This document shows, in pieces, positions 1 to 64,000 of a DNA stretch of 64,000 bases. A program made the position numbers and the translations under genes. Position 1 is the stretch's first letter, and each line of letters starts with the position of its first letter. Below the pieces are notes generated by a model. It made no database searches, had not been told where the DNA came from, and saw nothing but the letters and a program-made list of their open reading frames with translations. This DNA comes from Mesorhizobium tianshanense (GTDB lineage: Bacteria; Pseudomonadota; Alphaproteobacteria; Rhizobiales; Rhizobiaceae), in NCBI RefSeq assembly GCF_007830515.1, contig NZ_VLKT01000013.1:62001-126000 (forward strand). The letters run 5' to 3'.

Positions 1-268
1 AATAAATCTTGCCCAATTCCGGCGGCTGTTGGCGCGCGACAGGGCGTGTCGGAAATGGATGGATCGCAAAATGGTTGCATTGCCGGCCGGCTTGCGGATG
101 GTCGAGCGTTCACGTGGAGGCGACACCTTCGGATCCGGTTTGAGGAAAGTGTTGAATTAGGTAATCTAAATATAGGAAATCATTACAAAAACGTAATCCG
201 CGTGTTCAGTTTCAGTTCATTCTTCGAGCTCTATTGCTTGGGCATCGACAACCAAGGAGTTCCCCGTC
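1..268. other. Upstream region without a supported gene
   Basis: No convincing coding region is visible. The stretch around 150-200 is AT-rich compared with its surroundings and probably carries the promoter of the secreted protein that starts at 269. An AAGGAG ribosome site lies at about 254-259. Confidence 0.5.
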
Positions 269-637
269 ATGAAACGCATCGTTCTTTCCGCAGTCGCCCT
301 CTCGATGCTGGCTGCCACGTCCCTGCAGGGCCAGGCAGCGCCGCTGAATGCGCCGAGCGCGCCACAGTCGACCTACAGCCAGGTTGATTGGCAAAAGCCC
401 GGCAAGCATGTCGATGTGAAGAAGCGCGTCGTGGTGAAAAAGAAGGTCGTCAGGAAGAGCCACTGGCGGCACGGCCAGAAATATTCCAGCTGGAAGCGCC
501 ACCGGCCGATCCGCGACTACCGCCACTATGGCCTGCATCGTCCGGGCCGTGGCCAGGAATGGATCCGCGTCGGCAACGACTATCTCCTGGTCAGCGTCGT
601 CTCCGGCATCATCTTCGGCGCGATCGCCGCGCACTGA
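269..637 (+). CDS. RcnB-like small secreted basic protein
   Basis: A 122-residue protein with an N-terminal signal peptide (hydrophobic core at residues 4-22, ending near QAAP). It then has a very basic middle (VKKRVVVKKKVVRK, about residues 50-65), an aromatic/basic stretch resembling the RcnB family (RHYGLHRPGRGQEWIRVGNDYLLV), and a hydrophobic C-terminus. RcnB of E. coli is a periplasmic protein linked to nickel/cobalt efflux; many rhizobial homologues have no known role. The start is supported by AAGGAG about 10 bp upstream. A strong terminator follows at 678-708, so it is probably monocistronic. Family call is by pattern only. Confidence 0.7.
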   Translation: MKRIVLSAVALSMLAATSLQGQAAPLNAPSAPQSTYSQVDWQKPGKHVDVKKRVVVKKKVVRKSHWRHGQKYSSWKRHRPIRDYRHYGLHRPGRGQEWIRVGNDYLLVSVVSGIIFGAIAAH

Positions 638-677
638 GCCTCGCACCGTCGACCGGCATTGCGCCGGACACATGAGG

Positions 678-708
678 GAAGGCGGCCCGCGACGGCCGCC
701 TTCTTTTT
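678..708 (+). terminator. Rho-independent terminator
   Basis: An inverted repeat (GGCGGCC at 681-687 with GGCCGCC at 694-700, extended by AA/TT) is followed by CTTTTT. It lies 41 bp after the stop of the RcnB-like gene and separates it from dnaG. Confidence 0.85.
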
Positions 709-795
709 GCCCTGTGAAAACCGGGTATGGTTCCGCATTAGGAGTCGTCGGCTTTCGCCTGCATGATTATATGGAGGGCAAACGAGCCGTTCCCG

Positions 796-2757
796 ATGCG
801 CTTTCCACCTGCCTTTCTCGACGAGATACGCGACCGCGTGCCGATTTCATCGGTGATCGGCCAGCGCGTCGCGTGGGACAGGAAGAAGACCAACGCGCCG
901 CGCGGCGACTATTGGGCATGCTGTCCCTTCCATGGTGAGAAGAGCCCGTCCTTCCATTGCGAGGACAAGAAGGGCCGCTACCATTGTTTCGGCTGCTCGG
1001 TTTCGGGCGACCATTTCAAGTTTCTGACCGAACTCGACGGGATGAGTTTTCCCGAAGCGGTTGAGAAGATCGCCGAGATGGCCGGCGTGCCGATGCCGGT
1101 TCGCGATGCCCAGGAGGAACGGCGCGAAAAGGAACGCGCCAGCCTGACCGAAATCATGGAAATGGCGACCACCTTCTTCCAGGAACGGCTGCAGGGACCG
1201 GAAGGCGCAAAAGCCCGCGCGTATCTGCGCGACCGGGGGCTGACGCCGGCGACGCAGCAGTCGTTCCGGCTCGGTTATGCGCCGGACAGCCGCAACGCGC
1301 TGAAGGAGCACCTTGCCGCCAAGGGCGTCGGCAAGGCCGATATCGAGGCGTGCGGGCTGGTGCGCCATGGCGACGACGTTCCGGTTTCCTACGACTGGTT
1401 CCGCGACCGCGTCATGTTCCCGATCCCGGATTCCAGGGGCAAGATCATCGCCTTCGGCGGGCGGGCACTGGCGCCCGATGCGCTCGCCAAATACATGAAT
1501 TCGCCCGATACGGAGCTCTTCCACAAGGGCAACGTGCTCTACAATTTTGCCCGCGCGCGCAAGGCGCTGGCCAAGGGCGGCACGGTCATCGCCGTCGAAG
1601 GTTATATGGACGTGATCGCGCTGGCGCAGGCCGGTTTCGAGAATGTCGTGGCGCCGCTCGGCACCGCTCTGACCGAAAACCAGCTCGAGCTTTTGTGGCG
1701 CATGGCCGGCGAGCCGGTGCTGTGCTTCGATGGCGACCAGGCTGGGCTGAAGGCGGCATGGCGCGCCGCCGACATGGCGCTGCCGGCGGTTCAGGCGGGC
1801 CGCTCGGTGCGCTTTGCCCTGCTGCCCGAAGGCAAGGACCCCGACGATCTGGTCAAGGCCGATGGGCCGGATGCGTTCCGCGCCGTGCTTTCCGAAGGGC
1901 GGCCGCTCGCCGACCTTTTGTGGATGCGCGAAACGGCTGGCGGTGTCTTCGACACGCCAGAGCGGCGGGCGGAACTGGAAAAGACGCTGCGCGAACTGAC
2001 CAGCCGCATCCGCGACGAGAGCCTGCGCTATCACTACAGCCAGGAAATGCGCGAGCGGGTGCTAAGCTTTTTCGGCGCCCAGCGCGGCGCGCGCCATGGT
2101 TATCAAGGGGGGCGTCAGGACGGGCGGCCCGGCGATCGCTTTCAGGGCAAGAACTCGGCTCCCGGCGGGCAGTTCGCGCGTGGCGGCAGTGCCGGTGGGC
2201 GAACCGCGATCACCGAAAGCCTCGGCCGCTCAGCGCTGGTCAAACGCGGCAGCGAGGGGATGTCGGTGCGCGAGGCGACGATCATCGCAGCCCTCGTCAA
2301 TCATCCGGCGCTGATCGACGAGAATTTCGCGCATGTCGAGTTTCTCGACCTCGCCAACTCCGATCTGAAGCGATTGCACGCAGCCATTCTCGACGCGATG
2401 GCGCATGACATGGCCAACGATCGCGACGCGGTGATCGCGACGATCGAACGGGCCGGCTGCGGCGAGATCTGGGCGTGCGTGGTGGCGCTGATCAAGCGGG
2501 CGCGGCAATGGCCGGCGCTGGAAACAGCCGGACTTGACGATGCCCGCGATGCCTTCAGCCAGGCGCTCCACTTGCAGCGCAGCGCGCGCACCTTACATAA
2601 GGAACTGAAACAGGCGGAAGCGGCGCTCGCCAGTGATCCCACGGACGAAAACTACCGGCATCTCGTCGAGATCCAGGCGCAATTTCGTGATGTGCAAGCA
2701 ACGGAAGCGCTGATTGAAGGGTTCGGCGTGTCCTCGGGCAGGGCCGGGCGCGTATAG
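796..2757 (+). CDS. dnaG: DNA primase DnaG
   Basis: Makes RNA primers at the replication fork together with DnaB. The 653-residue protein has the CHC2 zinc-binding motif near the N-terminus (C43, H46, C64, C67). The DnaG core and TOPRIM domain follow, with VEGYMDVIAL and LCFDGDQAG at about residues 268-325, and a C-terminal DnaB-interacting helical region follows a Gly/Arg-rich linker (about 435-480). The start at 796 (MRFPPAFLDEIRDRVPISSVIG) matches the family start; an in-frame ATG at 763 would add 11 atypical residues. A GGAGG lies at 773-777, rather far from the chosen start. rpoD follows on the same strand, the usual alphaproteobacterial order. Confidence 0.97.
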   Translation: MRFPPAFLDEIRDRVPISSVIGQRVAWDRKKTNAPRGDYWACCPFHGEKSPSFHCEDKKGRYHCFGCSVSGDHFKFLTELDGMSFPEAVEKIAEMAGVPMPVRDAQEERREKERASLTEIMEMATTFFQERLQGPEGAKARAYLRDRGLTPATQQSFRLGYAPDSRNALKEHLAAKGVGKADIEACGLVRHGDDVPVSYDWFRDRVMFPIPDSRGKIIAFGGRALAPDALAKYMNSPDTELFHKGNVLYNFARARKALAKGGTVIAVEGYMDVIALAQAGFENVVAPLGTALTENQLELLWRMAGEPVLCFDGDQAGLKAAWRAADMALPAVQAGRSVRFALLPEGKDPDDLVKADGPDAFRAVLSEGRPLADLLWMRETAGGVFDTPERRAELEKTLRELTSRIRDESLRYHYSQEMRERVLSFFGAQRGARHGYQGGRQDGRPGDRFQGKNSAPGGQFARGGSAGGRTAITESLGRSALVKRGSEGMSVREATIIAALVNHPALIDENFAHVEFLDLANSDLKRLHAAILDAMAHDMANDRDAVIATIERAGCGEIWACVVALIKRARQWPALETAGLDDARDAFSQALHLQRSARTLHKELKQAEAALASDPTDENYRHLVEIQAQFRDVQATEALIEGFGVSSGRAGRV

Positions 2758-3132
2758 GTTGAAGCCTGCATTGGAGTGAAAGTGTAAGAACGTGCTTGCG
2801 CGTCGAATCGGCCGCGCGGCGCCTTAAGTCGGGTAATTGATTCGCTTTTTTCATGCGAATCATGCGAGAGGCGCTTGACCTTCTGGCAGAATGACGGAAT
2901 CAGGACGATTCGAAACGTTAACCCGACGCCGGCGTCGACGGGAAATGCAGCGATGTGAGGTACCGGTCACTGGACAGGCAGTCAGCCTGCCACAGATACC
3001 AGGGTTAATCTGGACTTAACGAGAGATGCAGTTACTGGCCCGGGGAAGCGCGTTCTAGAGCGAACGCATCTGATTTAACCGGTACGGCGGCTTACGCGGC
3101 TCTGATACTTGGCCGCTTGGAGAAAATAAAGA
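2758..3132. other. dnaG-rpoD intergenic region
   Basis: 375 bp with no credible gene. It presumably holds the rpoD promoter and 5' leader. A GATTCGC/GCGAATC inverted repeat with a T-rich loop is visible at about 2838-2860 but is not a classical terminator. I cannot place a promoter with confidence. Confidence 0.5.
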
Positions 3133-5154
<2,022 letters not shown>

Positions 5155-5178
5155 TGCCGGGTAACGGACAAGCAACTT

Positions 5179-5203
5179 AAAGGGCGCCGCGGCGCCCTTT
5201 TTC
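5179..5203 (+). terminator. Rho-independent terminator of rpoD
   Basis: AAAGGGCGCC (5179-5188) pairs with GGCGCCCTTT (5191-5200) around a 2-nt gap, followed by more T residues. It sits 25 bp after the rpoD stop. Confidence 0.9.
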
Positions 5204-5362
5204 GTTCGGAGCACAGGGTCGTCTCGCCAGAAGGTACGGTTGTTCTTGCAGTGCACCTGCCGCGGGAGGATACTTTCGTGTCGGATGCATTTTCTGGGCG
5301 ACAAACCCGGATGCCCGCCCCGGCAGTGACGCCGTGCTCCGAGGCCCCGGAGGGAGGTGTGC

Positions 5363-5656
5363 ATGACAAACTATATCGTGCTGATCAACTGGACGGAGCA
5401 GGGCGCCAAAAATGTGCGCGAGTCGCCGAAGCGGCTCGATGCCGCCAAGAAGCTGCTGGGAGACATGGGCGGCTCGTTCAAGGCGTTTTTTCTCACCATG
5501 GGCGAATGCGATATGGTGGCGGTCGTTGAAGCGCCCGACGATGCGGTGCTCGCTCGTTTCTCGCTGATGCTGGCGACAGGCGGTAACGTGAGGACACGGA
5601 CGCTCAAGGCTTTCCCGGAAGATGCTTATCGCGAGATCATTGCCTCGCTCGGATAG
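5363..5656 (+). CDS. GYD domain-containing protein
   Basis: A 97-residue cytosolic protein of the GYD family (ferredoxin-like fold, ligand unknown). The sequence [18 protein letters not shown] is the family N-terminus, and the middle has the [16 protein letters not shown] segment corresponding to the GxYD-type motif that names the family. The start at 5363 has AGGGAGG about 6 bp upstream; an ATG two codons earlier at 5357 lies inside that site. No function is known for the family. It is followed by a long perfect inverted repeat. Confidence 0.85.
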
Positions 5657-5671
5657 GGAGCCGTGCAGCAG

Positions 5672-5710
5672 CGGATGATCGGGCGCCGCTTGACGGCGCC
5701 CGATCATCCG
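5672..5710. repeat. Perfect 17-bp inverted repeat (hairpin)
   Basis: Positions 5672-5688 are the exact reverse complement of 5694-5710 with a 5-nt loop. No T tract follows, so it may be a terminator needing other factors, or an mRNA-stabilising 3' hairpin for the GYD gene. It ends 13 bp before the next start codon, so it may also affect translation there. Confidence 0.85.
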
Positions 5711-5723
5711 ATCATGAGGAAGC

Positions 5724-6359
5724 ATGCTCCTCTCGCTCGAAAAGAACTTCCTCTTCATCCATATCCCGAAGACAGCCGGGAGCTCGGTCACGCGTGCGCT
5801 AGGGCCATGGTGCGTGAAACCGCAGCGAACGCAGTGGCGCCGCCTGCTGTCTCACCTTCCCGTGCCCGAAAAGCCGCAAAACGCTTTCCTCAGGCAGCAT
5901 GACAAAGCCAGTTGGGCGAAGCGCAAGCTGCCGGCCGAGATTTATGACAGCGCGTACAAGTTCGCCGTCGTGCGTAACCCTTTCGAACTTGCTGTCTCGA
6001 GCTATTATTTCCGCAAGGAGCATCTCTCCGGCCGGCGCCGGAACAGAGCCAGGGTCCTGGATTTCAAGACTTTCCTGCGCTATCTCGAACGCAAGAACCG
6101 TTTTGTGCGGGTGGACCAGACGAGCTGGATTTCGGACAGGCACGGAAACCTCATCATCGACGAGGTTTTGCGTTTTGAAACGCTGGCCGAGCAATTCAAT
6201 GCCCTGGTCGAACGGCTCGGTCTGCCGGGCGAGGTGAAGCTTCCCCGAACAAACGTCAATGCACCCTACGACTATCGCGCCGTCTACGATGACGAGGCGA
6301 AAAGCATCGTGCGCCGGCTCTTTTTCAGGGATTTCGAGCGCTTCGGCTACGAATTCTGA
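5724..6359 (+). CDS. Sulfotransferase family protein
   Basis: A 211-residue protein with the N-terminal motif FIHIPKTAGSSVTRAL (about residues 10-25), the 5'-PSB loop of membrane-type or carbohydrate sulfotransferases that use PAPS. A second motif, FAVVRNPFELAVSSYYFRK (about 74-92), matches the 3'-phosphate-binding RNPxxRxxSxY region. The acceptor is unknown; relatives modify surface polysaccharides or Nod factors. It is short but has both cofactor motifs. The start has GAGGA about 5 bp upstream. Confidence 0.8.
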   Translation: MLLSLEKNFLFIHIPKTAGSSVTRALGPWCVKPQRTQWRRLLSHLPVPEKPQNAFLRQHDKASWAKRKLPAEIYDSAYKFAVVRNPFELAVSSYYFRKEHLSGRRRNRARVLDFKTFLRYLERKNRFVRVDQTSWISDRHGNLIIDEVLRFETLAEQFNALVERLGLPGEVKLPRTNVNAPYDYRAVYDDEAKSIVRRLFFRDFERFGYEF

Positions 6360-6486
6360 TTTTTGTTCCAGACACCGCAATTCGTCGGCGGATGCCGCGC
6401 GTCGCGGCAGGGCTGGCCCGAAATGTTGCGGGGCGAAGGCATTTCCCGGATAGTCGGCGCATCCTTCAGGTCGCGTCTCGAAACAC

Positions 6487-6867
6487 ATGTCCAAGCCTGT
6501 GCTGACCATCTGGTACAATACCCGCTGTCCGGTCTGTGATGACGGTATCGTCAGGCAGAAGCGGCGGCTGATCGAGGCGATCAAGGCCGGGCAGATCGCG
6601 TTTCGCGACATCAATGCCGAGCCGTCGGCACTGGCCGGATACGGCGTGTCGCTCGAGGACATCCGCCGCCGGCTGCACGCAATCGATGCGGACGGCGAAC
6701 TGCTGGTCGGCGCCGATGTCGCAATTGCCGTCTGGCTGAGAACGCCGGGCGAGGGCTGGCTGGCAGCGCTGTTCGGCAACCGCGCGGCGCTGCCGCTGAC
6801 GCGCTATGCCTATGATCGCTTCGCCGATCTTCTCTATGCCTGGAACCGGCGCAAGGGCCGTTGGTAG
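6487..6867 (+). CDS. DCC-family thiol-disulfide oxidoreductase-like protein (DUF393)
   Basis: A 126-residue protein beginning LTIWYNTRCPVCDDGI, where CPVC is the CxxC-type motif of the DUF393/DCC family that gives the family its thiol-disulfide oxidoreductase label. The rest (IAFRDINAE, then LEDIRRRLHAIDADG) fits the family. Biochemical role is not established. It stands alone between the sulfotransferase and the PadR gene. Confidence 0.8.
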   Translation: MSKPVLTIWYNTRCPVCDDGIVRQKRRLIEAIKAGQIAFRDINAEPSALAGYGVSLEDIRRRLHAIDADGELLVGADVAIAVWLRTPGEGWLAALFGNRAALPLTRYAYDRFADLLYAWNRRKGRW

Positions 6868-6993
6868 CCGGCACAGACATTCCTGGCCATCGAAGGCCTG
6901 GAACGGCCTCCGGGTCATTTTAGGACCGCGGAGAGGTTCAGGACACGCGCCTTAGCCGCATGCGCGTTTTCAATCATGTGGCGTGGGATTAAG

Positions 6994-7062
6994 TTACATC
7001 GTAAGATATATCTTGAATCGGTCGTCACGCTGGCTTAATTAAGATGTATCGTAAGACATAAC
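6994..7062. promoter_or_regulatory. Probable PadR operator repeats
   Basis: ATCGTAAGAYATA occurs twice, at 6998-7010 and 7048-7060, 50 bp apart in direct orientation. The first overlaps a perfect palindrome AAGATATATCTT (7003-7014). The second lies just before the ribosome site (AAGGAG) of the PadR gene. The arrangement suggests autoregulation. Confidence 0.6.
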
Positions 7063-7076
7063 TCAAGGAGCAGGCG

Positions 7077-7748
7077 ATGCACAGACATCATCATTTCGGC
7101 GAGCGCGCCGAGCGCGTTTTCATGCATATGGCCGGCAGGTTCGGCGGCCGTGGCGGCGGCTTCGGCCCGTTCGGCCACGGGATGAGGGGCGGCGGACGCG
7201 GCGGGCCAGGCGACATGTTCCGCGCGGGACGCATGCTGGCCGACGGCGATCTCAAGCTGATCACGCTGTCGTTGCTGGCCGAAGCGCCGCGCCACGGCTA
7301 CGACATCATCAAGGCGCTGGAGGAGCGCACCAGCGGCGTCTACAGCCCGAGCCCGGGCGTGGTCTATCCGACGCTGACCTTCCTCGAAGAGGCCGGCTAT
7401 GCCGTCTCGTCGCCGGAAGGCAACAAGAAGGTGTTTTCGATCACCGAGGCCGGGCAGGCGCATCTCAATGACAATCGCGAGATGATCGACCATGTGCTCG
7501 ACCATCTCGAGCGTTTCGGCCGCAAGATGGCAAAGGCGCGCGACTGGTTCGGCTGGAACGACGATGGCGAGGATGGCGGACGTCGCGGCCGTGGCCGTTC
7601 GGAAAAGCGCGACGAATTCCGCGCCGTGCGCCACCGGCTGCGCGCAGCCCTCGGCGACATCGTCGACGCGCCGGCTGGAAAACAGGCCGAGGCGATCAAC
7701 ATCCTGGAGGAGGCCGCCGAAGCCCTGGAAGCGCTGTCGCGCGGCTGA
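7077..7748 (+). CDS. PadR family transcriptional regulator, His-rich N-terminus
   Basis: A 223-residue regulator. A His/Gly/Arg-rich leader (MHRHHHFGERAERVFMHMAG, then GGRGGGFG) precedes the PadR winged helix at about residues 55-130 (LKLITLSLLAEAPRHGYDIIKALEERT... YPTLTFLEEAGY). The leader recalls the nickel-responsive PadR protein YqjI of E. coli, so metal sensing is possible but not shown. A C-terminal helical dimerisation part follows. Two candidate operators lie upstream. No obvious target gene is adjacent; HlyU is next. Confidence 0.88.
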   Translation: MHRHHHFGERAERVFMHMAGRFGGRGGGFGPFGHGMRGGGRGGPGDMFRAGRMLADGDLKLITLSLLAEAPRHGYDIIKALEERTSGVYSPSPGVVYPTLTFLEEAGYAVSSPEGNKKVFSITEAGQAHLNDNREMIDHVLDHLERFGRKMAKARDWFGWNDDGEDGGRRGRGRSEKRDEFRAVRHRLRAALGDIVDAPAGKQAEAINILEEAAEALEALSRG

Positions 7749-7864
7749 CTTCTGGTAGGCCGGGCCCGGATGCGGCCCCTTGCCCGTTTGCCTAAGGACC
7801 GCTAGTGAAAATCATCCTGCACCACGCTATGTGATGCAGGATGATTGCCGTTGGAGGATACCCC

Positions 7865-8158
7865 ATGTCTTTTCTGAAGCGTCTTTTTGGCGGTGGCGGC
7901 GGTGACGCGGGCGAGCCAAAGAGTGCTGCACCGGCAAAGCAGATCGAGCACAAAGGATTTTTGATCAGCGCCACGCCCTACAAGGCGGAGGGCCAATACC
8001 AGACCTGCGGCGTGGTTTCGAAAGAAATCGACGGCGTGATGAAGGAACACAAATTCATCCGCGCCGACCGCTTTGCCGGGCTCGACGACGCTGTCGACAT
8101 CTCGATCAAGAAGGGCATCCAACTGGTCGATGAGCAGGGCGAGAAGATCTTCGGCTAG
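7865..8158 (+). CDS. HlyU family transcriptional activator-like protein
   Basis: A 97-residue protein of the proteobacterial HlyU family. MSFLKRLFGGGGGDAG is the conserved family start, followed by a Gly-rich linker and a globular part (KGFLISATPYKAEGQYQTCG... HKFIRADRFAGLDDAVDIS). In Vibrio, HlyU activates haemolysin genes; in alphaproteobacteria the family is widespread with unknown targets. The start at 7865 is preferred over an in-frame ATG at 7841 because the family begins here and GGAGG lies upstream. A strong terminator follows. Confidence 0.85.
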   Translation: MSFLKRLFGGGGGDAGEPKSAAPAKQIEHKGFLISATPYKAEGQYQTCGVVSKEIDGVMKEHKFIRADRFAGLDDAVDISIKKGIQLVDEQGEKIFG

Positions 8159-8198
8159 ACCAGTCCCGCTTTCGACGCTGTTCCTGGACGGAGAATTG

Positions 8199-8230
8199 AG
8201 GCAAGCGCCTGATGCGGCGCTTGCCTTTTT
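8199..8230 (+). terminator. Rho-independent terminator
   Basis: AGGCAAGCGCC (8199-8209) pairs with GGCGCTTGCCT (8216-8226) with a 6-nt loop and a T tract. It terminates the HlyU-like gene and lies near the 3' end of the convergent azoreductase. Confidence 0.9.
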
Positions 8231-8257
8231 GATTTTTGGTAGTCAGTGGCTAACGCT

Positions 8258-8893
8258 TTAAGCCGCCGTCGCGACCCGCCGACTTCCGGCCACCACGGCA
8301 TCCACCTTGGCTGATGCCTTGTCGAGCGCTGCCGTGACGGCATCAGGCCCCATGCCGACGCCTTCGATGCGGATGACGTCGACGTCGGTCATGCCGATGA
8401 AGCCAAGCACGCTGCGCAGGTAAGGGATGGCGTGATCCATCTGCACGGCAGCACCTTCCGAATAGATGCCGCCCGAGGCAAGGACGATGTAGACCTTCTT
8501 ACCGGTGACGAGGCCCTTGGGGCCATTTTCGCCATAAGCAAAAGTCTTGCCGGAGCGGGCGATGTGATCGACCCAGGATTTCAGGGTCGACGAGATGCCG
8601 AAATTGATGAAACCGGTGGCAAGGATAATGGTGTCGGCTGCAAACAGTTCGTCCAGCACGCCGTCGGAGACGCCGACAACCTCGGCCTGGCGTTGGGTAC
8701 GGGCCTCGACCGGCGTATAGATGCCGGTCGAATAGTCCGGATCGATGTGCGGCAGCGGGTTGGCGACAAGGTCGCGCACGGCAAGCTTGGCCGAGGGATC
8801 GGCGGCGAGCAGCTTTTCTGCAAGTTCGGTGGCGATGCGGGTGGAATGCGAGGCAGTACCGCGCGGGCTCGACGTGACAAGAAGGATGGACAT
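8258..8893 (-). CDS. azoR: FMN-dependent NADH-azoreductase (AzoR type)
   Basis: Flavodoxin-fold quinone/azo-dye reductase of 211 residues. The N-terminus MSILLVTSSPRGTASHSTR carries the FMN-phosphate loop SxxRxxxSxS, and GFINFGISSTLKSWVDHIAR (about 97-116) is the conserved flavin-site segment of AzoR. The start at 8893 has GGAGAG 8 bp upstream; an in-frame ATG at 8947 would extend into the divergent promoter. A LysR gene is divergently transcribed from the same 111-bp region and probably controls it. Confidence 0.92.
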   Translation of the reverse strand: MSILLVTSSPRGTASHSTRIATELAEKLLAADPSAKLAVRDLVANPLPHIDPDYSTGIYTPVEARTQRQAEVVGVSDGVLDELFAADTIILATGFINFGISSTLKSWVDHIARSGKTFAYGENGPKGLVTGKKVYIVLASGGIYSEGAAVQMDHAIPYLRSVLGFIGMTDVDVIRIEGVGMGPDAVTAALDKASAKVDAVVAGSRRVATAA

Positions 8894-9004
8894 GGCGGGG
8901 CTCTCCAGGGTTGGAATGATCTGTCCCGCCAGATATGGGTCTATCAACCTATTTGAAAAACTGGTATATTTTTTATATTATCCATCTACAATTTAGATAA
9001 GACA

Positions 9005-9952
9005 ATGCAACCCAATCCGACGCTTGACCAACTGCAAATCCTGGTGACGGTGGCCGATACCGGCAGCTTCTCCGCCGCCGGCCGCAAGCTCAACCGCGCG
9101 CAATCGGTCATCAGCTACGCTATCGCCAATCTGGAGGCGCAACTCGGGCTGAAACTGTTCGAGCGCGAGGGCACGCGCGAGCCGCAGCTGACCGATGTCG
9201 GCCGGGCGACGCTGGAGGATGCGCGTCGCATGGTCGGCGTGCTGCAGCGCATCCGCTCGCGTGTCGATGGCCACAAGCAAGGGCTGGAGGCCGAGGTCGT
9301 CTTGTCGGTCGAGATGACAATGGCTTTGCCGGTGCTGGTGCGGGTGTTGAAAGCGTTCGAGGTACAATTCCCGACCGTGACGCTGCGCCTGCATACCGGT
9401 TCGCTGGGGCTGATCGTGGAGCAGGTCGTCAATGGGCAGGCCGATTTCGGCATCGGCGGCATTCCGGGCGACGCCGAAGTGCACCTGCTGCCTATCGGTT
9501 TCACGACGATGGTACCGGTTGCGGCGCCCAATCACCCTTTGGCGCTGCTGCCAGGACCGGTGCCGTTGGAGGATGTGCGTGAACATACCCAGTTGGTCGT
9601 CAGTGATCAGTCGGAGCGGACGCGCGGGCGCGACTATGGCGTGTTCGCCTACCGCACTTGGCGGCTGACCGATGTGCGCACCAAGCATGCGCTGATGCGC
9701 AAGGGGCTGGGCTGGGGCGGGCTGCCGCGATGGCTGGCCGCCGACGACCTGGCAAGCGGCCGGCTGGTCGAACTCGATCTGGAGCCCTACAGCGAGGTGC
9801 GGGCGCAGCTCTATGCCATGCATCGCACCGATCGCAGCCCGAAGCCGGCCGCGGCCTGGCTGATCGACCAGTTCAAGCGCCAGCTCGGCTGCTTCAACGA
9901 GTTCGAGCCGGGCCAGGTGCCTGAAGATGAGTCGGAGACAGTCCGTCGATAA
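9005..9952 (+). CDS. LysR family transcriptional regulator
   Basis: 315 residues: N-terminal winged helix-turn-helix ([35 protein letters not shown], about 8-42) and a C-terminal periplasmic-binding-like effector domain (about 95-295). Divergent from the azoreductase gene, which is its most likely target. The intergenic region is AT-rich around 8955-9000. Its last 59 bp overlap the convergent TetR gene. Confidence 0.92.
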
Positions 9953-10520
9953 GGGCGACGAGCACCTCGCGATAAGGGGCGGTTTCGGCGCCTGCTTCGA
10001 TTGCCAGAGCCGCGCGGTCGAAGGCGGCGGCAAGCAATGCCGTCAGCGCTTCCAGCGGCAATCTCACCGTGGTCTGCGCGCGCATCGCCGCAACGAGGCC
10101 CTCGCGAAGCGAGCGATTGCCGTGGCGGTTGTCGATTTCGTCCATGGCGGCGCGGCCGAGCACGGCCGGCCCGTCGAGCAGCAGCAGCCGGGTGCGGCCG
10201 GGTGCGCGCATGGCGGCAAGATAGGCGTCGGAACCGGCGATCAGCGCATCACGGGCAAACAGCGAGGGCGGCGAGGCGCACTCGATCTCTCCCGCCACGG
10301 CGGCCGCTTCCTGCTCGACCACGGCGGCAAACAGCGCCTGCTTGTCGGCAAAATGATGATAGAGCGCGCCGCGCGTGACGCCTGCGGCGGCCGCAATCTC
10401 TGGCGTGCCGGTCTCGGCATAGGATTTTTCGGTGAACAGTTTTCGGGCCGCGGCTATGAGGTCGGTACGCGTCGCTTCGGTGCGGTCGCGGTTTGTGCGG
10501 CGCGTGGATTCCTGTTGCAT
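9894..10520 (-). CDS. TetR family transcriptional regulator
   Basis: A 208-residue repressor. The TetR DNA-binding domain is [46 protein letters not shown] (about residues 18-63), followed by a variable ligand domain. The start at 10520 ([18 protein letters not shown]) lies directly beside the first of two tandem operators. Divergent from a VOC protein, its likely target. The 3' end overlaps the convergent LysR gene by 59 bp. Confidence 0.92.
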
Positions 10521-10565
10521 ACATGCAGCCTGTATGTTAATTGCATTTACATGCAAACTGTATGT
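10521..10565. promoter_or_regulatory. Tandem TetR operators in the divergent promoter
   Basis: Two 17-bp imperfect palindromes, ACATGCAGCCTGTATGT (10521-10537) and ACATGCAAACTGTATGT (10549-10565), are repeated in direct orientation with centres 28 bp apart. They fill the 66-bp gap between the TetR start and the VOC gene and would let one repressor silence both directions. Confidence 0.8.
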
Positions 10566-10586
10566 TATTCGACGGGAGAAGGAAAG

Positions 10587-11009
10587 ATGAAGACGACTAG
10601 CTATTATCCGGTGCTGATGACGGGAGATGTTGCCGGCACGGCAGCCTTCTATATCGCGCATTTCGGCTTCAAGCCGCTGTTCGAGAGCGACTGGTACGTG
10701 CATCTGCAGTCGAGCGACAACAAGCGCGTCAATCTCGGCATCGTCCAGGGCGACCATGAGACGATTCCGGAAGAGGGGCGGGGCCGCACCTCCGGCCTGC
10801 TGATCAATTTCGAGGTCAGGGATCCCGACGCCGTCTATGAGCGGGTCATCGCCGCCGGCCTGCCGGTCCTGCGAACGCTGCGCGACGAATCCTTCGGCCA
10901 GCGCCACTTCATCACAAAAGACCCCAATGGCGTGCTGATCGATGTGATCAAGCCGATTCCGCCGAGCGCGGAGTTTCTGGAGCAGTATGCCGAAGGGGCG
11001 GCGGGCTGA
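10587..11009 (+). CDS. VOC family (glyoxalase/bleomycin resistance-like) protein
   Basis: A 140-residue vicinal oxygen chelate fold protein: [35 protein letters not shown] at the N-terminus, and a C-terminal half with [21 protein letters not shown]. The start at 10587 follows GGGAGAAGG. Controlled very probably by the divergent TetR repressor through the two operators between them. Substrate unknown; families of this kind include glyoxalases and antibiotic-binding proteins. Confidence 0.85.
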
Positions 11010-11121
11010 GCGAGATAGCGGCTGGCAGGAACTGTCTGTAATTGTGACGTGAAGGCTTCAGCCGCGTGGCCGGTCACGACTTTGCGGTCTATGCTGAAGC
11101 TTATCAGCCTGGGCTCACTCC

Positions 11122-12033
11122 ATGCGTGAAATCTGCCTTGTCCGCGCGCCCTCAAACCTTGGCCTCCGCCCGCTGAGGCCAGGTCATATACCGGGGACGT
11201 GGCGTGCGCCGCAGGCATTGACCGAAGCTGGCTTGATCGAGACGCTCTCGCCCGCCATGGTGGTCGATCTCGATCGCCCAGCCTACAGCACCGAGCCGCA
11301 GCCGGGCACCCGGCTGCGCAACGGCCATACGATACGCAGCTTCAATCTCGAACTCGCCGACGTCGTTGCCGGCGCGCTGGGACGAAGCGAGTTTCCGCTG
11401 GTCGTCGGCGGCGACTGCGCGGTCCTGCTTGGCGCACTGGCCGCGGCGCGGCGATCTGGTCCGGTGGCGCTGGTCCATGTCGACGGCCACAGCGATTTCC
11501 GCCATCCGGGCAACTACGACATCAACGCTTCACTTGGCTCGGCCGCCGGTATGGACCTTGCGCTCGCCACCGGACGCGGCGAGCCGTTGCTGACCGACTG
11601 GCCTGATGTCGCAAGGCCGCTTGTCGCGGACGAACAGGTGATTCAGATCGGCGAGCGCGAGAGCCGCGACACCGACTTCGCCTGGCCGGACATCAATTCG
11701 ACCGTGATGACGCTGATCGATGTCTTTGCCGTGCGAGAGCTTGGCGCGGCAAAGGTCCTGGAAAAGACCTGGACCACGCTGGCGCGAACCGGCTGGCCCT
11801 ATTGGGTGCATTTCGACGTCGATGCACTCGACCAGACAGTGATGCCGGCGGTGGATTCACCGGGCAGCCCAGGCATCGATCCCGACGATCTCGTCGCCAT
11901 CCTCGCGGCGCTGGTGGCGGATCCGCGCTGCACCGGAATGGACATGACCATTTTCGATCCGGATCTCGATCCGACCGGCGAACTGGCAGGGCTGCTGGTT
12001 TCGCTGCTTGGCCAGATCTGTGCGCGGCGATAG
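11122..12033 (+). CDS. Arginase/agmatinase family protein
   Basis: A 303-residue ureohydrolase-fold enzyme. Manganese-ligand motifs are present but slightly altered: VVGGDCAVLLG in place of GGDHS, LVHVDGHSDFR in place of DAHxD, and VHFDVDALDQTVMPA (the DxDxxDP motif). Cys for His in the first motif is a real difference from classical arginases and would remove one metal ligand. Substrate therefore cannot be assigned; guanidino compounds are the family norm. Gene stands alone and converges on the HtrA-like protease. Confidence 0.8.
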   Translation: MREICLVRAPSNLGLRPLRPGHIPGTWRAPQALTEAGLIETLSPAMVVDLDRPAYSTEPQPGTRLRNGHTIRSFNLELADVVAGALGRSEFPLVVGGDCAVLLGALAAARRSGPVALVHVDGHSDFRHPGNYDINASLGSAAGMDLALATGRGEPLLTDWPDVARPLVADEQVIQIGERESRDTDFAWPDINSTVMTLIDVFAVRELGAAKVLEKTWTTLARTGWPYWVHFDVDALDQTVMPAVDSPGSPGIDPDDLVAILAALVADPRCTGMDMTIFDPDLDPTGELAGLLVSLLGQICARR

Positions 12034-12036
12034 ACG

Positions 12037-12984
12037 TCAGCTTCGCGCCACCGGCATCAGCGTGACCTGGGTAATGCCGGAGCGGCGCACCACCGTGCAC
12101 AGCGTTTCGCGGCCGATGCGCTCGGCGTCGAGCATGCGCACCAGATCGTCGACGCCGGTGACCGGGCGGCCATCGATGGCGGCGATGATGTCGCCTTCTT
12201 TCAGGCCGGCGCTGGCCGCCGGGCTGTTCTTTTCGACGCTGCGCAGGCGCACCGCCGTGCTGCTCGACGCTTGTGACAGAAGGGCCGCGCGGCGCGGCAG
12301 GTTTGTCGTATCTGCCGAGACACCGATGAAGGCGCGGCGCACGCGGCCAAAGCGGATGATCTCCGAAATGACGAAATTGGCGGTGTTGGAGGCAACCGCA
12401 AAGGCGATGCCGTGCGCGCCATGGATCATGGCGGTGTTGACGCCGATGACCTCGCCCGCCGAAGACACCAACGGTCCGCCGGAATTGCCGGGGTTGAGTG
12501 CTGCGTCGGTCTGGATGACGTCGTCGATCAGCCGGCCGGTGGAGGCGCGCATCGAGCGGCCGAGCGCCGAGACGACGCCTGATGTGACGGTCCATTCGAA
12601 GCCGAGCGGGTTGCCGATGGCAATGGCGATCTGGCCGCGCCGCAAGCGCTTGGAATCGCCGAGCGGCGCGACATCGGCAAAGCTGCCGTCAGCGCGCACC
12701 AGCGCGATGTCGGTGTCGGGATCACGGCCGAGCACGCGGCCCTCGCGGGAGGCTCCGTCCGGCATCGAGACGCGGACGGTGCGGGCATCGCCGACGACGT
12801 GGAAGTTGGTGACGACCAGCCCGTCCGGCGTGATGACGAAGCCGGAGCCGTGGCCGCCAGTACCACCGACGCGCTCGATGCGGCAGACGGCGGGACCGAT
12901 GCGGTCCACAGCATCGGCGACCGTTGCCGAATAATCATCGAGCAGCGCATCGTCGAATTGCAATTGCTGGGCGGGAAGGGACAT
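12037..12984 (-). CDS. HtrA/DegP-like S1C serine protease with PDZ domain
   Basis: 315 residues. Trypsin-like domain with the intact catalytic triad: His in VVTNFHVVGD, Asp in DPDTDIALVRAD, Ser in ALNPGNSGGPLV (about residues 61, 93 and 168). A C-terminal PDZ domain follows (SPAASAGLKEGDIIAAIDGRPVTG). There is no obvious signal peptide, so a cytoplasmic location or leaderless export is possible. Divergent from a paralogue that has lost the triad; see the next entry. Confidence 0.9.
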   Translation of the reverse strand: MSLPAQQLQFDDALLDDYSATVADAVDRIGPAVCRIERVGGTGGHGSGFVITPDGLVVTNFHVVGDARTVRVSMPDGASREGRVLGRDPDTDIALVRADGSFADVAPLGDSKRLRRGQIAIAIGNPLGFEWTVTSGVVSALGRSMRASTGRLIDDVIQTDAALNPGNSGGPLVSSAGEVIGVNTAMIHGAHGIAFAVASNTANFVISEIIRFGRVRRAFIGVSADTTNLPRRAALLSQASSSTAVRLRSVEKNSPAASAGLKEGDIIAAIDGRPVTGVDDLVRMLDAERIGRETLCTVVRRSGITQVTLMPVARS

Positions 12985-13159
12985 GGCAGGGGCTCCGTGT
13001 CTTTAGAGCAAGATGAAGGATGCCTATATGTGCGAAGCGGCCGGACTGGCCGCGACCTGACCAGATGGCCAGTCGAGCGCCCAACTAGCCGTCAGGCGAG
13101 TACCCGCCACTGCGCTGCCGAGCGATATCTGGGGTATGAAAAGACCCAGGAGACCCCAC

Positions 13160-14032
13160 ATGAGCGACTTCAATCTGAGCGCATTTTCCGATGCCATCGC
13201 CGATAGCGCCGCCGCAGCGGCGCCGGCGACGGCAAGCTTCGCCACCCATCATCACCGCACGGCAACGGCCTTCCATTGGAATGACGGCTATTTCGTCACC
13301 GCCGAGGAGGCCGTGGAAACCGGCGAGGAAATCGAACTGACGCTGGCTGCGGGCGAGACTGTGAAGGCCGAACTGGTCGGACGCGACCCTTCGACCGGTG
13401 TCGCGCTGCTGAAGCCGGCAGGCGCCGCCAGCGCACCGTCGCTGGCCAAGGCGGATGCCGTGCGGCCGGGCAGTCTGGCCATCACCGTGGGCAATAGCGA
13501 AGGTGCTGCGCTCGCCGTGTTCGGCACAGTCGGCGAGGTCGGCCCGGCCTGGCGCTCGATGCGCGGCGGCACGATCGACCGGCGCATCAATCTGGCCGTC
13601 AATGCCGGCAGCCGTTTCGAGGGCGGCCCGGTGCTCGACGCCAAGGGCGCGCTGATCGGCATGCTCCTGTTTGGGCCGCGCCGGCGGGCGCTGGTCATGC
13701 CTTACGAAACGATCGAGCGGGCGGTGGCGACGCTGCGCGAGAAGGGCCATGTCGCCCGCGGTTATCTCGGCGCCGGTTTGCATCCGGTCCGCAATGGCGA
13801 CACGCATGGCGCCATGGTGATGAGCCTCGACGACAATGGCCCGGCGAAGGCGGCCGGTCTGCATCTTGGCGACATCATCGTGTCGTGGAACGGCGAGGCC
13901 GTGCATGGTCCGCGCGAGCTGATCCGCAAGCTTGGGCCGGACAGCGCCGGCGCGTCGGTGACGCTCGGCGTGGTACGCGGCGGTGAGCGTCGCGATGTTG
14001 CGGTGACCATCGGCGAAAAGCCGCTGAGCTGA
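13160..14032 (+). CDS. Catalytically dead HtrA-like pseudo-protease with PDZ domain
   Basis: A 290-residue paralogue of the divergent protease. The fold is recognisable (GRDPSTGVALLKPAG, GSLAITVGNSEG, GPAKAAGLHLGDIIVSWNGEAV for PDZ), but all three catalytic positions are changed. The His region reads FVTAEEAVET, the Asp region STGVALL, and the Ser motif GNSGGP reads SRFEGGPVLD. It therefore cannot work as a serine protease and probably binds peptides or regulates its partner. Start at 13160 follows AGGAGA by 6 bp; an upstream in-frame ATG at 13136 is not supported. Seven bp separate it from the LuxR gene, so they form an operon. Confidence 0.85.
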   Translation: MSDFNLSAFSDAIADSAAAAAPATASFATHHHRTATAFHWNDGYFVTAEEAVETGEEIELTLAAGETVKAELVGRDPSTGVALLKPAGAASAPSLAKADAVRPGSLAITVGNSEGAALAVFGTVGEVGPAWRSMRGGTIDRRINLAVNAGSRFEGGPVLDAKGALIGMLLFGPRRRALVMPYETIERAVATLREKGHVARGYLGAGLHPVRNGDTHGAMVMSLDDNGPAKAAGLHLGDIIVSWNGEAVHGPRELIRKLGPDSAGASVTLGVVRGGERRDVAVTIGEKPLS

Positions 14033-14039
14033 GGGGATA

Positions 14040-14678
14040 ATGGCAAGCGGCGAAGTCATGACCGGGAGGCGATTGACGGTGCTGATCGCGTTGGCCGATG
14101 CCGCGCGCGCCGAACATTTGTCCACTGCCCTTGCCGCGAGCGACGATCTGCTGCCGATTGTGGCCGGCAGCGGCGATGGTGTTGACCAAGTGGACGTCGC
14201 CATCGTCGACGACAAAAACCTGGAAGGTGGGGCCACCGATCCAGCGATACCTCAGGTGCTGTTGTCTCAACGAGGGAGCCGGCAGCGGCTGGCCGACACC
14301 GTGTTTGCCGTGCTGCCGGCCGCAGCGGACGATCTGCTGGTCGCTGCCGCCGTGCGGCTGGCGGCAGCCGGTTATCGGATCTCGGGCGCGGGCCGCCCTT
14401 TGTCCGATCGGCATGACGATTTCGCTTTCCATGACGACGACCTGTTCGACGAGGGGCCGGCCGACGACAGGGCCGACCGGCCGGCGCTTTCGCCGCGCGA
14501 GAGCGAAGTGCTTGCGCTTCTGGCCGAAGGCGCGCCCAACAAGGTGATCGCGCGCCGGCTGAATATTTCCGTGCACACGGCGAAGTTCCACGTCGCGGCG
14601 ATCCTGATCAAGCTGGGTGCGGCCAACCGCACCGACGCGATCGCCACCGCCATGCGGCAGGGCCTGGTGCTGGTCTAA
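14040..14678 (+). CDS. LuxR-type response regulator with degenerate receiver
   Basis: 212 residues. The C-terminal LuxR/FixJ helix-turn-helix is clear: LSPRESEVLALLAEGAPNKVIARRLNISVHTAKFHVAAILIKLGAANR (about 145-192). The N-terminal part resembles a shortened receiver domain (RLTVLIALADAARAEHL... VDVAIVDD), but a convincing phosphoacceptor context and the conserved Lys are not visible, so phosphorylation is doubtful. Co-transcribed with the pseudo-protease just upstream. Confidence 0.85.
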   Translation: MASGEVMTGRRLTVLIALADAARAEHLSTALAASDDLLPIVAGSGDGVDQVDVAIVDDKNLEGGATDPAIPQVLLSQRGSRQRLADTVFAVLPAAADDLLVAAAVRLAAAGYRISGAGRPLSDRHDDFAFHDDDLFDEGPADDRADRPALSPRESEVLALLAEGAPNKVIARRLNISVHTAKFHVAAILIKLGAANRTDAIATAMRQGLVLV

Positions 14679-14792
14679 CTTGTCCTTCCAAGCCTACGCA
14701 GCGTAACCCTCACTCGGCGTGTTGGGCCTTGCGCGGCACGCAACCGTCGCGCAAGGATCACGCCGGTAATGTTGCAAGGGAGGCGCAAAGAC

Positions 14793-15656
<864 letters not shown>

Positions 15657-15829
15657 AATCGCGCTGCTGACGCTTTGCCTCGAGAAAGGCCTCGACATCG
15701 AATGGCTCCGGCTCACCCGATTTGTCGCCTTCGTCGATCGCGGAGCCGCTCGAGTTACAAAAGACCGTCGCGGCCGGTCGCATTCGTTTGGGAAGGGGTT
15801 TGAGGCCGAGGGTCCTCCCTCGAAGCCGG

Positions 15830-15864
15830 AAACAAAACCCCGCCGGCGAGGGGGGCCGGCGGGG
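15830..15864 (-). terminator. Probable terminator for the OmpA-family gene
   Basis: CCCCGCCGGC (15838-15847) pairs with GCCGGCGGGG (15855-15864). Read on the minus strand the stem is followed by TTTTGTTT, so it works in the direction of the OmpA-family gene, about 230 bp beyond that gene's stop. Confidence 0.65.
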
Positions 15865-15997
15865 CTCATGTGTCCCGCTGGAGTCGGGACAGGGCAGGGA
15901 ACGCCCTGCACAGAATCTGGGGTGGGCGGCCACGCGATTCAATGAGTGCCGTCAAAGTCGCGGGAGACAATCCTTGTTCAGCATGCTCTTCTGAGGA

Positions 15998-16028
15998 TAG
16001 CCCATCCCGCTAAAACCGGGATGGGCTA
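15998..16028. repeat. 12-bp perfect inverted repeat
   Basis: TAGCCCATCCCG (15998-16009) and CGGGATGGGCTA (16017-16028) form a stem with a 7-nt loop. Neither side has a clear T tract. It lies about 70 bp after the stop of the OmpA-family gene and may protect its 3' end. Confidence 0.75.
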
Positions 16029-16096
16029 CGTCTTTATGTGTCGATTCCAAAACCAGTTCAGGCTTTTGGGATCATTGCTCTTAAGTTGGCCATCGC

Positions 16097-18226
16097 CTAC
16101 TCCGCGCTGGCGACCGGCGCCACCAGCGAGGTGATCCGGCGGATGGCGACGCGACGGTTCTCGCGCTCAGGCTCCGACGTGTTGACCTTGAGATACTCCT
16201 CGCCATAGCCCTGTGTCGTCAGGTTCTCCGGCGGGATGCTGAAGGCATTGGTCAGGGCTTCGGCGACCGCCTCGGCGCGGCGGTCGGACAGCGCGAGGTT
16301 CGCCTCCGGCCTGCCGACGGCATCGGTATGGCCTTCGATCAGGAAGGTTTCCGCCGGGTTCTTCTCCAGCAGCCTCTCCATGGCGGTGGCGACGCCTTCC
16401 AGTTTCTGCACTTCACTGTCGGGGATCGATGCCGAACCGAATTCGAAGTTCAGTGTGTCGAGGTCGACACGGCGCGCAATGTCGCGGACGCGGGCCGAAC
16501 GCTTGACCTCGTCGATCGAATACAGGCGCTGCACCCTCTCCACGGGAGGCTGTTCGAGGAAGGTGTAGTAGTCATCCGGATCCTCGATGTCTTCGGCGTC
16601 CAGAATGTACTCCTCGCGCGGAATGTCGAGCCGTATTGGCGGCAGGTCATCGCCCGGATCACGCCAGTCGTCGACATCCTCGTAGTACCGCTCGTCGACA
16701 TAGCTCAGCACATATTCACGGCCGTCCGGCGCGATGCGTGAGCGCTGGATGACGTTGCCGTAGCGATTGCGGATGGTGACGATCTGGATACCGTTCTCAC
16801 GCTCGACGATTTCCCGGGTGCGATCGCCCGGCAGCTCCTCATAGTAGACCTCCCTGGCGCCACGATGCAGGCGCGGGGCATCATTGCTCTCCACGATTGT
16901 CTGGTTGTTGAACTGGAGGATGACGCGGTCGCCGAATTCCCTGACGATATTAGCGCCTTCCGGGCGTGGGCGGCGGCGGACATCTTCGAAATCCGGGGCA
17001 CGTTCGACCCGCGTGCCCTTTTCCTGCGTCACCGGGGCGATCGTTCCAGGCCTGATTTCCTGCTGGGCCGCCCTGTCGTCGGTGGGCGGCGGCCCCTGAT
17101 CGACCGGAGCCGGCCTCGGGGCCTCCGCTTGCTCGCCGTCCTGCTGGCCAGGCTGACTGCCCTCTTGGTCGCCTGCGTCCTGGCGGCCGGTTTCTTGCGC
17201 TCTGTCCCTGCCGCCCTTGCGCTTGCGCACGGCATCCTTCTGGCTGTCGAACACCGGGGCTGCGTTTGGATCGGCCGAAGCCTCGCCCTGGACCGGACCT
17301 TCCCCTTCGGCGGGTGCGGCTTGTTCGCCCTCGGCGGGCTGCTCACCGGTAGACGGCTGCTCACCCGTTGCTGGCTGTTCTTCAGCAGGCTTCCTGCGCT
17401 TTCTCGCCTGGTCCAAAGGCTGTTCGCCCTCGGCAGGAGCGGCTTGCCGGTCAGCTGGAGTGGGACGCGGCTCGGCCTGCTCAGCGGGCTGTTCGGAAGG
17501 TGCGGCCTCCTGCTGTTGCCGGTCGCGCTTCTTTCTGCGCGGTGTGGGCTGCTCTTCGTCGCTCGCGGGGGCGGCCTGCTCGGCGGGCGCGGCTTCGATC
17601 TGCTGTTGCTGGTCGCGCTTCTTTCTGCGCGGCTTGAGCTGCTGCTCGTCGTTTGCAGGGGCCGCCTGTTCAGAAGGTGCGGCCTCGATCTGCTCCCTCT
17701 GCTGGTCGCGCTTCTTCTTGCGCGGTCTTGGCTCGGACTCGGCTGGTGCGACCTGTTCGGCTGGCGCGGATTCGGTTTGCTGCTGCTGGCGTTTCTTCCT
17801 GGGCTTTTGCTCGGGCTCGGCCTGCTGCTCGGCTGGCGCGGATTCGGTTTGCTGCTGCTGGCGTTTCTTCCTGGGCTTTTGCTCGGGCTCGGCCTGCTGC
17901 TCGGCTGGCGCGGATTCGGTTTGCTGTTGCTGGCGTTTCTTCCTGGGCTTTTGCTCGGGCTCGGCCTGCTGCTCGGCTGGCGCGGATTCGGTTTGCTGCT
18001 GCTGCTCGCGTTTCTTCCTAGGCTTCCGCTCCGGTTCTGCCTGCTGAGCGCAGGCTTCCGCTGACTCGCCTTCGGCGCAATTCGATTGCACCAGGACCAG
18101 TGGGGCTGTCGCGCGTTGCAAAGGATTGAACGCGGTGCTGCCCTGCAGCGGGAACGCGCCCAACGGCGCGGATGCCATCAACAGGCCAAGTGCCGTGCCT
18201 GCCAGAATCCGTGGTTGGCGTTTCAT
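16097..18226 (-). CDS. OmpA family protein with long repeat-rich charged region
   Basis: 709 residues. Signal peptide (MKRQPRILAGTALGLLMASAPLGAFP), then a 350-residue low-complexity part rich in Gln, Glu, Pro, Lys and Arg. This part includes four near-identical 24-residue units with the core EPEQKPRKKRQQQQTESAPA, followed by three diverged units. The C-terminal OmpA peptidoglycan-binding domain (about 590-700) contains FEFGSASIPDSEVQKLEGVA and FLIEGHTDAVGRPEANLALSDRRAEAV. It probably anchors the envelope to peptidoglycan, with the repeat region spanning the periplasm. Start at 18226 has AAGGAGA upstream. The opposite strand has a long open frame that is only a mirror of the repeats. Confidence 0.88.
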   Translation of the reverse strand: MKRQPRILAGTALGLLMASAPLGAFPLQGSTAFNPLQRATAPLVLVQSNCAEGESAEACAQQAEPERKPRKKREQQQQTESAPAEQQAEPEQKPRKKRQQQQTESAPAEQQAEPEQKPRKKRQQQQTESAPAEQQAEPEQKPRKKRQQQQTESAPAEQVAPAESEPRPRKKKRDQQREQIEAAPSEQAAPANDEQQLKPRRKKRDQQQQIEAAPAEQAAPASDEEQPTPRRKKRDRQQQEAAPSEQPAEQAEPRPTPADRQAAPAEGEQPLDQARKRRKPAEEQPATGEQPSTGEQPAEGEQAAPAEGEGPVQGEASADPNAAPVFDSQKDAVRKRKGGRDRAQETGRQDAGDQEGSQPGQQDGEQAEAPRPAPVDQGPPPTDDRAAQQEIRPGTIAPVTQEKGTRVERAPDFEDVRRRPRPEGANIVREFGDRVILQFNNQTIVESNDAPRLHRGAREVYYEELPGDRTREIVERENGIQIVTIRNRYGNVIQRSRIAPDGREYVLSYVDERYYEDVDDWRDPGDDLPPIRLDIPREEYILDAEDIEDPDDYYTFLEQPPVERVQRLYSIDEVKRSARVRDIARRVDLDTLNFEFGSASIPDSEVQKLEGVATAMERLLEKNPAETFLIEGHTDAVGRPEANLALSDRRAEAVAEALTNAFSIPPENLTTQGYGEEYLKVNTSEPERENRRVAIRRITSLVAPVASAE
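17757..18045. repeat. 72-bp tandem repeat inside the OmpA-family gene
   Basis: Units begin at 17761, 17833, 17905 and 17977, exactly 72 bp apart. The first three are almost identical at all codon positions (one visible T/C change in the third), and the fourth diverges at its end with one extra codon. Near identity at synonymous sites points to recent expansion or gene-conversion homogenisation. Confidence 0.9.
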
Positions 18227-18424
18227 CAGAAAGTCTCCTTGTGGCGTCCCATCCCGGCCCAAACTGTCTTCAACCGGATTGGTTCCGGTTTGCGGGCATT
18301 AACGGCCGGGAAGGGCGATTGGCCGGCGTTTTGAAGGCGACTTCGTGTCATTCCCATGGTGCTGGCAGGGTTTGCGGCTGTTGCGGTGCTTGACCTTGAC
18401 GCCAGCGAGGGCCACATCCCCGCA

Positions 18425-18871
18425 ATGGAAACGCCGTTCTGGAAAACCAAGACGCTCGAAACGATGACCACGGCCGAGTGGGAGTCGCTTTGCGACGGCT
18501 GCGGCAAATGCTGCCTGTCGAAACTCGAGGACGAAGACACCGGCGAGATCTACTGGACGAGCGTCGGCTGCCGGCTGTTCGACGCCGAAACTTGCCGTTG
18601 CTCGGACTATGCCAACCGGCTGGCGCGCGTCCCGGACTGCGTCGGGCTGACGCCGCAGAATGTGCGCACCATCAGTTGGCTGCCCAAGACCTGCGCCTAC
18701 CGGCTTGTCGCCGAGGGCCACGATCTCTACTGGTGGCACAGGCTGGTGTCGGGCAGCGCGGAGACAGTGCACGAGGCCGGCATCTCGATGCGCGACCGGG
18801 TTAGCGCCAGCGAAACCGATCTTGCCGAGCCGGACGACTATTTCGAGCACATGCTGGACGACGAGCCTTAA
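18425..18871 (+). CDS. YcgN-family cysteine cluster protein
   Basis: A 148-residue cytosolic protein of the YcgN family (zinc- or iron-cluster-type CxxCxxxCC proteins). [15 protein letters not shown] (about 20-34) gives the CxxCxxCC core, and later cysteines lie in [17 protein letters not shown] and [10 protein letters not shown]. The start at 18425 ([14 protein letters not shown]) matches the usual family N-terminus; the 23 in-frame residues before it look non-coding. Function unknown. Confidence 0.88.
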
Positions 18872-18907
18872 AGCGCGTCGCGTCTGAAAGGATCCTGCGA
18901 CGCGCTT
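18871..18907. repeat. Palindromic intergenic repeat, RIME-like
   Basis: AAGCGCGTCGC (18871-18881) and GCGACGCGCTT (18897-18907) form an 11-bp stem that begins on the stop codon of the YcgN-family gene. Such GCGACGCGCTT palindromes followed by a TTGTCCCAAAACCG-type tail, which is visible at about 18934-18950, are a recurring intergenic element in Mesorhizobium and relatives as I know them. It may also act as a terminator. Confidence 0.6.
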
Positions 18908-19211
18908 GAGTTCCTATTTTTTTATGCATGTGGTTGTCCCAAAACCGTTGCGCACCCTCGGTTCAAGACCGAGGGGCATGCTTTTGAGCGCCGTGCATGA
19001 GGATCCCGCCCGGAACCGGCGGGAAAACCAGACGTTTTCTATCGGTGGTATCCGGAACCGGTCGCGGGAGGCGCAAGACTGCCATTATCCCTCGGCTTGC
19101 ACCTGAACCGGAAATGAACGGCTGGTTCGTAAAAAGTTCAGATACGCAGGCGCATTCTCCTCCCATCGGTTCGACGAAACGGGCGGAAGCCCTGAACAAG
19201 GAGAGAAGACA
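18908..19211. other. Intergenic region before small secreted protein gene
   Basis: About 300 bp. The first 45 bp are the tail of the palindromic repeat. No gene is supported in the remainder. The last part holds the ribosome site AAGGAGAG for the gene at 19212. Confidence 0.5.
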
Positions 19212-19562
19212 ATGTTCAACACGATCAAAACGGCGACCCTTTCGGCCCTTGTCGCTCTTGGCACGCTTGCCGCTGTCCCCGCTCATGCAGACAGCATCTA
19301 TCTCGGTTTCGGCAACAACGACGATTCCCGTGCCGGCGTTTATGTCCAGGATTACCGTTATCGCGAACGCCACCGCGAACGCGACTGGCGCCGGTCGTGC
19401 TCGCCCGATCGTGCCCTCGGCAAGGCGGAGCGCATGGGCCTGCGCCGCGCTCGCATCGTCGATATCAGCCGCCGCACGGTCAAGGTCGCGGGCCGCCGGT
19501 ATGGCGACCGCATGGTGATCGTGTTCGCCAATGAGCGCGGCTGCCCGGTCATCTACCGGTAA
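19212..19562 (+). CDS. Small secreted basic hypothetical protein
   Basis: A 116-residue protein with a clear signal peptide (MFNTIKTATLSALVALGTLAAVPAHADS). The mature part is Arg/Asp/Tyr-rich (VQDYRYRERHRERDWRRSCSP) and has two cysteines (in RRSCSP and ERGCPV) that could form a disulfide. No catalytic motif is visible. I do not recognise a named family beyond generic rhizobial periplasmic proteins. Strong AAGGAG site upstream, terminator 160 bp downstream. Confidence 0.75.
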   Translation: MFNTIKTATLSALVALGTLAAVPAHADSIYLGFGNNDDSRAGVYVQDYRYRERHRERDWRRSCSPDRALGKAERMGLRRARIVDISRRTVKVAGRRYGDRMVIVFANERGCPVIYR

Positions 19563-19720
19563 ACGTTCATCTACCGGTAAACGTTCGGCAGGTTGCCGAC
19601 CGGCAACGGCTTCTCGTTTAGGCATGATCTTTCGCGAGATCAGCTTGGGACATGACCTTCTGCGAAGGTCAGTCCGGAGTAGTAGAGCCCCTTTCCAGCA
19701 GGGCGGACGGGTGCGGCTCG

Positions 19721-19756
19721 AAAAAACCCCGGAGGATCAGTCCTCCGGGGTTTTTT
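19721..19756. terminator. Bidirectional rho-independent terminator
   Basis: A perfect 16-bp stem, AAAAAACCCCGGAGGA with TCCTCCGGGGTTTTTT, around a TCAG loop. The A and T tracts make it functional on both strands, between the convergent genes ending at 19562 and 19837. Confidence 0.93.
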
Positions 19757-19836
19757 CATGCGGCAGGATCGATGTTGCCGGTTGGTCTGCCCCGCGCCTC
19801 AACAGGGCCGAACCAACCGAAGCGTTCAGGCGGCGG

Positions 19837-20547
19837 TCATTTCAACTCGAACGTGACAGTGACCTGCACCGTGTAGGAATTCTCGCCGGCCTGCACCGGA
19901 ACCGATGCGCGGGCGGCGTCGAAGGCCTTGGCGTTCATCGGCATCGGCGGCGGCGCGACGTTCTGGTCCGTGATTTCCAGCACCCGTCCGATGCTGACGC
20001 CGGCGGCTTCAGCCAGCGTCTTGGCCTTGGCCATGGCGTCGGCGACCGCCTTCTTGCGGGCCTCGGTGACAGTTGCAGCCGGATCCTCATTGGAAAACGA
20101 GATTCCGCCGCCCTGGTTGACGCCAAGCGATACCGCCTTGTCGAGAATCTCGCCGGTCTTATCGATATCGCGGATGCGCACCGAAAGCGTATTGTTCACC
20201 TGATAGGCGACGAGTTCGGCTTCCTGGCTGCCGTCCGGCTTGTTGGTGTAGTTGTAGCGCGGGCTGATCTGGATGCCGGCTGTCTGCAGATCGCGCTCCT
20301 TGATGCCAGCCGACTTCATAGCGGCGATCACGGAGGCCATGGCATCGTTGTTGGCATCGAGCGCGGCGCGCGCGGTCTTGGCCTCGCGCATGACGCTGAG
20401 CGTCAGCAGCGCCAGATCGGGGGCCGCGGTCGCTTCGCCTTCCCCGGTGACGACGATGCGCGGCGGGGGCGGCGAATCGGCAGCGCTGGCCATCGCCGGA
20501 AAAACGATTGCGGCGGCGAGCGCCAAGGGCAAAAGGTGTCTGGTCAT
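19837..20547 (-). CDS. SIMPL domain-containing periplasmic protein (DUF541)
   Basis: 236 residues with a signal peptide (MTRHLLPLALAAAIVFPAMASAAD) and the SIMPL/DUF541 domain: IVVTGEGEATAAPDLALLTLSV at the start, ARAALDANNDAMASVIAAMK, then ISFSNEDPAATVTEARKKAVADAMAKAKTLAEAAG. Relatives form oligomeric rings and include the E. coli oxidative stress protein YggE. Role in this organism not known. Monocistronic, ending near the bidirectional terminator. Confidence 0.9.
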   Translation of the reverse strand: MTRHLLPLALAAAIVFPAMASAADSPPPPRIVVTGEGEATAAPDLALLTLSVMREAKTARAALDANNDAMASVIAAMKSAGIKERDLQTAGIQISPRYNYTNKPDGSQEAELVAYQVNNTLSVRIRDIDKTGEILDKAVSLGVNQGGGISFSNEDPAATVTEARKKAVADAMAKAKTLAEAAGVSIGRVLEITDQNVAPPPMPMNAKAFDAARASVPVQAGENSYTVQVTVTFELK

Positions 20548-20584
20548 GAAAATCTCCTCGGTCTGCGATCCAGTCGCGCTTGTC

Positions 20585-20715
20585 GACTAGCGCATCGGCC
20601 CGAAAATCGGAATCGATTTTTGCTGCGCCGATCCGTTTCGGAAAGCACGATGCGTAGGTTCAAAGCGGTAGAGCGTACTTCGTTGTGCGTCCGCGTGGAC
20701 GAACGTCGCTCTAGT
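20585..20715. repeat. Intergenic mosaic repeat, RIME-like
   Basis: The stretch carries nested inverted repeats, including GCATCGGCCCGAAAATCGG ... GATTTTTGC and GAGCG ... GTGCGTCCGCGTGGACGAACG ... CGCTC. Its wording (CGGAAAGCACGATGCG then GGTAGAGCG) is that of a widespread Mesorhizobium intergenic element as I remember it. It lies between the SIMPL gene and the tRNA. Confidence 0.5.
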
Positions 20716-20806
20716 GTCTGAATATGGGCTGATTTGGGCGATCTCGGCCAACCCGTCCGGAAAGCCTTGTGCGTTTCGGGGAAAAACATTAATCCAGCCG
20801 CGTGTG

Positions 20807-20882
20807 GGGCCTGTAGCTCAATGGTTAGAGCCGGCGGCTCATAACCGCTTGGTTGGGGGTTCGAGTCCCTCCGGGCCCACCA
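20807..20882 (+). tRNA. tRNA with anticodon CAT, probably tRNA-Ile2 (CAU)
   Basis: A full cloverleaf of 76 nt including an encoded CCA. The acceptor GGGCCTG pairs with CGGGCCC (one G-U), the D stem is GCTC/GAGC, and the anticodon stem GGCGG/CCGCT has loop CTCATAA, giving anticodon CAT. The T arm is GGGGG-TTCGAGT-CCCTC. The anticodon arm and the TTGGTT variable region resemble E. coli ileX rather than the elongator methionine tRNA, so lysidine-modified Ile2 is the better guess; tRNA-Met is the alternative. Confidence 0.93.
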
Positions 20883-21143
20883 ACAATTTAACTTATTGAT
20901 TTTGTTATATTTTATGACCATATTCACCTCGGCGTTTTGGACTCGAACCCCTTGAGCCTTCGGTATCGGAAGTTTCCATTGCAAGCAGGTGAAAAGCTTC
21001 GTGATTCCCGTTGCAATGAAGCGGTCTTCAGCGCCTAGTTGGTGGGGTTGCTGCCTAGCTGGTAAGCCGGCAGACCCAGACTCGTACAACTGGTGCCACC
21101 GGATCGCCTATTTTATCAGTCGCGAAACCGGCAATGCGGTTGC
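20883..21143. other. AT-rich junction downstream of the tRNA
   Basis: 260 bp with no credible gene. The first 50 bp are clearly AT-rich. An exact inverted 13-bp copy of the tRNA T arm (GGACTCGAACCCC) lies about 60 bp downstream of the tRNA, near 20939-20951. This marks the border between the core-like part and the catabolic region, but no integrase is present. Confidence 0.5.
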
Positions 21144-21815
21144 CTATTCGTAGACGAGGCCTTTGCGCCGCAGGCGCTCGCGCATGTCGTTGACGTCTAG
21201 ACTGAGCTTGCTGGCGGCGTAAAGGCTGCGCTTTTCTTCTTCCATCGCCTCGCGCTTGCGGGCGGTTTCAAGAACCCTTCCCACGGTTTCGCGCGGCACC
21301 ACGCACACGCCATCGTCATCGGCCACGATGACGTCGCCTGGCCGGATGTGGGCGCCGGCGCACACGATCGACACCTGGACGTTGCCGAGCGTCTCCTTGA
21401 CCGTCCCTTGTGCGCTGATCGCCTTCGACCAGACCGGGAAGGCCATGGAGCGCAGGGTCGACACATCGCGCACGCCTGCGTCGATGATCAGGCCTCTAAT
21501 GCCTTGCGCCTTGGCCGATTCGGCCAGCAGGTCGCCGAAATAGCCGTCCTCGCAGGGCGAGGTCGGGGTCACGACCAGGATGTCGCCCGGCCGCGCCTGT
21601 TCCAGCGCGACGTGGATCATCCAGTTGTCGCCCGGCGCAACTTCACAGGTCAGCGCGTTGCCACCGATCCTCGCGCCGTCGTAGATCGGTCGCAGCCGAG
21701 TGGCGAGCAGGCCTGTCCGGCCCTGCGCCTCGTGGACCGTGGCCACGCCAAGCTGGCCAAGAGCCTCGCAGGTCTCGATCGGCGTGCGCTCGGTTTTCGT
21801 GACGACTCTGGCCAT
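21144..21815 (-). CDS. ligK: 4-carboxy-4-hydroxy-2-oxoadipate aldolase / oxaloacetate decarboxylase (LigK type, RraA fold)
   Basis: Cleaves 4-carboxy-4-hydroxy-2-oxoadipate to pyruvate and oxaloacetate, the last step of the protocatechuate 4,5-cleavage and gallate pathways. The 223-residue sequence has the class II RraA/HMG-aldolase pattern: [20 protein letters not shown] at the N-terminus, then the active-site region [25 protein letters not shown] (Gly-x-Leu-Leu and Arg/Asp, about 95-120) and [17 protein letters not shown]. Same strand and 67 bp after the LigJ-type gene, its direct pathway predecessor. Confidence 0.88.
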
Positions 21816-21882
21816 GGGTGTTCTCCTGGAAAGATGAGGTGCGGCGTCTGGCCCCGCGTCCGAACGGCGCTCATTGGGTGGC

Positions 21883-22905
21883 CTAGCGCCCTTGCGCCTT
21901 CAGCCGCCTGTCAAGCCTCGGATAGACCTTGCGGGCATTGCCTTCGAACACGGCCTTCCGCTCTGCCTCGCCGAGCGAAAGCGCGTCGATGTAGCGCCGC
22001 GTGTCGTCGAAGTCGAAGCCGGTCTCCGGGTCGATGGCCTTGACCGCTCCGAGCAGCTCGGACCCGAACAGGATGTTGGCCGGACCAACGACGCGGAACA
22101 GCATGTCGATGCCTGCCTGGTGATAGACGCAGCTGTCGAAGTAGACGTTGCGCAGCAGGTGCTCGCCCAGTTCAGGCCTGTCCAGCATCATCGCCAGGCC
22201 GCGATAGCGTCCCCAGTGATAGGGCGCTGCGCCGCCGCCGTGCGGAATGATCAGCTTGAGATCGGGAAACGCGCTGAACAGGTCGCCCTGGATCAGCTGC
22301 ATGAATACGGCGGTATCCGCGTTGATGTAGTGCGCGCCGGTCGTATGCAGGCATAAGCTGCAGGAGCCGGAGACATGGATCATGGCCGGCACCTGCAGCT
22401 CGACCAGCTTTTCGAAGAGCGGGTACCAGTAGCGGTCGTGGATCGGCGGCGCCGACCAGAAGCCGCCTGACGGATCGGGATTGAGGTTGCAGCCGACGAA
22501 GCCAAGCTCGACGACGCAGCGCTCGAGCTCGGCAAGGACCGGCTTCAGGTCGCCGCTCATCGATTGCGGCAGCTGGCATACGCCGGCGAAGTTGGCCGGG
22601 AACATGTCGACGATGCGGGCGATCAGATCGTTGGAGATGCGCGACCACTCGGCATTGGCGTCGGCGTCGCCGATATGATGGCCCATGCCCGAAGCCCGCG
22701 GCGACAGGATGGTCACGTCCGAGCCTCGCTCGCGCTGCAGGCGCAACTGGTTCTGTTCGATCGTTGCCCTCAGCACGTCGTCTGAAATGCCGGGATAGGC
22801 GGGCATTGCGTCCCGCCTGCCTTCGACGAACTCGACCTGCGTCTTGCGAAAGGCATGATGCTCCGGCGGTTCGCTCGTGTAATGGCCGTGGCAGTCGATG
22901 ATCAT
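21883..22905 (-). CDS. ligJ: 4-oxalomesaconate hydratase (LigJ type, amidohydrolase family)
   Basis: Hydrates 4-oxalomesaconate to 4-carboxy-4-hydroxy-2-oxoadipate. 340 residues, same length as LigJ. The amidohydrolase metal motif HGHYT is at residues 5-9, with further ligands in [11 protein letters not shown] and [19 protein letters not shown], and a late segment [31 protein letters not shown]. Adjacent to the LigK-type aldolase, which uses its product. The upstream ring-cleavage enzyme LigAB, LigC and LigI are not in the window, so the cluster probably feeds from another ring-cleavage route. Confidence 0.88.
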
Positions 22906-23001
22906 TTCGTTCTCTTCGCGTACAAGATTGCGGATCGCTGCGCCGTTCCGCGGTTGCCGGTAAGCGGCGGACGGTGAAGCCCGCCGCTGCCGATCGTCCG
23001 C

Positions 23002-24111
23002 CTACGGTTCGAGCACGTAGTTGGTGAAGCCGCCGTCACCGGAGGTGACGCCGTTGATGGCCTCGTTGATCCGCTCAAGCGGATACGTCCTGGCCTCCAG
23101 CACCGAAAGATCGATCGCGCCGGAGCGGACCATGTCGGCTACCTCCATGCCCTCGGCCGTGGTCAGCCAGGCCGAGCCGATGAGCTCCATCGAATTGTCC
23201 ATCCACCACTTGGTGTTGAACAGCATGTCGCTGCCGGTGCCGCCGATGTTGACGATGCGGCCGCCGCGCTTGACCCCCATCATGGCGTCCTTCATGGCAT
23301 TGACGTCGGCGACCGCACCGAGGCAATCGAGCATGAAGTCGGCGCCAAGACCGTTGGTCTGCGAGCGGACCCAGTCGGCGACCTTGCCGTCCTGGTTGGA
23401 GAAGGTCTGGATACGGTTCGGGGCAAGCTGCTTCAGCCGGTCGAGCAGGGGCTTGCCACGGGCCACCGCGTAAACCGTTGAGACGCCCATGGCGAGGGCG
23501 AAGAGAGTCGCGCCGACGCCCAGCGTGCCCGTCGCGCCATTGATGATCAGCGACTTGCCGGTCGGTATGCCGAACTTCTTGATCGCGGAATAGGAGGTAC
23601 CGAGGTAACCCATGCGGGCGGCCTGCGGAAAGGTCATGTTGTCGGGGATCTTGACGATCGCATTCTGAGGCGCGCGCATGAACTGGGCGAAGCCACCTTC
23701 CGGATACCGCTTGTAGATCTCAAGGCTGTTCCTGTTGAAGCCGAAATAGCCATTGAAGGTGAAGTACTCGCACTTCGCCTGATGGCCGCTGGCGCAGGCA
23801 TGGCATGCGCCGCAGGAGCGCAGCGGATTCACATAGACACGGTCGCCGGGCTTGATGGCCACGACCTGGTCGCCGACTTGATGCACGATGCCCGCGGGGT
23901 CGAGGCCGAAGATCGCCGGCTTCATCGGCAGCGGCTGATGCGGATACCAGGTCTCCCAGTTGTTGAGCACGTTCGCGAGGTTGGGCACCATCCCGCAAGC
24001 CTTGACCTCGACGACCACATCCGTGCCGGATGCCATCGGCTTCGCCACGTCCTCAACACGCATCGGCTCGTTCACGGCATGAAGCCGTGCCGCCCGCATC
24101 ATTATCGTCAT
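23002..24111 (-). CDS. Zinc-type alcohol dehydrogenase family protein, atypical catalytic site
   Basis: 369-residue MDR-superfamily dehydrogenase. The structural zinc lobe is present (CGACHACASGHQAKC) and the nucleotide fold reads NGATGTLGVGATLFALAMG. The usual GHE motif that supplies a catalytic zinc histidine reads GLD in AIFGLDPAGIV, so classical zinc catalysis is doubtful. A close paralogue lies at 31263-32384 with the same change. Start at 24111 follows GGGAGGAA. First gene of an operon with the LigJ/LigK genes. A GATAC palindrome lies 64 bp upstream at 24175-24190. Confidence 0.85.
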   Translation of the reverse strand: MTIMMRAARLHAVNEPMRVEDVAKPMASGTDVVVEVKACGMVPNLANVLNNWETWYPHQPLPMKPAIFGLDPAGIVHQVGDQVVAIKPGDRVYVNPLRSCGACHACASGHQAKCEYFTFNGYFGFNRNSLEIYKRYPEGGFAQFMRAPQNAIVKIPDNMTFPQAARMGYLGTSYSAIKKFGIPTGKSLIINGATGTLGVGATLFALAMGVSTVYAVARGKPLLDRLKQLAPNRIQTFSNQDGKVADWVRSQTNGLGADFMLDCLGAVADVNAMKDAMMGVKRGGRIVNIGGTGSDMLFNTKWWMDNSMELIGSAWLTTAEGMEVADMVRSGAIDLSVLEARTYPLERINEAINGVTSGDGGFTNYVLEP

Positions 24112-24152
24112 CGTCTGTTCCTCCCAATATGCCAGTTCGCGGAGACGTCTCG

Positions 24153-24190
24153 TTGACATTCCTTGTAGACTGTGGATACCGTACAGTATC
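24153..24190 (+). promoter_or_regulatory. Promoter with overlapping GATAC-type operator (site 1)
   Basis: TTGACA at 24153-24158, then 17 bp, then ATACCG as -10. The 16-bp palindrome GATACCGTACAGTATC (24175-24190) covers the -10. It lies between the divergent dehydrogenase (start 24111) and DoxX gene (start 24382). The same layout recurs at 32385, 36978 and 47574. Confidence 0.75.
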
Positions 24191-24381
24191 TGGATTGGGT
24201 GACGCAAGAGCCGATTTCCACCGACGACAGCATTTGCGGGAAATGTCGGCGAACGCCGCATCGGTTGCGGCCTGGCGACAAACGCTTCGGCTCCGCTGGA
24301 TGAGAGAACGTCGCCCGATATGGCAACAAGGACGGGAGGAAGGGCCGGGCGGTTCCTTCGACGTTCTACACGGAGGAATCA

Positions 24382-24738
24382 GTGCCGGAGTTCATGCTAA
24401 CGCCAATCGATCTCCTGCGCATTCTGTGCGGGATTTGGTTCATTCCGCATCTCATTGGAAAGATCAGGAACTTCGAAAAGGCGACAAAGACGTTCGAGGC
24501 CGCCGGACTGAAGCCAGGAAAACCCTTCATCGTGCTGACGGTTGCGCTGGAATTTGTTGCCGCCGTTGGAATGGTGTTCGACATCTATCCACGATGGGCT
24601 GCGGCGTGCGGAGTGGCCGTCTTGCTGGGCGCAGCCTATGCGGTGGTGCGGATCAACGGCCCGCGCTGGCGCTGGCAGTTGATGGGTCCCGAATACCCGA
24701 TCTTCTGGGCGCTTGCCTGTATTGTTTCGGCCTTCTAA
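24382..24738 (+). CDS. DoxX-like small membrane protein
   Basis: A 118-residue protein with about four membrane segments (LLRILCGIWFIPHLIGKI, PFIVLTVALEFVAAVGMVF, WAAACGVAVLLGAAYAVV, YPIFWALACIVSAF), as in the DoxX/DoxD-like family. Begins with GTG at 24382, 7 bp after GGAGG. Followed after 57 bp by the TetR gene and downstream of the site 1 promoter. Function in the pathway unknown; DoxX-like proteins can be quinone-linked oxidoreductase subunits. Confidence 0.75.
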   Translation: MPEFMLTPIDLLRILCGIWFIPHLIGKIRNFEKATKTFEAAGLKPGKPFIVLTVALEFVAAVGMVFDIYPRWAAACGVAVLLGAAYAVVRINGPRWRWQLMGPEYPIFWALACIVSAF

Positions 24739-24753
24739 CCTTCGGCCGATTCG

Positions 24754-24768
24754 GATACCAAAGGTATC
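24754..24768. promoter_or_regulatory. GATAC-type operator before the TetR gene (site 5)
   Basis: The perfect 15-bp palindrome GATACCAAAGGTATC lies 28 bp before the start codon of the TetR gene. It shares half-sites with the four 16-bp sites and suggests that this TetR protein recognises the motif and regulates itself. Confidence 0.7.
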
Positions 24769-24795
24769 CCAATGAATGGCTTGGAAGGATAGAGA

Positions 24796-25416
24796 ATGGC
24801 GCGACTGACGCGCGAACAGAGCCAGGCTCTGACCCGCGAGAAGCTCTTGCTGTCGGCGAGCGAAGTCGTGGCTCGCGACGGCTATTCCGGGGCGACCATT
24901 GAACGTATCGCAGAAGAAGCCGGCTACTCGAAGGGCGCCTTCTATTCGAACTTCGAGAACAAGGAAGACATCTTCCTTCAACTGCTCGAGCGCCATGCCG
25001 GTGGCGACGTGGTCGAGCTCACCGGCCTGCTCGACGGCTACGATGACCCGAAAGAGATCATCGATGCGATGTGCGATTGGGCCAATCAGCGGGCGAAGGA
25101 CAAGCGCTGGGGAACGCTTGCCATCGACCTGTTACGGATCGCCCGCCGCGATAACACGCTGGAAGAGCGGCATCTGCGCCTGTTCAAGGACCAGTGGGAG
25201 GGCCTGGGCAAGTTGCTGTCCGGAAAGCTTTTTCCCCATGGCGGTGCCGATATCGAGCCGCTTTATGTGGGCGGCGTCGTTCTGGAACTCATCTATGGCG
25301 GCCTCTCCAGCTTCATGAAGGACGATTCGCCGGGCGAGATGGTGAGGGCCACACTCACCTCAATGCATCAGGCCCATCTCTACCGCCACATGAAGCAGCC
25401 AGCTGCCCGCGGATAG
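24796..25416 (+). CDS. TetR family regulator, candidate master repressor of the aromatic region
   Basis: 206 residues with a typical N-terminal DNA-binding domain: REKLLLSASEVVARDGYSGATIERIAEEAGYSKGAFYSNFENKEDIFLQLLE (about 14-65). The helical ligand domain follows. The palindrome directly upstream (24754-24768) matches four operators elsewhere in the region. I therefore infer that it represses the dehydrogenase, DoxX, cupin, transporter and NMT1-type genes until an aromatic effector binds. The ligand is unknown. Confidence 0.9.
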   Translation: MARLTREQSQALTREKLLLSASEVVARDGYSGATIERIAEEAGYSKGAFYSNFENKEDIFLQLLERHAGGDVVELTGLLDGYDDPKEIIDAMCDWANQRAKDKRWGTLAIDLLRIARRDNTLEERHLRLFKDQWEGLGKLLSGKLFPHGGADIEPLYVGGVVLELIYGGLSSFMKDDSPGEMVRATLTSMHQAHLYRHMKQPAARG

Positions 25417-25474
25417 GGTGGGCGTATCGGGGCCCGCCCTAGTTCGCACCCGGGCCGTTCAGGCGCGCGCCCTG

Positions 25475-27090
25475 TCATTTGTCGGGTGCCGCTACCAGCA
25501 TCATCTGCAGCCGACACACGAGCTGCTCGGCCTCCCTTGCGTCAGCGGCCGTACCGAAACCACATGGTCGGGCCGCACCAGGGCGGCGCGCGCGCCATTC
25601 GCGGTCAGCCAGTCCGCGAGAACGCGATCTTCTTCCACCAGCGGCGAGGGGTAGGATCTCTCTTGCGCCACGCGATGCACGGCAATGCCCACCTGCCGCG
25701 CCTTGTCCAGGAGGGTGGGCGAGGGGTCCATGTCGCCGGCGATGAGAAGCTGGAATCCTGGCGGCAACGCATCGTCGAGCCGCATCCGGCCGAAAGGCCC
25801 GATGATCCAGGGTTGAGGACATGGCTCACCGGCGCCAGGGCTCGGCGAGCCGTCGATGTTGCTGGCGACAAGCCCATGACGGATGGGCGGAAAGAGGTTC
25901 TGACGGATCTGGACACCTTGGCCCGCGCGCATGGCTGCGGCCATCTCGGCATCGCGCGCCTGCGCCTTGTCCGGATCCAGCTCGCAGATGAACTGTCCAA
26001 GCCGCTTGGTGATGTCGATGACTTCGCGCATGAACGGCCGGCGCTCGGCCTGGTAGGTGTCGAGGAGGTGCTCCGCTCCGCCGTCGATCCATGCAAGATT
26101 GGCTGCATCCTTGATGCCCTGCACCATCCCCTGCGCGAGAAACGGCGGGGTCATGTGGCAGGCATCGCCGGCGAGAAAGACACTGCCCACCCGCCACTGC
26201 TCCGCAACAAGAGCGTGGAAGTTGTAGGTCGCCGAGCGCCATAGCCTGGCTTGATCCGGCCGAAGCCAGCGCGAAAGCAATTGCCAGATGCGTTCCGGGC
26301 GGTTGATCTCCAGCGGATTTTCATCCGGCAGGATCATGAACTCCCAGCGTCGTAGCCGGTCAGGCCCGCACACATATGTGTGCGCGGGCGCGCGGGATCG
26401 CAGAACTGGATGTTGGTTTCCGGCAATGGCGCGCCCGGATCCTCCAGTATCATGTCCACCACGAGCCAGGGTTCGTCGAAGTCGAGGTCCTCCAGCGCGA
26501 CACCGAGCCTGCGCCGGACGAAGCTGTTCGCGCCGTCGCAACCGACGACATAGCGCGGAGCGCGCCTTGTGCGCTCACCGCTCGTCTTGTCGCGCAAGCG
26601 TCAGGACCGGTCTTTCGGGATTTTCAAGGCCGACGAGTTCCGTTCCGGTGCGCAGCGACAGATTGGCGAACCTCTTGCCGTTGGCGCGCAGAGCCCGTTC
26701 AAGCTCCGGCTGCAGGAAGGTTTGGTAGGGCGGCCAGGCAAGCGGGTAGGGCTCGGAAGGAGACTCGAACCGGCGCAACAGGACACCGTCGGCGGACCTG
26801 TATTCCGATGGGCGATAGTGCCCCGTCACCGCGGCCACGGCGTCGGCCGCGCCGATGTTCTGGAAGACCCGCATCACCTCATGGTCCATGCCGATCGCGC
26901 GCGGCAGTGCATAGACGTCGTCTGCGGCGTCTATGCCGTCCACCCGAACTCCTACTGCCGCAAGAAGATTGCACAAGGTGATGCCGACCGGGCCGAGCCC
27001 AACCACCACGACGTCCGTCTCATCTTCCGTCATCAATGAGACCCCCGTTGGTTTCGGTCCTCGGCTCGGTGCGAGCTGCCGCGCGGCCAT
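25475..27090 (-). pseudogene. FAD-dependent aromatic hydroxylase (MhpA-like), three frameshifts
   Basis: The sum of three reading frames gives a flavin monooxygenase of the 3-(3-hydroxyphenyl)propionate hydroxylase type, about 540 residues. The N-terminal part has VVVVGLGPVGITLCNLLAAVG (27033 downwards), the middle has YVVGCDGANSFVRRRLG, and the third part has VFLAGDACHMTPPFLAQGM and a C-terminal thioredoxin-like tail with LVRPDHVV. Frame changes lie near 26593-26597 (one extra base), 26351-26356, and about 25545-25560. Total length of 1616 bp is not a multiple of three. The start codon overlaps the stop of the Ldh-family gene (TGATG), so it was last in that operon. It may be non-functional, or the breaks could be assembly errors. 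Confidence 0.85.
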
Positions 27091-28127
27091 CACTGCAGGA
27101 AAGTCGGCACCGTGAGCCCCAGCCGAACGGCTGCATCGGCGAGATTCCTGGCCGTGCCCTTCGCCAGCGGGATGCCGTTGGCGGCGCGCGCCCGCCCGGT
27201 CTGGAAGCCGCGTTCGCCGGGTAGTTTCACGCCATCGGAGCCGGCTGCCGGGTCGAGCGCATGGATCGCGCCGGCGAGGCTTTCCACCGAGGCGAGAAAG
27301 GACGACGGGTCGCCGAAGGCGGCCGGATCGATGGCAAGCATAAGGCCATTGAAGCCGCCGTTCTTCTCGCCGTGCAGGAACGGCGCGATGACCGCATTGC
27401 CCACCAGCACGCTCGACAGGATCTCGATCATCAGCGACAGGCCGGATCCCTTCGGGCCGGCCATCGGCAGGATGGCCGCCACCTTATGCGGGTCCTGCGT
27501 TTCGAGGCCGTTGGCGTCGATGGCCCAGCCTTTGGGGATCGGGTTACCGGAATCCTTCGCCGCCATGATCTTGCCGAGCGCGACGGCGGCAGTGGACATG
27601 TCGAGCACGATGGGATCGGCGCCACCAGGCCGCGGAACGGCGATCGACAGCGGATTGGTCGACAGCGCCTCGCCCTTTGCGCCAAAATAGCTCATGAACG
27701 GTCTCGACGCGGTCATGGCGATGCAGATCAGGCCTCGGGCCGCCAATTGGGTGGTGAAGTAGCCGATTGCGCCGGCATGGGATATGGCGCGGGCGCCGCA
27801 CCAGCCGATGCCGAACGATTCCGCCAGGTCACCGGCTTTGCCTGCCGCATGCATCATGGCGACGGCGCCCGGCGCCCTTCCGTAGTCGAAGACGCAAGTC
27901 GCCCCGAGCTCCCGGATCAGCTTCGGCTGTTGACCGGCGCGCACGACAGCGGTCTCGATCATCTCGACGTAGCGCGGGATCCTGAGAACACCGTGCGAAT
28001 CCGCGCCACGCATATTGGCCCACACCAGCAGCCGCGCGGTTTGTGCCGCCTCGTCCGGCGTATAGCCGGCAGCATTGAGCAGCGCGGTCGCAAAATCCGT
28101 CAGTTCGCTTTCCTGGGCGACGGGCAT
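27090..28127 (-). CDS. Ldh family oxidoreductase (malate/L-lactate dehydrogenase type II)
   Basis: 345 residues of the Ldh/DlgD/ComC NAD(P)-dependent 2-hydroxyacid dehydrogenase family: ANMRGADSHGVLRIPRYVE contains the conserved DSHG motif (about residue 46), with ISHAGAIGYFTTQLA and GPKGSGLSLMIEILSSVLVG further on. Likely interconverts a 2-oxo and 2-hydroxy acid in aromatic degradation. Start at 28127 follows AGGAGA. Third in the minus-strand operon FAH, dioxygenase, hydrolase, Ldh, hydroxylase. Confidence 0.88.
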   Translation of the reverse strand: MPVAQESELTDFATALLNAAGYTPDEAAQTARLLVWANMRGADSHGVLRIPRYVEMIETAVVRAGQQPKLIRELGATCVFDYGRAPGAVAMMHAAGKAGDLAESFGIGWCGARAISHAGAIGYFTTQLAARGLICIAMTASRPFMSYFGAKGEALSTNPLSIAVPRPGGADPIVLDMSTAAVALGKIMAAKDSGNPIPKGWAIDANGLETQDPHKVAAILPMAGPKGSGLSLMIEILSSVLVGNAVIAPFLHGEKNGGFNGLMLAIDPAAFGDPSSFLASVESLAGAIHALDPAAGSDGVKLPGERGFQTGRARAANGIPLAKGTARNLADAAVRLGLTVPTFLQ

Positions 28128-28159
28128 GCCGAGTGTCTCCTGGTCTGGCCGCATCGACC

Positions 28160-29041
28160 TCAAGCTGCCGGCGTTGCCGGGAAGAATTTGTCGAGCCAGC
28201 CTTTGAGCATCATCTTGGTACGTGGCGCGTCCTGCGGTGCGAGCGGGAAGTGGGCGGTGCCCGAGATCAGCATCAGTTCGGCCGGCTGCCCGGCTTTCTC
28301 GAACAGGCGGATGGACTGTTCGGTCGGCGTGATGATGTCGTCGGCGGTGTGGAAGAACAGGGCTGGCCGGGGCGCGATGTTGGCAACCACGTCCTCCGCC
28401 CTGAAATTCATCATGCTCCATGCCGTCTCGGTCGGGATTTCCATGATCGCCTTGGGCGACAGGTTCTTGCGCAATTTTTCCGGGATCGGCACGGCGTCGA
28501 ACCGCGAGATCCACATGCTCTCGCCAGTCGCGCGCTTGTGCTCGCGTCCCTTCTCGAGCAGGCCCATGAAACGCTCCCAGGCTTCCGGCGTGGGGTGTTG
28601 GCCGCGGAACTTGCGCTCGCCGTGACCCCAGCCGCATGACGAGATGACGCAGGCGAGCCGTTCATCCACGCCTGCCGTATAGACCGAAACCGCGGCGCCG
28701 AAGCTGTGGCCGGTAATGCCAATCCGCTTCGGATCGATCTCAGGGCGCTTCGCAAGGAAGGTCAGCGCGTTCTTTGCGTCGGCGACCTGATCGAAGCAGC
28801 GCACCTGAGCGCGCTCGCCCTCGCTCTCGCCGCAGCAGCGGAAGTCGAAGCGCAGCGCGGCGTAGCCGAACGTCTCCATCATCTCTGCCTGGATCTGCGC
28901 GTGCGACTCGTCCTTGGAACCGACGAAGCCGTGGCAGACGATGAACGCCGGCAGCTTCTGTCCGGGACGGTGGCTGTCGGGAATGTGCAGAACCGCCGAC
29001 AGTTTCAGGCCGTCGGATTCGAACGTCAGTTTTTCCTGCAT
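28160..29041 (-). CDS. Alpha/beta hydrolase
   Basis: 293 residues. The oxyanion HG motif occurs in PAFIVCHGFVGSKDE, the nucleophile Ser in IGITGHSFGAAVSVYTAG (about 115), the acid in FFHTADDIITP, and the late His in GTAHFPLAP. In this operon it could hydrolyse a ring-cleavage product or an ester of the aromatic substrate, but the sequence groups more with general serine hydrolases than with MhpC/BphD C-C hydrolases, so the substrate is open. Confidence 0.85.
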   Translation of the reverse strand: MQEKLTFESDGLKLSAVLHIPDSHRPGQKLPAFIVCHGFVGSKDESHAQIQAEMMETFGYAALRFDFRCCGESEGERAQVRCFDQVADAKNALTFLAKRPEIDPKRIGITGHSFGAAVSVYTAGVDERLACVISSCGWGHGERKFRGQHPTPEAWERFMGLLEKGREHKRATGESMWISRFDAVPIPEKLRKNLSPKAIMEIPTETAWSMMNFRAEDVVANIAPRPALFFHTADDIITPTEQSIRLFEKAGQPAELMLISGTAHFPLAPQDAPRTKMMLKGWLDKFFPATPAA

Positions 29042-29128
29042 AACAATCTCCTATCCGAAGCAGCGCCCCGCCCGAGTCGAGCTGCTTGGCCTTGCTTGCG
29101 TGTGTGGTCTGCCGCCGCGTCTTTCGGA

Positions 29129-30031
29129 TCAGTCGATCCTGGCGAATGGAAAATGGTGCTCGCGCCATTCCTGGGGTGCGGGAGACCCCCAGACATTCAT
29201 CTGGCGGACGTTTCCCGGGCGCTCCAGGTTGGTGATGACGTTGGGCACGAAGTGGGCGTCGTCGGCGACCGTGTGCATGGCGCCGGAGCACTCGACCATC
29301 GCGCCGCTGGCATCCAGATAGTAGGCGTAGGTGTTGTCGCCCGGACGATGGCGGCCCGGCCCCCAAAGGACCTGGCGGTCGAACCCGTCGAGAATGTCGC
29401 CAAGCCGGCAATAGTCGCTGAAATGGCTGAACTCGAAAGAGTAGTGGTGAAGCCCGACCGGGCCCTTCACCAGACCCAGAATGTGATGCTGGCGGTTGCC
29501 GCCATGCATCCAGCTCAGCGCCTCGTTGACCATGCGCTCGGTGAGCCGCATGCCGCAGATTTCGGAGAGCTGCTGCCTTGTGGTGACCGGGTCGGGCGTG
29601 ATGAGATTGATGTGGTCGAGACGTCGCGGCTTGATGCCGTTGGTCGGGTAGCGCGGATTGTACATGTCGTCGCGCGCCGGGGTGTGTACCTCGAAGCGCA
29701 GTCCGTCCGGCGTCGCAAAGGTCACGCCGCCATCGCAGCACGCCAGGCTGGGATCGCGCGAGAGGATCCGGCAGCCGGCGCCGTCGACGCGCGAGGCGGC
29801 TTCCGCGACAGCCTCGGCGGTCAGCGCTTCGAGCCCGATCGTGTGGCAGGAATTCTCGTCGGAATGGAGAAGCACGAGTTCTGCCTTGCGGCCGTTCGAG
29901 CTCAGCCATGTCTCGCCCCCCGCCTGCTTGGTGACCCGCAGGCCGAGAATCTCCGTCGAGTCGTGGATCACGGCGTCTACATCACGGACATTCAGCTTTA
30001 TGTGACCGACCCCAAACACCAGGTGCATCAC
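29129..30031 (-). CDS. Type I extradiol ring-cleavage dioxygenase (VOC family)
   Basis: A 300-residue two-domain VOC protein like 2,3-dihydroxybiphenyl or homoprotocatechuate dioxygenases. The second domain supplies the iron ligands: His in RRLDHINLITPD (about 140), His in GLHHYSFEFSHF (about 200) and Glu in GAMVECSGAMH (about 255). It should open a catechol-type ring next to the hydroxyls. A paired CGA motif lies 76-94 bp upstream of its start (30107-30129), suggesting its own regulated promoter inside the operon. Confidence 0.88.
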   Translation of the reverse strand: MMHLVFGVGHIKLNVRDVDAVIHDSTEILGLRVTKQAGGETWLSSNGRKAELVLLHSDENSCHTIGLEALTAEAVAEAASRVDGAGCRILSRDPSLACCDGGVTFATPDGLRFEVHTPARDDMYNPRYPTNGIKPRRLDHINLITPDPVTTRQQLSEICGMRLTERMVNEALSWMHGGNRQHHILGLVKGPVGLHHYSFEFSHFSDYCRLGDILDGFDRQVLWGPGRHRPGDNTYAYYLDASGAMVECSGAMHTVADDAHFVPNVITNLERPGNVRQMNVWGSPAPQEWREHHFPFARID

Positions 30032-30106
30032 CAGTCTCCTTCCTATGGCCGCAGCATGGCCCTGGCGATCTCCTTAGATCAAACTCAGCTCAACGGCAAC
30101 AAATTT

Positions 30107-30129
30107 CGAAAAAAGATATTATTACGAAA
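30107..30129. promoter_or_regulatory. Paired CGAAA motif (copy 1)
   Basis: Two CGAAA elements 18 bp apart (30107 and 30125) in a strongly AT-rich stretch, upstream of the extradiol dioxygenase. Similar pairs occur at 31034, 31144 and 37116. Confidence 0.5.
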
Positions 30130-30131
30130 TA

Positions 30132-30980
30132 TTAGAGTGACCGATCCGAGATCACTGTGTTTCGCAGCGTCCCAATGCCCTGGATCTCGATCTCGACCTC
30201 GTCGCCGGGGAACAGGAATTCAGGCGGATTGCGGCTGGCGCCGAAGCCCGATGGCGTGCCTGAAACGATAACGTCGCCAGGGTCGAGCGGAGCAAAGGTC
30301 GAGATGTAGGAGATGAGCCAGGGGATATCGAAGATCATCCGGTCGATCGCAATCGACTGCCTGGTTATGCCGTTGACCCGGCTCTCCAGAAGGAGCCGCG
30401 CCGGATCCGGGATCTCGCGCGTGCAGACCATCCAAGGGCCGAACGCTCCGCTATGGTAGAAGTTCTTTCCGGGCGTGAACTGGCTCGAGTGCTTCTGCCA
30501 GTCGCGCACGCTCCCCTCGTTGAAGCATGCATAGCCGGCGACGTACGCCATCGCTTCGCCGCGCGCGATCTTGTGTGCGCGGCGGCCGATGATCACCGCC
30601 AACTCACCCTCGAAATCCAGCTTGTCGGAAACCGCCGGCTTCAGGATCGCGCCTCCATGGCCGGTCTGTGCTTGCGCGTGGCGCATGAACAGCAGCGGGA
30701 ACTGCGGCGCCGGCTTGTCATCCTCGTGGAAGTTAGTGGCGACGCAGAAGATCTTGCCTGGGTTGGGAATTGGCGGCAGCAGGCTGACTTCAGCCAGCGG
30801 CAAGGCTTCGAGATCGCGTTCATCGGGCGTGAGGTCGGGAAACCGGCTCTCGAGATAGGCTGTGAGATCCGGCGGCGCGCCGGGAACGGAATCCAGCCGC
30901 AGGATGATTCTACCGTCGACCATTCCGTAGCCGGCACCGTTGCGTTCAACGAAAGAAGCGAATTTCAAAGGCTCACCCAT
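30132..30980 (-). CDS. Fumarylacetoacetate hydrolase family protein
   Basis: 282 residues with the FAH C-terminal catalytic fold: KIFCVATNFHEDD, then DFEGELAVIIGRRAHKI (the Glu-x-Glu metal site, about 128), FNEGSVRDWQKHSSQFTPGKNF, and DVIVSGTPSGFG near the end. In meta-cleavage pathways such enzymes act as 2-hydroxy-dienoate hydratases, 4-oxalocrotonate decarboxylases or isomerases. First gene of the minus-strand operon. A paired CGA motif is found at about 31034-31057 upstream. Confidence 0.88.
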   Translation of the reverse strand: MGEPLKFASFVERNGAGYGMVDGRIILRLDSVPGAPPDLTAYLESRFPDLTPDERDLEALPLAEVSLLPPIPNPGKIFCVATNFHEDDKPAPQFPLLFMRHAQAQTGHGGAILKPAVSDKLDFEGELAVIIGRRAHKIARGEAMAYVAGYACFNEGSVRDWQKHSSQFTPGKNFYHSGAFGPWMVCTREIPDPARLLLESRVNGITRQSIAIDRMIFDIPWLISYISTFAPLDPGDVIVSGTPSGFGASRNPPEFLFPGDEVEIEIQGIGTLRNTVISDRSL

Positions 30981-31033
30981 TTACGACGTACCTTGAAAGC
31001 AGGTACTTACGACCTCGGAGTAGACCGGATTTT

Positions 31034-31057
31034 CGAAAATAGGCAAGCCATCGTAAG
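31034..31057 (-). promoter_or_regulatory. Paired CGA motif upstream of the FAH gene (copy 2)
   Basis: Read on the minus strand: TTACGA, then TTTTCGAAAA with 18 bp between the C positions. It lies about 55-78 bp before the FAH-family start and resembles the copy at 31144. Confidence 0.45.
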
Positions 31058-31141
31058 AAGGGCAAAGCGACCGATCTCAAGCCGAAATGGCGCCTGATCA
31101 CTGCTTGGCGCGGCGCTGACCCTCGGTCATCACCACAAAGT

Positions 31142-31168
31142 TACGAAAAATGATTGATATTTCGAAAA
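31142..31168 (+). promoter_or_regulatory. Paired CGAAA motif (copy 3)
   Basis: TTACGAAAAA then ATTTCGAAAA, with 19 bp between the C positions (31144 and 31163), about 95-120 bp upstream of the alcohol dehydrogenase at 31263. Confidence 0.5.
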
Positions 31169-31262
31169 AACTATGCGACCACCGATCTGGCCTCGGGAGG
31201 AGGCCCATGTGCGCGCCGAAAAGCTCGGCCTGCACTGGTTTGAGCGAACGGGAGGTATCGAC

Positions 31263-32384
31263 GTGACAGCAATTCCGCAGACGATGAAGGCCGCGCGCAT
31301 GCACGAGATCGGCGGCCAGCTGAGGATCGAGGAAGTGCCGGTCCCGAAGCTTGGGTCGATGGACGTGCTCGTTCGCGTCAGATCGTGTGGCATCGTGCCG
31401 AACCTCGCCAACATCCTGGCGATGTGGCCGACCTGGTTTCCCCACATGCCGCAGCCGCCGCTGCCAGCGATCTTCGGCCTCGACCCGACCGGCGAGATCG
31501 CGGCAGTCGGCAGCCAGGTCCACAGTCTGAAGCCCGGCGATCGGGTCTACGTCAATCCGGGGCGCTCCTGCGGCTCTTGCCGTCATTGCCGGCGCGGCGA
31601 CACAATCTCTTGCCGCCACTACGCCTTCCAGGGCTATTTCGGCTTCAGCCATGAAGCGCTTCAGACATTCGAGGACTACCCGGTCGGCGGCATTTCCGAG
31701 TACATGGCCGCGCCGGCATCGGCGATCGTGGCGCTGCCCGACAACATGACCTTCGATCAGGCGGCACGGCTCGGCTACATGGGCACCGGCTATTCCGCTC
31801 TGAAGAAGGCGCAGGTCGGCCCCGGCGACACGATCCTTGTCAATGGCATCTCCGGCACGCTCGGCATATCGATCGCGGTGTTCGGTCCGTCGTTCGGGGT
31901 CAAGAAGATTCTCGGCACCGGTCGCGACAGGAAGCTGCTGAAGGAGATCGAAGCGCTGGCGCCCGGCATCATCGAGACACATTCGCTGGACGACGGATCG
32001 CCCGACGAATGGGCCCGTTCCAGGACGGAGCATGGCGAGGGGGTCGACGCCTTCATCGACTGCAACGGTCCCGGCACGCCGCAAGAGCCTTTCCTGGCGG
32101 GCCTGAGGGCGCTGCGCCGCGGCGGTATCGCCGTCGACATCGGCGCCGTGATGGGCGCGGTTCCCATCGACGTGCACATGATGATGGACCGGAACCAGCG
32201 TCTCATCGGTTCGGCATGGCTGACGACTGCCGAGGGTCAGGAAATGGCCGACCTCGTCGGGATCGGCAAGGTCAGCTTCGATCTCCTGGAAACCCAGGCG
32301 ACGCCCATGAGCAAGGTCAATGAGGCCATTTCGGGCATCGCCCAGCGCCATGGCGGGTTCTCGAATTTTGTGATCCATCCGTAA
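31263..32384 (+). CDS. Zinc-type alcohol dehydrogenase family protein, paralogue of 23002-24111
   Basis: 373 residues, GTG start at 31263 with GGAGG 7 bp upstream. Shares the sequence pattern of the first dehydrogenase: CGIVPNLANILAMWPTWFPH, structural zinc cysteines CGSCRHCRRGDTISC, VNGISGTLGISIAVFG for nucleotide binding, and AIFGLDPTGEI where GHE is expected. The two enzymes may act on successive or alternative alcohol/aldehyde intermediates. An in-frame ATG at 31173 has no ribosome site. Confidence 0.85.
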   Translation: MTAIPQTMKAARMHEIGGQLRIEEVPVPKLGSMDVLVRVRSCGIVPNLANILAMWPTWFPHMPQPPLPAIFGLDPTGEIAAVGSQVHSLKPGDRVYVNPGRSCGSCRHCRRGDTISCRHYAFQGYFGFSHEALQTFEDYPVGGISEYMAAPASAIVALPDNMTFDQAARLGYMGTGYSALKKAQVGPGDTILVNGISGTLGISIAVFGPSFGVKKILGTGRDRKLLKEIEALAPGIIETHSLDDGSPDEWARSRTEHGEGVDAFIDCNGPGTPQEPFLAGLRALRRGGIAVDIGAVMGAVPIDVHMMMDRNQRLIGSAWLTTAEGQEMADLVGIGKVSFDLLETQATPMSKVNEAISGIAQRHGGFSNFVIHP

Positions 32385-32421
32385 TTGCATACGTGTGGGT
32401 ATGCTGATACCGGATGGTATC
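32385..32421 (+). promoter_or_regulatory. Promoter with overlapping GATAC-type operator (site 2)
   Basis: TTGCAT at 32385-32390, then 16 bp, then ATACCG. The palindrome GATACCGGATGGTATC at 32406-32421 covers the -10. It sits in the 61-bp gap before the cupin gene. Confidence 0.7.
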
Positions 32422-32445
32422 CATGTTATCTGGGAGGACCAAGAC

Positions 32446-32988
32446 ATGAACATTCGCCGCGTCGTCACCGGAAAGAACGCCGCAGGAAAATCCGTATTCA
32501 TCAGCGACGGCTCCTCGCCGCGCGAGATGGCGCTGCAGCACACGCCCGGTTTCGTTTCGTCCCCGCAGTGGAAGATCGATGGGACGCCGGATCTGGCCAG
32601 ACGGGACAGCGCCGATCCGATGGCGAGCGAGAGCACGATGCTCGCTTCGGTCGGGGGCTCGGTGTTCTGGATGATCACCTTTCCCCCGGACAGCGTGATG
32701 ATGTCGCCCGACTGGAAGCCCGAGCTTGCGGGTCCGGAGCACCTGAAGGCCGCGCCCGGCATCGCCGAGCGCTTCGAGATGGACAATCCCGGCATGCACC
32801 AGACCCCGACGGTGGACTATGTGACCGTCGTCAAGGGCCGGCTTGTCCTCGAGCTCGACGACGGCAAGACTGTCGAGCTGAAGCAGGGCGATACGGTCGT
32901 GCAGCAGGGCGCGCGGCATGCCTGGCGCAATCCCTTCGCCGAGCCGGTGACGGTCTCGGTCGTCATGCTCGGCGCGACCCCCGCCTAG
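32446..32988 (+). CDS. Cupin domain-containing protein
   Basis: 180 residues with a single C-terminal cupin barrel (about 100-175): HQTPTVDYVTVVKGRLVLELDDGKTVELKQGDTVVQQGARHAWRNP. Glu of the usual first metal motif is not obvious, while H at HAW is present. The N-terminal 90 residues are specific. It may bind a small aromatic or act as an isomerase or dioxygenase-like protein; no firm role. Start at 32446 follows GGGAGGA. It has its own GATAC operator. Confidence 0.8.
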   Translation: MNIRRVVTGKNAAGKSVFISDGSSPREMALQHTPGFVSSPQWKIDGTPDLARRDSADPMASESTMLASVGGSVFWMITFPPDSVMMSPDWKPELAGPEHLKAAPGIAERFEMDNPGMHQTPTVDYVTVVKGRLVLELDDGKTVELKQGDTVVQQGARHAWRNPFAEPVTVSVVMLGATPA

Positions 32989-33070
32989 CCGGGGCCACCC
33001 CCGGGCGCGCCCCGCCCGTCCGGCGCGGTCTGCCGCCCCAGACTTGCTGTCTGCCGGGCAGGCGGTTGCC

Positions 33071-34006
33071 TTATCTTGCCCTGTGCGAGTCTCCGTCGCC
33101 GAGATTTTTCTCGGCGACCTCAGCCAGGATCTGACGGGCCCAGCGGTGCAGGCCGGAATGGTGCGTGCGCTCGGTCCAGTAGATGTCGACCTGGATGAAG
33201 ACATCCATCGGGAACGGGCGCAAAGCGAGCCTGTCCGAAAGCCGACGCGCTAGCCGATAAGGAATCGTCGCCACCAGTTCCGAGCCTGGAATCAGCCGCT
33301 CCAATATGTCGTGGCTCGACACGGTGACTTCAGGCTGGATCTCGATGCCCGTTGCGCGCAACGCGGCGAAGTAGAGAGCCTCCCAGCGCCCATTATGCGT
33401 GACGGCGACATGGCGCGCGGCACAGTAGCGGTCGAGCGTCGGCGCTCCCTGCGCCAGAGGGTGCGCCGGGTCCATGACGCAGGCGTAGTGATCGGTGAAC
33501 AGCTTCCTGCGGTAGTAGATGTCGCCGAGGATGGCGACCGGCCCAAGCACGATGTCACAGGTGTTCTGCTTCAACTGCTGCTTGCCGTCGACAGCGGATT
33601 CGAAGATGTGGATCGTCGCTTTCGGCGCCTCGGTCTGCGCCCGGCGCACGAAATCAGGGATGACAAACATGCGCTCATGGTGGTTGCAGGAGACGGTCAC
33701 GCTTCCCACGGCCGTGGCCGGGTCAAAACCCGAAGGCGAAGACAGCGCCGCCATCTGTTCGAGGATGCCGCGCGCATGCTGGGCGAGTTCTTCGCCCTTG
33801 TCGGTTGCCACGATCGCGTTGCCCTGGCGCACGAACAGCGGATCGTTGAAAGCCTTTCGCAGCCTCTTAATGGCGTAGCTTATGGTGGATTGGTTGACGC
33901 CGAGAAGTTGCGAGGCGTCGGAAAACGAGGCGCGGTCCTGGACGGCAACAAGCGTCTGCAGCGCGGCGAGGTCTATGCTGGCAAGGTCGTTGGACAGCAC
34001 GGCCAT
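33071..34006 (-). CDS. LysR family transcriptional regulator (NodD/NahR-like group)
   Basis: 311 residues: winged helix-turn-helix (ALQTLVAVQDRASFSDASQLLGVNQSTISYAIKRLRKAF, about 14-51), then the effector domain. Start at 34006 follows GGAGGAAA. Divergent from the P450-ferredoxin-reductase operon with only 96 bp between starts, so it most likely controls O-demethylation by the P450. Effector unknown. Confidence 0.9.
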   Translation of the reverse strand: MAVLSNDLASIDLAALQTLVAVQDRASFSDASQLLGVNQSTISYAIKRLRKAFNDPLFVRQGNAIVATDKGEELAQHARGILEQMAALSSPSGFDPATAVGSVTVSCNHHERMFVIPDFVRRAQTEAPKATIHIFESAVDGKQQLKQNTCDIVLGPVAILGDIYYRRKLFTDHYACVMDPAHPLAQGAPTLDRYCAARHVAVTHNGRWEALYFAALRATGIEIQPEVTVSSHDILERLIPGSELVATIPYRLARRLSDRLALRPFPMDVFIQVDIYWTERTHHSGLHRWARQILAEVAEKNLGDGDSHRAR

Positions 34007-34102
34007 TTTCCTCCATGCAAATTTTCGATGACCTCTATTTAACCCATCGCATTGCTGAATACACGTCGATTTCGTACCTCGTCTCCCGACAGGGAGGAAA
34101 TC

Positions 34103-35284
34103 ATGAGCGAAGCCGTGAAAGTGGTCGACGACGTTGCGTTCGAAGACCTGCTTGCCAATCCGTATCCGGTCTTCAAGCGCGTCCGCGACCTCGGGCCGGT
34201 CGTGAAGGTCGAGGCGGCCAACATCATGATGGTCACGCGCTTCGACGACATCATGGCCATCGAACGCGACCCCGAGACGTTTTCCTCCGTCAATCCGCAG
34301 TCGCTGCTGAACACGGTGATCGGGCCGAATTTGATGCGCAAGGACGGCGACGACCATGCCCGTGAAAGGGCGGCGATAGATCCGAGCCTGCGGCCCGGCG
34401 TCGTCAAGCGGTGCTGGGCCGATCCCATGCGCGTCATTTGCGACGACGTCATCGCGCAGATCGAGCACAAGGGCGAGGCGGAACTTTTCGAGGACCTCGC
34501 CGCGCCGATCGCGGCGCGTGCGCTGGCCGACATACTGGGTTTCGACGGCGTCGACTGGCGCACGATGGCATTGTGGTCGCAGTCGCTGATCGACGGTTCC
34601 GGCAACTACTCGCACAACCCAGAGATCGCGCGTAAGGCGAAGAAGGCAGCCAGCGGCGTCGAGAGCGCCGTCGACAGGATGCTTCCCCATCATCGGGACA
34701 TTCCAAATCCTTCGATGCTGTCTTCGATGCTCCAGGCCGATCCTCCTCAGACGGTCGAGCAGATCTACGCCAACATCAAGGTCGCGATCGGGGGCGGGCT
34801 GAACGAGACCCGCGACTCGATCCTTACGCTGATCCTTGGCCTGCTGCAGAACCCGGACCAGCTCGCGCGCATTCGCGCCGAGCCTTTGCTCTGGGGGCAG
34901 GCCTTCGAGGAAGCGGTGCGCTGGATCTCGCCGATCGGCATGTATCCGCGCCGCCTGACCCGTGACGTCGAGATCTCGGGGATGCTGGTCCGCAAGGGCG
35001 AGCAGGTCGGTTTGTGCGTCGGCGCCGCCAACCACGACGATCGCCGTTTCAGCGATCCGGAGAAGTTCGACGTGTTCCGGGAAAAGAAGTCCCACCTTGC
35101 GTTCGGCGCCGGATCGCATTTCTGCGCCGGCACCTGGGTGTCGCGCGCGCTGGTGAGCCAGATCGTCGTGCCCACCGTGTTCGAGCGGCTGCGCAATCTC
35201 CGACTCAAGGATCCGGACCGCGTCCGCATCCGCGGCTGGGTGTTTCGTGGCCCCACGCACATGCCCGTCATCTGGGACGTTTGA
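34103..35284 (+). CDS. Cytochrome P450, candidate aryl O-demethylase
   Basis: 393-residue soluble bacterial P450. Heme-binding loop FGAGSHFCAGTWVSRA (Cys about 339), ExxR as EEAVRW (about 275), I-helix GGGLNETRDS keeping the Glu-Thr pair. The C-terminus IRGWVFRGPTHMPVIWDV and the HLAFGAGxHxCAG stretch recall the guaiacol O-demethylase GcoA (CYP255) as I remember it. With ferredoxin and reductase genes directly downstream it forms a three-component class I system. Formaldehyde from demethylation would be handled by the gfa-adhC-fghA genes nearby. Substrate assignment is inference. Confidence 0.9.
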   Translation: MSEAVKVVDDVAFEDLLANPYPVFKRVRDLGPVVKVEAANIMMVTRFDDIMAIERDPETFSSVNPQSLLNTVIGPNLMRKDGDDHARERAAIDPSLRPGVVKRCWADPMRVICDDVIAQIEHKGEAELFEDLAAPIAARALADILGFDGVDWRTMALWSQSLIDGSGNYSHNPEIARKAKKAASGVESAVDRMLPHHRDIPNPSMLSSMLQADPPQTVEQIYANIKVAIGGGLNETRDSILTLILGLLQNPDQLARIRAEPLLWGQAFEEAVRWISPIGMYPRRLTRDVEISGMLVRKGEQVGLCVGAANHDDRRFSDPEKFDVFREKKSHLAFGAGSHFCAGTWVSRALVSQIVVPTVFERLRNLRLKDPDRVRIRGWVFRGPTHMPVIWDV

Positions 35285-35295
35285 GGGAGAGTTTC

Positions 35296-35613
35296 ATGCC
35301 GACGATCAGGTTCCTCCTCGCAGACGGCGCGGAGCTCGCCGTCGAGGCCGAGAGCGGCCGCACCTTGATGGAAACCGCGCTTGAAAACAGCGTTCCGGGC
35401 ATCATCGCCGAATGCAACGGCTCGGCGGCTTGCGCCACATGCCATGTCGTGCTTCCCGAAGACATCATGTCGGCGCTCGGACCCATCAGCGAGCATGAAA
35501 ACGATATGCTGGACTTCGCCGAAGCGCCGCGCGAACCCGGAAGCCGGCTGAGCTGCCAGATCAGGGTCAGCGACGCACTGGACAACGTTTCCGTCCGCAT
35601 TCCGGCCGCCTAG
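35296..35613 (+). CDS. [2Fe-2S] ferredoxin (adrenodoxin type)
   Basis: 105 residues. The cluster ligands are visible as ECNGSAACATCHVVL and LSCQIRV (Cys-x5-Cys-x2-Cys and a distant Cys). SALGPISEHENDMLDFAEAPREPGSRLSCQ is typical of P450-partner ferredoxins. Lies 11 bp after the P450 stop and 15 bp before the reductase gene, so the three are co-transcribed and functionally linked. Confidence 0.95.
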   Translation: MPTIRFLLADGAELAVEAESGRTLMETALENSVPGIIAECNGSAACATCHVVLPEDIMSALGPISEHENDMLDFAEAPREPGSRLSCQIRVSDALDNVSVRIPAA

Positions 35614-35628
35614 CCGTTTGGGCTGATC

Positions 35629-36888
35629 ATGTCCCTTGATGCCGATCATCCCGCCGCGGCCATACCCGGCAACGAAAGCAGCATCCTGATCGTCGGCGCC
35701 GGGCAGGCCGGCCTATTCACGGCCGAAAAGCTGCGGGCGAACGGCTTCGCGGGATCGCTCACCTTGATCGGGGACGAGCCCGATGCTCCCTACCAGCGTC
35801 CTCCGCTGTCGAAGGCCTATCTTCTCGGCGAACTCGAGCGGGACCGGTTGAAGCTGAAAGCGGAGGACTGGTACGCGAAGAACCGGATCGCGTTGCGACT
35901 GGGAACGCGCGTCGCATCCATCGATCGCGCCCGGCAGTGTGTATGTCTGGCCGATGGCACCATGCTTGCCTACGACCGTCTCGTGCTCGCAACCGGAGCG
36001 ACCGCCCGAAAGCTTCCGCAGGCGATCTCGCGCGGCCTGGCTGGCATCTTCACGATCCGCACACTCGCCGATATCGATGCGTTGCGGCCGGCGCTCGAAA
36101 CGAACGGCAAGCTCCTTGTCGTCGGCGGTGGGTACATCGGGCTCGAGATCGCCGCCGTCGCGCGTGGGCTCGGCATGACAGTAGATGTCGTGGAAGCCTC
36201 CGATCGCCCGCTCGCACGGGTGGCTTCGGCGGAAACGGCGAGGGCTGTGGAAGACCTTCACCGGTCCAGGGGCGTGACGTTCCATCTCGGCAAGGCAGTG
36301 AGCGAGTTGCTCGGCGCTGATCGCGTTACTGGCGCCAGGCTCGGCGACGGCACGATCATTGCCGCCGACGTCGTCGTGGCGGGAATCGGCGGCATGCCGC
36401 AGACGACGTTGGCCGCAGAGGCGGGTTTCGCTATCGACAACGGTATCGCTGCCGACGCGTACGGGCGCACGGGCGATCCGTTCATCTGGGCTGCTGGTGA
36501 CTGCGCCAACTTCTCCTTGCCGGGAGGAGGGCTGCGGATGGAGAGCGTCGGCAACGCGATCGACAGCGCCGACCTGGTCGCTCGCAACATCATGGGCGCG
36601 CGCCAGCCCTACAAGCCGAAGCCGTGGTTCTGGTCGGATCAGTTCGATCTCAAGCTGCAGATCGCCGGCCTGTCCAGGCCGGGCGATACGGTGGTTGTCC
36701 GGCAGGGAGCGGGATCGGGACGGTCGCACTGGTACTACCGCGAGGGGCAGTTCGTCGCCGTCGATGGGCTGAACGCGCCGCGCGACTATCTGATTGGAAA
36801 GCGCCTCCTTGCCGTGTCGGCCAGCCCCGACCCCGCTCAGGTCGCGGATCCGGTGCTGGCGCTCGAAGCTCTGGCGAGCTCGAAATGA
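35629..36888 (+). CDS. FAD-dependent ferredoxin reductase
   Basis: 419 residues of the putidaredoxin/rhodocoxin reductase type. Two dinucleotide folds: ILIVGAGQAGLFTAEKLRANG for FAD (about 21-41) and LLVVGGGYIGLEIAAVARGLG for NAD(P)H (about 163-183), then DPFIWAAGDCANF for the FAD ribityl site. Transfers electrons from NAD(P)H to the adjacent ferredoxin for the P450. Confidence 0.93.
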   Translation: MSLDADHPAAAIPGNESSILIVGAGQAGLFTAEKLRANGFAGSLTLIGDEPDAPYQRPPLSKAYLLGELERDRLKLKAEDWYAKNRIALRLGTRVASIDRARQCVCLADGTMLAYDRLVLATGATARKLPQAISRGLAGIFTIRTLADIDALRPALETNGKLLVVGGGYIGLEIAAVARGLGMTVDVVEASDRPLARVASAETARAVEDLHRSRGVTFHLGKAVSELLGADRVTGARLGDGTIIAADVVVAGIGGMPQTTLAAEAGFAIDNGIAADAYGRTGDPFIWAAGDCANFSLPGGGLRMESVGNAIDSADLVARNIMGARQPYKPKPWFWSDQFDLKLQIAGLSRPGDTVVVRQGAGSGRSHWYYREGQFVAVDGLNAPRDYLIGKRLLAVSASPDPAQVADPVLALEALASSK

Positions 36889-36977
36889 GGGCTGCGCCCG
36901 ATCGAGCGCTCGCGTTTCGTCTCTTCTTGAGACGGACAAAGCAGGCAAGCAGAGCGTACCAGCTGGTTCTTTTTGCA

Positions 36978-37015
36978 TTGACATCCTGCATCGTATCTGA
37001 ATACTATATGGTATC
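36978..37015 (+). promoter_or_regulatory. Promoter with overlapping GATAC-type operator (site 3)
   Basis: TTGACA at 36978-36983, 17 bp, then ATACTA. The operator copy AATACTATATGGTATC (37000-37015) differs from the consensus by one base in the left half. It would drive the downstream transporter operon. Confidence 0.7.
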
Positions 37016-37115
37016 TTAATGGCATGAAGCGGAAGCGCTCCGCTAGGCGGGCATAACGGTCATCCGGTGCCTTTGCCTCGGGTGGATAAGGAATGTCGTT
37101 ACTCGTGCAAAATAA

Positions 37116-37138
37116 CGAAAATACAAGATATTACGAAA
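37116..37138 (+). promoter_or_regulatory. Paired CGAAA motif (copy 4)
   Basis: CGAAA elements at 37116 and 37134, 18 bp apart, within the AT-rich leader of the transporter operon, about 125-147 bp before its first start codon. Confidence 0.5.
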
Positions 37139-37262
37139 TTAACTGGATCATCAGAGGAAAATGGCCTAAGCAATTTCGCTAGGGAGGACCGGGGCGATCA
37201 ACTCGTTCTCGCGAGCCGCGAGGCAAGGGAGCGCCCACTGCAACCAGAACTGGGAGGAATCG

Positions 37263-38471
37263 ATGTTGCGACGCAGTTTCAATGTACTCATGCTTTCGGC
37301 GGCATTGGCGGTTGGCACGTTCGGCGCCGCCATGGCGCAGGACCCGGTCAGGATCGGCGTCAGCGCTTCCAAGACAGGGCCGCTCGCGGGCGGCGCGTCA
37401 GGTGTGCTTTGGCCGAACATCAAGCTGTGGGTCGAGAAAGTGAACAAGGCCGGCGGCCTCAAGGTCGGCGATCAGATGCGGCCGATCGAGATCGTCGAAT
37501 ATGATGACAAGTCAACGCCGGAAGAGGCTGTCAAGAACATCCAGCGTCTCGCCACCCAGGACAAGGTCGACCTGATCATTCCGCCCTATTCGACGGGTCT
37601 CAATCTCGCGACCGCCCCGCTGATCGCGAAATATGGCTACCCGCAGATCGTCTCCACCGGCAATGCCAACGATCTCGAGCAGTTCGTCAAGCGTTGGCCG
37701 AACACGTTCTGGCTGCTCGGCAAGGCGCAGGGCATCGCCGACGGCATCGTCGGCACGCTCAAGGATTTGCACGACGCTGGCAAGATCGGCAACCGGGTCG
37801 CGGTGGTCAACGTCTCCGATGCCTTCGGCCTCGAGATGATCAAGACCGGCAAGCCCGCGCTCAAGCAGGCCGGTTTCGATATCGTCTACGAAAGCTCCTA
37901 TCCGCTCGGCAATCAGGACCTCGCTCCGGTGATAGCAAGCGCCAAGGCGGCGAATCCCGACGCCTTCATCGCCTACTCCTACCCGCCGGACAGCTTCGCT
38001 CTCACCGAGCAGGCGCAGTTGCAGAAGTTCGACGTCAAGGCGTTCTTCGTCAGTGTTGGCGGCAATCTCAACGCCTACGGAAAGCGCTTTGGCGCCGCTG
38101 CCAACGGGGTCCTGATCATGGGCGGCGTCAATGCCAGCGATCCCGTCTTCCAGGCCTATCGCAAGGAGCACCTCGAGGTGACGGGCCAGGAAGCCGATTG
38201 GTGGGCGAGCCCGGTAGCCTATGCCAGCCTGGAGATCCTGCAGCAGGCCGTCGAGCACGTCGGCAGCCTGGACAAGAAAGCGCTCAACAAGGAAATCCAG
38301 TCGGGCACCTTCAAGACCGTCATCGGCGATGTCCACTTCGAGAACAACATCAACAACAACAACTGGACGGTGGCCCAGTGGAACGACGGCGTCGTGCATG
38401 GCGTCAGGGCGACCGGCAACCTCCAGGGCGCGCAACAGCCGGTGCTCAAGCCCGCCTGGCCCAGCAACTGA
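37263..38471 (+). CDS. Branched-chain-type ABC transporter substrate-binding protein
   Basis: 402 residues with a signal peptide (MLRRSFNVLMLSAALAVGTFGAAMAQ) and the Leu/Ile/Val-binding fold (PVRIGVSASKTGPLAGG at the start of the mature part, then DDKSTPEEAVKNIQRLATQDKVDLI). Periplasmic receptor of the ABC importer encoded just downstream. The context among aromatic genes makes an aromatic acid a better guess than an amino acid. Confidence 0.93.
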   Translation: MLRRSFNVLMLSAALAVGTFGAAMAQDPVRIGVSASKTGPLAGGASGVLWPNIKLWVEKVNKAGGLKVGDQMRPIEIVEYDDKSTPEEAVKNIQRLATQDKVDLIIPPYSTGLNLATAPLIAKYGYPQIVSTGNANDLEQFVKRWPNTFWLLGKAQGIADGIVGTLKDLHDAGKIGNRVAVVNVSDAFGLEMIKTGKPALKQAGFDIVYESSYPLGNQDLAPVIASAKAANPDAFIAYSYPPDSFALTEQAQLQKFDVKAFFVSVGGNLNAYGKRFGAAANGVLIMGGVNASDPVFQAYRKEHLEVTGQEADWWASPVAYASLEILQQAVEHVGSLDKKALNKEIQSGTFKTVIGDVHFENNINNNNWTVAQWNDGVVHGVRATGNLQGAQQPVLKPAWPSN

Positions 38472-38531
38472 TCCGATCCTCCCGGCGGCTTGGCGTCCTC
38501 GTGACACCGGGCTAGTGACTGCGAGAGTACA

Positions 38532-39398
38532 ATGCTCATCCTGCTGACAGGCCTGCTCCTTGGGGGCACCTATACGCTCATCGCGCTCGGGCTGACGCTC
38601 CAGTACGGCGTGGCGCGGATAATGAACCTCGCCAATGGCGAGACGCTCGTTGCCGCGTGCTTCGTCACCTTCTGGCTGTATACGGGCTTCGGGATCAATC
38701 CGCTGCTGGGCCTGCTGGTGATCGGCCCCGTCGCCTTCGTCGTCAACTGGCTGATCTACACCTGGCTGATGCAGCCACTGGTGAAGCGGGCCAGGAATCG
38801 CGGCATGCTCGAGGTCGATTCCATCCTGGCGACCTTCGGGCTGCTGTTCCTGTTCCAGGGGCTGATGCTGCAGGCATTCGGCGGGTCCTACTTCAACTAC
38901 GAGTTCCTCGCCCAGCCCTTCTCGATCATGGGAAACTCGTTCGGTCTGAACCGTGTCGTGGCCTTTGTCGCCGCCGCCGTGATCGCGGTGGCTCTCTACA
39001 CCTTCCTCTACCACACCGACCGCGGCACGGCCGTTCGCGCCGTCGCCGTCGATCCGCGCGCCGCAATGCTCGTGGCGATCGATGTGCGCAAGACCGCGGC
39101 ATTCGCCTTTGCGCTCGGAGGAGCGATCACGGCCTGCGCCGGCACGCTGCTGTCTACCTTCTACACGTTCAACACCTCGATGGGCGTGATCTTCACCATG
39201 AAGGCGCTGATCATCGTCATCATGGGCGGCGTCGGTGACGTTCGCGGTGCGGTTCTCGCCGCTCTCGTCCTGGGCGTGACCGAGACGCTGGTCGCCAGCC
39301 TGCTGGACCCCGGACTGACGCTGGCGGCCAACTACGCCCTCTTCATCGTCGTTCTGCTGTTCCGGCCGCAGGGCATCTTCGGAAAGCGGCCGGCATGA
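38532..39398 (+). CDS. LivH-type ABC transporter permease
   Basis: 288 residues, about eight membrane segments. LLTGLLLGGTYTLIALGLTLQYGVARIMNLANGE is the typical LivH start. Inner-membrane subunit of the importer. Its stop overlaps the start of the LivM gene (ATGA). Confidence 0.93.
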   Translation: MLILLTGLLLGGTYTLIALGLTLQYGVARIMNLANGETLVAACFVTFWLYTGFGINPLLGLLVIGPVAFVVNWLIYTWLMQPLVKRARNRGMLEVDSILATFGLLFLFQGLMLQAFGGSYFNYEFLAQPFSIMGNSFGLNRVVAFVAAAVIAVALYTFLYHTDRGTAVRAVAVDPRAAMLVAIDVRKTAAFAFALGGAITACAGTLLSTFYTFNTSMGVIFTMKALIIVIMGGVGDVRGAVLAALVLGVTETLVASLLDPGLTLAANYALFIVVLLFRPQGIFGKRPA

Positions 39399-40366
39399 TG
39401 AACATCCCGCGCAAAGAACTCCTGGCTCTTGGTGCCGGCCTTGCCGGCGTGGCCGTGCTGGCCTTCCTGCCCTTGGTGACCGAGGGATTCTGGCTGTCGC
39501 TCAGCGTGAACATCATGCTCTATGCCGCCATATGTACGGCCTGGGCGCTCTTTTCCGGGCCGACGCATCTTGTCTCGCTGGCGAGCGCCGCCTTCTTCGG
39601 AGTCGGAACCTACTCGGTCGCGATCTTCATCGACGTCCTGCCTTTCCCGGCGCTTATCCTCATCGCGGTCGTCGCCGGCGCCTTGCTGGCCACACTGGTC
39701 GGATTGGCGACCCTCAGGCTCTCGGGGGTCTATTTCGTGATCTTCACCCTCGGCCTTGCCGAACTCCTCGGCCAGATCGTGACCTGGGTGCAGACCAATT
39801 TCGGCGGCACGATCGGGCTCTACGTCTTTACCGATTTCACCGAGACGCATCTCTATTGGATGCTGCTCGCGCTGACGGTGGTCGTGTTCGTCACCGGATG
39901 GCTCATCAACAGGTCGAGGCTGGGTCTCGCCTTGCGCATCATCGGCAATGACGAAGCCGTGGCGCGCCATGTCGGCGTCGACACCGCTCGGACCAGGGTC
40001 ATCCTGTTCGCTGTCTCGGGGGCCTTCATTGCCGTAGCCGGCGCGATCATGGCGCCTCGCTACGGCTACATCACGCCGGATGCAGCGTTTAACCCGATGA
40101 CGTCCTTCCTCGTGGTCATCATGGCGCTGCTCGGTGGCACCCGCCGCCTTTGGGGTCCCCTGGTCGGCGTCGTTCCTTTCACCGTGGTGATGGACTTTAT
40201 CTCTGGCCACTTCCCGAACCAGACGGCGGTGATCATGGGACTCGCATTTCTGGCGATCGTCTATGTGCTTCCCGACGGCGTCACGGGCCAGCTGGAAACC
40301 CTGTTCCGTCGCCGCCGCTCCATCGACAAAAGCCTGCTGGCAGCGTCCGCCGAGGAGGGCAGATGA
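39395..40366 (+). CDS. LivM-type ABC transporter permease
   Basis: 323 residues, membrane-spanning throughout, with the LivM pattern AALFSGPTHLVSLASAAFFGVG replaced here by AWALFSGPTHLVSLASAA and SRLGLALRIIGNDEAVARHVGV. Second permease of the importer. Two adjacent ATG codons (39395 and 39398) are possible starts; both overlap the end of the LivH gene. The next gene overlaps by ATGA. Confidence 0.93.
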   Translation: MMNIPRKELLALGAGLAGVAVLAFLPLVTEGFWLSLSVNIMLYAAICTAWALFSGPTHLVSLASAAFFGVGTYSVAIFIDVLPFPALILIAVVAGALLATLVGLATLRLSGVYFVIFTLGLAELLGQIVTWVQTNFGGTIGLYVFTDFTETHLYWMLLALTVVVFVTGWLINRSRLGLALRIIGNDEAVARHVGVDTARTRVILFAVSGAFIAVAGAIMAPRYGYITPDAAFNPMTSFLVVIMALLGGTRRLWGPLVGVVPFTVVMDFISGHFPNQTAVIMGLAFLAIVYVLPDGVTGQLETLFRRRRSIDKSLLAASAEEGR

Positions 40367-41094
40367 GCGTTCCTCTCCTGACCATCAATCGGGTACGCAA
40401 AGCCTTCGGCGGCCTTGTCGCCGTCAACGACGTGAGCTTCGAAGTCGCCAAGGGCGAACTGTTGGGACTGATTGGTCCGAACGGCTCTGGCAAGACCACG
40501 ATGCTCAATCTTATATCGGGCGCGCTATCCCCGACATCGGGCAATATCCTGCTGTCCGGTCAGAACATCGCTGGACGCCCGGCCCACAAGCTCGCCCGCA
40601 TCGGGGTCGCCCGAACCTTCCAGCTGGTGCGCGTCCTGCCGTCGATGAGCGCGCTGGAGAACGTCATCGCCGGCGCCGTCTTCGGGCACAACAGGCTTTG
40701 GGGTGCCGAAGCGCTGGCGCTAGCCCGCGTTCTGCTGGAGCGGGTCGGGTTGAAAGGCCGCGAGGAGGTTCCCGTCGCGGCCATGACCTATATCGACCAG
40801 AAGAGGATCGAGCTCGCCCGTGCCCTTGCGGGAAACCCGCATGTTCTGCTGCTCGACGAATGGCTCGCCGGCCTCAACCCCAGTGAGTTGAGGGTCGGCA
40901 TAGAACTCATCCGCGAGATCAGCGAACAGGGTCGGACGATCATCATGGTCGAGCACGTGATGGATGCCATCCGTTCGCTTTGTTCACGCTGCGTGGTCAT
41001 GAATTCAGGCACGAAGATCGCCGATGGCAGGTCGGCCGATGTCCTGGCCGATCCGGATGTCGTCCGCGCCTATCTGGGAGACGACCATGCTTGA
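40363..41094 (+). CDS. LivG-type ABC transporter ATP-binding protein, altered signature motif
   Basis: 243 residues. Walker A is GPNGSGKTT (about 38-46). The ABC signature, normally LSGGQ or LSYGQQ, reads AMTYIDQKRIELARAL, and Walker B reads VLLLDEWLAGLNPSE with Trp after Glu. Substituted signatures occur in a known subgroup of these transporters. Overlaps LivM by 4 bp and LivF by 8 bp. Confidence 0.92.
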   Translation: MSVPLLTINRVRKAFGGLVAVNDVSFEVAKGELLGLIGPNGSGKTTMLNLISGALSPTSGNILLSGQNIAGRPAHKLARIGVARTFQLVRVLPSMSALENVIAGAVFGHNRLWGAEALALARVLLERVGLKGREEVPVAAMTYIDQKRIELARALAGNPHVLLLDEWLAGLNPSELRVGIELIREISEQGRTIIMVEHVMDAIRSLCSRCVVMNSGTKIADGRSADVLADPDVVRAYLGDDHA

Positions 41095-41812
41095 GGTGTC
41101 CAATCTCGGCGTCCGCTACGGTCGGCACGTCGCGCTCGACGGTGTTTCCGCACATGTTTCCAAGGGCGAGATCTGCGTTATCCTGGGCGCCAACGGCGCT
41201 GGAAAGTCCAGCTTCCTCGGCGCCGTCGCAGGGCTTGTCGGCACGGAGCCCGGCACTAGCATCGTCATGAACGGCAAGGATGTCACGAAACTCGACGCCC
41301 ATCTGATGGTGGAGGAGGGGATCGCGCTGGTTCCGGAAGGTCGAGGCATCTTTGGCGAACTCACCGTGGCGGAGAATCTGCGGCTTGGAAGCCATGCTAG
41401 GCGCGCGAAAGCCGATGCGGGCAAGATGCTTGATTTCGTCTACGGCCTGTTCCCCCGGCTTGCCGAACGCCCTCGCCAGCTGGCGCAGACCATGTCCGGT
41501 GGCGAACAGCAGATGGTGGCGATCGGCAGGGCGCTGATGTCCAAGCCGGACATCCTGATGCTGGACGAGCCCTCCCTCGGTCTGTCGCCGCTGCTGTCCA
41601 AGGAGCTGTTCAAGTCACTGGCCATCATCGCCGCCGAAGGTTTCGGCATCCTGCTGGTCGAGCAGAACGCGCGGCTGAGCCTGAGGACCGCCGATCGCGG
41701 CTACCTGATCGAAACGGGAAGGATCGTCGGAGAGGACACGGCGCCAAACCTGCTCAAAGATCCAAAGGTCATGAGCGCTTACCTCGGCGACGCCGCGGCG
41801 GCAGCGCATTAG
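41087..41812 (+). CDS. LivF-type ABC transporter ATP-binding protein
   Basis: 241 residues with regular motifs: Walker A GANGAGKSS, signature MSGGEQQMVAIGRAL, Walker B ILMLDEPSLGLSP. Partner of the LivG-type subunit. Last gene of the five-gene import operon, 47 bp before the SRPBCC-gfa gene. Confidence 0.93.
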   Translation: MLEVSNLGVRYGRHVALDGVSAHVSKGEICVILGANGAGKSSFLGAVAGLVGTEPGTSIVMNGKDVTKLDAHLMVEEGIALVPEGRGIFGELTVAENLRLGSHARRAKADAGKMLDFVYGLFPRLAERPRQLAQTMSGGEQQMVAIGRALMSKPDILMLDEPSLGLSPLLSKELFKSLAIIAAEGFGILLVEQNARLSLRTADRGYLIETGRIVGEDTAPNLLKDPKVMSAYLGDAAAAAH

Positions 41813-41859
41813 CGCACTGCCGCACGCCAACACATCTGGCCCATAAATGAGGATGCTCC

Positions 41860-42826
41860 ATGCGCTTGCTTGAAACCGAGATCGTCATCGACGCGCCGCC
41901 GCAGATCGTGTGGGCCGTGCTGGATGACATCGAGCGCTACCCCGAATGGAATCCGGCCTTGCCGGCGCTACGCGGGCGCACGACCGTCGGTCAACGGGTC
42001 GTCGGGACGCTGCGCCAGCCCCAATGTTCCCGAGCGCGAGGTCACGCCGACCATCACCCGCATCGTGGGCGCGCGGGAACTGCGCTGGCTGAGCCAGGCG
42101 CCTGGCGGTGTGTTCAGCGCGGAACACATTTTCATCCTGGAGCCGACCGGGAATGGTGGCACGCGGGTGCGCCACAACGAGATCTTCGACGGTCCGATGG
42201 CGGACGAGCGCTGGCCCAGCATCGATACCAATCTGCGAACCGCCTATCACGACTTGAACCGCGCGCTGAAGGCGCGGACGGAGGCGTTACGCAGCGAGAC
42301 GGTCAAGCTACACCCGGCCGTCGTGCGGGATATATCCACTTCGCCGCTCGGCGCGTTCACTGCGCGCTGCAAATGTGCCAGCGAGCCGGTGGAGATCGCG
42401 GTGGATCAGGCCGTGGCACACAGTCATCTGTGCGGCTGTTCGAAATGCTGGAAGCCCGCCGGTGCCGCCTTCGCGCAGATCGCGGTCGTGCCGGCGGGCT
42501 GCGTCGAGGTGAAGGCGCATGGCGAAAAGCTCGAGGCCGTGGACGCCACGCAGAAGATCGAACGCCACCGCTGCAGGTCCTGCGGGACGCATATGGTTGG
42601 CAAGGTGTCCGACCCGGATCACCATTTCTACGGCCTTGAATTCGTGCATCCCGAACTGGCGACGGATGAGCACCAGCCAAAGATTGAGTTCGCGGCCTTT
42701 GTGTCTTCGCTCGTCGAGACCGGGATGCCGGCGACCGCGATGGTCGCCGTGCGCAATGCGCTGGGCGAGGCCGGGGTTCCAGCCAACGACGCATTCTCAC
42801 CTGAACTGATGGACATCATCGCCTAG
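41860..42826 (+). pseudogene. gfa: SRPBCC domain fused to glutathione-dependent formaldehyde-activating enzyme, one frameshift
   Basis: The first 54 codons (LETEIVIDAPPQIVWAVLDDIERYPEWNPALP) are the start of an SRPBCC lipid/aromatic-binding domain. The frame then breaks at a run of four C (42019-42022); one base fewer restores it (VPEREVTPTITRIVGARELRW). The same restored frame runs on, without stop or new start codon, into a full Gfa domain from VKLHPAVV (about 42301). It has ARCKCASEPVEIAV, HSHLCGCSKCWKPAG and HRCRSCGTHMVG as zinc cysteines, ending PELMDIIA. Gfa makes S-hydroxymethylglutathione from formaldehyde. Next to adhC and fghA it completes that pathway. Whether Gfa is still translated is unclear. 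Confidence 0.8.
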
Positions 42827-42936
42827 CACAAGGTGAAGCTCGCGAAAGCGGCCGGCTAGCGACCATCCGTGGCACGAGCCGTGAAGAACCGCCCTGTCGA
42901 CGGTAGGCCGGTGACGATTAGAATTGGAGAAAACGT

Positions 42937-43983
<1,047 letters not shown>

Positions 43984-44139
43984 CCGTCTTGCGCGATACG
44001 CCCGCGTTGAAGGCCCTGTGTTCTTAAAATGCTGGTGTCGCCCCGACATCGGGCAACCTGATCCACCAGGGTTGCCGCGGCTGCGGCCGATGCCGTAGAT
44101 GGCTATCATTGGCGCTTGAAATTGGTGGAGAAGGACTAC

Positions 44140-44994
44140 ATGCCGAAACCCATGAAGACCATCTCCCAGGCAAAATCCCATGGCGGGGTGCAGGGCGTCT
44201 ATTCGCACCTGTCGACGAGTTGCTCTTGCGACATGACGTTTGCCGTTTTCGTGCCGCTACAGGCCCGGGAAACGCCTTGCCCGGTGGTGTGGTATTTGTC
44301 GGGACTGACCTGCACGCATCAAAATGTCATGGACAAAGGCGAATACAGGCGCATGGCCGCCGAACTTGGCCTGATCGTCGTCTGTCCTGACACCAGTCCG
44401 CGCGGCGCCGACATTCCTGACGACAAGGACAATTGGCAGTTTGGCTGCGGCGCCGGTTTCTATCTGGATGCGACGCAAGTCCCCTATGCGAAGAACTACC
44501 GCATGTATTCCTACGTCGTCGAGGAACTGCCCGCCCTGATCGCGGCGAATTTTCCAGCGGACATGTCGCGCCAAGCCATAACCGGCCATTCAATGGGCGG
44601 ACACGGCGCACTGACGATTGCGTTGAAAAATCCGCAGCGGTTCAGGAGCTGCTCGGCCTTCGCGCCGATCGTGCAGCCAAGCACAGCCGGCTGGTCGAAG
44701 CCAGCCTTCGAAAAATACCTCGGCATGGATGAGGCCTCGTGGCGATCCTATGACGCTACTTCGCTTATCGAGGACGGGCACCGCTTTCAGGAAGTTCTCG
44801 TCGACCAGGGGACATCGGACGGGTTCCTGAATGACGGGCTAAGGCCCTGGCTCCTGGAGGCGGCCTGCACCAAGGCCGGCATTCCGCTGAAACTGCGCAT
44901 GCAGGATGGGTACGATCACTCGTATTTCTTCATTTCGACCTTCATGGACGATCATCTGCGCTGGCACGCTGAGAGGCTGTCGTCCCATGGCTAA
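44140..44994 (+). CDS. fghA: S-formylglutathione hydrolase
   Basis: 284 residues of the esterase D family: TFAVFVPLQA, WYLSGLTCTHQN (oxyanion region), nucleophile Ser in ITGHSMGGHGALTIALKNP (about 149), DQGTSDGFL and the late His in DGYDHSYFFISTF. Hydrolyses S-formylglutathione to formate and glutathione, the last step of the formaldehyde route. The ATG at 44140 is chosen for its GGAGAAGG; an ATG at 44152 (MKTISQAKSHGG) is an equally plausible family start. Confidence 0.93.
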   Translation: MPKPMKTISQAKSHGGVQGVYSHLSTSCSCDMTFAVFVPLQARETPCPVVWYLSGLTCTHQNVMDKGEYRRMAAELGLIVVCPDTSPRGADIPDDKDNWQFGCGAGFYLDATQVPYAKNYRMYSYVVEELPALIAANFPADMSRQAITGHSMGGHGALTIALKNPQRFRSCSAFAPIVQPSTAGWSKPAFEKYLGMDEASWRSYDATSLIEDGHRFQEVLVDQGTSDGFLNDGLRPWLLEAACTKAGIPLKLRMQDGYDHSYFFISTFMDDHLRWHAERLSSHG

Positions 44995-45114
44995 GGCTCG
45001 GGACGTTCCAATTCTTCACTGGCCATAAGAGATCCAGCACGCTCAGAGCGGCAGGTTTGATTATTTCGAAAATCCGCAGTAATCTCCGCGATAATTCAAT
45101 GCGGAGTCGTATGC

Positions 45115-45849
45115 ATGGGCAACACCCTCAAGCCCGCCGGGGAGACACGCGCCGGGGATGTGTTGGCGCGCATGCGGAGCGATATCATTAGTTGCGCCTT
45201 GAAGCCGGGGACAAAGCTGCGCTTCGAGACACTCAGGGAGTTGTATGAAGTAAGCTTTTCTACCCTGCGCGAGGCCCTCTCGCGGCTGGTGGCCGAAGGT
45301 CTGGTCGTGGCGGAGGGGCAGCGTGGTTTCCTGGTCGCGCCGGTCTCGCTCTTCGATCTCAACGATCTGACGGATGTCCGCGTGCTCGTCGAACGGCAGT
45401 GCATCAAGCTGGCGATCGATCGTGGCGACGATCGCTGGGAGGCGGACATCATGGCCGCCTTCCACCGGATGGACCGGCTGCAAAGCCGGCTTGGGGCGAG
45501 CTACTATCTCTCCGACGAATGGGCCACGTTGCACAGTGCTTTCCACCTTTCGCTGGTCGCGGCATGCGGCTCGCCCAATCTGCTCGAGATCCGGCAGAAG
45601 CTCTTCGAGCGCGCCCACCGCTACCGCAGGATGTCCTCGCAGTTTCGCCCGCAATGGCGCGCAAAGGACGTCGAGCACAAGATGATCATGGATCGGGTGA
45701 TCGCCCGCGACACCGCCACGGCGCAGGATCTGGTCGACCGACATATCCGCGAGACGACCGAGAACGTCATTGCTCATGCAAGCCATCTTTTCGCGCAAGG
45801 TGGGGCCGGCGATGCTTTCAGGCGTCCGGATCCCGTGGCCGCAGAGTAG
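45115..45849 (+). CDS. GntR family transcriptional regulator (FadR subfamily)
   Basis: 244 residues. N-terminal winged helix (AGDVLARMRSDIISCALKPGTKLRFETLRELYEVSFSTLREALSRLVAEGLV, about 13-64) and a C-terminal all-helical FCD ligand domain with FHLSLVAACGSPNL and HKMIMDRVIARD. Often regulates organic acid or aromatic catabolism. It follows the formaldehyde genes on the same strand after a 120-bp gap. An AT-rich partial palindrome near 45060-45105 may be its operator. Confidence 0.88.
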   Translation: MGNTLKPAGETRAGDVLARMRSDIISCALKPGTKLRFETLRELYEVSFSTLREALSRLVAEGLVVAEGQRGFLVAPVSLFDLNDLTDVRVLVERQCIKLAIDRGDDRWEADIMAAFHRMDRLQSRLGASYYLSDEWATLHSAFHLSLVAACGSPNLLEIRQKLFERAHRYRRMSSQFRPQWRAKDVEHKMIMDRVIARDTATAQDLVDRHIRETTENVIAHASHLFAQGGAGDAFRRPDPVAAE

Positions 45850-45960
45850 GCCACGGCAAGTTTCACTTGGCGCAATCCGATAGGATCCGCGTCTTGCCAT
45901 TGCGCGCACTCAGATGTGTCCGGCAGGCTTGTCGCCCGCTGGACTGTCCACCGTGAGTTA

Positions 45961-46545
45961 CTAACGGGCACGCCCTTCAACCTGGATGACGAGGCTCACC
46001 TCGTCGCCGATCATTCCGAGCGCCGCCTTCATGCCGAAGTCGCTGCGTTTGACCAACGTCCGCGCACTGAAGCCGACGACGTGGCTCTTGTCCCAGGGGT
46101 TCTCGCCTTCCTTGTTGAAGGTGACGTCCAGCGTGACGGGCTTCGTGACGCCTGCGATCGTAAGATCGCCCGTGATCGTGCCGGATTTGGCGTCGACCGC
46201 CTTGAATTCCCGCCCGACAAAGGTGATCTGCGGGAACTCGGTTGCATTGAACCAGTCGGCGCCCTGAATGTCGCTGTCGCGCTGGCTATTGTTGGTCGAG
46301 ATGCCGGCAACTTTCACCGCAACCTCAAGACTGCTGTTTGCTGGCTGGGCGGCGTCGAACTCGAACGTGCCCGAGAACTCCTTGGCAGTTCCGATCACCT
46401 TCGAGAAGCCGAGATGATCGATGAAGAAAGCGATACCCGAATGCACGGGATCGATTTCGAAAGTCCCTGCCGCGGCCTTTTCGGCGGCCAGCGGCAACCA
46501 AGCGATCATGGTGGCAAGCAAGGTGGTGCGCAGTAGTTTCGACAT
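45961..46545 (-). CDS. YceI family periplasmic lipid-binding-like protein
   Basis: 194 residues with a signal peptide (MSKLLRTTLLATMIAWLPLAAEKAAAG) and the YceI lipocalin-like domain: FEIDPVHSGIAFFIDHLGFSKVIGTAKEFSG and KSGTITGDLTIAGVTKPVTLDVTF. Binds polyisoprenoids or similar hydrophobic molecules in characterised relatives. Start at 46545 follows GGGAGGAA. Co-oriented with and 44 bp after a membrane protein gene. Confidence 0.9.
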   Translation of the reverse strand: MSKLLRTTLLATMIAWLPLAAEKAAAGTFEIDPVHSGIAFFIDHLGFSKVIGTAKEFSGTFEFDAAQPANSSLEVAVKVAGISTNNSQRDSDIQGADWFNATEFPQITFVGREFKAVDAKSGTITGDLTIAGVTKPVTLDVTFNKEGENPWDKSHVVGFSARTLVKRSDFGMKAALGMIGDEVSLVIQVEGRAR

Positions 46546-46589
46546 AAGTATTCCTCCCTGTTGATAGTTTCCGACAGTTCTCTCCCGGG

Positions 46590-47453
46590 TCATACCGGGA
46601 AGCTTGAGCCGTACCGCGCGATCACAATCGCCAGGGATGCGCCGACTGGCAGCAGGCACATCCCGACAAAAGCGGCGAGGCGGGTGGCTTTGTTCGTGGC
46701 GCGGATCCGGCGCAAAACCGGATCAACGACAAAAGGCGCGACAAAGGCCAATGACAGCACGGCCAGTGCCAGCATGTCGGTCTTGCGCGTGATGAGCGTG
46801 ACGGTCTGCGCGACCGCTATCATGCCACCTGCTCCTCCCAGGAGGGATGCGGAGCGGAATCCGAAATCCGGATTTGAGATATTGGTGGCGACAATGGCCG
46901 CTAGGGCGGCTGCGAAAAGCAGGCTGAGCTGCAAGCTCGAGGACGACGCACCCAATAGCGCGATCGGCGCGAATCCGGCGCATGCGATGCCGAGCAGGGC
47001 GGCTTGTCTTGCGCCGGATTCGTCCTCGGCCCGGTCTGTTCCACCGGAAAGGCCATGCATCACCAGCAGGCCCCATAACGCGGCCACCGCCACTTCCGGG
47101 AGCGCATCGGGCAGCCGAGCCGCTCCTATATACGCGGCGGACGCGATCGGCTGGGCAAGGACAAGTGCGCGACCCAGCCTGCCACGGCCGGCGACCTCGG
47201 CCAGGACACCGAGCGCCGTTCCAGTCACGGCGACGAAGAAGACCTTGTTGACCGCACCTACTGGCGGGAAAGACGGCACCTTGTTGTAGGCCAGCCAGTA
47301 AGTGACGAGGAAGGAGGCGGGCACCAGGAGGTCTGTCCAGACCCGACCGGCGCGAAGCCAGCGCAGCAGGCCAGCAACGACAAGCGCCAGCAAACCCGCT
47401 GCAAGCATGCCCAGGATCATCGCTTCCTGCGGCGATCGCGCCAGGCCGCTCAT
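46590..47453 (-). CDS. Multi-spanning membrane protein of unknown function
   Basis: 287 residues with about eight hydrophobic segments (for example AMILGMLAAGLLALVVAGLLRW, VNKVFFVAVTGTALGVLAEVA, MLALAVLSLAFVAPFVV). No motif I recognise. Start at 47453 is uncertain because the upstream site is weak (GGAAC). Forms an operon with the YceI gene, where it could provide or receive a hydrophobic ligand. The GATAC site 4 lies about 145 bp upstream in the shared divergent region. Confidence 0.75.
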   Translation of the reverse strand: MSGLARSPQEAMILGMLAAGLLALVVAGLLRWLRAGRVWTDLLVPASFLVTYWLAYNKVPSFPPVGAVNKVFFVAVTGTALGVLAEVAGRGRLGRALVLAQPIASAAYIGAARLPDALPEVAVAALWGLLVMHGLSGGTDRAEDESGARQAALLGIACAGFAPIALLGASSSSLQLSLLFAAALAAIVATNISNPDFGFRSASLLGGAGGMIAVAQTVTLITRKTDMLALAVLSLAFVAPFVVDPVLRRIRATNKATRLAAFVGMCLLPVGASLAIVIARYGSSFPV

Positions 47454-47573
47454 GTCAGCTGTTCCGCGGCGCTTCGAACTGTCGGCCGTGGATACCGGCG
47501 ACACTGTTGGTGGGGCGCATGCTTCCTCCCTTCGGCTCGATGCTGCATCAGCCGGGCTCCCTCGTTCGGCGTG

Positions 47574-47611
47574 TTGACATACCGTATGTTTTTTAGATAC
47601 TAGATGGTATC
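47574..47611 (+). promoter_or_regulatory. Promoter with overlapping GATAC-type operator (site 4)
   Basis: TTGACA at 47574-47579, 17 bp, then ATACTA. The palindrome GATACTAGATGGTATC (47596-47611) covers the -10. It lies between the membrane protein gene and the NMT1-type gene, directed towards the latter. Confidence 0.75.
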
Positions 47612-47723
47612 TCAAATTGTATGCGCCTGTCAATGTGCACGGCATCACGGCCGTAGAACCGAACCGCATCTCGCCAGACAGAGGCCGGTGCCTGCGCTGG
47701 AAGTTTTAAGGGAGGATATCGCC

Positions 47724-48650
47724 ATGACTGACCAGGAACCTGCCGGCCTCGCCGATCTTCGGCTCGCGGGCGGCGCGCAGGGGTTCAACTGGCTTCCTGT
47801 CTTCGTCGCCGACGAACAGGGCCTTTTCGAAAAGCACGGCATCCGGATCGACTACAAGCGCATGGGCAGCGTCGAAAAGGCGACCGCGGCCGTTCTCGAC
47901 GGCGAAGCGGATCTGGCGATTACGCCGCCGGAAGGCGCCGTTGCCGACTTCGTCAGGGGAGGAGAGCTGCGTATCGCGGCAGCCAACGCCGTGCGCTTGC
48001 CGATGTCCATTGTTGCGCGCCCGGGCATCGGCTCGCTTGCCGAACTGAGGGGCAAGAAGGTCGGCACGTCCTCGCTGACGGAGGGCACCGCGATCTACAC
48101 GCAGATCATGCTGGCCGCGGCAGGGCTGCACTATCCCGGCGACTACGAGTTTGCCCTGGCCGGCATTCACACCAAGCGGTGGGAGGCGCTGCAGGCCGGC
48201 GAAATCGACTGTGCTCCGCAGCCCGCGCCGTGGAACTTCCTCGCACAGGACAAGGGCTACAACCTGCTCGGGGAAGTCAGTGCCGCGATCCCCGAGATCG
48301 TCTTCACCGCCGTCATCGGCAAGGCTTCCTGGCTCGGCGCGAACCGCGATCTCGTGACCCGCTTCCTCAAGGCGCTGATCGAAGCGCATGCGGTCACCAA
48401 CGACGCGGCCAGCCAAGGCATCACCCTGCCGATCTTCCAGCGCATCACCACACCCGACAGCGAATCCCTGGCGCGACGGGGATTGGAATATATGCGCGAC
48501 ATGGGCATGTGGCCGTGGGGCCTTGCCGTGCCAGGCAAGGCGCTCAAGACGACGATTGACTTGATGGTCAGGGCGAACCTACTCGACGAGTCGAAGCGCG
48601 GCACGGCCGAAGGCGCGTTCGAGAAGCGCTATCTGGAAGGCGCCGCCTGA
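47724..48650 (+). CDS. NMT1/THI5-like substrate-binding-fold protein without signal peptide
   Basis: 308 residues of the SsuA/NMT1 periplasmic-binding fold (NWLPVFVADEQGLFEKHGIRIDYKRMGS, then DLAITPPEGAVADFVRGGELRIAAAN, KKVGTSSLTEGT). The start at 47724 has GGGAGG 8 bp upstream and gives no export signal. No cognate permease lies nearby. It may be a cytosolic enzyme using this fold; 4,5-dihydroxyphthalate decarboxylases are a known case. A mis-exported or sensor role is also possible. Controlled by GATAC site 4. Confidence 0.8.
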   Translation: MTDQEPAGLADLRLAGGAQGFNWLPVFVADEQGLFEKHGIRIDYKRMGSVEKATAAVLDGEADLAITPPEGAVADFVRGGELRIAAANAVRLPMSIVARPGIGSLAELRGKKVGTSSLTEGTAIYTQIMLAAAGLHYPGDYEFALAGIHTKRWEALQAGEIDCAPQPAPWNFLAQDKGYNLLGEVSAAIPEIVFTAVIGKASWLGANRDLVTRFLKALIEAHAVTNDAASQGITLPIFQRITTPDSESLARRGLEYMRDMGMWPWGLAVPGKALKTTIDLMVRANLLDESKRGTAEGAFEKRYLEGAA

Positions 48651-48704
48651 TCGCCGGCGGTCATACGTGATCGAGCATTGGCTTTGCCTTGGCCCTTGTG
48701 CAAC

Positions 48705-48896
48705 CTATGCGTTGGAGGATCGGTAGGCGATTGCAGCCGGCCGCCAATTGCCCCGTTCCTCCAGCCACTTCGCCGTGTTGCTGATGCCGCCGAACGGAAA
48801 GACGTGCAGCTGCTCGATGGCTGAACCGGGATGGGCCCGCACGTGGTTCTCGACGGGGCCAACGAAGCTCTCGGGCGAATGGATTGGTGCAGCGAA
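48705..48896 (-). pseudogene. C-terminal remnant, methylenetetrahydrofolate reductase-like
   Basis: About 63 codons in frame to a stop at 48705-48707, reading GPVENHVRAHPGSAIEQLHVF then PFGGISNTAKWLEERGNW. This resembles the C-terminus of the MetF-type reductases found next to LigM-type O-demethylases. A stop codon precedes it in frame, and no N-terminal part is present. Identification is by pattern and context only. Confidence 0.45.
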
Positions 48897-49055
48897 GCGT
48901 CAGAAGATGCTCTTTCATCCGTCTGGGTTCCCGCGGTCGCTTTGCACACAGCCATTTCGTCTGCGGCCTCGATGTCGAGGCCGCATTCCAAGGTGATCTG
49001 GACATGCTTGGCAGCCGGCAGCTCGATCCGAGCCGTGCCGGCATCGGTCAGCCTG

Positions 49056-50439
49056 TCAGTGCTTGCCGGTCTTGATGACCTTGTCGAAGTAAGGAGCCGG
49101 AGCGACCTTTGCCCTGATCTGGCGGACCTGATGCTTCTCCACCGTGTTGCGGCGCGACTCCGGCTCGCCCCAGAGAAGCGTGACCTCCGTTTCCGGTTGC
49201 GCGTGCTCGAGGTCGACAAGCCCCAGCGAGATGAAGCGGTTGGCGTTTGCCGTGAAAGACGGCCAGGTCGAGATGCCCGCAACCTTGCCCTTCCTCATGA
49301 CGGCATCGACCTGGAATGTCGCATACATGGGGATCGGCATATTGAGGAACTTGGCGGGCGTCCCGTTGGCCGGGAAGATGGAGTCCCGCATCACGGCGGC
49401 CGCATCCTCGTCGTTCCACACAAGCGTCACCTTCGTGCGGCGCTGGTTGTTAGCCTTCTCGAGCAAGGTGTCTCGGCCGATGAAGTCGCGGCCAAAGTCG
49501 ATCACGTTCCTGTAGCCGAGCTCGATCGGATCGACATAGTAGTCCGTGATGTCGTCCGACACGAAACTGCCGCCAAGTGAGGCGACCGACTCCAGGAAGT
49601 AGCTGTTCAGCCACTCGCGGTAGGGCTTCATGTCGTCGCCGTGATAGATGGCCGGCAACGGCATCGGCACCCAGCCGGACTCCTGCGCGGTGGTCGAGTA
49701 GGCGAGTGCGCCGATCTTGCGCAGGCCGTGCTTCTCGCTGGCCTTCTCCAGTGCCTCGCGCACCGCCTGTTGGTCGTCCCAGGCTCCGTAGATCTCGAAT
49801 CCAGGTTCGCCGGCCATGCCGTGCCGCAGGGCGCGGACGGGTTTCCCGGCGATCTTGAACTCACCGATGTTGAAGAACTTGATCTCCGGCAGGCTGCCGC
49901 CCGTCACCTCACGCATCAGCGCGAGGGCGTTCGGCCCTTGGATCTGGACGCGGAATACCTCGCGGGTGCCGGAGCGGATCGAGAAATTGTCGTCCTTTTT
50001 CGCCTCCACGTCGTAGTTGCTCTTCTCCGCGTTGTAGAGCACCCAGTCGCTGGCGAAGGGAGCGCCGACGATGCGGAAGAAGTCCTCGGCTTCCCGGAAA
50101 ATGATGGCGTCGGCGATGTAGTATCCGTCATGGCCCGCCAGCACGAGTTGTTTGGCGCGCAGGACCGGAAACGGGTCGAACTTGTTGACCGCGACCTCCG
50201 ACAGGAAGGGAATGACCTGCGAGTCCGCGCAGGTGCAGTTCGGTCATGTGATAGGACTGCTCGAGCAGTGCGCAGCCATCCTTCCACGCACGCACTTCGT
50301 CTCGCCAGTTCGTGAACTCCGGCGGAATGACGGGAAAGCGGTACGGCCCGAGGTTGGAGCCGCGAAGCAGATTTACCGGACCTCCCGCTGCATCCAGGAT
50401 GCTCTCGAGGCTCTTCGGCGTCTCATTCGTCATTGCCAT
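49056..50439 (-). pseudogene. LigM/DesA-like aminomethyltransferase-fold O-demethylase, one frameshift
   Basis: Tetrahydrofolate-dependent demethylases of this GcvT-like family move the methyl group of vanillate or syringate to THF. The N-terminal frame (ATG 50439 after GGAGGAAG) gives NLGPYRFPVIPPEFTNWRDE and YHMTELHLRG, then breaks near 50219-50225. The next frame continues DSQVIPFLSEVAVNKFDPFPVL and runs to 49056, with FRVQIQGPNALALMREVTGG, VRALRHGMAGEPGFEIYG, SGWVPMPLPAIYHGDDMKPY and VTLLWGEPESRRNTVEKH. Total length 1384 bp, not a multiple of three. One base is missing or the gene is dead. Confidence 0.85.
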
Positions 50440-50826
50440 GTCACTTCCTCCATTTCGTCTTCTTACATCAGATGACAGTTCGGTCTCTGACGCCGGCTTG
50501 GCGTTCCACCTAAGAGCCATTTCGCGGGCCACTTCTTGCGGGAGCGTCCTTCCAGCGCGCTCGCCTCACGTTGTGCCAGCGCACGCGCTTCGTGCGCCGA
50601 AGGTCCGATTAAGAAAGCCCGATATATCCTCCCAATGAGTGCGAATTCAGCGACCAGGATCCGTCGCGCCCAAGCCCACGTGAGGCTTTGCTGGCGGGGC
50701 AAGATACAGAGCGTGTAAATCACTCAGATGCCAAAAAGTATCCAAAAATCACAAAGGATGCCAACGCGCGATTGGTGTGTTACGGGCCAAAGGGACCATC
50801 GTTGCACGGATGTCGCCAGTTGTTCT
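50440..50826. other. Gap between the two catabolic modules
   Basis: 387 bp without a supported gene. The right half (about 50700-50780) is less GC-rich and likely contains the promoter of the LigM-like gene. The small open frames here have neither good starts nor family features. Confidence 0.5.
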
Positions 50827-51945
50827 TCAGGCGGCGCGACTGAAGCGATCAACCCTGAAATCGTCAAGCGGCGTTTCGCAACGGTCGGTCGTGATGAGTT
50901 CGGCCATGGCGTCGCCCACGCCCGGACCGAGCTGGAAGCCGTGTCCGCTGAAGCCAAAGGCGTGGAACAGGCCTGGCGTCGTCGCCGAGCGTCCCATGAC
51001 CGGCAGCATGTCCCGCACATAGCCCTCGCAGCCGGACCATGTACGGATGACCGCGACCCGCGCGATTGCCGGCAGCAGCCGCGCGACGGCGCGCAATTGC
51101 AATGGAAGACGCATGAGATCGGCGACGGCGTGGCCCGGATCCAGATCCGCCGGCACCCTTTCGGCCGCGCCGCCGAAAACGATGTTGCCCCGCTCGACCT
51201 GACGCAGATAGGCGCCATGGTCCTTGTCGCGCGTCCAGATGCCCACCACCGGCAGAATCCGATGCGGCAACGGGTCGGTCACACCCATCTGCGGACCGCG
51301 GGCGTCGAGCGGGACCGCTTCGCCGAACTGTGCGGCGATGCGCGCGCCCCAGGCTCCGGCGGTGTTGAGCAAGCAGTCGGCGGCGAATGTGCCTTTTGAA
51401 GTAGCGGCAAGGAAACCGGAGCCCGTGTGGGTGATCTTCTCGACCTCAGCTCCCTCGATGATTTCCGCGCCCAGCCTGCGGGCAGCCTCGGCAAATGCCG
51501 GTGCGATCAGCCGCGGATTGCCGCTGCCATCGTGCGGCGAGAACGACGCCGCGATCGCCTCGGGACCGAGGCCGGAAAAGCGGGCACGAATCTCGCGGGG
51601 GCCGAGTTCCTCCAGGTCAAGCCCCCAAGGCCGCGCCGCTTCGGCATAGGCCCGCATGTCGGCAAGGCTATCTTCATCGAAGATCAGCCGGATATGACCG
51701 GTGGCGCGGAATTCTACGTCGCGGCCAAGCATTCTCTCGGCCTCGCCCCACAGCCTGAGCGCGCGGTGGGCCAGCGGAAGCTGGGACAGATGGCGCCCCG
51801 TGCGCCGGATGTTGCCGAAGGAGGCGACGGTTGCCCCGGTGCCGATCCGGTTGCGCTCGATCAGCGTCACACGTGCGCCGCGTCTGGCAAGGAAATAGGC
51901 CGAAGCCGTCCCCATCAGTCCGCCGCCCAGCACGATCACATCCAT
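50827..51945 (-). CDS. DadA-like FAD-dependent oxidoreductase (possible beta subunit)
   Basis: 372 residues. FAD-binding start VIVLGGGLMGTASAYFLARRGARVTLIER, and the late segment FGFSGHGFQLGPGVGDAMAELI is the family's C-terminal flavin site. Resembles HcnC, NoxB/OoxB and glycine-oxidase-like enzymes that oxidise amino acids or N-substituted amino acids. Divergent from the LysR gene, with a LysR-type box between them. A related subunit gene lies at 58828-60153. Confidence 0.88.
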   Translation of the reverse strand: MDVIVLGGGLMGTASAYFLARRGARVTLIERNRIGTGATVASFGNIRRTGRHLSQLPLAHRALRLWGEAERMLGRDVEFRATGHIRLIFDEDSLADMRAYAEAARPWGLDLEELGPREIRARFSGLGPEAIAASFSPHDGSGNPRLIAPAFAEAARRLGAEIIEGAEVEKITHTGSGFLAATSKGTFAADCLLNTAGAWGARIAAQFGEAVPLDARGPQMGVTDPLPHRILPVVGIWTRDKDHGAYLRQVERGNIVFGGAAERVPADLDPGHAVADLMRLPLQLRAVARLLPAIARVAVIRTWSGCEGYVRDMLPVMGRSATTPGLFHAFGFSGHGFQLGPGVGDAMAELITTDRCETPLDDFRVDRFSRAA

Positions 51946-52029
51946 AGTGGCCCCTTGCAAACAGCAACCTTTGCCTGCCCGATCTTGTCGGCGCCGCGGC
52001 ATTGCGTCAAAGATGGGTTTGGACAAGAA

Positions 52030-52048
52030 CCATAAGCTTTACCTATGG
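52030..52048. promoter_or_regulatory. LysR-type box (T-N11-A), first copy
   Basis: Inverted repeat CCATA ... TATGG (52030-52048), containing ATAAGCTTTACCTAT with T-N11-A spacing. It lies between the DadA-like gene and the start of the LysR gene. A better copy is present at 52958-52972. Confidence 0.65.
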
Positions 52049-52055
52049 AGTGGCA

Positions 52056-52961
52056 ATGCGAGCCCGGCAGCTCGAAGTGTTCATCGCCGTCATGCGCGCG
52101 GGCACCGTGACCGCCGCGGCGCGGATGCTGAACATCTCCCAGCCCGCCCTGAGCCAGATCCTGCTCCACACCGAGGACGAACTCGGTTTCACGCTGTTCG
52201 AGCGGGTGAAGGGCCGGCTGCGCCCGACCCCGGAGGCGCTTGAGATCTTTGCCGATGCCGAGAGGCTGTCGGCGGGGCTGGAGGGCCTGCGCCGCAAAAC
52301 CACCGACCTGCGTCTGGGCCGAACTGGGCTGGTGCGGGTCGCGGCTTCGCCGCCGCCGGCCATGGCGATATTGCCGCGCGCGTTCACCGGATTCCGGGCG
52401 CAGCATCCCAATATTTTGCTGCGTTCCCATATGGCGCCGATCGCCGCGATCATCGACATGCTGCGCGCCGGCGATGTCAGCCTCGGCGTGGCCATGGACG
52501 ACCGCCTGCCTCCCGATATCGAGGCGGAAGTGATCGGCAGCGTCGGCTTCTCATGCCTGCTGCCCGCTGGGCATGCGTTGGCCGGGAAAACCGAGCTGAC
52601 GCTCGCCGATCTCGCCGGCGAAGAATTGATATCCTATCGCGGAAACACCCGTCCCGCCGACGAATTGGCTCATGCGGCCCGCGCGCAGGGCATCATGCTT
52701 TCGCCGTCGCTCGAGATCGACGTGTCCATCTCCGCGGTCGGCTTCGTCCAGGCCGGTCTGGGTATCGCGCTCGTCGACGCGCTGCTGCCGTGGCACCAGT
52801 TTGCCGGGCTTGCCGTCAGGCCGCTCGCGGCGGGGCCGGAATTTCCGATCGCGCTCCTGACCTCGCGCACACGGGCTCTTTCGCGGGCCGATGAGATGAT
52901 GCGTGACCAAATCCGCGCTGCCTGTTCAACCATCCTGGGTGAATATCGCGCGAAAGCATAA
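52056..52961 (+). CDS. LysR family transcriptional regulator
   Basis: 301 residues: helix-turn-helix RQLEVFIAVMRAGTVTAAARMLNISQPALSQILLHTEDELG (about 4-45), then an effector domain. Start at 52056 with GGAG upstream. Boxes with ATAAG-N5-CTTAT pattern lie on both sides of the gene, so it probably controls the divergent DadA-like gene and the downstream hydantoinase/oxidase operon. Confidence 0.92.
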   Translation: MRARQLEVFIAVMRAGTVTAAARMLNISQPALSQILLHTEDELGFTLFERVKGRLRPTPEALEIFADAERLSAGLEGLRRKTTDLRLGRTGLVRVAASPPPAMAILPRAFTGFRAQHPNILLRSHMAPIAAIIDMLRAGDVSLGVAMDDRLPPDIEAEVIGSVGFSCLLPAGHALAGKTELTLADLAGEELISYRGNTRPADELAHAARAQGIMLSPSLEIDVSISAVGFVQAGLGIALVDALLPWHQFAGLAVRPLAAGPEFPIALLTSRTRALSRADEMMRDQIRAACSTILGEYRAKA

Positions 52962-52972
52962 GCAAGACTTAT
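52958..52972. promoter_or_regulatory. LysR-type box (T-N11-A), second copy
   Basis: Perfect palindrome ATAAGCAAGACTTAT, overlapping the stop of the LysR gene and 80 bp before the hydantoinase A start. Confidence 0.7.
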
Positions 52973-53051
52973 ATCCTTGCCCGTCATACGTCTTGGACCG
53001 GGACCACCCAGCCATGCCAGCTTTCGGGCGGCAGACAGGAAGGAACGCGTC

Positions 53052-55136
53052 ATGGACGGTGCCATCGCTTGCACGGCGGACGAAGCGCACGACGGAGCCG
53101 ACTGGAAGGTCGGCGTCGATATCGGCGGGACATTCATCGATTTCTGTGCGCTCGAAGCCCGCTCCGGTCGCGTCGCCTCGCTGAAAGTGCTGACGACGCC
53201 GGAAGATCCGGGCGCCGAGCTGATGACGGGCCTCACCCTTCTTGCCGAACGCGAAGGCTTTGACCCTGCGCGCATGACGCGCTTCGTGCATGGCACGACC
53301 GTCGGCATCAACACGATCATTCAGCGCAAGGGCGCGCCGCTGGCGCTGTTCACCAATGCCGGCTTCGAGGACGTGATCGAACTCGCACGGTTGCGAATGC
53401 CGGACATGTATTCGCTGTTCTGCTCGCGGCCGGACCCGCTGATCTCGCGCGACATGGTGTTCGGCATTCCGGTTCGCATGCGTGCCGACGGATGCGAATC
53501 CCAGGCACCGGACATGGCGGCAGTGGAGAGGGCGGTGGCAGTGGCGAAGGCAAACGGGGCGCAAGGGATCATCGTGTCCTTCCTCCATGCCTGGCGCAAT
53601 GCCGCGCAGGAGGCCGCCGTCAAGGCGGCGATTGGGCGTCTTGCGCCCGACCTCTTCGTCTTCTCCTCGGCCGAGGTGTGGCCGGTCATCCGCGAATATG
53701 AGCGCAGCTCGACCGCCATTCTCAATGGCTATGTCCATCCGCGCGTCTCGGGCTACCTGACGGCGCTGGAAGAGCGGCTGAAGGACCGCGGCGTGCCGGC
53801 CCGCCCCATGCTGACGAAGTCGAACGGCGGGCTGATGAACGCCGCCGAGGGCAAGCGTGCTTGCGTGAACATGCTGCTGTCGGGAACGGCCTCCGGCGTC
53901 ATCGGCGCCTCGTGGCTGGCGCGTCAGGCAGGCGAAGACAAGGTTCTTACCCTCGATATCGGCGGGACCTCGGCCGACTTTGCACTCATCATCGGTGGCG
54001 AGGCGCAGTTCGGCACCGGTGAACTGATCGGCGAGTTTCCGCTGCACATCCCGTCTATCTCGGTGAGCTCGATCGGCGTCGGCGGCGGCTCGATCGCCAG
54101 TGTCGACGCGTTAGGGGTGCTGCGGGTCGGGCCGGAGTCGGCCGGTTCGACGCCAGGACCGGCATGCTATGGCCGTGGCGGCGAGCGGGCGACGGTGACG
54201 GACGCCATGGTGGTGTGCGGATGGCTCGGTCACAGCGAGATGGCCTACGGCCAGCTGCGGATCGATACCGGACTGGCGCATCGCGCGATCGGCGACCTTG
54301 CCGCCCGGCTCGGCCGCCCGGTCGAGCAGACCGCGCAGGCGATCCTCGACATCGCGGTGTCGGAGATGTTCGTCGAAGTCGAGAAACTCGCCTCGCGCGC
54401 CGGCGTGGACTTGCGCGATTTCACGCTGATGCCCTTCGGCGGCGGCGGCCCCATGCTAGGCGCCTTCCTTGCCCGCGAGCTCGGAATGAAGCGTGTCATG
54501 GCGCCGCGCCGTCCCGGCGTGGTGTCGGCGCTGGGTGGGTTGGTGGCGGATCTGCGCGGAGACTTCATTCGCACCATCTTCAGCCCGCTGTCGGGCACGT
54601 CGCTACCCACAATTCGCGAGGCCTTCGAGGCCCTGGCGCAAGAGGGTCGCGACTGGCTTGCGGCGCAGAGGCACGACGGGGCGGCGGAACTCAGTCTCTC
54701 CTGCGACATGCGCTACATCGGGCAGAGCTATGAGATCAACGTCGTGTTGTCGCCGGAATGGCTGGCGGACGGGAATGCGGCAGCTATCGAGCAGGCCTTC
54801 CACCTCTCCCATGAGCGGCTCTACGATTTCCACGACCCGGACGGCGCGATCGAACTTGTGAATGTCCGGCTATCCGCCGTAGGCGCGGGGCCGAAACTCT
54901 CTTTCCCGGAAGTCGACGTGATCGACGCCCCGGCCATTCCGGCGCGCCGGCTCCCGGTCTACACGGGCCTGAGCGTCGAGACCATCGACCTCCACGACCG
55001 GCAAGTCCTCGTGCCGGGCAGCACATTCCACGGGCCTGCCGTGGTCGTTCAGGAAGACACCACCTTCGCCATTCCCGCTGGAGCGCAGGCACGGGTCGAC
55101 CGCCATCTCAACCTTCTGCTGACCTTCCCGGAGTGA
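53052..55136 (+). CDS. Hydantoinase/oxoprolinase family protein, A subunit
   Basis: 694 residues of the HyuA type: ATP-binding ASKHA-like motifs VGVDIGGTFIDFCALEA (about 22) and LTLDIGGTSADFALI (about 300), with GTTVGINTIIQRKGA in between and GPACYGRGGERATVTDA later. ATP-dependent opening of a cyclic amide such as hydantoin, 5-oxoproline or N-methylhydantoin, or carboxylation in the acetone carboxylase branch. Start at 53052 after AGGAAGGAA. Substrate is not decided by sequence. Confidence 0.92.
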   Translation: MDGAIACTADEAHDGADWKVGVDIGGTFIDFCALEARSGRVASLKVLTTPEDPGAELMTGLTLLAEREGFDPARMTRFVHGTTVGINTIIQRKGAPLALFTNAGFEDVIELARLRMPDMYSLFCSRPDPLISRDMVFGIPVRMRADGCESQAPDMAAVERAVAVAKANGAQGIIVSFLHAWRNAAQEAAVKAAIGRLAPDLFVFSSAEVWPVIREYERSSTAILNGYVHPRVSGYLTALEERLKDRGVPARPMLTKSNGGLMNAAEGKRACVNMLLSGTASGVIGASWLARQAGEDKVLTLDIGGTSADFALIIGGEAQFGTGELIGEFPLHIPSISVSSIGVGGGSIASVDALGVLRVGPESAGSTPGPACYGRGGERATVTDAMVVCGWLGHSEMAYGQLRIDTGLAHRAIGDLAARLGRPVEQTAQAILDIAVSEMFVEVEKLASRAGVDLRDFTLMPFGGGGPMLGAFLARELGMKRVMAPRRPGVVSALGGLVADLRGDFIRTIFSPLSGTSLPTIREAFEALAQEGRDWLAAQRHDGAAELSLSCDMRYIGQSYEINVVLSPEWLADGNAAAIEQAFHLSHERLYDFHDPDGAIELVNVRLSAVGAGPKLSFPEVDVIDAPAIPARRLPVYTGLSVETIDLHDRQVLVPGSTFHGPAVVVQEDTTFAIPAGAQARVDRHLNLLLTFPE

Positions 55137-55140
55137 TGCC

Positions 55141-57126
55141 TTGTTTGACCGGACAAACCTTCAGGTTCTGGCGAACCACGCCCGCGCGGCGGCCGAGAAC
55201 ATGGCCCACACGCTGCACCGCACTGCGCACTCCGCCTTCGTCAAGGAGACGCAGGACTTCACGGTGATGCTGATGGACCGTTCAGGCGCGACCTTCGCCG
55301 TCCCAATGGAACTCGGCGCCACCTGGTATCCGGGGCTGTCCTATCACCGCGCGATCGCGATGGTCGACGACTACCGGCCGGGAGACGTTGCGTTCACCAA
55401 CGATCCCTATTCCGGCTACGTTGCCACGCACGCACCCGACACGCATCTGTGGAAGCCGGTCTTCGTCGACGGCGAGATCGTCGCCTGGACCGGAGGGCAC
55501 ATCCACAACACCGACATGGGCGGGGCAGTGCCGGCCTCGCTCAGCCGGGCGCTGACCGAAATCCATCAGGAAGGGATTCGCTTTCCTCCCATGAAGCTGG
55601 TGAACGAGGGCGTCTTCGACGAGACGATCCTGCGGATCATGAGTACCAATGTGCGCAAGCCCGATCTCAATATCGGCGACATCAAGGCGCTGGTCGGCGC
55701 GCTCAACACCGGCGAGCGCAAGATCCAGGCGATGGTGAGGAAGTTCGGCAAGGCCGGCCTTATCGAGGGCGTTTCCGCTCTTCTCGACCATGCGGAGGCG
55801 CAGGCGCGCGATGTGCTGCGCGCCATACCTGACGGCACATGGGAATTCGCCGACTATGCCGACGAGGATTCAGTCGAGGCCAATCCGTGCCGGCTGAAGC
55901 TGACGCTGACGATCAGGGGTGACGAGGCGGTGCTCGACTTCGCCGGCTCCGATCCGCAGCTCGGCTCCTCGCTCAACGTGCCTTCAGGCGGCGACCCGCG
56001 ACACACCATGCTGCTGGTTGGCGTCTATTACGTGCTCTACACGCTCAACCCGAAGATCTTGCTCAACACAGGCCTCACCCGGCCGTTTACCTGCATCGCA
56101 CCCAGGGGGTCGGTGCTGAACCCCGTCCATCCCGCCGCCGTGGGCATGCGCTCGCTCACCTGCGCCCGGCTGCGGTCGGTCATCTTCGGCGCCTTCTCGC
56201 AGGCGGTGCCGGAGCGCCTGCCCGCGGCGCCGGCCGGCAACAACTGCATCGTCAACGTCATGACCACAGACGAGCGTACGAGCCGGACCATCATCACGGC
56301 GGTGAACCCGGTGGTGGGCGGCGGCGGCGCGATGCCGCACCGCGACGGAACCAACGGATCGGGCGCGGATGCAGCCTATCTCAAGAACACACCGATCGAG
56401 ATCACCGAGACCGAGACCCCGGTCGAATTCGTGAAATACGGGCTCGCCCAGGACAGTGGCGGTGCAGGCCGCTGGCGCGGCGGCTTGGCGACCGAGATGG
56501 CCTTCCGCGTCTTCGCCCCCGACTCCAGGATCACGGCCCGCAACCGTGACCGCAGCTTCTTTCGTCCCTGGGGCGTGCTGGGCGGCAAGGCGGCCGGCTT
56601 GTCGGACATGGTCGTCAATCCGGGGACAGAGCACGAGCGGCGGCTGGGCAACATCGACACGGCGGTGCTGCAGCCCGGCGACGTGCTCGATATCCGCTCC
56701 GCCGGTGGCGGCGGGCGCGGCGATCCGCATCTGCGCGAGCCTTGGCTGGTCGCCCAGGATGTGCGGCGCGGCTATCTTTCACCGATAGCGGCCGAGCGCG
56801 ACTATGGCGTCGTCATCTGCGGCGGCGAGGTCGACGAGCAGGCAACGGAAAGGCTGCGCGCACGGCAGGGGCCGGCCGCCGGCCATTTCCATTTCGGTCC
56901 GGAGCGCGAAGGCTACGAAGCGCAGTGGACGCCGTTGGCCTACGACCGGCTCACCGCCATACTGAGGGACTTGCCGATCCATTGGCGGTTCTTCGCCAAG
57001 ACGGAGATCTTCCGCCGCATGGAGGAACGTTCGGGGCCGGAAGGCGTCCAGGCGGCTTTCGATGCGGCCTGCGAACGGTTCCCCGAACTGCCGCGTCCTC
57101 GTCCCGTGCGAGAGGCAGCGGAATGA
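55141..57126 (+). CDS. Hydantoinase B/oxoprolinase family protein
   Basis: 661 residues. FDRTNLQVLANHARAAAENMAHTLHRTAHSAFVKETQDF is the HyuB start, and DVAFTNDPYSGYVATHAPDTHLWKPVF and GGGGAMPHRDGTNGSG are conserved later. Starts with TTG at 55141, 7 bp after GGAG; an out-of-frame ATG overlapping the HyuA stop is not usable. Partner of HyuA. The next gene overlaps by ATGA. Confidence 0.9.
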   Translation: MFDRTNLQVLANHARAAAENMAHTLHRTAHSAFVKETQDFTVMLMDRSGATFAVPMELGATWYPGLSYHRAIAMVDDYRPGDVAFTNDPYSGYVATHAPDTHLWKPVFVDGEIVAWTGGHIHNTDMGGAVPASLSRALTEIHQEGIRFPPMKLVNEGVFDETILRIMSTNVRKPDLNIGDIKALVGALNTGERKIQAMVRKFGKAGLIEGVSALLDHAEAQARDVLRAIPDGTWEFADYADEDSVEANPCRLKLTLTIRGDEAVLDFAGSDPQLGSSLNVPSGGDPRHTMLLVGVYYVLYTLNPKILLNTGLTRPFTCIAPRGSVLNPVHPAAVGMRSLTCARLRSVIFGAFSQAVPERLPAAPAGNNCIVNVMTTDERTSRTIITAVNPVVGGGGAMPHRDGTNGSGADAAYLKNTPIEITETETPVEFVKYGLAQDSGGAGRWRGGLATEMAFRVFAPDSRITARNRDRSFFRPWGVLGGKAAGLSDMVVNPGTEHERRLGNIDTAVLQPGDVLDIRSAGGGGRGDPHLREPWLVAQDVRRGYLSPIAAERDYGVVICGGEVDEQATERLRARQGPAAGHFHFGPEREGYEAQWTPLAYDRLTAILRDLPIHWRFFAKTEIFRRMEERSGPEGVQAAFDAACERFPELPRPRPVREAAE

Positions 57127-57425
57127 TCACCGCCGGCCGCATCGTCCGGCTGGCCGAGCGCGACCGGGCGCAGCTGCATTTCTTTCTCGACGGGCAGGTG
57201 CGAACTGCACTCGCGGGCGATACCGTACTGACCGCCATGCTGGCTTCAGGGCATGCGTTGCGAAAATCCGAGTTCGGACCCGAGTTGCGTGCCGGGTTCT
57301 GCCTGATGGGAGCCTGCCAGGATTGCTGGGTTTGGCAGGACGAGGGACCGCGCCTGCGGGCGTGCTCGGCACTTGTCACCGAAGGCATGCGGTTGCGCAC
57401 GACGCCATCGGAGAGCTGGCCGTGA
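57123..57425 (+). CDS. Small [2Fe-2S] subunit (HcnA/opine oxidase gamma type)
   Basis: 100 residues with the cluster motif GFCLMGACQDCWVW and RACSALV, as in HcnA and the small subunit of opine oxidases and of some proline dehydrogenases. Translationally coupled on both sides (ATGA upstream, GTGA downstream). Passes electrons between the alpha and beta flavin subunits. Confidence 0.88.
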   Translation: MITAGRIVRLAERDRAQLHFFLDGQVRTALAGDTVLTAMLASGHALRKSEFGPELRAGFCLMGACQDCWVWQDEGPRLRACSALVTEGMRLRTTPSESWP

Positions 57426-58789
57426 GCGAGACCTCATCGCCGCGGGTCGTGATTGTGGGCGCCGGCCCAGCCGGCATACGGGCGGCAGCTACGCTGGTCG
57501 AAGCCGGGGTCCACCCGGTGGTGATCGACGAAGGGCATTGCGCGGGCGGGCAGGTCTATCGCCGCCCACCTGCCGGGTTTATCCGCACGGCGAAGCAGCT
57601 CTACGGGTCGGAGGCGGCGAAGGCGCGCGCACTGCATGCGCTCTTCGATCGGCCGGCCAAAGACGGGCAGCTCACCCATTGCGCGGCGAGTTCGGTCATC
57701 GCAGTGCAGGAGGGTCGGCTGCACGTGCTGGGAGAGGGTGGCGTGCAGGTGATCAGCTACGATCGCCTGATCCTTGCCACCGGCGCATCCGACCGTGTCG
57801 CTCCGGTGCTGGGCTGGCAGAGCGCCGGCGTCTACAGCCTTGGCGCTGCACAGATCGCACTCAAGGCGCAGGGCGTGGCGCTCGGGCGGCGGGTCGTGCT
57901 GATGGGATCGGGGCCTTTGCTGACGCTGGTCGGCGCCCAGCTCGTCAAGGCTGGAGCGGATGTGGCGGCGGTGCTGGACACTTCTCCCTGGCACCGGCAG
58001 ATGCGGGGGCTCTGGCGGCTTGCCGCCCGGCCGTTCGTCGCGTTGCGCGGTCTGGCCCTGCGGGCGAGGCTCGGCGGCCGCTACCATGCGGGCGTGACGC
58101 TGGAACGGATCGAGGCCGATGGGCAGGGTGTCACAGCGATGCGCTGGCGCGACGCCGGCGGACGGGAACGCCTCACTCCATGCGACATGATAGGCATGGG
58201 CTGGCACCTGCGGGCGGAGACGCATCTGGCCGACCTGGCGGGATGCGTCTTCACCTATGACGAACATTGGCGGCAATGGTTGCCAAAGACCGACCAGATG
58301 GGTCGTGCCGGCAACGGAGTCTATCTTGCGGGCGATGGGGTTCGTCTTCTGGGAGCGGATGGTGCGGAGATCGCTGGGCGTCTCGCTGCGGCGGCATGCC
58401 TTGCCGATCTCGGACATCCGGCGCCTTCCGCCTGCGCCGATCTGCGCAAGCTCGCGCGGCTCGAGCGCTTTGCCCGCGGCCTGGCTCGGGCCTTTCCCTG
58501 GCCGGCCGCGATGGTGCGGGCGCTCCCCAATGAAGCGATCGTCTGCCGCTGCGAGAACGTGACTGCTGGAAATGTACGCCAGAGTGTGGATTTCGGCGGC
58601 AGCGAGGCCAACAGGATCAAGTCGCTGTCGCGCGTCGGCATGGGGCGCTGCCAGGGGCGCTACTGCCAGTTGGCTGCCGTTGAGCTTGTTGCGGCGCAAG
58701 CCGGCTGCATGCCCGACGCTGTCGGCCGGTTTCGCGGGCAGGCTCCTGTCCGGCCAGCGCCTATCGGCGCTTTTCTGCGGAGCGGCTGA
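57422..58789 (+). CDS. FAD/NAD(P)-binding alpha subunit with C-terminal [2Fe-2S] (BFD-like) domain (HcnB type)
   Basis: 455 residues, GTG start overlapping the stop of the previous gene. VVIVGAGPAGIRAAATLVEAG for FAD, VVLMGSGPLLTLVGAQLVKAG for the second fold, and a C-terminal BFD-like cluster domain with VCRCENVTAGNVRQ and VGMGRCQGRYC (about 380-430). The HcnB/OoxA/NoxA alpha subunit of a heterotrimeric dehydrogenase. Its beta partner is likely one of the two DadA-like genes of this module. Confidence 0.9.
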   Translation: MSETSSPRVVIVGAGPAGIRAAATLVEAGVHPVVIDEGHCAGGQVYRRPPAGFIRTAKQLYGSEAAKARALHALFDRPAKDGQLTHCAASSVIAVQEGRLHVLGEGGVQVISYDRLILATGASDRVAPVLGWQSAGVYSLGAAQIALKAQGVALGRRVVLMGSGPLLTLVGAQLVKAGADVAAVLDTSPWHRQMRGLWRLAARPFVALRGLALRARLGGRYHAGVTLERIEADGQGVTAMRWRDAGGRERLTPCDMIGMGWHLRAETHLADLAGCVFTYDEHWRQWLPKTDQMGRAGNGVYLAGDGVRLLGADGAEIAGRLAAAACLADLGHPAPSACADLRKLARLERFARGLARAFPWPAAMVRALPNEAIVCRCENVTAGNVRQSVDFGGSEANRIKSLSRVGMGRCQGRYCQLAAVELVAAQAGCMPDAVGRFRGQAPVRPAPIGAFLRSG

Positions 58790-58827
58790 TGCAGTTCCCG
58801 AGGCCGCGCGTGGATGAGGATCGCATC

Positions 58828-60153
58828 CTAGAAATCGGCGACCTTCCCCCAGGCCGAAGCGTCGAAGCGTCGGGGATCATAGGAGCTCGGATCGACGATT
58901 GGTTCCGACCCGGTCACAAGATCGGCGACGAGGTGCCCGGCGCCGGGTCCGATGCCGAAGCCGTGCCCCGAAAATCCGGCAGCCAGGAAGAAACCCGGAA
59001 CGCTACGGATCTCGCCAATGGCGGGCACGCCGTCCGGCGTGCTGTCGATGTAGCCGGCCCAGGCCGCGCTGATCCTGGTCTGGCGCAGTGCCGGCAGCAG
59101 CTCGAGCGCCCGGGCGTGGGTCAGGCGGATGGTCGCCCGGTCCGGCGCCGGATCGAGGATGCGCATCCGCTCCATCGGCGTCGGCTGGTCGAGCCGCCAG
59201 TGCCGGAGCGCCTCGTGGCCCGAGCGCATGCCCTGCAGGCCGCCCGGCGCGAGGCTTCGCCAACGCTTCAGGAACATGGGCAGGAACTGCGAGGAGAAGC
59301 GCAACTGTTGCGGCGTGACGTCCACGCGACCGCGTCCGCTTATGGCGAGCGTATAGCCACCGTCGCCGCGACGCGTGGCCGAGATCCTTGCCGTGTGCAG
59401 CGCATCCGGCAGGCCCTCCGGGCTGGGCGAGACGGACAGGATGGAGGAGCGGATCGAAGCCTGCGGAAAGCGGAAGCCGAACTGCCGGCAAAAGGAGGAG
59501 GCCCAGGCGCCGCCAGCCAGGATCGCCACCTTGGTCCGGATGGTTCCGCTTTCCGTGACCACGCCGCTCAGGCGGCCGGCCTCGGTCTCGATACCGCGCG
59601 CAGCGCAATTCTGGTGCACTGTGCCCCCGAGCTTGAGGATGGCCCGGGCGACCGAGGGCGCTGCGCGCGACGGGTCGGCGGTGCCGTCGCTCGGCGAGAA
59701 GACGCCGCCCTTCCAGGTCCGGCCCGTGGCGCGGCCCCGCTCGCTGGCCCCAGCGCTGTCGAGCATGTGCGTGGTCACGCCCGCCGTTTTGGCGAAGTCA
59801 CGCCAGCGCGCCCAGCCGGCCAGTTCCGGCTCGTCATTGCTGAGATAGAGCAGGCCGCAACGGCGAAATCCGGTGTCCTCGCCGGTTTCCGTCGCGAAGC
59901 TGTCCCACAGATCGAGGCTGCGGGTTGCCATCGGCAGCTCGCGCGCGTCGCGGTTCTGCTGGCGGCACCATCCCCAGTTCCTGGAGGACTGCTCGGCGCC
60001 GATGCGTCCCTTTTCGACAAGCGCGACCTTCCTGCCGCGCCTGGCCAGATAGTAGGCCGCGAACACACCGACGATGCCGCCGCCGATCACCACCGCGTCC
60101 GCGGACTGTGGCAGTTGGCCAGATGTCTCGATTTGCTGCAGCGGCGCGCGCAT
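58828..60153 (-). CDS. DadA-like FAD-dependent oxidoreductase (possible beta subunit)
   Basis: 441 residues with VVIGGGIVGVFAAYYLARRGRKVALVEKGRIGAEQSSRN (FAD site and the signature of the DadA/HcnC group) and FFLAAGFSGHGFGIGPGAGHLVADLVTGS at the C-terminus. Transcribed towards the alpha-subunit gene with 38 bp between stops, and divergent from the Lrp gene. May be the beta subunit for the HcnAB-type genes, or an independent enzyme. Confidence 0.88.
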   Translation of the reverse strand: MRAPLQQIETSGQLPQSADAVVIGGGIVGVFAAYYLARRGRKVALVEKGRIGAEQSSRNWGWCRQQNRDARELPMATRSLDLWDSFATETGEDTGFRRCGLLYLSNDEPELAGWARWRDFAKTAGVTTHMLDSAGASERGRATGRTWKGGVFSPSDGTADPSRAAPSVARAILKLGGTVHQNCAARGIETEAGRLSGVVTESGTIRTKVAILAGGAWASSFCRQFGFRFPQASIRSSILSVSPSPEGLPDALHTARISATRRGDGGYTLAISGRGRVDVTPQQLRFSSQFLPMFLKRWRSLAPGGLQGMRSGHEALRHWRLDQPTPMERMRILDPAPDRATIRLTHARALELLPALRQTRISAAWAGYIDSTPDGVPAIGEIRSVPGFFLAAGFSGHGFGIGPGAGHLVADLVTGSEPIVDPSSYDPRRFDASAWGKVADF

Positions 60154-60375
60154 GGTCTCTCTACCTTGAAGCGCCAATCTAGCGCGTTGCACAGGCAGCC
60201 GCTGCTGCAGTTGAGGCCGAAGCAGAATTTTATTCCGGCAACCAGGCTGAAATCGGGAGTCGCTGCGTTAAAAGCGGTACCCGCTTGGATGGACAGGCCA
60301 GCGGGCTGTGGTAGTGTCGATGGAAATTAGTACGGCAGCATTTTGTGCTGTGGCATGCGATCTTCGGAGACGGCC

Positions 60376-60852
60376 GTGAAACTGGATCGGATCGACATCA
60401 AGATTCTTCACGAATTGCAGAAGAACGGCCGCATCACCAATGTGGATCTGGCCGATCTGGTGCATCTGTCGCCAAGCCCGTGCCTGATGCGGGTCAAGAA
60501 GCTCCAGTCGGAAGGCTACATCGAGGGCTATTCCGCGCAGGTCAACATCGGCAAGCTTGGCCAGACGCTGACCGTGTTCACCGAGATCACCTTGAAGAAC
60601 CACCGCCAGCTGGACTTCGCCCGCTTTCTCGCAGTCGTGGAGAAGATCGACCAGGTCATCGAATGCCACCTGGTGTCGGGCGGCTACGACTACCTGATGA
60701 AATTCGTCACCGCAGGCATCGGCGAGTATCAGACGATCATGGAGCGGCTGACCGACATGGATATCGGCATCGACAAGTATTTCAGCTTCGTGGTGCTGAA
60801 GTCGCCCATCGTCAAGGCGCACATGCCGCTGCCCAGCCTGTTTCCGATGTAG
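60376..60852 (+). CDS. Lrp/AsnC family transcriptional regulator
   Basis: 158 residues: helix-turn-helix LDRIDIKILHELQKNGRITNVDLADLVHLSPSPCLMRVKKLQSEGYI and a RAM ligand domain with LVSGGYDYLMKF. GTG at 60376 preferred because of a GGAG about 7 bp upstream; an ATG at 60355 would add 7 residues. Divergent from the DadA-like gene and convergent with the ABC transporter; amino-acid type effector expected. Confidence 0.9.
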   Translation: MKLDRIDIKILHELQKNGRITNVDLADLVHLSPSPCLMRVKKLQSEGYIEGYSAQVNIGKLGQTLTVFTEITLKNHRQLDFARFLAVVEKIDQVIECHLVSGGYDYLMKFVTAGIGEYQTIMERLTDMDIGIDKYFSFVVLKSPIVKAHMPLPSLFPM

Positions 60853-62508
60853 TCAACGGTGACCGTACTGGCTGACGAGCTCGGGGTCTCGGACGAGGCC
60901 GTCGAGCCAGGTCGGGTCGAGCTTCGGCACTGAGGAGAACAGAAGCTTGGAATAGGGGTGGGTTGGCGCCGTCACCTTGTCGGGCGTGATCTGCTCCACT
61001 CGCTCCCCGTTGTACATGACCATGATCTCGTCGCAGATGGCCTCGACCACGGAGAGGTCGTGGCTGATGAAGATGTAGGAGAGTCCCAGTTCGCGCTGCA
61101 ACTCCTTGAGCAGCTCGATCACTGCGGACGCTACCACTGTATCGAGCGCCGAGGTGATTTCGTCGCAGATGATGAGCTTGGGGGCGGCCGCCAGAGCGCG
61201 CGCGAAGTTGACGCGCTGCTTCTGGCCGCCCGAGAGTTCCGATGGGTGCCGGTAGCGCAGCGTTCTCGGCAGGCGCACCATATCGAGCAATTCGTCGACG
61301 CGCTTCGAGCGCGCCTGCCTGTCGAGCCGGTGATAGAAGGCCAGCGGACGGGAGATGATGTCTTCCACGGGCTTGGCCGGATTGAGCGCGGTATCGGCAT
61401 ACTGGAACACGATCTGCATCTCGCGCAGCTGGTCCTGGCTGCGTTTCCTGGCGGCGCGCTGTAGTTCCTTGCCGTCGAAGACGATGTCGCCGGCCGCCGC
61501 CGGATGGATGCCGGCGATGACGCGCGCCAGTGTCGATTTTCCGCAGCCGGATTCGCCGATGACGCCGAGATTGCGCCCCTTCTCGACGACCAGGCTGACG
61601 GAATCGACCGCGCGGATAAGTGGCAGTCCGTCAGCCCGCACCGCGCCATAACCTGCAGTCACATTGTCGATACGCAGCAGCTGCTTCGTCCCGGCATCCG
61701 CGTCTGCATGCGCCTGCCGCGGCTTCGGTTCGAAGGCCGCCAGCAGTTCGCGCGTATAGGGATGTTGGGCGGCCGAAAGGATTGCCGCCGTGGTGCCAGT
61801 CTCCTGCACCTCGCCGCCTTTCAGGACCACGATGCGGTCGGCGATCTGGGCAACGACCGCGAGGTCGTGGGAGACATAGACACCCGCGACCCCGCCCGCC
61901 CGCATGACTGACTTGAATGCCTTCAGCACGTCGATCTGCGTCGTCACGTCGAGTGCCGTCGTCGGCTCGTCGAAGATCACCAGCTTGGGATCGCCGATGA
62001 GCGCCATGGCCGCCGACAGCCGCTGCAATTGCCCGCCGGAAACCTGGTGCGGATAACGGGCGCCGATCCCTTCCGGATCCGGCAGCGACAAGGCCCTGAA
62101 AAGCTCGACCGCGCGCTGGCGGGCCCGCTCGGGCGGCATCAGTTTGTGAATCCGCGTGACCTCGATCACCTGCTCCATGACCGTGGAGGAGGGGTTGAAC
62201 GAGGCGGCGGCACTTTGCGGAACATAGGCAATGTCGGTGCCGCGCAGCCTGGCGCGTTCCTTTTCGGAAAGGGCAGCCATGTTCCTGCCGCTAACATTGA
62301 TCTCGCCGCCGGTGATCCGGCAGCCGGGCCGCGCATAGCCCATCAGCGAGAGCGCCACCGTGGTCTTGCCGGAGCCGCTTTCGCCGATCAGGGCGACGAT
62401 CTCGCCATCGGCGATGTCGAGGCTGACGCCCTTGATGATTTCGACAAGCCGTCCGGAGTCGGTCTTCGCCTCGATCCGCAGGTTCCTGACCTCGACGAGA
62501 TTGCTCAT
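60853..62508 (-). CDS. Dipeptide/opine-type ABC transporter, fused ATP-binding protein
   Basis: 551 residues carrying two ATPase domains: first with GESGSGKTT, signature VSGGQLQRLSAAMA and Walker B LVIFDEPTTALD; second with GESGCGKST, LSGGQKQRVNFARAL and LIICDEITSALD. DppD-DppF fusions of this kind energise peptide, nickel, opine or glutathione importers. Start at 62508 overlaps the stop of the permease gene (ATGA). Confidence 0.93.
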   Translation of the reverse strand: MSNLVEVRNLRIEAKTDSGRLVEIIKGVSLDIADGEIVALIGESGSGKTTVALSLMGYARPGCRITGGEINVSGRNMAALSEKERARLRGTDIAYVPQSAAASFNPSSTVMEQVIEVTRIHKLMPPERARQRAVELFRALSLPDPEGIGARYPHQVSGGQLQRLSAAMALIGDPKLVIFDEPTTALDVTTQIDVLKAFKSVMRAGGVAGVYVSHDLAVVAQIADRIVVLKGGEVQETGTTAAILSAAQHPYTRELLAAFEPKPRQAHADADAGTKQLLRIDNVTAGYGAVRADGLPLIRAVDSVSLVVEKGRNLGVIGESGCGKSTLARVIAGIHPAAAGDIVFDGKELQRAARKRSQDQLREMQIVFQYADTALNPAKPVEDIISRPLAFYHRLDRQARSKRVDELLDMVRLPRTLRYRHPSELSGGQKQRVNFARALAAAPKLIICDEITSALDTVVASAVIELLKELQRELGLSYIFISHDLSVVEAICDEIMVMYNGERVEQITPDKVTAPTHPYSKLLFSSVPKLDPTWLDGLVRDPELVSQYGHR

Positions 62509-63356
62509 GCGTCCCGGTCCCTGATTTTCTGCGGCAAATTGTCGATGAGCAGGTTGACGCTGATGGTGAGGCTGGCGATTGCCAGCGACGGCACGATGAC
62601 GGCGGGGGCCGCGAAGGGCAGGCCGCCGATGTTCTCGCGCACCAGCGCGCCCCAGTCGGCGAGCGGCGGCTGGAGGCCGAGCCCCAGGAAGGACAGGCCG
62701 GAGAGCAAAAGCACGATGAAGACGAAGCGCAGGCCGAAGTCGGCCAGCACCGGGCGGATGATGTTGGGCAGAATCTCGGACCCGATGAGATAGACTGTGC
62801 TCTCGCCACGGACGCGCGCGACGGTGATGAAGTCCATGGTGTTGATGTTGACGGCGAGCGCGCGCGCGAAGCGGTAGGCGCCAGGGATGTAGATGACGGC
62901 GAGCGTCAGGATCAGCACCGGGATCGACGAACCGACCGCGGCGACGACCACGAGGCCAAACAGTTTGCTGGGGATGGAGTTCATGGCGTCCAGGAAACGG
63001 CTGAGGCAGGTGTCTAGCCAGCCACCGGTGACGGCCGCGATCATTCCCAGCACGACGCCCGAGAAGCAGGCGATGGAGACGGCGGCGAGCGAAATGCCGA
63101 CGGTGTAGCGGGCGCCCATCAGAACTCGCGAGAGCATATCGCGGCCCAGATAGTCCGAGCCGAGCCACAGTCCCTGGCGCATCGGGCCGAAATAGTCGTC
63201 GTCGACGATGTCGCCGATCGAATGAGGAATAACGTAGGGCGCCAAGATTGCGACGAGCGTCCACGCCAGAATGACCAGCGCGGCCACGACGCCCACGAGG
63301 CTGTAGCTGTGGCCCAGGAAGGACCGTCGGGAAGTTGTCGCGCGCGCTATCGTCAT
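62505..63356 (-). CDS. DppC-type ABC transporter permease
   Basis: 283 residues with about six membrane segments. LGSDYLGRDMLSRVLMGARYTVGISLAAVSIACFSGVVLG and DFITVARVRGESTVYLIGSEILPNI (EAA loop) are typical DppC features. Overlaps the next permease gene by ATGA. Start at 63356. Confidence 0.93.
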   Translation of the reverse strand: MTIARATTSRRSFLGHSYSLVGVVAALVILAWTLVAILAPYVIPHSIGDIVDDDYFGPMRQGLWLGSDYLGRDMLSRVLMGARYTVGISLAAVSIACFSGVVLGMIAAVTGGWLDTCLSRFLDAMNSIPSKLFGLVVVAAVGSSIPVLILTLAVIYIPGAYRFARALAVNINTMDFITVARVRGESTVYLIGSEILPNIIRPVLADFGLRFVFIVLLLSGLSFLGLGLQPPLADWGALVRENIGGLPFAAPAVIVPSLAIASLTISVNLLIDNLPQKIRDRDA

Positions 63357-64000
63357 CTGAGCCTCGGGTTGGACAAGATGGCGACGATGTCGGCGGCGGT
63401 GATGAGGAAGAGATAGCCGAGGCAGAAGATCATCGCGCAACTCTGGATCAGCGGCAGGTCGCGGGTCGCGACCGCATCGACCATCAGCTTGGCAATGCCG
63501 GGATAGTTGAAGATCGTCTCGACGATGATGACGCCGCCGACCAGATAGGACAGCGAGAGCGCGACCGCATTGACGATCGGTCCGAGAGCGTTCGGAAGGG
63601 CGTGCCTCAGGACCATGCGGCTGCGCGAAGCACCTTTCAGAAGCGCCATCTCCACATAAGGCGTGGAGAGCGTCTCGATCACCGCGGCGCGGGTCATACG
63701 GATCATCTGTGCGGAGATGACGAAGGTGAGCGTGATCACCGGCATTGCATAGATGCGCACGAGGTCGGTCAGCGAATGCGCCTCATTGACCGAGGACAGA
63801 GCCGGCAGCCATTTGAGATAAACGGCGAAAAGCAGGACCGCGAGTGTCGCGACCATGAATTCCGGCACCGAGATGACGCCGATCGAAAGAATGGTGACGG
63901 TGCGGTCATAGACAGAGCCACGCAGCATGGCGGCGGTGATGCCGAGCGTTAGCGCCAATGGCACCGAGAGCAGCGTGGTGATGCCGGCAAGCTTCATGGT
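63353..64000 (-). CDS. DppB-type ABC transporter permease, 5' end outside the window
   Basis: The window covers the C-terminal part, about 215 codons, of a DppB-type permease (AMPVITLTFVISAQMIRMTRAAVIETLSTPYVEMALLKGASRSRMVLRHALPNA is the EAA-loop region). The N-terminus and probably the substrate-binding protein gene lie beyond position 64000. Confidence 0.9.
   Translation of the reverse strand, partial: TMKLAGITTLLSVPLALTLGITAAMLRGSVYDRTVTILSIGVISVPEFMVATLAVLLFAVYLKWLPALSSVNEAHSLTDLVRIYAMPVITLTFVISAQMIRMTRAAVIETLSTPYVEMALLKGASRSRMVLRHALPNALGPIVNAVALSLSYLVGGVIIVETIFNYPGIAKLMVDAVATRDLPLIQSCAMIFCLGYLFLITAADIVAILSNPRLR

Follow-up and report, generated by a model that had tools for sequence, protein, structure and literature searches.

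Among THF-dependent aromatic O-demethylases (THF, tetrahydrofolate), the closest described counterparts of the locus reported here are LigM, the vanillate/3-O-methylgallate O-demethylase of Sphingobium SYK-6 (PDB 5tl4 and 5x1i), and DesA, a syringate O-demethylase. In SYK-6, ligM is part of a ligM-metF-ligH operon (PMC6888825), an arrangement resembling the ligM-metF-purU order of Rhizobium anhuiense. The wider family also includes the THF-dependent dicamba demethylases Dmt, Dmt50, and Dmt06. The corresponding report states that Dmt and Dmt50 produce 5-methyl-THF and are inhibited by it, and that Dmt06, for which it gives the accession ON828423, shares approximately 70–98% identity with proteins from Rhizobiales, Mesorhizobium, Rhizobium, Microbacterium, and other taxa (PMC9404685), a taxonomic spread like that of the clade described below. 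BrdA and SesA, other members of the wider family, are described as THF-dependent demethylenases (PMC5547118), and redundant demethylases within one strain are reported for Novosphingobium (PMC8091115). A different chemistry is represented by the aromatic O-demethylase cytochromes P450 GcoA and SyoA. Here, both chemistries were compared with a locus of Mesorhizobium tianshanense located in a window of 64,000 nucleotides (contig NZ_VLKT01000013.1, positions 62,001 to 126,000 of the forward strand; Table 1). For this Mesorhizobium locus, no publication was found among the top-ranked literature matches.

Table 1. Coordinates of the LigM/DesA-like locus and neighboring genes within the window
Feature	Position	Strand	Basis
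Extradiol ring-cleavage dioxygenase (catechol 2,3-dioxygenase-like, under the cut-off of that model)	29129..30031	-	Model match, frame check
Fumarylacetoacetate hydrolase family protein	30132..30980	-	Domain match, frame check
Zinc alcohol dehydrogenase family protein	31173..32384	+	Domain match, frame check
Cytochrome P450, full length	34052..35284	+	Nearest solved chains; frame check in four genomes
2Fe-2S ferredoxin	35272..35610	+	Domain match
Ferredoxin reductase (presumed family name), full length in four genomes	35629..36888	+	Frame check
Branched-chain amino acid type ABC transporter genes (presumed, except the binding protein)	37263..41812	+	Binding protein by search; others by position and presumed family
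SRPBCC-Gfa gene (formaldehyde-activating; SRPBCC name presumed), frame broken near 42019	41860..42826	+	Model match, relatives
Glutathione-dependent formaldehyde dehydrogenase lacking 81 bases (27 codons) at 43296/43297	42937..43983	+	Relatives, model match
S-formylglutathione hydrolase (presumed name), full length	44116..44994	+	Frame check
GntR-type regulator	45115..45849	+	Domain match, frame check
NMT1/SsuA-like substrate-binding protein, recurring near ligM-like genes	47604..48650	+	Domain match, comparison of loci
C-terminal remnant of a MetF-like reductase, approximately profile positions 244-286 of 291	48705..48899	-	Profile match, shuffle test
LigM/DesA-like THF-dependent demethylase gene (GcvT fold), broken frame	49056..50439	-	Profile matches, alignment of relatives, PDB search
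Frame-break site, one extra base relative to three relatives, near 50223	50219..50225	-	Alignment with relatives

The LigM/DesA-like gene does not form a single intact reading frame. Its N-terminal frame starts at 50439, runs for 72 residues, and is abandoned near 50223, and the remainder, up to the stop at 49056, is read in a different frame. Both pieces matched the same two NCBIfam models in successive profile stretches: the N-terminal piece corresponded to DesA positions 1-63 (67.3 bits) and LigM positions 1-62 (65.9 bits), and the 362-residue open reading frame at 49056-50144 (minus strand) covered DesA positions 94-446 (DesA, 396.8 bits; LigM, 342.4 bits). Alignment with the syntenic genes of M. 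waimense, M. kowhaii, and M. amorphae placed one extra base, present in the window only and outside any homopolymer, at approximately 50223, which agrees with the single frameshift proposed near 50219-50225 in the initial annotation of the window. The 362-residue piece exceeded the cut-off of PF01571, the aminomethyltransferase folate-binding domain (95.4 versus 25.6 bits), and its match to the C-terminal barrel PF08669 stayed under the cut-off (15.5 versus 25.9 bits). Its nearest solved chains were those of LigM (5x1i and 5tl4; E 8e-86, residues 7-353). By PF01571, the gene is thus a member of the GcvT-like THF-dependent demethylase superfamily, for which methyl or methylene transfer to THF is predicted.

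Curated cut-offs separated the gene from both named enzymes. The intact orthologue of M. waimense found its best NCBIfam model in DesA (NF047633) with a score of 508.3 bits, far under the cut-off of 800, and its score of 449.9 bits on LigM (NF047885) was also under the cut-off of 580; the window gene is a paralogue, related to LigM and DesA while belonging to neither by these cut-offs. In an alignment that included the window gene, all 17 rows with at least 59% identity retained the equivalents of Tyr31, His60, and Tyr247 of LigM, and all 17 carried Ala at the position equivalent to Arg122, unlike LigM; the residue numbers and roles, including that of the catalytic Tyr, are those which we assume for LigM as mapped onto this clade. 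A literature search returned nothing for LigM with Y247. The locus also differs from that of LigM in its surroundings, as an intact metF beside the ligM-like gene was not found in any of five Mesorhizobium loci (the window, M. waimense, M. kowhaii, M. amorphae, and Mesorhizobium sp. L-8-3), where there was either no match or a scrap only, and in that the window gene itself is broken.

The scrap in the window is a 64-residue open stretch downstream of the ligM-like gene, ending at the stop codon 48705-48707. Its match to a MetF profile of 291 positions spanned 244-286, near the natural C-terminus, these positions being those of a first profile in which two rows were wrong-strand open reading frames. 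After the profile had been rebuilt with 10 proteins in the correct orientation, the score of the tail was 24.1 bits, a value reached by none of 2000 shuffles (best shuffle, 7.9 bits), supporting the earlier proposal of a MetF-type tail over the possibility of a sequence unrelated to MetF. The tail was absent from the Pfam and NCBIfam results (57 residues submitted, E up to 0.1), and the MetF catalytic core was not found in the scrap, as the match was confined to the positions given above. A possible N-terminal metF remnant just past the ligM stop (3.1 bits, a score equaled or exceeded by 5 of 2000 shuffles) amounts to a hint only. The same metF scrap, further decayed, was observed in M. waimense, and no such scrap was present in M. 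kowhaii and M. amorphae. Because M. waimense keeps an intact ligM beside its decayed metF, metF was lost before ligM, and the remnant common to the window strain and M. waimense supports the erosion of a ligM-metF locus. A perfect inverted repeat with arms of 10 bases and a loop of 2 bases occupies 48963-48984, in the interval that separates the metF scrap from the ligM stop; conserved in M. waimense and almost so in M. amorphae, it is perhaps a terminator or the boundary of the scrap.

Within the genus, 11 of 146 genomes, including that of the window, had a match with an E-value no higher than 1e-30. Orthologues at 92–96% identity were restricted to M. waimense ICMP19557, M. kowhaii Ach-343, and M. 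amorphae CCBAU 01570, and the remaining genus matches showed 38–45% identity, indicating that the ligM-like gene is patchy accessory material. The gene was unbroken in M. waimense and M. kowhaii, as was a relative at 84% identity in Mesorhizobium sp. L-8-3. In M. amorphae, it carried an extra base of its own (locus L035, 5278-6676) at a different place from that in the window, so that two of the four syntenic copies have been broken independently. Comparison of the window gene with its three relatives yielded dN/dS ratios of 0.075–0.103 (Nei-Gojobori, 460 codons), which indicate purifying selection on the gene that lasted until recently or is still acting, and hence that the break is either recent or an error. 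The window was syntenic with the relatives between approximately 23.9 and 50.45 kb, where the left boundary is the edge of the stretches compared; approximately 25.4-27.1 kb of the island is missing from M. kowhaii, in addition to further small gaps. Nine genes of the island, out of ten compared and with the second substrate-binding protein left out of the count, were of full length in all four genomes (those for the P450, ferredoxin reductase, catechol 2,3-dioxygenase-like protein, fumarylacetoacetate hydrolase, alcohol dehydrogenase, ABC binding protein, S-formylglutathione hydrolase, GntR regulator, and YceI); compared with these, ligM, broken in two of the four, could be undergoing specific loss.

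The P450 of the island was closest to the solved chain 6g71 (E 1e-96), followed at a considerable distance by 8u09 (E 4e-53), which we take to be SyoA, and by GcoA entries (E 4e-52). Unlike the GcoA/SyoA systems, it has a separate 2Fe-2S ferredoxin and reductase as neighbors, and its O-demethylase activity is putative. The literature search returned nothing for the P450 name CYP1232A24; a P450 search of the whole genome gave nine matches, the window P450 included. The description of the P450 and formaldehyde route as mostly intact was accurate in part: the P450, ferredoxin reductase, and formylglutathione hydrolase are of full length and the ferredoxin is present, but two genes of the formaldehyde branch are damaged. 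The SRPBCC-Gfa gene, whose frame is intact in the three relatives, contains an extra base within a run of C at 42019. The formaldehyde dehydrogenase gene lacks 81 bases that are present in all three relatives, its two model matches (profile positions 1-119 and 147-368) being directly adjacent in the DNA, and this loss may have rendered the enzyme inactive. Taken at face value, the assembly shows erosion at several sites of the island. Binding proteins of the NMT1/SsuA-like type, 61–63% identical, were also observed near ligM-like genes at other loci (L048, L049, L051, and L052) in Phyllobacterium, Microbacterium, Sphingobium, and Naasia.

A search of the remaining genome for an intact copy, suggested with the initial annotation, identified an unbroken metF-ligM-C23O-PIG-L-LigK-tautomerase cluster on another contig (C4). 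Its LigM scored 748 bits against the equivalog cut-off of 580 and keeps the Arg that is replaced by Ala in the clade of the window gene. The accompanying enzymes also exceeded their cut-offs (catechol 2,3-dioxygenase, 324.6 versus 320.2; LigK aldolase, 370.7 versus 304.5; 4-oxalomesaconate tautomerase, 530 versus 440), with the PIG-L protein encoded between the dioxygenase and LigK. The MetF-like protein of the cluster was above the Pfam cut-off (PF02219, 36.2 versus 24 bits) but far under that of the NCBIfam MetF equivalog (44.8 versus 293.7), and a stronger MetF match of 295.7 bits was located on contig C78. An intact formaldehyde dehydrogenase was encoded on contig C2 (594.7 versus 543.95 bits). 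With 40% identity to the window gene, the LigM of the cluster is a paralogue and not a spare copy; THF-dependent demethylation is nevertheless kept in the genome by this separate intact metF-ligM pair, its enzyme activity being predicted from sequence.

Considering the lesions in the assembly, the synteny, the intact relatives, the intact second pair, and the order of losses, all of which were observed, we regard it as the probable explanation that an accessory catabolic island, in which THF-dependent demethylation worked in partnership with a P450, is undergoing ordinary erosion. The locus would be the end at which such an island of Mesorhizobium, serving the catabolism of a methoxylated aromatic compound, is being eroded, with both the substrate and the joint pathway suggested by the neighboring genes. 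Judging from its family, an intact LigM-like enzyme would pass an O-methyl group to THF, whereas the adjacent P450, ferredoxin, and reductase would remove a methyl group as formaldehyde, and the two systems may act in one pathway or on different methoxy groups, as partners rather than as successor and predecessor. The adjacent metF would have been lost first, in an ancestor common to the window strain and M. waimense, after which ligM would have remained under purifying selection, probably supplied in trans by MetF made elsewhere. One extra base would later have broken ligM in the window strain, where the formaldehyde dehydrogenase and SRPBCC-Gfa genes were presumably damaged as well. A slight non-synonymous excess in the window lineage counts against this explanation: the codon changes found only in the window comprised 24 synonymous and 8 non-synonymous ones (8 of 32 changed codons), compared with 31 and 5, 24 and 7, and 23 and 5 in the three relatives (5 of 36, 7 of 31, and 5 of 28). 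The possible specific loss of ligM and the low score of the MetF-like protein from contig C4 on the NCBIfam equivalog also count against it.

A less probable but still appreciable explanation is that the ligM break is an assembly or sequencing error, the gene being intact in the organism and only metF truly lost. The genome is a draft of 7.86 Mb in 159 contigs, and as it was available as an assembly without reads, the break in ligM, that in SRPBCC-Gfa, or both may be errors. The strong purifying selection on the ligM-like gene and the presence of a single lesion in it would fit such an error, as would the second single-base break in the run of C at 42019; however, the extra base of ligM is outside any homopolymer, and the 81-base deletion in the formaldehyde dehydrogenase gene points to real erosion nearby. 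A badly faulty assembly was not favored as a general explanation either. Three split aldehyde dehydrogenase loci were counted in the window genome (contigs C11, C47, and C109), against one in M. waimense, two in M. kowhaii, one in M. amorphae, and three in a fourth relative (G076), one of these being a single-contig genome; these counts exclude loci with one partial piece (C77 here, C11 in M. kowhaii, C74 in M. amorphae, and two in G076). Split aldehyde dehydrogenases are thus about equally common in the four relatives, so that the window assembly does not stand out as particularly faulty. When the same genome was searched for ABC_tran, the best 150 of 405 candidates contained no inner stops, which says little, as only the best were scored. 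Provided that the extra base is not an assembly error, the claim of a decaying demethylation branch is fair with respect to the locus, given the metF remnant shared with M. waimense and the breakage of ligM in two of the four copies.

The more far-reaching proposal of the same annotation, that P450 and formaldehyde chemistry has been replacing THF-dependent demethylation, appears highly improbable. It accords with the damage to ligM and metF beside an intact P450, ferredoxin, and reductase, and with the independent break of ligM in M. amorphae, yet the metF-ligM pair on contig C4 is intact, metF was lost before ligM, and the formaldehyde genes of the window are damaged too. The suggested comparison with relatives also spoke against replacement: M. 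waimense and M. kowhaii hold both an intact ligM-like gene and an intact P450 gene in the same island, and in R. anhuiense T24 a transporter and, approximately 8 kb on, a P450 come after an annotated ligM-metF-purU set. Since THF-dependent chemistry survives elsewhere in the genome and close relatives have both chemistries, erosion rather than replacement is indicated, and it affects both branches of the island. Caution is therefore needed, as a broken gene in one draft genome should not be read as the replacement of a pathway.

The role of metF was further considered across the clade. Among the 16 loci with at least 59% identity, metF was directly downstream in three and approximately 4.4 kb off in one, and 12 had no match at E 1e-8 in the flanks examined, two of the loci (L042 and L043) having identical proteins; a linked metF is thus commonly absent in the clade of the window gene. 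Rhizobium and Agrobacterium rows with a linked metF formed one starred group in the tree, and the Mesorhizobium rows were among those without a linked metF, on an unstarred branch. In Agrobacterium, approximately 11 kb separate the ligM-metF pair from genes for an SRPBCC protein and a formaldehyde dehydrogenase. The frequent absence of metF (12 of the 16 loci), together with the demethylenases BrdA and SesA described in the wider family, would fit a reading in which the LigM-like enzyme of this clade acts as a demethylenase, opening methylenedioxy rings and transferring a methylene rather than a methyl group to THF, in which case MetF would never have been essential to it. We consider this reading very doubtful, as the Rhizobium and Agrobacterium members adjoin metF and the window holds a metF remnant. 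The Tyr aligned with the presumed catalytic Tyr of LigM is kept, which discriminates neither a demethylase nor a demethylenase.

Beyond the erosion that we favor for the window locus, a broader scenario can be put forward as a speculation, unlikely as a whole, in which the LigM-like clade of Mesorhizobium, Phyllobacterium, Rhodobacteraceae, and Microbacteriaceae has come to do without a linked MetF and, in Mesorhizobium, operates within an island that also encodes a formaldehyde-releasing P450. The enzyme would then be either one half of a demethylation pathway with two chemistries or a methylenedioxy-opening enzyme feeding methylene-THF, and the metF scraps in two Mesorhizobium species would be the record of the switch. 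Most members of this LigM-like clade have no linked MetF, and those of Mesorhizobium are neighbors of P450 and formaldehyde genes; the clade is the one lead worth an assay.

Two minor observations concern more distant homologs. Near-identical ligM-like genes with 47% identity to the window gene were present in the Microbacterium strains SDZm4 and BR1 (L055 and L056). Haloarchaeal ligM-like genes (L054 and L057) were located directly before genes matching MetF at 25–29% identity, so that the ligM-metF pairing seems to extend to archaea.
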